Shown: piece after piece, positions 1 through 17,559 of the stretch
How the letters are laid out: each line of letters begins with the position of its first letter
How positions within the stretch are numbered: position 1 is the stretch's first letter
Origin: Candidatus Bathyarchaeota archaeon
Lineage (GTDB): Archaea; Thermoproteota; Bathyarchaeia; TCS64
DNA length: 17,559 nt
Direction of reading: 5' to 3'
Assembly (NCBI GenBank): GCA_013619005.1
Contig: JABXKY010000060.1
Coordinates: forward strand, 1 to 17,559
The notes under the pieces: model-generated
Seen by the model: the letters and a program-made list of their open reading frames with translations, nothing else
The model's database searches: none
Told to the model about the DNA's origin: nothing
Program-made: the position numbers and the translations under genes

Positions 1-136
1 GTCCCATAGGTTCACGCGTTTCCTCAGTCTGCGAATCAGTCTGAGTTTACTGTCGACTGTGGTTGGTGCGTTTCGCTTCTTCTCACGTAGATAAGTCTCG
101 AATAACTCAGTGTTTTGCCTTGGGTTGGGTGGAAGG
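1..136 (-). CDS. Partial integrase-like frame (tyrosine recombinase, N-terminal SAM-like domain), cut by window edge
   Basis: On the minus strand a frame is open from inside the tRNA gene (about position 174) to position 1 without a stop. After the tRNA end it contains the segments ELFETYLREKKRNAPTT and RLIRRLRKRVNLWD. This spacing, a helical E-x-Y-L-x-E-K segment, then a short TT turn, then a basic amphipathic helix ending in NLWD, resembles the core-binding domain of archaeal tyrosine integrases. No ATG, GTG or TTG lies in frame between the tRNA and the domain, so as seen the fragment lacks its own start. That is what an SSV-type integrase split by integration (the C-terminal part left beside an intact tRNA) would look like. 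The catalytic R-H-R-Y domain would lie outside the window. Identification rests on about 40 residues of pattern recognition; a chance open frame is possible. Confidence 0.5.
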
Positions 137-243
137 TGCTGGGGATGGGATTTGAACCCACGCTCTTTATCCGGCTACGGCACTGGTGCCTTTAACCTCT
201 GGATCATGAGTCCAGCGCATTAGCCAAGCTATGCTACCCCAGC
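137..243 (-). tRNA. tRNA-Met (anticodon CAT), with intron
   Basis: The gene folds completely: acceptor GCTGGGG/CCCCAGC (237-243 and 138-144), D stem GCAT/ATGC, anticodon stem CTGGA/TCCAG with loop CTCATGA, T arm GTGGG-TTCAAAT-CCCAT, discriminator A at 137. The anticodon CAT is at 206-208. CCA is not encoded. A 32-base intron separates the anticodon stem from the variable loop; removing it gives a standard 75-base tRNA, discriminator included, with a five-base variable loop. The G1:C72 pair and overall sequence fit an elongator methionine tRNA rather than the initiator. A CAT anticodon could also belong to tRNA-Ile2 after wobble modification, which sequence alone does not exclude. The 3' end may serve as an integration site for the neighbouring integrase-like fragment. 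Confidence 0.93.
167..198 (-). other. Non-canonical tRNA intron at the anticodon stem/variable loop junction
   Basis: The segment between the anticodon stem and T arm is 37 bases, far too long for tRNA-Met. It forms a bulge-helix-bulge: central helix ATCC (201-204) with GGAT (169-172), three-base bulges AGA (198-200) and AAA (166-168), inner helix GGTTA (193-197) with TAGCC (173-177), and a nested hairpin at 179-190. Cutting after the second base of each bulge removes exactly 32 bases and leaves variable loop AGAGC. The exact cut sites are inferred from the usual archaeal splicing endonuclease rule. Most archaeal tRNA introns sit at 37/38; this one lies near position 43/44. Confidence 0.8.
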
Positions 244-269
244 TCTTCTCCATAAAATAAAGAACTATG

Positions 270-277
270 ATTTAAAG
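270..277 (-). promoter_or_regulatory. TATA box of tRNA-Met
   Basis: CTTTAAAT on the minus strand is centred about 30 bases before the first base of the tRNA, as expected for an archaeal tRNA promoter with a short leader. A second AT-rich stretch (252-262) is too close to the gene to be the box. Confidence 0.55.
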
Positions 278-300
278 TCTGGTGTCATGTGGGGAATAAA

Positions 301-1494
301 TTATTCCATCACCAGTTTGGGTCTTGTGACCGCAACTGGGGTCCCTTTCTTGGTGTAAACCCGGGGAGTCAGCATGTTCAACGCATTCCCCAGGCTGTAC
401 GTCATGATACCCGCTAGGTTCGCGACGCTCAACGCGTCGTTCTCGCCCGTCCTGCTGATGGGCTCCACGATGTCACCCACCTCGACGTCCGTGCCACTGA
501 GGTCCACAAGGAAGTGGTTCACCGAAACCGTGCCCAGCACGGGCTTTATCTCTTCACCGACCCTTACCTTGCCCTTCTTGGTGAGCCCACGTGGGAACCC
601 GTCATAGTAGCCGACGTGCACCGTGCCCACCTTCATCCTCCTGTCAGCCACGAACCGCCTGCTATATGTGAGGGACTCGCCCTCCTCGATCCATTTCATG
701 TGCTCTACCCTGGCCTTCCAGCACAGGGATTGCCTCAGCTCGATGCCGTGCCCCTTGTCGTCGTCCTCCGGGTAGAATCCCATGAGCATCAAGCCGGGAC
801 GCGTGGCGTCCAGGTAAGTGTAGTCCTTGTGGAACAATGAGTTGCTGCTGGCGATGCTCTTTGTGCCCACATCGATGCCCTTGGCTTTGGCGGCTGATTC
901 GATGTCAAGCATCCGCTGCACCTGTTTCCTGTCAAGCTCCTCGTCCTCGCTCATGGTGCTGAAGATGCCCTCGATGCGAAGATTCTTGAGTTGAGATATT
1001 TCCTCGATGAAATCGTCCGCCTCGTTCCAGCGGACGCCGACCCGGCCGAGCCCGGTGTCTATCTTGATCCAGATTCCAACGGTTTTTCCCAGCTTCCCGG
1101 CTGCCTCGTTAAGCCTCGTTGCCGGTTCTTGTTGGTAGATGGTCTGGGTGATATCCTGCTCCACCACGGTCATGAACTGGGCGTCGCTGAAGAGCGGGTC
1201 GATATTGATGATGCCCACGTCCAACCCCGCCTCCCTGAGCTGCAATGCCTCGTGGAGCTTGGCCACCAGCACCCGTTTCACTCCCTTGCCCATCATGTAG
1301 GCGACCACTGGGACAACGCCGTGGCCATAGGCGTTGGATTTGACGCAGGGAACGATCTCTCCGCCTGTCCTTGCCCTCGCTTGGTCGATGTTGTGACCGA
1401 TGGCGTCCAGGTCTATCTCGAACCATGACTGGAAACCTTCGGTCATCTGGGTTATCTCCTCAGCTGTTGGCTGTGAACCAAAATACGCGCTCAT
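301..1494 (-). CDS. Alanine racemase-fold PLP enzyme (amino-acid racemase-like)
   Basis: A 397-residue protein with the alanine racemase layout: an N-terminal TIM barrel carrying the PLP lysine in VKSNAYGHG (K52), and a C-terminal beta domain. Other matches are KIDTGLGRVGV (R151), the pyridine-contacting arginine in TRPGLML (R232), the catalytic tyrosine in LTYSRRF (Y277) and HVGYYDGFPRG (from 293). Differences from true alanine racemase are seen at the substrate loop, where the usual C-M-D is S-V-N (324-326), and at the usual T-H-F-A, which is S-T-M-S (179-182). The substrate may therefore not be alanine. The frame is open upstream to 1596, but ATG at 1494 is chosen because a TATA box lies 27 bases before it and the extra 34 residues are low-complexity and overlap the helicase gene. 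Archaea lack murein, so a racemase here has another purpose. Confidence 0.85.
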   Translation of the reverse strand: MSAYFGSQPTAEEITQMTEGFQSWFEIDLDAIGHNIDQARARTGGEIVPCVKSNAYGHGVVPVVAYMMGKGVKRVLVAKLHEALQLREAGLDVGIINIDPLFSDAQFMTVVEQDITQTIYQQEPATRLNEAAGKLGKTVGIWIKIDTGLGRVGVRWNEADDFIEEISQLKNLRIEGIFSTMSEDEELDRKQVQRMLDIESAAKAKGIDVGTKSIASSNSLFHKDYTYLDATRPGLMLMGFYPEDDDKGHGIELRQSLCWKARVEHMKWIEEGESLTYSRRFVADRRMKVGTVHVGYYDGFPRGLTKKGKVRVGEEIKPVLGTVSVNHFLVDLSGTDVEVGDIVEPISRTGENDALSVANLAGIMTYSLGNALNMLTPRVYTKKGTPVAVTRPKLVME

Positions 1495-1517
1495 ACAGGG
1501 TATGAGACGGGGCTGGG

Positions 1518-1524
1518 ATTTAAG
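1518..1524 (-). promoter_or_regulatory. TATA box of the racemase-like gene
   Basis: CTTAAAT on the minus strand is centred 27 bases upstream of the ATG at 1494, implying a leaderless mRNA. It touches the end of the helicase gene, whose stop codon is 1526-1528. It decides the racemase start codon. Confidence 0.6.
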
Positions 1525-1525
1525 T

Positions 1526-2677
1526 TTAGAAGAGGAAGGCTGGGGGCGGGCTCCACTTGGTGATGGGGCTCTTTGTGATGGCCATGACCCGTTCAAGCTC
1601 CAGCTCCTGGTCCGGAAGCACGAAGGTGATAGCGGTTCCCCGTTTGCCTGCCCTGGCTGTTCTCCCTATCCTGTGGAAGTACATATGGGGGTCATCGGGG
1701 ATATCATAGTTGATGATGTATGGTACGTCATCGATGTCAAGCCCCCTTGCGGCAACCTCGGTGGCTATGAGGAGCTCGAACTTGCTCTCCCTGAACCCGT
1801 CGAGAACTGATGTTCGCCTTGCCTGGGAGTAGTTGCCCGAGATAGCCTCGGCGGGGATTCTCTCCCGTTTGAGGTACGACTGGAGCCTGTCCACCGTGTA
1901 CTTTGTTCTGCAGAACACTATGGCCCTGTCCACCTTGAAATAGTCGAGAACCGTGGTGAGGTTCTCCATTTTCTCGTGGTGGGACATGAGCATATAGTAC
2001 TGGGTGATATCGATGTTCCCGATCTCGTCCCTGCTCATGTTCACCTCAACGTAGTCCGGGATGAAACGTGCGCTGAGATTCATTGTGCGCTCGTCGAACG
2101 TGGCGCTCCAGAGGGTGACCTGTCTCTTCTTGGGCAGCTGGTTCAGTAGGAACTCTATGTCCTCGAAAAAGCCCATGTCGAACATCCTGTCGGCCTCGTC
2201 AAGGGCGGCCATTTTGACGTTCCTGAGATTCAGGTTGCCCCTTCTGATGTGGTCGATGAGCCTACCGGGGGTGCCCACAACGATGGTTGGGCCCTTCCTG
2301 AGCTGATCGACCTGGGGGCCGATGGCTACGCCGCCGTAGATTGATATGGCGTAGGCGTCCATGTACTTTGCGTATGAGTTAATATCGTCTGTAATCTGCT
2401 GTGCCAGCTCCCTGACGGGAGCGATGACGAATCCCTCGACATGCCCTGAGTGGGGGTCAAGCATCTCCAGCATGGGGACTCCGAAGGCGGCGGTCTTTCC
2501 CGTACCAGTCTTGGCCTGTCCTACCACGTTTTTCCCTTCAAGCATGACGGGGATAGCGTTCTCCTGTATTGGGAACATGTCGTCGAACCCTAGGTCTTCA
2601 AGGGCTTCCAAGATCTCGTCTCGTATTGGCAGTTCTGTGAATTTCATGTTGATCGTGTCGCTGGATGCTGAATCCAT
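1526..2677 (-). CDS. DEAD-box RNA helicase
   Basis: A 383-residue minimal DEAD-box helicase that unwinds or remodels RNA with ATP. All motifs are present in order: Q motif (F13 and PIQEN near 37-40), motif I AKTGTGKT (55-62), Ia PVRELAQQ (87-94), GG (115-116), Ib TPGRL (136-140), II DEAD (160-163), III SAT (191-193), IV IVFCRTK (253-259), V ATEVAARGLDI (305-315) and VI HRIGRTARAG (335-344). Only about 35 residues follow motif VI, so there is no RNA-binding tail and the two RecA-like domains are essentially the whole protein. Such archaeal genes are often cold-induced; a palindrome beside the promoter is a possible control site. ATG at 2677 fits the TATA box at -24; an internal ATG at residue 11 is less likely. 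Confidence 0.95.
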   Translation of the reverse strand: MDSASSDTINMKFTELPIRDEILEALEDLGFDDMFPIQENAIPVMLEGKNVVGQAKTGTGKTAAFGVPMLEMLDPHSGHVEGFVIAPVRELAQQITDDINSYAKYMDAYAISIYGGVAIGPQVDQLRKGPTIVVGTPGRLIDHIRRGNLNLRNVKMAALDEADRMFDMGFFEDIEFLLNQLPKKRQVTLWSATFDERTMNLSARFIPDYVEVNMSRDEIGNIDITQYYMLMSHHEKMENLTTVLDYFKVDRAIVFCRTKYTVDRLQSYLKRERIPAEAISGNYSQARRTSVLDGFRESKFELLIATEVAARGLDIDDVPYIINYDIPDDPHMYFHRIGRTARAGKRGTAITFVLPDQELELERVMAITKSPITKWSPPPAFLF

Positions 2678-2697
2678 TCACGGTATGTGCGGGTCTG

Positions 2698-2703
2698 TTT
2701 AAA
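2698..2703 (-). promoter_or_regulatory. TATA box of the DEAD-box helicase
   Basis: TTTAAA lies 21-26 bases before the ATG at 2677, so the transcript is probably leaderless. Confidence 0.6.
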
Positions 2704-2726
2704 GGGTATCTATACCCATTTTTTTT
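2704..2726. repeat. Palindrome GGGTAT-CT-ATACCC plus T8 tract beside the helicase promoter
   Basis: A perfect 6-base inverted repeat (2704-2709 and 2712-2717, two-base spacer) abuts the upstream side of the helicase TATA box, where TFB would contact the BRE. On the plus strand it is followed by A and eight T (2719-2726), so it also resembles an intrinsic terminator, but no plus-strand gene ends here. An operator for the helicase is the likelier reading. Confidence 0.45.
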
Positions 2727-2760
2727 ATCAAAGTCCCCTGGATAGAGGCTCTTCGGTTAC

Positions 2761-2791
2761 TATCAGGTATTATCAGGTCGCGGAAATATTT
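2761..2791 (+). promoter_or_regulatory. Tandem TATCAGGT repeats and TATA-like element upstream of the ZIP gene
   Basis: TATCAGGT occurs at 2761-2768 and again at 2771-2778, ten bases apart (one helical turn), followed by the AT element AAATATTT at 2784-2791. If this is the ZIP promoter, the mRNA would carry a leader of about 150 bases containing a GGTTCAG direct repeat (2904-2910, 2923-2929) and a small hairpin GCTGA/TCAGC (2914-2918, 2926-2930). An alternative weak TATA-like T-run sits at 2937-2941, about 27 bases before the ATG. The rest of the 2678-2966 gap holds no convincing gene. Confidence 0.35.
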
Positions 2792-2966
2792 GATATGGAT
2801 TGAGACGAGCACACGTCATCGCCATCTTGGTGGTAACAGCTTTTCTTCTGCTCGCGCGCGCGGTTGGGGGGTAGGCTTGTTTTCCAGTCCGTCGAGGCAT
2901 ATGGGTTCAGGCTGCTGACTTAGGTTCAGCCGCAGGTTTTTCAATGCCCCTCACAGATATCATGTC

Positions 2967-3731
2967 ATGCTACAGAGCACGTTATACACACTGGTCGCGA
3001 CTATACTGGTCAGCCTCTCATCGTTTATCGGCATCTTCACCATCAGCCTAAACGAGAAGACCCTACACAAGGTGCTCACCATTCTGGTGGCGTACTCGGC
3101 GGGTACAATACTGGGCGCAGCGTTGTTCGACCTCCTCCCAGAGGCAGTGGAGTTGGTTGATGAAGCCCTGGTTTACCCCATCATCGCCTTCGGGTTCGTG
3201 TTCTTCTTGCTACTGGAGCGGACCCTGTATTGGTACCACGGTCATGGACACGGACACGAGCTCGAGAATGAGGGTATCACCAAAGATTTCGCCTATCTGA
3301 ACCTCCTGGGGGACTTTGTTCACAACTTCATTGACGGCATTATCATCGCAGCAAGCTTCACCAACAGCGTGACCGTCGGGGTATCCGCCGCCATCGCGGT
3401 GATGTTCCATGAGCTACCCCAGGAGATGGGGGACTATGGTATACTTGTGTACGCCGGGATGGAGAGGAGAAGGGCGTTGATACTAAACTTCCTCGCGGCG
3501 GTCTCGGTGGTTGTGGGGGGAGTGTTCGGGTCATTCTTCATAGGAGCCGTAGATAACCTTGAGGGATACATGGTTGCCTTCAGCGCGGGGGCCTTCATAT
3601 TCCTCTCGGCCAGCGAGCTGATCCCTGAGATGCACGAGAAGAACGACAGGGGCAGGGCGTTGATCCAGCTGCTGGTGTTGATCCTGGGCATGTTTACCAT
3701 ATACATGCTTGGCATATGGTTCCCCGCATGA
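2967..3731 (+). CDS. ZIP-family divalent metal transporter
   Basis: A 254-residue membrane protein with about eight hydrophobic segments; it imports divalent metal ions (zinc, iron or manganese) into the cytoplasm. The TM4 metal motif HNFIDG (119-124) and TM5 motif HELPQEMGD (148-156) are the ZIP transport site; the second histidine usual in HELPHE is glutamine here (Q152), a common microbial variant. The loop before TM4 carries the histidine-rich run HGHGHGHE (91-98), typical of metal-sensing or metal-binding ZIP loops. The cytosolic segment near 220-230 (PEMHEKNDRG) is also usual. The ATG at 2967 has no clear ribosome binding site. The gene is followed after 36 bases by Sua5, which has its own TATA box. 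The metal specificity is not readable from the sequence. Confidence 0.93.
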   Translation: MLQSTLYTLVATILVSLSSFIGIFTISLNEKTLHKVLTILVAYSAGTILGAALFDLLPEAVELVDEALVYPIIAFGFVFFLLLERTLYWYHGHGHGHELENEGITKDFAYLNLLGDFVHNFIDGIIIAASFTNSVTVGVSAAIAVMFHELPQEMGDYGILVYAGMERRRALILNFLAAVSVVVGGVFGSFFIGAVDNLEGYMVAFSAGAFIFLSASELIPEMHEKNDRGRALIQLLVLILGMFTIYMLGIWFPA

Positions 3732-3736
3732 GTAGT

Positions 3737-3745
3737 CCTATAAGC
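3737..3745 (+). promoter_or_regulatory. TATA box of the Sua5 gene
   Basis: CCTATAAGC is centred about 27 bases before the ATG at 3768, indicating a leaderless transcript independent of the ZIP gene. Confidence 0.55.
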
Positions 3746-3767
3746 GATAACTCAAGTTGAACTGTTA

Positions 3768-4379
3768 ATGAAGATCGTTAAGGCCGACGAGGAAGGGCTC
3801 AGGATCGCCGCAGCAACCATGAGGAATGGGGGCGTGGTCATCTACCCAACCGAGACGGTGTACGGGATAGGCTGCATACCCAGCGACCCCGACGCAACCA
3901 TGAGGGTATGCGAGATCAAGGGTAGGGCCGAGAACCCGCTGCCGCTGGTGTGCAGCGACATAGAGATGGCGAGAAAGGTCGTCCAGTTTAACGCCACAGC
4001 CGAGAAGCTTGCGGAGGCGTTCTGGCCGGGCCCGTTGATGTTCATACTGCCATCTAAGGTCGTCTACCCCATGTGGGTGACCCATGGAAAGAAGACACTT
4101 GGCCTGAGGGTTCCTGGAGCCGAGGTCCCAAGAAAGCTAGCGCAGCTGGCTGGCGGGGTCATGGTAAGCACCAGCGCCAACATCTCTGGTGAGCCCCCAG
4201 CCATTACGGCCAAGGAGGCAAACAGTCAGACCGGTTTTAAGGTGGACGTTGTCGTTGATGGCGGCCCATCACCTGTAGGGACGCCCTCCACGATCCTTGA
4301 CCTGAGCAGCAAGGAGATGTGGATACTGAGAAGCGGACCAATAACTGGGTCCCAGATAATGGAAGCGTTAAAGCGTTAG
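3768..4379 (+). CDS. Sua5/YciO/YrdC family L-threonylcarbamoyladenylate synthase
   Basis: A 203-residue single-domain YrdC protein. The family makes threonylcarbamoyl-AMP from threonine, bicarbonate and ATP, the first step of t6A37 formation in ANN-decoding tRNAs. Motifs seen are YPTETVYG (26-33), the substrate-binding K51/R53 followed by NPLPL (56-60), FWPGPL (85-90), STSANISG (134-141) and STILD (174-178). There is no C-terminal Sua5 domain, so it is the short YrdC-like form. It overlaps the DUF89 gene tail-to-tail by four bases. The second-step complex KEOPS is represented two genes away by Cgi121, so the two t6A steps lie within about 2.7 kb. Whether this copy is the cell's only YrdC protein cannot be seen. 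Confidence 0.92.
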   Translation: MKIVKADEEGLRIAAATMRNGGVVIYPTETVYGIGCIPSDPDATMRVCEIKGRAENPLPLVCSDIEMARKVVQFNATAEKLAEAFWPGPLMFILPSKVVYPMWVTHGKKTLGLRVPGAEVPRKLAQLAGGVMVSTSANISGEPPAITAKEANSQTGFKVDVVVDGGPSPVGTPSTILDLSSKEMWILRSGPITGSQIMEALKR

Positions 4380-5287
4380 AGCTTCCAGCCTTTCTCAACT
4401 AGGTATGCGATACTCTGGTTCTCGGGGGCCCCAACGGCTCTCGCCACGGGCTCGCATTTAGTCCTGAACACGTACATGGTGGGGCATGGCGCGGGGTTTT
4501 CGGTCATTGTCTCCCAGTTGGCCATGCCCTTGGCCACTATGAGGTCGGAGTTGTTGTACCTGTCGATGAACCACTGTGGTGACTCGTCGAGCCTGATGCC
4601 TATGGCGTCGGCGCCTGTGGTGATGAGCTCGTCCGCTGCCTTGTCCATGCCAACCATCAGTGCGTCCACCATGAGGGCGTCGTTGAGCGCCGGCGGCCCG
4701 TTCTTGACGGCAACGGTTACCCGTGCACCCAGTCTCCCAAGCTCCTTGACCAGAATGGTGTCCAGGGCGACCTCCCCCGCGTTGTCTGTGAGGAAGAGTA
4801 GGTCGGTGTCGTCTTCGATCATTGATTTCAACTTGTCGGTGTCATCAATGTATAGAGGGTTGTCGAGAAACATCAGGGCGTCCTCAAGGCTGGCGTTGTT
4901 CCCCGGGACATCGTAGTCTATGACGTTGCCGAGGCAAGAGATCTTGGTGGCTGTCCTGAGCTTCTCGTCAGGCAGTGTCTCATCCATCTTCTTCTCCATA
5001 TCTGGCAGGAGTGATAACGCCAGCTCGTTCTCCTTGATCTTGCGCTCCTTGTAGGGGTCCATACAGCCTGTGATCCTCGCTATCAGTCGCTCCCTCTCTG
5101 CCCCCAGCACCGATGGAACACAGTTCGAATCAAAATCGTTTCCCATAAGCTCCAGTAAGGCGTCCATTGCCTGGAAACGTGTCTCCTCGTCATCTGTGCT
5201 GAGCTTGATCATCTGGTAGCCCCTGTGGAGGAGGCAGTAACCGCAGCGTGAGCCGACCTTCAAAGTTATCACTGGCTCATATTCCAC
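4376..5287 (-). CDS. DUF89/ARMT1-like metal-dependent phosphatase
   Basis: A 303-residue protein of the DUF89 damage-control phosphatase family, which removes phosphate from harmful sugar phosphates or related metabolites using a divalent metal. Diagnostic segments are CLGNVIDY (118-125), LTDNAGEVALD (166-176, with the metal-binding D168/N169), VAVKNGPPALNDA (192-204), SDLIVAKGMANWET (247-260) and KCEPVA (277-282). An N-terminal CxxC (C15, C18) with later cysteines suggests the archaeal CxxC subgroup. The start is GTG at 5287: it keeps the CxxC motif and has a TATA-like CCTATACAC 26 bases upstream, whereas the next in-frame ATG would delete CxxC. The substrate is unknown. It overlaps Sua5 by four bases at its 3' end. 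Confidence 0.9.
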   Translation of the reverse strand: MEYEPVITLKVGSRCGYCLLHRGYQMIKLSTDDEETRFQAMDALLELMGNDFDSNCVPSVLGAERERLIARITGCMDPYKERKIKENELALSLLPDMEKKMDETLPDEKLRTATKISCLGNVIDYDVPGNNASLEDALMFLDNPLYIDDTDKLKSMIEDDTDLLFLTDNAGEVALDTILVKELGRLGARVTVAVKNGPPALNDALMVDALMVGMDKAADELITTGADAIGIRLDESPQWFIDRYNNSDLIVAKGMANWETMTENPAPCPTMYVFRTKCEPVARAVGAPENQSIAYLVEKGWKL

Positions 5288-5290
5288 GCA

Positions 5291-5317
5291 ATATAAAAAG
5301 GCTTCAAGGTGTATAGG
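5291..5317. promoter_or_regulatory. Interleaved divergent promoters of DUF89 and the Tan1-like gene
   Basis: In the 37-base gap, ATATAAAAAG (5291-5300) is centred 29 bases before the plus-strand ATG at 5325. On the other strand CCTATACAC (5309-5317) is centred 26 bases before the minus-strand GTG at 5287. Each box lies between the other box and that box's gene, so the two transcription complexes should compete. Confidence 0.55.
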
Positions 5318-5324
5318 TGGCGTA

Positions 5325-5861
5325 ATGGATTATAACATACTGGCCACCACGGAGAAGATCACCATGAGCGCCGCAAGCAGTCAGCTCTGGATGAACCTGA
5401 GGGCCATCGGTGACCCCAAGCCCAAGGTGAGCAGGTCGAGGATCAAGGGCATAGTGATGGCGGAGACGAGCCTTGACCCTGTCGAGGCTATCTTGAGGCT
5501 CAGGGAGCACATGGAGTCCGATGTTGACAGGTACGATAAATTGTTCAGGGTCTTCCCGGTGGTGGCGAGGGTTCCCACTGAGATTGATGCCATCGTCGAG
5601 GAGGTCAAACGCCAGGCGATTGTTATCGAAGAGGGCCAGAAGTTCAGGATCACCCTCGAGAAAAGGGATACCGATTTCCGTAGCCTTGATATCATCGATC
5701 CAGTAGCATCGGTAATCGAGAGGGACGTGGACCTGAAAAACCCAGACTGGGTGATACTCATCGAGGTCATGGGTAAGATGACAGGGGTATCGGTAATGCA
5801 GCCCGAGGGCATGTTGAATGTCCAGAAGGAAAGGTACGCGTTATCGACGAAGGCTGAGTAG
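5325..5861 (+). CDS. THUMP-domain protein, Tan1-like (tRNA cytidine acetylation partner)
   Basis: A 178-residue protein whose C-terminal half reads as a THUMP RNA-binding domain: VARVPTEIDAIVEEV (80-94), KFRITLEKRDTDFRSLDIID (106-125, the THUMP core) and NPDWVILIEVMGKMTGVSV (139-157). The order and length match archaeal and eukaryotic Tan1, which binds tRNA and assists the acetyltransferase (TmcA/Kre33 family) in making N4-acetylcytidine. No catalytic domain is present. The ATG at 5325 is leaderless behind a strong TATA box. Its last 21 bases overlap the end of the Cgi121 gene on the other strand. The acetyltransferase itself is not in this window. An adaptor for another tRNA-modifying enzyme is the alternative. 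Confidence 0.82.
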   Translation: MDYNILATTEKITMSAASSQLWMNLRAIGDPKPKVSRSRIKGIVMAETSLDPVEAILRLREHMESDVDRYDKLFRVFPVVARVPTEIDAIVEEVKRQAIVIEEGQKFRITLEKRDTDFRSLDIIDPVASVIERDVDLKNPDWVILIEVMGKMTGVSVMQPEGMLNVQKERYALSTKAE

Positions 5862-6395
5862 GGCACCTTTCTCGGCTATCAGGCTGGTTAGAGCCTCGTT
5901 TCTATCGGAGCCGACGGTTTCGATGGCGGTTTCGGTGATCTCGTAGAGCCCCTTGATTGATTCATACTTCTCCGGTGTGATTTCGAGAACGGAGTCATCA
6001 ACTGTGCCCAGATGCGCCGCGATGTCCTCCGCGAGCCTGTTCTCGTCTTTCTCGGAGAATATGGCTACCGCTAAGGTCTCTGTTGTCTTGGATACGCCGA
6101 GGAATTCGATGGCCTTGTTGATCTGGTTCTCGCAGGCAGCGTACAGCAGTGTCTCCACGTTCAGGTTGTTGCTGATGTTGATGCCGTTACCCATGGCATA
6201 GTCCGCGTTTGTGGCCGCGTAATAGATGTGGTTCGGTCCAGCTACCTTCCCGGCATCAAATAGCTGATACTTTACTCCTTCCGCCAACTCGTCAAGCATC
6301 CCGATGGTACCGTGGATGTCATTCACTTTTACGTCTCTTGCCCCTGTGATTGTCAATCTGAGCCCAGAGCCAGAAATTTCGTAGATATTTGACAT
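5841..6395 (-). CDS. cgi121: KEOPS complex subunit Cgi121
   Basis: A 184-residue protein recognised by the Cgi121 signature NLNVETLLYAACENQINKAI (82-101) followed by GVSKTTETLAVAIF, corresponding to the family pattern of an N-x-E-x-L-L-Y motif, a conserved Q-I-x-x-A-I helix and a beta strand. KEOPS transfers threonylcarbamoyl onto A37 of tRNA; Cgi121 binds the Bud32 kinase subunit and the tRNA 3' end. The protein has the usual compact size. The ATG at 6395 has a Shine-Dalgarno GGTGA (6402-6406) six bases upstream and a TATA box GTTTAAAC at 6434-6441, implying a leader of about 16 bases, unlike its leaderless neighbours. Sua5, which makes the KEOPS substrate, is nearby. The other KEOPS subunits are not in the window. 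Confidence 0.8.
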   Translation of the reverse strand: MSNIYEISGSGLRLTITGARDVKVNDIHGTIGMLDELAEGVKYQLFDAGKVAGPNHIYYAATNADYAMGNGINISNNLNVETLLYAACENQINKAIEFLGVSKTTETLAVAIFSEKDENRLAEDIAAHLGTVDDSVLEITPEKYESIKGLYEITETAIETVGSDRNEALTSLIAEKGALLSLRR

Positions 6396-6433
6396 GAGTC
6401 TTCACCAGTGTTGCTTTTCCCTACCCTTGAATA

Positions 6434-6441
6434 GTTTAAAC
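6434..6441 (-). promoter_or_regulatory. TATA box of cgi121
   Basis: GTTTAAAC is centred 42 bases before the ATG at 6395; with transcription starting about 26 bases downstream, the leader would hold the GGTGA ribosome binding site at 6402-6406. Confidence 0.5.
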
Positions 6442-6496
6442 CCTTCCGTTGTATGATAGGGGCATCCCAGCGTGTAGATCTAAACGAATACAGGAA

Positions 6497-6519
6497 ATAA
6501 TCTTTGAAACAGAGATTAT
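6497..6519. repeat. 10-bp hairpin with AAA triloop
   Basis: ATAATCTTTG (6497-6506) and CAGAGATTAT (6510-6519) pair over ten positions with one G-T wobble around an AAA loop. It lies between the 3' end of the dehydrogenase gene and the cgi121 promoter. It may be a secondary terminator for the minus-strand dehydrogenase transcript or a binding site. Confidence 0.5.
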
Positions 6520-6551
6520 CCTAGAGCAGTGTCGTATGCTTGAAAAGTTTA

Positions 6552-6566
6552 GGAGGCTAAGCCTCC
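6552..6566 (-). terminator. Terminator-like hairpin spanning the dehydrogenase stop codon
   Basis: GGAGGC (6552-6557) and GCCTCC (6561-6566) form a perfect 6-bp GC-rich stem with a three-base loop; the stop codon TAG is at 6557-6559, inside it. On the minus strand it is followed by TAAACTTTTC, a short T-rich tail. Confidence 0.5.
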
Positions 6567-7687
6567 ACGTTGTACTTGTCGTATAGTTTTCTAAGGAGAG
6601 TATTCAGTTCACGTGCTCGTTCCTCGGACTCTTTTGGTTTAAGCTCCGTGCACTCATATCCTACTACTTCTCGCATGTACTCAACGTTTTTTTCGCAGAA
6701 CACCACGGTCCCGTCATCCTTGATCTTCTCGATGCCGTCGATTTTTCCACCCTCCTCGTTGATTCGGATTGCCTCTTCCCGTGAAATGCCTGGCAAAACG
6801 ATCTCAGCTCCTTTTCTACTGAGCCGCGTAGGGTATCCCCCGGGCAGCCCTTCTACTCCATTCACGCAGGTATGGACTTCTTGGGTGTCATTGTATATCG
6901 CGAGTACATGTTTTAGGAAACTGCTTGCGGTCCTCATTTGGTCTACTAGCGCGCTCTTATACTGGGTAACTATTCCATATCCGGCTTCTTGGTATAGCCT
7001 AGTAATCCTGTCGTTTGGCCACTGGTCAGATACATCTTCTCCGTCAACGATTACCTTAACGTAGTATGGCCCGTCCATTCTCGCAGTGTAGTAAGTACCG
7101 TGGTGCCCTACCCCGTAGAGCTGGACCGCTCTGAACGGGACGTTCATGGTTCTAGCGATAACCCGTTTCACTCGGCCTAGCCCCAGGTCCATGTTGCCTC
7201 CACCACATGTGGGTTCTAACCCTAGTTTGCTAAGCACTACGTTTGTTGCATCGGGGAAGGCTCCGTTTACGACATCGGTATCGATACCTGATTTTTTTAC
7301 CGAGAGCATCAGTTTATGAGCCAATGTGAGGTGGTTGGGTAGCCAAGGACCCACAGGTCCGACTTTCTTATAGTCTTCTGGGGGCAGGAGCCTGGTGATC
7401 CACCAGCTGCCAAGGCTTGCGAGGTTACATATTACCCTTGGGCGGTGTTCTCTCAAGAACTCGGCGGTTCCATTGATATCAAATAGATCTATTTTCTCGA
7501 AGGTTAGATCTGGGTAAAATCCGAAGTTATGAGCAGTATGTAGTGCCTCCTCTACCTCAAATTTACCTTTATCTTCGTCAACGTCTGCGCCTATGACTTT
7601 GATGGGGAGTCCCATGCTGGCGATCTGGTACATCATGTCATGTCCCACGCTGCCGGCGGACCCGATTATCAGAATACTGTCAAGCAT
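6557..7687 (-). CDS. Rossmann-fold NAD(P)-dependent dehydrogenase, substrate unknown
   Basis: A protein of about 376 residues with an N-terminal dinucleotide fold: ILIIGSAGSVG (residues 5-15, GxxGxxG) and a beta strand ending in GADVDED (33-39). A middle segment FPDATNVVLSKLGL is followed by a glycine-rich strand, a motif GVGHHGTYY, and a C-terminal stretch with GVEGLPGGYP and a long charged helix. The layout suggests the malate/lactate or opine/saccharopine dehydrogenase superfamilies, but I cannot name the substrate. Three starts are possible: TTG 7705, ATG 7699 and ATG 7687. The last is chosen because it begins just before the first strand and suits a TATA element at 7718-7727. GC content sampled by eye is lower than in neighbours, and arginine codons CGA, CGT and AGA appear where neighbours favour AGG, hinting at acquisition. 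Confidence 0.7.
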   Translation of the reverse strand: MLDSILIIGSAGSVGHDMMYQIASMGLPIKVIGADVDEDKGKFEVEEALHTAHNFGFYPDLTFEKIDLFDINGTAEFLREHRPRVICNLASLGSWWITRLLPPEDYKKVGPVGPWLPNHLTLAHKLMLSVKKSGIDTDVVNGAFPDATNVVLSKLGLEPTCGGGNMDLGLGRVKRVIARTMNVPFRAVQLYGVGHHGTYYTARMDGPYYVKVIVDGEDVSDQWPNDRITRLYQEAGYGIVTQYKSALVDQMRTASSFLKHVLAIYNDTQEVHTCVNGVEGLPGGYPTRLSRKGAEIVLPGISREEAIRINEEGGKIDGIEKIKDDGTVVFCEKNVEYMREVVGYECTELKPKESEERARELNTLLRKLYDKYNVEA

Positions 7688-7717
7688 TATTACATCCATT
7701 ATCAAGGCTCAATATAG

Positions 7718-7727
7718 TATAAAAAAT
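7718..7727 (-). promoter_or_regulatory. TATA element of the dehydrogenase gene
   Basis: On the minus strand a run of six T followed by ATA lies about 33 bases before the ATG at 7687 and about 21 before the ATG at 7699. The former spacing would leave a short leader. Confidence 0.45.
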
Positions 7728-7748
7728 AGAAGAATGTGAGAGCATATT

Positions 7749-7768
7749 ACGCCTTGGCGTCGATTTTT
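7749..7768 (+). other. Hairpin ACGCC-TT-GGCGT followed by a T run in the divergent gap
   Basis: A 5-bp stem (7749-7753, 7756-7760) precedes TTTTT at 7764-7768 on the plus strand. It resembles a small intrinsic terminator but no plus-strand gene ends here, so it may be a regulatory site of the dehydrogenase/SSB intergenic region or chance. Confidence 0.25.
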
Positions 7769-7826
7769 ACTCGTATTAAATTATCTCTTAGAGAAGGGAA
7801 TCTTTTTACGCTTTAACAGGCTCAAC

Positions 7827-7835
7827 AAGTTTAGA
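7827..7835 (+). promoter_or_regulatory. TATA box of the SSB gene
   Basis: AAGTTTAGA is centred 24 bases before the ATG at 7855; no ribosome binding site is visible, consistent with leaderless translation. Confidence 0.45.
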
Positions 7836-7854
7836 CCAATTACAGGTTATAACT

Positions 7855-8283
7855 ATGTCAGATTACGAAGAAGAACCCCAGATGAAGATCGGGGACTTGA
7901 AGACCTTTTCGAGGAAGGTATACACGGTCGCCAAGGTCATAAGCATCGGCGAGGTCAGGGAGGTCACCTCCAGGAACGATAACAGCACCCACCAGGTGTG
8001 TGAGGCGCTCATAGCCGACGATTCGGGCAGCGTCTACCTTACGCTGTGGGATGACAACATAAGCCAGATCGAGGAGGACATGGTCCTCAAGCTGGACAAC
8101 GCCTACGTCAACGTGTTCAGGGGCAGCATGAGGCTGAACCTGGGCAGGTACGGAAACTTCTCCGTGCTGGAGGAGGCTCCATTCGATGAGGTCGACCTTG
8201 AGAACAACGTCTCGGCCCAGCAGGTCGAGTACGAGAACCGCAGGCCTTATGGTCGAGACCGCGGTCGCAGCAGAAGATACTAA
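7855..8283 (+). CDS. ssb: Single-stranded DNA-binding protein, SsoSSB-type (one OB fold)
   Basis: A 142-residue protein with one OB fold (about 11-107) and a basic tail. KIGDLKTFSRKVYTVAKV (11-28), GEVREVTSR (32-40), CEALIADDSGSVYLTLWDDN (49-68) and NVFRGSMRLNLGRYG (86-100) match the crenarchaeal SSB and eukaryotic SOSS-B/hSSB1 pattern; W65 and F88 sit where DNA-stacking aromatics are expected. The acidic linker (111-128) and the arginine-rich tail (RRPYGRDRGRSRRY, 129-142) are unusual: SsoSSB tails are typically glycine/arginine-rich with an acidic end, whereas this one ends basic. It coats single-stranded DNA in replication and repair and could support the polymerase operon 2.4 kb downstream, though it is not co-transcribed with it. 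Confidence 0.88.
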   Translation: MSDYEEEPQMKIGDLKTFSRKVYTVAKVISIGEVREVTSRNDNSTHQVCEALIADDSGSVYLTLWDDNISQIEEDMVLKLDNAYVNVFRGSMRLNLGRYGNFSVLEEAPFDEVDLENNVSAQQVEYENRRPYGRDRGRSRRY

Positions 8284-8319
8284 TCTTCACCCTATTTTTC
8301 CCAGCACATCTTTTATGCA

Positions 8320-8327
8320 GATATAGC
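8320..8327 (+). promoter_or_regulatory. TATA box of the arginase-fold gene
   Basis: GATATAGC is centred 24 bases before the ATG at 8348. A T-run at 8294-8299 just upstream probably ends SSB transcription. Confidence 0.45.
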
Positions 8328-8347
8328 CCAGTGGGTACGTTGATTCT

Positions 8348-9250
8348 ATGAGTAAGATAAGGGTTGGATTGCCCAAACTGACATTCAGTGGTAATCTTGG
8401 GAGGTCAGAGGCAGACGAGGGGCCCAAGACAATGGAAGAGGGCGGACTGATACCTCTGCTGGAAGGCTTGGGGTGCGTTATCGAGGAGAGCGTAAACGCG
8501 AAGCTGAGCCTCGAAGAGGAGAAGGTTTACGGGGCGAGGCTGAGGCTCGGGCTCGCCAGCAGTAATTTGGCGGATATTGTAGCAAAACAGATTAGGGCAG
8601 GAATACTTCCCATTGGGTTACTGGCAAACTGCAACGGATTGATGGGGATGCTGGCGGGGCACCAGCGGGCAAGCGGGTCATGGAAGCCTCTACGGGTTGG
8701 TCTGGTGTGGATCGACGCCCACGGCGACTTTAACACCCCCGAGACGAGCCTCAGTGGCATGATGGGGGGAATGCCGGTGGCCATCAGCACGGGCCTGTGC
8801 CTGCACCATATCCGCCGAGCGTGCGGCCTTGACCCGCCGCTTCCAATCAGCTATGTATCCATGGTTGGGGTCAGGGACACTGACCCTTGGGAGCAGAACC
8901 TCATTGACACCCATGGAATACCCCAGGTCACTGTCGCTGACCTGAAGGCTGGGAGCCCAAAGATATACGAGGAGATGGAGAGGCTTGCCGCGTTGACTGA
9001 CCTCATCTATGTCCACGTTGATCTTGACATACTTGACCCCGATGATATCCCCGGCGCAGGGCTCCCCGTGGAGAACGGGCCGACGGCGGACGAGCTTGGT
9101 GAGGCTTTGGAGATTATGTTCAGGCATCCCAAGGCCGCGGGATACGGTATGGCTTCTTATCCTTGGAGCAGGGACATCGAAAGAAGGGGGTTGAGATCGG
9201 TGTACCGCCTCGTTGAAGGGGTAATCAAGGGAGTGAAAAGCAGGGCTTAA
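8348..9250 (+). CDS. Arginase/agmatinase-fold protein with altered active site
   Basis: A 300-residue ureohydrolase-fold protein. The metal motifs DAHGD (123-127) and HVDLDILDP (223-231, D225/D227) are intact. However, the first metal motif, normally GGDHS, reads LLANCNG (91-97), placing C95 where the manganese-binding histidine belongs, and the guanidinium-contacting glutamate before P in the E-x-N-P strand is replaced (MASYP, 268-272). The substrate strand NTPETSLSG (129-137) is retained. A bimetal centre may persist with a Cys ligand, but recognition of a guanidino substrate as in arginase or agmatinase is doubtful. Related 'arginase family' proteins of unknown substrate carry similar N-C-N variants, to my recollection. 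The gene has its own TATA box and converges on the flavoprotein gene with a 39-base gap. Confidence 0.82.
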   Translation: MSKIRVGLPKLTFSGNLGRSEADEGPKTMEEGGLIPLLEGLGCVIEESVNAKLSLEEEKVYGARLRLGLASSNLADIVAKQIRAGILPIGLLANCNGLMGMLAGHQRASGSWKPLRVGLVWIDAHGDFNTPETSLSGMMGGMPVAISTGLCLHHIRRACGLDPPLPISYVSMVGVRDTDPWEQNLIDTHGIPQVTVADLKAGSPKIYEEMERLAALTDLIYVHVDLDILDPDDIPGAGLPVENGPTADELGEALEIMFRHPKAAGYGMASYPWSRDIERRGLRSVYRLVEGVIKGVKSRA

Positions 9251-9289
9251 GGTCCCACCAAAAAAGGGAGGAATTGCCTATTATTGGGG

Positions 9290-10570
9290 TTAGATCACGA
9301 ACTCTTCGCGCTCAACAGCCCTGTTTTTGACACCTATATTGGCGACTGGCAGTTTCATCCCACCGTGGAGCTCGGCCTCAGCTTCTCCTGCCCACAGCGC
9401 ATCCGCCACCCTGCCGATGGCGTCTCCCTTCATGATGCCGCTTCCGCTTCCACAGCCCACGTAGATGACCCCGTTCTCACCGTAAATGACGGGGGTCTCG
9501 TCGAAGCTGTTGATGGAGTACTGACCCGCCCAGCTGTTCATGGGCCGGACGTCCTCGAACTCGCCGAAGTACATCACCAGTGCATGGTAGATGTTGTTGG
9601 TGTAATAGTCATCCTCTGCCTGGGGGTCCTCCTCCAGCTCAAACTTTCGTGGAATTGTGTCGGCGCAGCCCAGCCAGATACTTCCCTCGGTGAGCTCTGC
9701 CTTGAGGAATATCCCCGCGGTGGGCAGCACCATGAGGGGCAGCGCGTTCTCGTGGTTCAGGCCCACGGTTCTCATGACGGGGTCCAGCTTGGGCTCCTTG
9801 AAAGCGAAAAGCTGCCTCTTTTTTGGCCTCTGGAAACTGTCAAGGCCGACAGGGTCCATGAGTTGGTTTGCCCACACTCCACAGGCGACGACGGTTGTGT
9901 CCGCCAGTATCTCACCGTCTGAGGTCTTGGCGCCTGCGATCACCTTTTCCTGCCACACGAATGGCTCTCCGGGTATTCCCAGTTCCATCTCCGGTTTCAC
10001 GATGAGCTCGGTGGCTTCCGTGTTGTACTTTACCTCGCCTCCCAGCTTCAGGAACTCGGCCTCGTATGCCCGTACAAGGGCATCGGCGTCGAGGCTGCCG
10101 CATTTCTTGCCGAATACCCCGTAGTCCACGTTCTTGAGTCCGAGTAGCTCTGCCTCTTCGTCGTCTCCGAAATCAGTCATCAATGTGGGTACTTTTACCT
10201 CGATCTCCTCCCTGGTGTATACCTCCAGCTCGACGCCTCTATCCTTTAACCCTTCAACCGCGGGGCGTATCTTCTCGTACTGCTCCTCGCTGAAAAGCCA
10301 CAGGTAGCCGATGGACTCCATTTTCAGGTTGTAGCCCAGCTCGTTCTCCATGTGGAAGAAGAAATCTATGCTCGTGTCAGCGAGGAGGTAGTTTGTCTCG
10401 CTGGTGAAAATGTTCCTAAACCCGCCCTCGCTCTTGGCGCTGTTGCCCTGTCCGGGTCCGGCGTACTTGTCTATCACTAGTATTTTCTTGGACGGGACCC
10501 GTTTCTTCATATGATATGCCGTTGAGAGGCCCATTATTCCCGCCCCGATGATCAAGGTGTCACATTCCAT
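9290..10570 (-). CDS. FAD-dependent oxidoreductase, DAO (glycine/D-amino acid oxidase-like) family
   Basis: A 426-residue flavoprotein. The N-terminal ADP-binding fold is TLIIGAGIMGLSTAYHM (5-21, GxGxxG) with an acidic end of the second strand (LVIDKY, 31-36). The FAD-phosphate loop GNSAKSEGGFRN (42-53) and the internal strand DTTVVACGVWANQL are typical of DAO enzymes, and the C-terminal FAD segment GVIYVGCGSGSGIMKGDAIG closes the fold. It should oxidise a small amino acid or N-methyl amine such as glycine, sarcosine, dimethylglycine or a D-amino acid. No histidine for covalent flavin attachment is seen in the N-terminal loop. The ATG at 10570 is preceded by a TATA box at 10592-10600. A functional link to the racemase-like enzyme is possible but they are 8 kb apart. 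Confidence 0.9.
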   Translation of the reverse strand: MECDTLIIGAGIMGLSTAYHMKKRVPSKKILVIDKYAGPGQGNSAKSEGGFRNIFTSETNYLLADTSIDFFFHMENELGYNLKMESIGYLWLFSEEQYEKIRPAVEGLKDRGVELEVYTREEIEVKVPTLMTDFGDDEEAELLGLKNVDYGVFGKKCGSLDADALVRAYEAEFLKLGGEVKYNTEATELIVKPEMELGIPGEPFVWQEKVIAGAKTSDGEILADTTVVACGVWANQLMDPVGLDSFQRPKKRQLFAFKEPKLDPVMRTVGLNHENALPLMVLPTAGIFLKAELTEGSIWLGCADTIPRKFELEEDPQAEDDYYTNNIYHALVMYFGEFEDVRPMNSWAGQYSINSFDETPVIYGENGVIYVGCGSGSGIMKGDAIGRVADALWAGEAEAELHGGMKLPVANIGVKNRAVEREEFVI

Positions 10571-10591
10571 ACCGACAGAGTTTCGCTAGCA

Positions 10592-10600
10592 GATTTAATC
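10592..10600 (-). promoter_or_regulatory. TATA box of the DAO-family gene
   Basis: GATTAAATC on the minus strand is centred 26 bases before the ATG at 10570; leaderless. Confidence 0.55.
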
Positions 10601-10679
10601 TTAATTGTTGAGGAGCGGGTTATCTTCGATGACTGCCTGTACTTTCATCAATCCCCATGGTACCCGGCACTGCGTTTGG

Positions 10680-10687
10680 CTTAATAC
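10680..10687 (+). promoter_or_regulatory. Probable TATA box of the RecA-like/PolB operon
   Basis: CTTAATAC is centred about 31 bases before the ATG at 10715, giving at most a few bases of leader. A second AT-rich element (10691-10698) is slightly too close. Confidence 0.4.
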
Positions 10688-10714
10688 ATGAATTATTGTT
10701 GATGCATCCGCTAA

Positions 10715-11755
10715 ATGACTGAGTACGTTACGGGGCAGGAGCTGCTGAACAGGCACACGGCCGAGAGCCAGCTCTCCATGGGGAGCCCTGAGCTGGATCA
10801 ACTGATAGGGGGTATCCAGCGTGGGCTGTTCTATTTCTTCTATGGCGAGAAGACCCTCATGGAGACGCTGTTCCAGCACATGACCACACAGGCCCTTGCA
10901 GCCAACGAGAAGGGAAAGCCAGTAGTGGTGTACATGCTCCTCGGCAACTACAGGAAGGAGCGCACCAACCTGGGGCTAGAGGAGCTGACCGAGTTGGTTG
11001 AGGACTCTGGGTTCCACATGTGGGAGGCACTGAAACGGGTGCAGATATTCACGGCAAGCTCCGCCGACCAGCAGGTTCTCCTCGTGGAGGGATTGATACG
11101 GCTCCTCATGGAGGAGAGCAACGTAAGCTTGGTGATCGTGAGGGGTATTTACAAGCTGGCCAAGGACGACCCGCGGATCAGGAACCGTCACGTGGTCTAC
11201 GAGGAGGTCCAGGCATCCATCAATAGCCTGAGGAATATCTGCGCCGAGAAGCGGATACCCATAGTGGCGTCAGGCCGTATCAGCGAGGCGAAGACCAAGA
11301 GGAACCCCATGCCAGAGAGCAGCATGTTCCTGAGGCACTGCGCCAACATCATAATCTACCTTAGGGCTAGAAAAAAGGGTTCCAAGTACAACAGGGCGTT
11401 CCTCGTCGACCACCCCGTGAAGCCGTTGGGCTCAGTCGAGTATCATTACGTTGTTGATTTCAAGATGGGAAGGGAAACAAAGCCATTCAGGATGAGCTAC
11501 CAGGAGCTGGTGGACAAGCTCAGGAGGGAGTTCCAGGACCCCCTTAGGAGCGAGAACAGGAGAACGGCCTTTGACCTGCTAATACAGGCATGGTCGGACG
11601 AGTTAGGGGCTATGAGCTACGCGGAGTCGTTCAAGATGCTTGACCTGATGCTCATGATCTCGACGCTGGAGAACAGGAGCATGCTGGAGAAGATGACGAG
11701 ACAGCTTGAGACAGTGAACAGGAAGCTCAGCAGGCTTGAGGATGGGCACGTGTGA
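10715..11755 (+). CDS. Degenerate RecA/RadA-fold protein (inactivated ATPase) coupled to PolB
   Basis: A 346-residue protein with a RadA/KaiC-like core. The N-terminal motif GSPELDQLIGGIQRGLFYFF (23-42) matches the 'LD-LLGGG-G' lead-in of RadA. Where the Walker A loop belongs it reads YGEKTLMETL (43-52): the G-K-T/S is lost. The Walker B strand VSLVIVRG (137-144) lacks the acidic residue. Later segments (VYEEVQASINSLRNICAEKRIP, 161-182, then a strand and LRHCANIIIYLRARK, 206-220) follow RadA order through the L2 region. A helical tail of about 80 residues ends in a short coiled coil (MLEKMTRQLETVNRKLSRLE, 323-342) that could mediate contact. ATP hydrolysis is not expected. Its stop codon overlaps the PolB start (GTGA), so the two are translationally coupled and probably form a complex. 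Confidence 0.82.
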   Translation: MTEYVTGQELLNRHTAESQLSMGSPELDQLIGGIQRGLFYFFYGEKTLMETLFQHMTTQALAANEKGKPVVVYMLLGNYRKERTNLGLEELTELVEDSGFHMWEALKRVQIFTASSADQQVLLVEGLIRLLMEESNVSLVIVRGIYKLAKDDPRIRNRHVVYEEVQASINSLRNICAEKRIPIVASGRISEAKTKRNPMPESSMFLRHCANIIIYLRARKKGSKYNRAFLVDHPVKPLGSVEYHYVVDFKMGRETKPFRMSYQELVDKLRREFQDPLRSENRRTAFDLLIQAWSDELGAMSYAESFKMLDLMLMISTLENRSMLEKMTRQLETVNRKLSRLEDGHV

Positions 11756-13836
11756 GGCACAGGGGCTGGCTGCTGGATCCCTATATCAGGGAAAGAAACG
11801 TGGTCTACTGGTTCAAGACCAATAAAGGTGAGGCCATCAAAGTCGAGGAAAGGCATAACCCGGTCATCGTGGCCAAGCCCAAACCCGGGTACACCATTGA
11901 CAACCTGGTTTACCTCTTTGAGGAGCACCCCTTCGTGGTCTCTGCAAGCCCCGTTACGCGTTATACTTCAATCCACAGGGAGAAAAAGGCCCAGTACGTT
12001 GAGGTGAAGGTGGACATGGGCGATGACCTGGACGAGGTGGTCAGGTACGGTGAAAGGCTGCGTGAGGTCGAGGAGCTATTCAATATCGGCCTGATTCCCA
12101 TCCAGTGGCACCTCATATATCAGGGCATCCAGCCCAGCGCCCTATGCGATTTCACTGAGGAAAAAGGTCGGTTGACATCTATCGAAAAGATCGATGACGG
12201 GGAAGCATTAGAACCACCGCCTTGGAAGACCATGGTATTGGGCATATCGGACGGCTACATGGTATCAAAGGTCCAGGTCACGGATGAACACGGTGAAACG
12301 GAGGTACTTGACGGGAGTGAGAGCGTTATACTCCAGCACCTCAACGAGGCGATACTGGAGTGGGACCCCGATATCATAGTAATGGATGATCCGCGTTCGG
12401 CCACCAGGCACCTGATGAGCAGGGCTAGAAGGAAGGACATCGATCTCAGGTTCGGTAGAGGGGGCGAGGGTTTCAGGGGCAGGATACTCCTTGGGTCCGG
12501 TAGCTACAACAGTATCGGGTTGGTGGGGTTAGTGGAGAGGGCGAGGTTCACCTACGCGCCTATCGGGGTCTCGGCGGACTGGGAGCCTGGAAAGACCATC
12601 GACAGCAGGCAGTGCGCCGAGGCGGTTAAGATGGATGTGGTGGTGCCCGGGATGAACGGCGGCTACGGGTTCAAGTCCAGCGCCTGGGACATGGTAAGGA
12701 GCGACAGGGGGGGCATGATTTTCAGCCCCAAGGCTGGTCTCCACGAGAACGTGGCAGCCCTCGACTTTGAGAGCATGTTCCCCAACATCATAATCCACAG
12801 GAACGTGAGCTACGAGACCGTAACCGAGGAGGGGATCGATACGTCAAAACCGGGCTTCATGGGGGGGTTCATGGGCGAGTTCCTCACAAGGCGGCTCAGG
12901 TTCAAACATGACAGGGAAAAGTACCCGAGGGACAGCGATGAGTGGATGTGGGCTCAGCAGAGGCAGGCGGCGTTGAAGCTCATGCTGGTGGTCGTGTACG
13001 GGTACAGCGGCTGCTACTCAAACAGGTTCGCCAACGTCAGGGTCTTCCAGGAGATCAACAGGGAGGCGAGGCGCTGTATGGTGCACGCATTGAGGATCGC
13101 CCAGGGGGACGGCTTCGATGTGATCTACGGACCGTTTGACTCCCTCTTCGTCAAGAAGAGGGACGCGTCAAGGAGGGATTACATCGAGCTGGGGAAACAC
13201 ATCACCGAGGAGACGCGCCTGCCCATGAACCTGGACCACCACTTCAAGTACTTGGTTCTCCTGACAAAGACAACTGACCCCATGGTGGTAACCGCCAACA
13301 GGTACTACGCGAAGCTCATGGATGGCGGTCTTTTCTACCGGGGAATCGAGCTGAGACGCCACGACACGCCGAAATACATCTACAAGATGCAGATCGAGAT
13401 GTTGAACACTATGTTCAGGCATGAAACAGTGGAGCAGGTCAGGACGAGGGGCATGCAGGAGGCACACGACGTGGCGGCGAGGGCGATAACCAAGATCAGG
13501 CTCGGGAAAGTTGACCCCGTGGAGTTAATCATATCCAAGCGCCTCAGGAGGGAGGTCAATGAGTACAAATCAAGGCAACCACACATAGTCGCCGCGATGC
13601 TGGGCAACTCCACAAACATATCAGAGTACATTTTGTTGAACACGGAGAGCCCAAACCCGATGCTCAGGGTCATGCCGGCATCCTTGCTGGACGGCTCGCA
13701 TAAGAGTTACGACAAGAAGAAGTACGCCTCGATGGTGAGGCGGGCTGCCTGGAACCTGCTGCGGTCATTCGTCCCCGACGAGAAGAGCATTGGGACCAGG
13801 CTCTATGAGAGGACTAGGCTGGACGCGTTCGCCTAG
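11752..13836 (+). CDS. Divergent B-family DNA polymerase, PolB2 (Dpo2) type
   Basis: A 694-residue family B polymerase, shorter than replicative PolB enzymes. Palm motif A is ALDFESMFPNII (336-347; catalytic D338 kept). Motif B is RQAALKLMLVVVYGYSG (404-420): K409 and YG stay but the conserved N-S is V413-V414. Motif C is VIYGPFDSLF (457-466) instead of YGDTDS: the first Asp is Pro, while the main metal ligand, D463, remains. Exonuclease motifs are gone: Exo I D-x-E reads G-I-S (164-166) and Exo II N-x-x-x-F-D is missing after DPDIIV (205-210). The thumb region RGIELRRHDTPKY (530-542) is recognisable. The family was first described as inactivated, yet in Sulfolobales Dpo2 is reported to act in damage-induced mutagenesis. 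The start is GTG 11752, overlapping the previous stop. Confidence 0.88.
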   Translation: MRHRGWLLDPYIRERNVVYWFKTNKGEAIKVEERHNPVIVAKPKPGYTIDNLVYLFEEHPFVVSASPVTRYTSIHREKKAQYVEVKVDMGDDLDEVVRYGERLREVEELFNIGLIPIQWHLIYQGIQPSALCDFTEEKGRLTSIEKIDDGEALEPPPWKTMVLGISDGYMVSKVQVTDEHGETEVLDGSESVILQHLNEAILEWDPDIIVMDDPRSATRHLMSRARRKDIDLRFGRGGEGFRGRILLGSGSYNSIGLVGLVERARFTYAPIGVSADWEPGKTIDSRQCAEAVKMDVVVPGMNGGYGFKSSAWDMVRSDRGGMIFSPKAGLHENVAALDFESMFPNIIIHRNVSYETVTEEGIDTSKPGFMGGFMGEFLTRRLRFKHDREKYPRDSDEWMWAQQRQAALKLMLVVVYGYSGCYSNRFANVRVFQEINREARRCMVHALRIAQGDGFDVIYGPFDSLFVKKRDASRRDYIELGKHITEETRLPMNLDHHFKYLVLLTKTTDPMVVTANRYYAKLMDGGLFYRGIELRRHDTPKYIYKMQIEMLNTMFRHETVEQVRTRGMQEAHDVAARAITKIRLGKVDPVELIISKRLRREVNEYKSRQPHIVAAMLGNSTNISEYILLNTESPNPMLRVMPASLLDGSHKSYDKKKYASMVRRAAWNLLRSFVPDEKSIGTRLYERTRLDAFA

Positions 13837-13847
13837 TTATTTTATAC
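13837..13847 (+). promoter_or_regulatory. TATA box of the metallo-beta-lactamase-fold gene
   Basis: TTATTTTATAC directly follows the PolB stop codon; TTTTATA is centred 26 bases before the ATG at 13869, which supports that start over the GTG at 13848, which lies right at the end of the box. Confidence 0.65.
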
Positions 13848-13868
13848 GTGAAAGCGTACTTCTCCGCT

Positions 13869-14759
13869 ATGTCTGGTAACTGGTGGGACATCCTGCCCAG
13901 GGAAGCATACTCAAAGCTTGAGAAAGTTGAGACCAGTCAGCCATGGTACTCGGTCTACAAGATACAAGACTGGCTGTATTGCATCTACGAGGACGGACAG
14001 TACGACGAGGCGGTCATGTACCTCGTGATCGGTGAGAAGGAGGCAGTGGTCATAGACGGGGGAACTGGAATAGGGAGGCTTGATATGCTTGTGGAGGAAC
14101 TCACCGACAAGCCTTACTACCTTGTCCTGACCCACACCCACAACGACCACATCGGCGGATGCAAACACTTCAACGATATAGCCCTCTGTGACTCACCTCA
14201 GGGATGGGAGAGCGCCGCCAAGGGGCTGGGCAAGGAAAAGATGTACGAGATCATCCAACCAGGCTACGTGTGGAAGGATTATCCTGAAGGTTTTAACCCT
14301 GAAAAATACTACACACCCCCCTACACGGTGACCCGTTGGCTCAAAGACGGAGATATCATAGACCTCGGGGGGAGAAAACTCGAAGTATTGTACACGCCGG
14401 GGCACAGCAACGACCACGTATGCCTACTGGACCGGGAGGCACGGTACCTGTTCACGGGGGATATCTACTACACAGGCGGGGTCACAAGCTACCTGCCATG
14501 GGGGAACCATGACCAGTTCATCGACAGTTGTAGGAGGCTCGTCGATCTAGCTCCCCACTACGATTGGTTGATGTCAGCTCACAACGAGCCTAACGTGGAG
14601 ATGGAGCAGATGAAGGCAATGTATGAAGCAGCAGTAGCCATCAAGGAGGGGACTGCGACCGATTACAAGGAGAGCAGATCGGTGTCTGTCAACTATGATC
14701 TAAAGGTCAGGAGGTACCAGTTTGAGAGGTTCAGCCTGACGGTCAGAGACCCGTTATGA
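13869..14759 (+). CDS. Metallo-beta-lactamase-fold hydrolase
   Basis: A 296-residue protein with the full MBL metal set: HTHNDH (89-94; H89, H91, D93, H94), H179 in TPGHSNDH, D198 in FTGDIYY and H238 in SAHNEP. Strand V60-VIDGG matches the fold start. Two zinc (or iron) ions would activate water for hydrolysis of a thioester, phosphoester or lactone; the residues do not choose a substrate, and no glyoxalase II or beta-CASP additions are seen. The ATG at 13869 is preferred over the upstream GTG at 13848, because the latter falls at the TATA box. It begins only 32 bases after PolB but has its own promoter, so it may be functionally separate from the polymerase operon. A T8 tract at 14831-14838 lies downstream. 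Confidence 0.88.
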   Translation: MSGNWWDILPREAYSKLEKVETSQPWYSVYKIQDWLYCIYEDGQYDEAVMYLVIGEKEAVVIDGGTGIGRLDMLVEELTDKPYYLVLTHTHNDHIGGCKHFNDIALCDSPQGWESAAKGLGKEKMYEIIQPGYVWKDYPEGFNPEKYYTPPYTVTRWLKDGDIIDLGGRKLEVLYTPGHSNDHVCLLDREARYLFTGDIYYTGGVTSYLPWGNHDQFIDSCRRLVDLAPHYDWLMSAHNEPNVEMEQMKAMYEAAVAIKEGTATDYKESRSVSVNYDLKVRRYQFERFSLTVRDPL

Positions 14760-14808
14760 CTGCCCAAGAGGCAGTGAGAAAAAGTGGGTAATTCCATTAT
14801 CATTTCGT

Positions 14809-14838
14809 AAAAAATAGCCCCCATGCAATATTTTTTTT
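14809..14838. terminator. Converging oligo-T terminators
   Basis: On the plus strand T8 (14831-14838) lies after the MBL gene. On the minus strand six A at 14809-14814 read as a T6 tract after the ABC ATPase gene. Archaeal termination is driven by U-tracts, so transcripts from both sides should stop here. The 14760-14872 gap holds nothing else convincing. Confidence 0.55.
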
Positions 14839-14872
14839 CGCGTTATGACCAGTGGTCGGAGCGAGAAAAGGT

Positions 14873-15772
14873 TTAGTGGACGACGCCTAGGCGGTTTAAC
14901 TCGTCCCTGAGAACGTCGGCCGTGTTCTTAAAATCGGTTTGCTGTGAGACATACTCGTCGCCGCTGATGACCCCCTGTTTGAACTGGCTGTCCAGACCCG
15001 CGAGAGTTGACTCGATCTCGCTGACCCTCTGCCTCAGGTGGTCCGCGTAGTCACCGGAGTGCCCATCGTGGGTTTCAGTGGTGGGAGCCACGTCTGCCTG
15101 GACGACACCGTCGTTCATTCTAAGGATTCTGTCAGATATCCTCGCGATGCTGGGGTCGTGGGTGACCATGATGACTGTCTTGCCCATCTCCTGGTTTATC
15201 TTGCGCAGGTATTGTACTACTATTGCCGCGTTCTCTGTGTCAAGCTCTCCAGTGGGCTCGTCGGCCAAGACCAGCGGGGGGTCGTTGGCTAGCGCAGCCG
15301 CGAGAGCAACCCTCTGCTGCTCTCCACCGCTCAGCTCACCTGGTTTGTGGTCCCTCCTGTCGAGCAGGCCGACCACGCCCAGTAGCTCATCGACCCTATT
15401 TTTCCTCTCATCGGCTTTAACGCCGAGGGCCGCCATGGGTAACTCCACGTTCTCGGCTGCTGTGAGGGTTGGGATCAGGTTCATGTTCTGGAACACGTGA
15501 CCTGCTGTCTCCCTCCTGAAGTTTACCAGATCACTGACGCTCATACCTGTGAGGTCGGTCTCGAAGACCTTGACGCTTCCGGCGGTGGCCTTGTCCAGCC
15601 CACCTATGATATTAAGCAAGGTGGACTTGCCGCTACCCGACACTCCTATGATGGAGATCATCTCGCCCTTTCGGACGTTCACGTTCAAGCCCCTGAGAGC
15701 CTGGACCTCGATGTTGCCTAGCTTGTATATCTTTATCAGATCTCTTACGATAACCGCGTTTCTTGTACTCAA
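14873..15772 (-). CDS. ABC transporter ATP-binding protein (MacB/LolD-type)
   Basis: A 299-residue nucleotide-binding protein that powers the adjacent FtsX-type permease. Walker A is GVSGSGKST (43-51), the Q-loop is Q95 (VFQNMNLIP), the signature is LSGGEQQRVALA (147-158), Walker B is LVLADEP (167-173) and the H-loop is H205 (VTHDP). The ABC domain ends near 225; unlike typical 225-250 residue LolD/MacB ATPases it continues with an Asp/Glu/Thr-rich linker, then a coiled-coil-like region (DYADHLRQRVSEIESTL) and a segment DSQFKQGVISGDEYVSQQ that resembles the short L-x-x-G-x-I-x-x-E-E-Y (SHOCT-like) motif. The start is TTG at 15772, two bases after the permease stop, with Shine-Dalgarno GGAGG (15780-15784) seven bases upstream, so the two genes are coupled. 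Confidence 0.9.
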   Translation of the reverse strand: MSTRNAVIVRDLIKIYKLGNIEVQALRGLNVNVRKGEMISIIGVSGSGKSTLLNIIGGLDKATAGSVKVFETDLTGMSVSDLVNFRRETAGHVFQNMNLIPTLTAAENVELPMAALGVKADERKNRVDELLGVVGLLDRRDHKPGELSGGEQQRVALAAALANDPPLVLADEPTGELDTENAAIVVQYLRKINQEMGKTVIMVTHDPSIARISDRILRMNDGVVQADVAPTTETHDGHSGDYADHLRQRVSEIESTLAGLDSQFKQGVISGDEYVSQQTDFKNTADVLRDELNRLGVVH

Positions 15773-15774
15773 TT

Positions 15775-17559
15775 TTATTCCTCCAGTCTCAGATCCGGCT
15801 CCGCCGAGATCCTGTTTACGGCCACCACTATAGGTACAATGGTGGACAAGATTATTAGCCCAATGATTGCCCCCAGTTTCACTAATACGGTGGGGGGAAA
15901 CACCACCCTGTAACTGAATATGAACCCGAGGGCATTGTTAAGCAGGTTCACTATACCGTACAGTGTTATGACGCCCACGGCGCTACCGAGGACAATGGCG
16001 AATATGTCCATGCCTAGGTGTTCTGTGAGCATTGTGATCGCCAGCTGGCGTGGGCTGTAGCCCCTGATGACCATGATGGTCAGTTCCTTCTTCCTGCTGC
16101 GGATCATCGTCGAAATTATAAGCACGATTCCAACAGAGGCAACCAGTCCCGCGAAGTATGTCCCAAGCACTTGTATCTGTTTGGGCCCTGATAGTATGAT
16201 GTTGTCGAGAGCGTACCTCTGGTTGATCTCAGCTACGTCTACGCGTTGAACATCCGGGTCAACATCCTCCAGAACGATCTTCATAGCATCAACATCTACT
16301 CCGGGATCCAGATTGACTACTATCCTCCTCTGGTCGATATACCGCTCCTTGATCTGCTCCATGAATGTGTGGCTGACGTACATCATTGGGTTGCTTGGAA
16401 TGTAATTATCCTCAGCGAACTTTCCGTAGAACCCAACTACCCTGACCTGATAGGTCCGGCCGGCAGTCTGAACGAGCATTGTGTTGTTCACGCTGAGTCC
16501 CAGCGCCTGTGCCGCCCCGTACTCGAGGAAGGCCCCGTTTTCGATGGCAGCCATGGCATCGAACATGTCAGGGTCGTGAGCAAAGTTCAATGGCATGTAT
16601 GCGGTTTCCTCCCATACAAGGGGGTCTATGCCCCTTACCGGTATCACGCTTAGACTTGTATCTGGGGTGAAGAGAACCTCTATACTAGCCGATTGCACTC
16701 CGTCCACCTCGAGGACCTTTTCAAGCACCTGCTCAGACTCCTGCCCCTCAAAGAGCCAGACGGCAGCGTCCGCGCCCACCGCCGTGTTAACGGCGGAAAC
16801 TAGGAAATCCTCGCTAGTGGCAACGTTCCCTATGACGGTGACGCTGTATCCCACGATTAGAGCTACCATGAAGGTCGAGGCCGCCGTTCGCTTCAGGTTC
16901 CTCCTGCTGCTAAGCGCGGATAGCTTTGATACGTCTCCGACAAACATTCCAGCGACCTTGGTGAGCAGGGAGTGGTACCATGGAGCGTACTGGATAAACA
17001 GTTTAGTGAATCCCCAGAATAGCAGGATTGGAGCAATAAAGCTCAGCAGATAGTCTGTGCCCCACCAAGTCGAGTAGACCAAGTTGATGACCAGGTTGCT
17101 AGTCGTTGGCCTAAACTGCTCAACGGTGATGGCAAAGTAGATCATCAGCGTCCTGTATGCACCGAGGGCTAGGGCTAGTAACGGCTCAAAGACAGAGAAC
17201 CCATCCTCGTCCTCTGTGGCATGCTCCCTGAGAGCCTCCACCATGTTGATCTGTGACGCCCTCTGGGCTGGCCTGTAGAGCGACACCAGCGCCAGTATCA
17301 GGCTGAACGCAAATACTGTTCCAACGGTGATTGGCGAAATGGATGAAAGTATTTCGATGGGGCCAATGCCCCCGATAACAAACGGTAAGATGAGGCTGCT
17401 TCCAAACACCCCCACGAACCCAGCGAAAATCGCCACAATGAGCCCTTCGATTAGGAGCATGTAGAGGATCTGCCTGTGGTTCATGCCACGGGTTAAAAGA
17501 AGACCGATCTCCCTCTTCCTCATACCGAACATGACCTCTGTTATGGTCCTGTCTCTTAT
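15775..17559 (-). CDS. FtsX-type ABC transporter permease (partial, 5' end beyond window)
   Basis: A frame of 594 codons, open from the right edge, so the N-terminus is missing; the first in-frame ATG at 17532 is internal. It carries two FtsX-type units: RKREIGLLLTRGM near the start of the visible part and RSRKKELTIMVIRGY in the C-terminal half, each followed by membrane segments (first near LLIEGLIVAIFAG, second near DIFAIVLGSAVGVITLYG). Between them lie further transmembrane segments and a soluble extracytoplasmic region of about 200 residues. The C-terminus is LGAIIGLIILSTIVPIVVAV plus a short tail. Such MacB/LolCDE-like permeases export lipoproteins, peptides or other membrane cargo, or transmit force to outside hydrolases. 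The cargo is not evident. It is the first gene of a coupled pair with the downstream ATPase. Confidence 0.88.
   Translation of the reverse strand: MRDRTITEVMFGMRKREIGLLLTRGMNHRQILYMLLIEGLIVAIFAGFVGVFGSSLILPFVIGGIGPIEILSSISPITVGTVFAFSLILALVSLYRPAQRASQINMVEALREHATEDEDGFSVFEPLLALALGAYRTLMIYFAITVEQFRPTTSNLVINLVYSTWWGTDYLLSFIAPILLFWGFTKLFIQYAPWYHSLLTKVAGMFVGDVSKLSALSSRRNLKRTAASTFMVALIVGYSVTVIGNVATSEDFLVSAVNTAVGADAAVWLFEGQESEQVLEKVLEVDGVQSASIEVLFTPDTSLSVIPVRGIDPLVWEETAYMPLNFAHDPDMFDAMAAIENGAFLEYGAAQALGLSVNNTMLVQTAGRTYQVRVVGFYGKFAEDNYIPSNPMMYVSHTFMEQIKERYIDQRRIVVNLDPGVDVDAMKIVLEDVDPDVQRVDVAEINQRYALDNIILSGPKQIQVLGTYFAGLVASVGIVLIISTMIRSRKKELTIMVIRGYSPRQLAITMLTEHLGMDIFAIVLGSAVGVITLYGIVNLLNNALGFIFSYRVVFPPTVLVKLGAIIGLIILSTIVPIVVAVNRISAEPDLRLEE

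Follow-up and report, generated by a model that had tools for sequence, protein, structure and literature searches.

The closest described system to the locus analysed here is the PolB2 mutasome, in which a family B DNA polymerase (PolB2), an inactivated RadA paralogue (iRadA) and a third subunit, PPB2, work as one complex (PMC4104785, 2014; PMC11791011, 2025). The sections of PMC11791011 on which we draw describe a D(K/R) motif in PolB2, an N-terminal arm MGRT in PPB2 (section 3.3), fusions of iRadA to PPB2, an enrichment of Shine-Dalgarno sequences in these fusions, and the occurrence of orc1/cdc6 near polB2. The system is characterised by induction upon DNA damage, a homotrimeric PPB2 and an inactive exonuclease domain in PolB2, and some members bear a clamp-binding motif in PolB2 or iRadA. 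Primer extension past lesions has been reported for a PolB2 protein, Dpo2 (PMC8764526, PMC11791011, in the parts consulted), while PMC12926913, in the part consulted, deals with bacteria. Our analysis identifies a locus from Bathyarchaeia as an additional member of the published PolB2-iRadA-PPB2 complex.

The window, by which we mean the whole stretch of 17,559 nucleotides analysed, comes from a 1.75-Mb genome in 370 contigs (85% complete, 6.6% contamination), the operon contig being C150. Two genes lie there on the forward strand: ORF1 (10715-11755, 346 aa), the open reading frame of the iRadA-PPB2 protein, and ORF2 (11752-13836, 694 aa), the PolB2 family B DNA polymerase, assigned by PF00136, tree and model. 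As the initial annotation had noted, they overlap by the four bases GTGA (11752-11755, forward strand), in which the stop codon of ORF1 meets the start codon of ORF2. The element GGCTTAATACAT (10678-10689, forward strand), identical in the ortholog L132, is TATA-like when set against the consensus, and we take it to be a putative promoter. A match to ANTTTC, reportedly the damage-promoter word in Sulfolobus work, is also found upstream of the operon; it has only five fixed letters, too few for us to claim a damage promoter. The closest named relative is L132, Candidatus Bathyarchaeota isolate SI048_bin30, whose PolB2 is 89% identical. Against this ortholog dN/dS is 0.06-0.09 across the operon genes and 0.06 in the polymerase domain, a value of strong purifying selection, and the two ORFs have 93 and 104 homologues near full length with open frames. 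ORF1 and ORF2 are thus more than chance frames, and their sequences show purifying selection.

ORF2 matches PF00136 over residues 318-614 (E 2.2e-31), and its AlphaFold2 model (mean pLDDT 87.6) resembles archaeal PolB chains, the best being 5mdn (E 1.4e-40). An ImuB-like polymerase was ruled out here, as family B (PF00136) is the only family that Pfam shows in ORF2. By alignment, the catalytic aspartate of motif A is D338 (12763-12765, forward strand), and motif C, YGPFDS in the window, includes Gly-Pro-Phe-Asp at residues 460-463 (13129-13140, forward strand), with Pro at the position of the first Asp and the second, D463, kept. Both D338 and D463 are invariant in a 57-row alignment, and the same columns are unchanged in an 18-row set. 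The Asn position of motif B is occupied by Val413; since none of the ten PolB2 rows compared has this Asn, its loss is a feature of the PolB2 family. The initial annotation had therefore read the active site correctly, both in the presence of the two catalytic aspartates and in the Pro-Phe-Asp motif C and the motif B devoid of Asn. In the exonuclease region, four N/D columns kept in 9-10 of the ten comparison PolB are lost in ORF2 (R215, G248, S251, G272). Three exonuclease-motif patterns found no match in the N-terminal part of ORF2 either, which is a weak test because one or more of these patterns are likewise missing from most of the ten PolB used for comparison. D318-R319 (12703-12708, forward strand) is the D(K/R) motif and closes a loop that all ten PolB2 rows shown share and the ten other PolB lack. 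The C-terminal RTRLDAFA (residues 687-694, 13810-13833, forward strand) is PCNA-box-like in sequence; it departs from QxxLxxFF in having no Gln and an Ala after the aromatic residue. An LDxF-like C-terminus ends 76 of 97 PolB2 rows, versus 1.4% of random windows.

Phylogeny agrees with this assignment. In a careful 67-row tree PolB2 stands apart, with a support of 100/100, from six other PolB of Bathyarchaeia, and a quick tree of 146 rows separates it from ten (SH-aLRT 100); these comparison sequences, all from Bathyarchaeia, carry no assignment to PolB1 or PolB3, and Sulfolobus PolB2 lies outside both trees. The question raised by the initial annotation, whether the polymerase would join replicative PolB3, was answered by a placement of ORF2 within PolB2, apart from the other Bathyarchaeia PolB at 100/100, and both trees rule out a polymerase of that other Bathyarchaeia type. 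On this sequence evidence ORF2 belongs to PolB2, which splits into two clades. Clade I, which holds the window, has a support of 100/100 in the careful tree and comprises 64 rows labelled, besides the window, Bathyarchaeota, Thermoproteota, Brockarchaeota, Methylarchaceae and Nitrososphaerales. Clade II (72 rows, quick tree) has members in other Bathyarchaeia, Thaumarchaeota, Asgard archaea, ANME and bacteria; its motif C is mostly His-Gly-Ile-Val-Asp, and its PPB2 genes are separate where found. At the first position of motif C, 30 clade-I rows carry Asp, 19 Pro, 14 Asn and one His, and the careful tree implies six or more changes there; such counts give no direction, so reversals may have occurred. 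All rows with Pro fall into a single group (in the quick tree 19 rows with SH-aLRT 100, in the careful one 9 rows with 100/99).

The iRadA core of ORF1 (residues 1-250, 10715-11464, forward strand) has a RadA/RAD51 fold. Against NCBIfam, ORF1 matches RadA (E 8.4e-9) and RadB (E 6.9e-8), both far below the curated cut-offs, and against the PDB it matches RadB 2cvf (E 5.6e-5). Positions 66-212 of the RadA model align to ORF1 residues 3-151, and the N-terminal helical domain is absent. The AlphaFold2 model (mean pLDDT 78.8; core mostly confident, below 50 at residues 251-258) resembles RAD51/RadA/DMC1 chains, with a best E of 1.5e-18. The Walker A site reads GE--KTLMET, compared with G-x4-GK[ST] in six canonical RadA, and the Walker B Asp is replaced by Arg (LVIVRG). 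By profile, model and alignment with these six RadA, the core is iRadA, a RadA fold devoid of the Walker A and B residues, just as the initial annotation had proposed; the residues of an ATP site, whose presence would have spoken for an active RecA-like protein, are absent in the alignment.

What had been overlooked is the C-terminal part of ORF1: the annotation's complex of two parts, iRadA and PolB2, holds as far as it goes, and a PPB2 part lies in residues 251-346. This domain (11465-11755 with the stop codon, forward strand) has an N-terminal arm MGRETKPFR and three helices (residues 262-274, 280-296 and 302-345 in the model, the first two with pLDDT of only about 55-70), and in relatives a gene of its own encodes it. 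Among 111 aligned ORF1 homologues, the column of residue 251 has Met in 54, Leu in 47, Val in 4 and a gap in 6; of those with a letter, Gly252 is kept in 106/106 and Arg253 in 105/106. Query residues from about 252-258 to 331-344 match an ORF of its own between iRadA and PolB2 in six genomes belonging to the same family as the window (G047, where the contig end cuts iRadA, G062, G080, G086, G089 and G116). Among 74 free-standing PPB2-like ORFs, a count that includes duplicates on one contig, 56 open the domain with [MLV]G[RK]. Profiles of clade-I and clade-II PPB2 match each other (E 7.5e-8, probability 94.5). Pfam and NCBIfam searches of ORF1 named no PPB2 domain, which was recognised through relatives; PPB2 was identified via the published description of arCOG07300. 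Taken together, the separate-ORF matches, the kept arm and the profile match to clade-II PPB2 identify ORF1, at the level of sequence, as a fusion whose C-terminal domain is the third subunit, PPB2. Three changes between fused and separate PPB2 occur on the careful tree, a count based on the 28 of 64 rows that are labelled; L143, L144 and L146 are fused rows to which a length rule gave no fused label. One locus counted as separate, L152, may be a frameshifted fusion.

The codon opening PPB2 in the window, ATG (11465-11467, forward strand), is a candidate internal start. In 29 non-identical fused genes the junction codon is TTG in 14, ATG in 12, and GTG, CTG and AAA (L095) in one each, so that ATG, GTG or TTG is found in 27/29. 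TTG encodes the junction Leu in 14 of 15 cases, against 1.58 expected from the way these genes use Leu codons (P 8e-15, kinship ignored). Across the 51 columns with at least eight Leu in a set of 24 genes, which by a length rule drops L091, L092, L093, L144 and L146 from the full 29, TTG makes up 93% at the junction, 27% in the next column and 7.2% in the other 50 together. This codon test is independent of the published Shine-Dalgarno enrichment. The anti-Shine-Dalgarno pairing of the 17 bases upstream of the junction is in the best 1% within its own gene in 18/29. On the strength of the start-type codons, the TTG excess and a Shine-Dalgarno sequence upstream in most cases, the fused genes of the clade probably also make free PPB2. 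The junction of the window has no Shine-Dalgarno sequence (dG -1.3 kcal/mol, 93rd percentile of its own gene), and neither has that of G110; the ortholog L064 has ATG with a pairing of -1.3 kcal/mol (88th percentile), and L091 has ATG with weak pairing (-3.1). The two-product idea thus fails its own test in the window gene, for which a second product appears doubtful.

As to the co-occurrence that the initial annotation proposed to survey, a same-strand iRadA precedes PolB2 by at most 400 nt in 30/34 non-identical clade-I loci, although the loci were chosen from PolB2 and iRadA matches, so that adjacency rates are not unbiased. Exceptions are G065, with iRadA 3.4 kb from PolB2, and G036, with iRadA elsewhere on the same contig; no iRadA was found within 2.0 kb upstream of the clade-I PolB2 of L140, nor upstream of that of L094, and a contig end cuts off the region beside PolB2 in L150. 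A canonical RadA with an intact Walker A lies directly upstream of iRadA-PPB2 in eight loci (L073, L074, L075, L077, L079, L080, L092 and L093, the last with its PolB2 located elsewhere). One gene cluster recurs in 10 of 37 loci compared; Pfam identifies the three members checked (L074, L077, L080) as Orc1/Cdc6. Another, of small genes, recurs in 7/37, with HTH models matched weakly by two of three checked. None of these, canonical RadA, Orc1/Cdc6 or a small HTH-type cluster gene, stands beside the window operon, and its neighbours (an FAD oxidoreductase, a metallo-beta-lactamase fold protein, an ABC transporter, an alanine racemase, a DEAD-box helicase and others) include no known damage-response gene; the kinds of neighbouring genes ruled out a damage-response cassette. 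The same genome carries a second, diverged iRadA-PPB2/PolB2 operon (contig C338), a canonical RadA (C204), a longer PolB (C125) and, on C60, a further gene of the Rad51 family, short in length, that may be RadB. G110 (contamination 9%, against 6.6% here) has both operons too, and this makes contamination a less likely source of the second copy.

Clade-I PolB2 genomes rarely have a Y-family polymerase. PF00817 is above the cut-off in 101/201 Bathyarchaeia genomes, namely in 2/32 clade-I genomes, 46/54 with clade-II-like PolB2 and 53/115 others, among which distant PolB2 may hide, the classes having been judged by match positions and E-values and compiled by hand. PF00817 had no match in the genome of the window, which is 85% complete. 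Its family has a Y-family polymerase only in G059 of 27 genomes, one of the five family genomes devoid of a clade-I polymerase, the remaining four having neither. The pattern is clustered by family and ancestry is uncontrolled, so we regard it as a lead only.

We consider it highly probable that the two-gene operon encodes a PolB2 translesion polymerase complex with iRadA and PPB2 as one polypeptide, and we infer that it serves mutagenic translesion synthesis in this organism. The GTGA overlap would couple the translation of the two ORFs. The PolB2 loop ending in D318-R319 may dock on iRadA as one RadA protomer does on the next, the arm MGRETKPFR may slot in close to the DNA where PolB2 meets iRadA, and the C-terminal LDxF motif could bind PCNA. 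Like Dpo2 of S. islandicus, the polymerase would extend primers past lesions with no proofreading. In most relatives, free PPB2 from a second start in the fused gene would probably complete the PPB2 trimer; the window lineage, whose ATG has no ribosome-binding sequence, may rely on the fused form only or on free PPB2 from the second operon. A broader proposal, in which clade-I mutasomes replace Y-family polymerases, the internal start sets PPB2 stoichiometry and the window takes free PPB2 from its second operon, seems to us unlikely as a whole.

Other readings have been weighed against the translesion complex. Replacement of the first motif C Asp by Pro and of the motif B Asn by Val, together with the earlier published view of inactivated PolB2 (PMC4104785, in the part consulted), would suit a catalytically dead PolB2 with a scaffolding or regulatory role at stalled forks; D338 and D463 are nevertheless invariant, the polymerase domain is under strong constraint, and Dpo2 of S. 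islandicus is active with IID as motif C (PMC8764526, PMC11791011, in the parts consulted), so that we give this reading little credence. That the operon is decaying into pseudogenes, as the loss of several canonical active-site residues might suggest, is hardly believable given the dN/dS values, on which it was rejected, and the open frames of the homologues.

Harder to set aside is an obligate iRadA-PPB2 fusion, with three iRadA per PPB2 trimer and no free PPB2. The window and G110 junctions, which have no Shine-Dalgarno sequence, and the AAA of L095 agree with it, but the clade keeps start-type codons and, in 18/29, strong pairing, and Met, Leu or Val fills the junction column wherever the 111 homologues have a letter; we hold such a fusion to be a real possibility, somewhat short of an even chance, beside the PolB2 translesion complex.

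This locus adds a well-supported PolB2 clade, with motif C intact or changed, to a little-studied translesion system. Its natural series Asp-Thr-Asp, Asn-Thr-Asp, Asn-Ser-Asp and Pro-Phe-Asp bears on the role of the first Asp, and with start codons conserved inside the fused gene, the published idea of two products becomes testable. A search by title and abstract opening, with supplements and subscription papers outside its scope, found no paper on PolB2 in Bathyarchaeia, and the sections of PMC11791011 searched, supplements excluded, contain no report of a canonical radA beside polB2. The mutasome idea of the initial annotation is supported, but it is not new, the complex of PolB2, iRadA and PPB2 having been described before. 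With that mutasome (PMC11791011, PMC4104785, in the parts consulted) the window shares all three parts, encoded together in an operon, the dead RadA ATPase site, the D(K/R) loop, the MGRT-type PPB2 arm and the missing first motif C Asp, which is replaced in most PolB2 members. It differs in its Pro-Phe-Asp motif C, in the lack of a Shine-Dalgarno sequence at the junction, and in coming from Bathyarchaeia, the word Bathyarchaeota being absent from the main text of PMC11791011 (supplements excluded). Compared by description, the extender Dpo2 of S. islandicus is likewise a PolB2 with no first motif C Asp, and it has IID where the window has Pro-Phe-Asp; Dpo2 does not proofread. A Y-family polymerase, Dpo4, is present in S. 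islandicus as well, whereas the window's 85%-complete genome has no Y-family match. ImuB is a relative of the Y-family polymerases. The ImuA/ImuB logic invoked in the initial annotation therefore holds as an analogy, with a RecA-family partner beside a translesion polymerase, and not for the Y-family type of polymerase subunit: ImuA/ImuB/DnaE2 and E. coli Pol V share this architecture with the window, but their polymerase subunits belong to the Y- or C-family and that of the window to family B (PF00136).

Our analysis of the window's own genome (G000) shows that it carries a second iRadA-PPB2/PolB2 operon, locus L063, at positions 1304-4487 of its contig C338. The L063 PolB2 shares 36% identity with the window PolB2 and has YGNSDS as its motif C, the fused gene of this locus contains a TTG with a strong internal Shine-Dalgarno sequence, and the L063 C-terminus reads TASLESFFNP. 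In one subclade with separate PPB2 genes (loci L085, L086, L087 and L089), a CTG apparently opens the MGR-type arm.

Upstream of the window operon, the 10630-10690 region contains ACTTTC and a TATA-like element, and its identity to the orthologous locus L132 is arranged in blocks. An Ssb-like OB-fold protein is encoded at 7855-8283, about 2.4 kb 5΄ of the operon.

The surroundings of the homologous genes were also compared. At L135 (2678-5919, genome G065), iRadA-PPB2 and PolB2 are parted by three genes: one codes for a GyrI-like regulator, another for an M55 peptidase, and the product of the remaining one matches PD-(D/E)XK weakly. A canonical RadA gene immediately precedes iRadA-PPB2 at L073, L074, L075, L077, L079, L080, L092 and L093; several of these loci additionally have a small gene and a gene of the Orc1/Cdc6 cluster upstream of it. 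PPB2-like genes also occur at L097 (2910-3194), L098 (2035-2283), L099 (5999-6295), L100 (5082-5402) and L102 (5779-6072), and no PolB2 was found in the stretches retrieved around these five. At L101, a PPB2-like gene (4406-4717) follows a canonical RadA.

Some iRadA homologues carry a precomputed PF26485 assignment in the homologue table; a scan of four of them with a local Pfam copy did not report this family. Among the 201 Bathyarchaeia genomes, a Y-family polymerase is rare in those with a clade-I PolB2, the clade of the window protein (2 of 32), and is present in most of those with a clade-II-like PolB2 (46 of 54).
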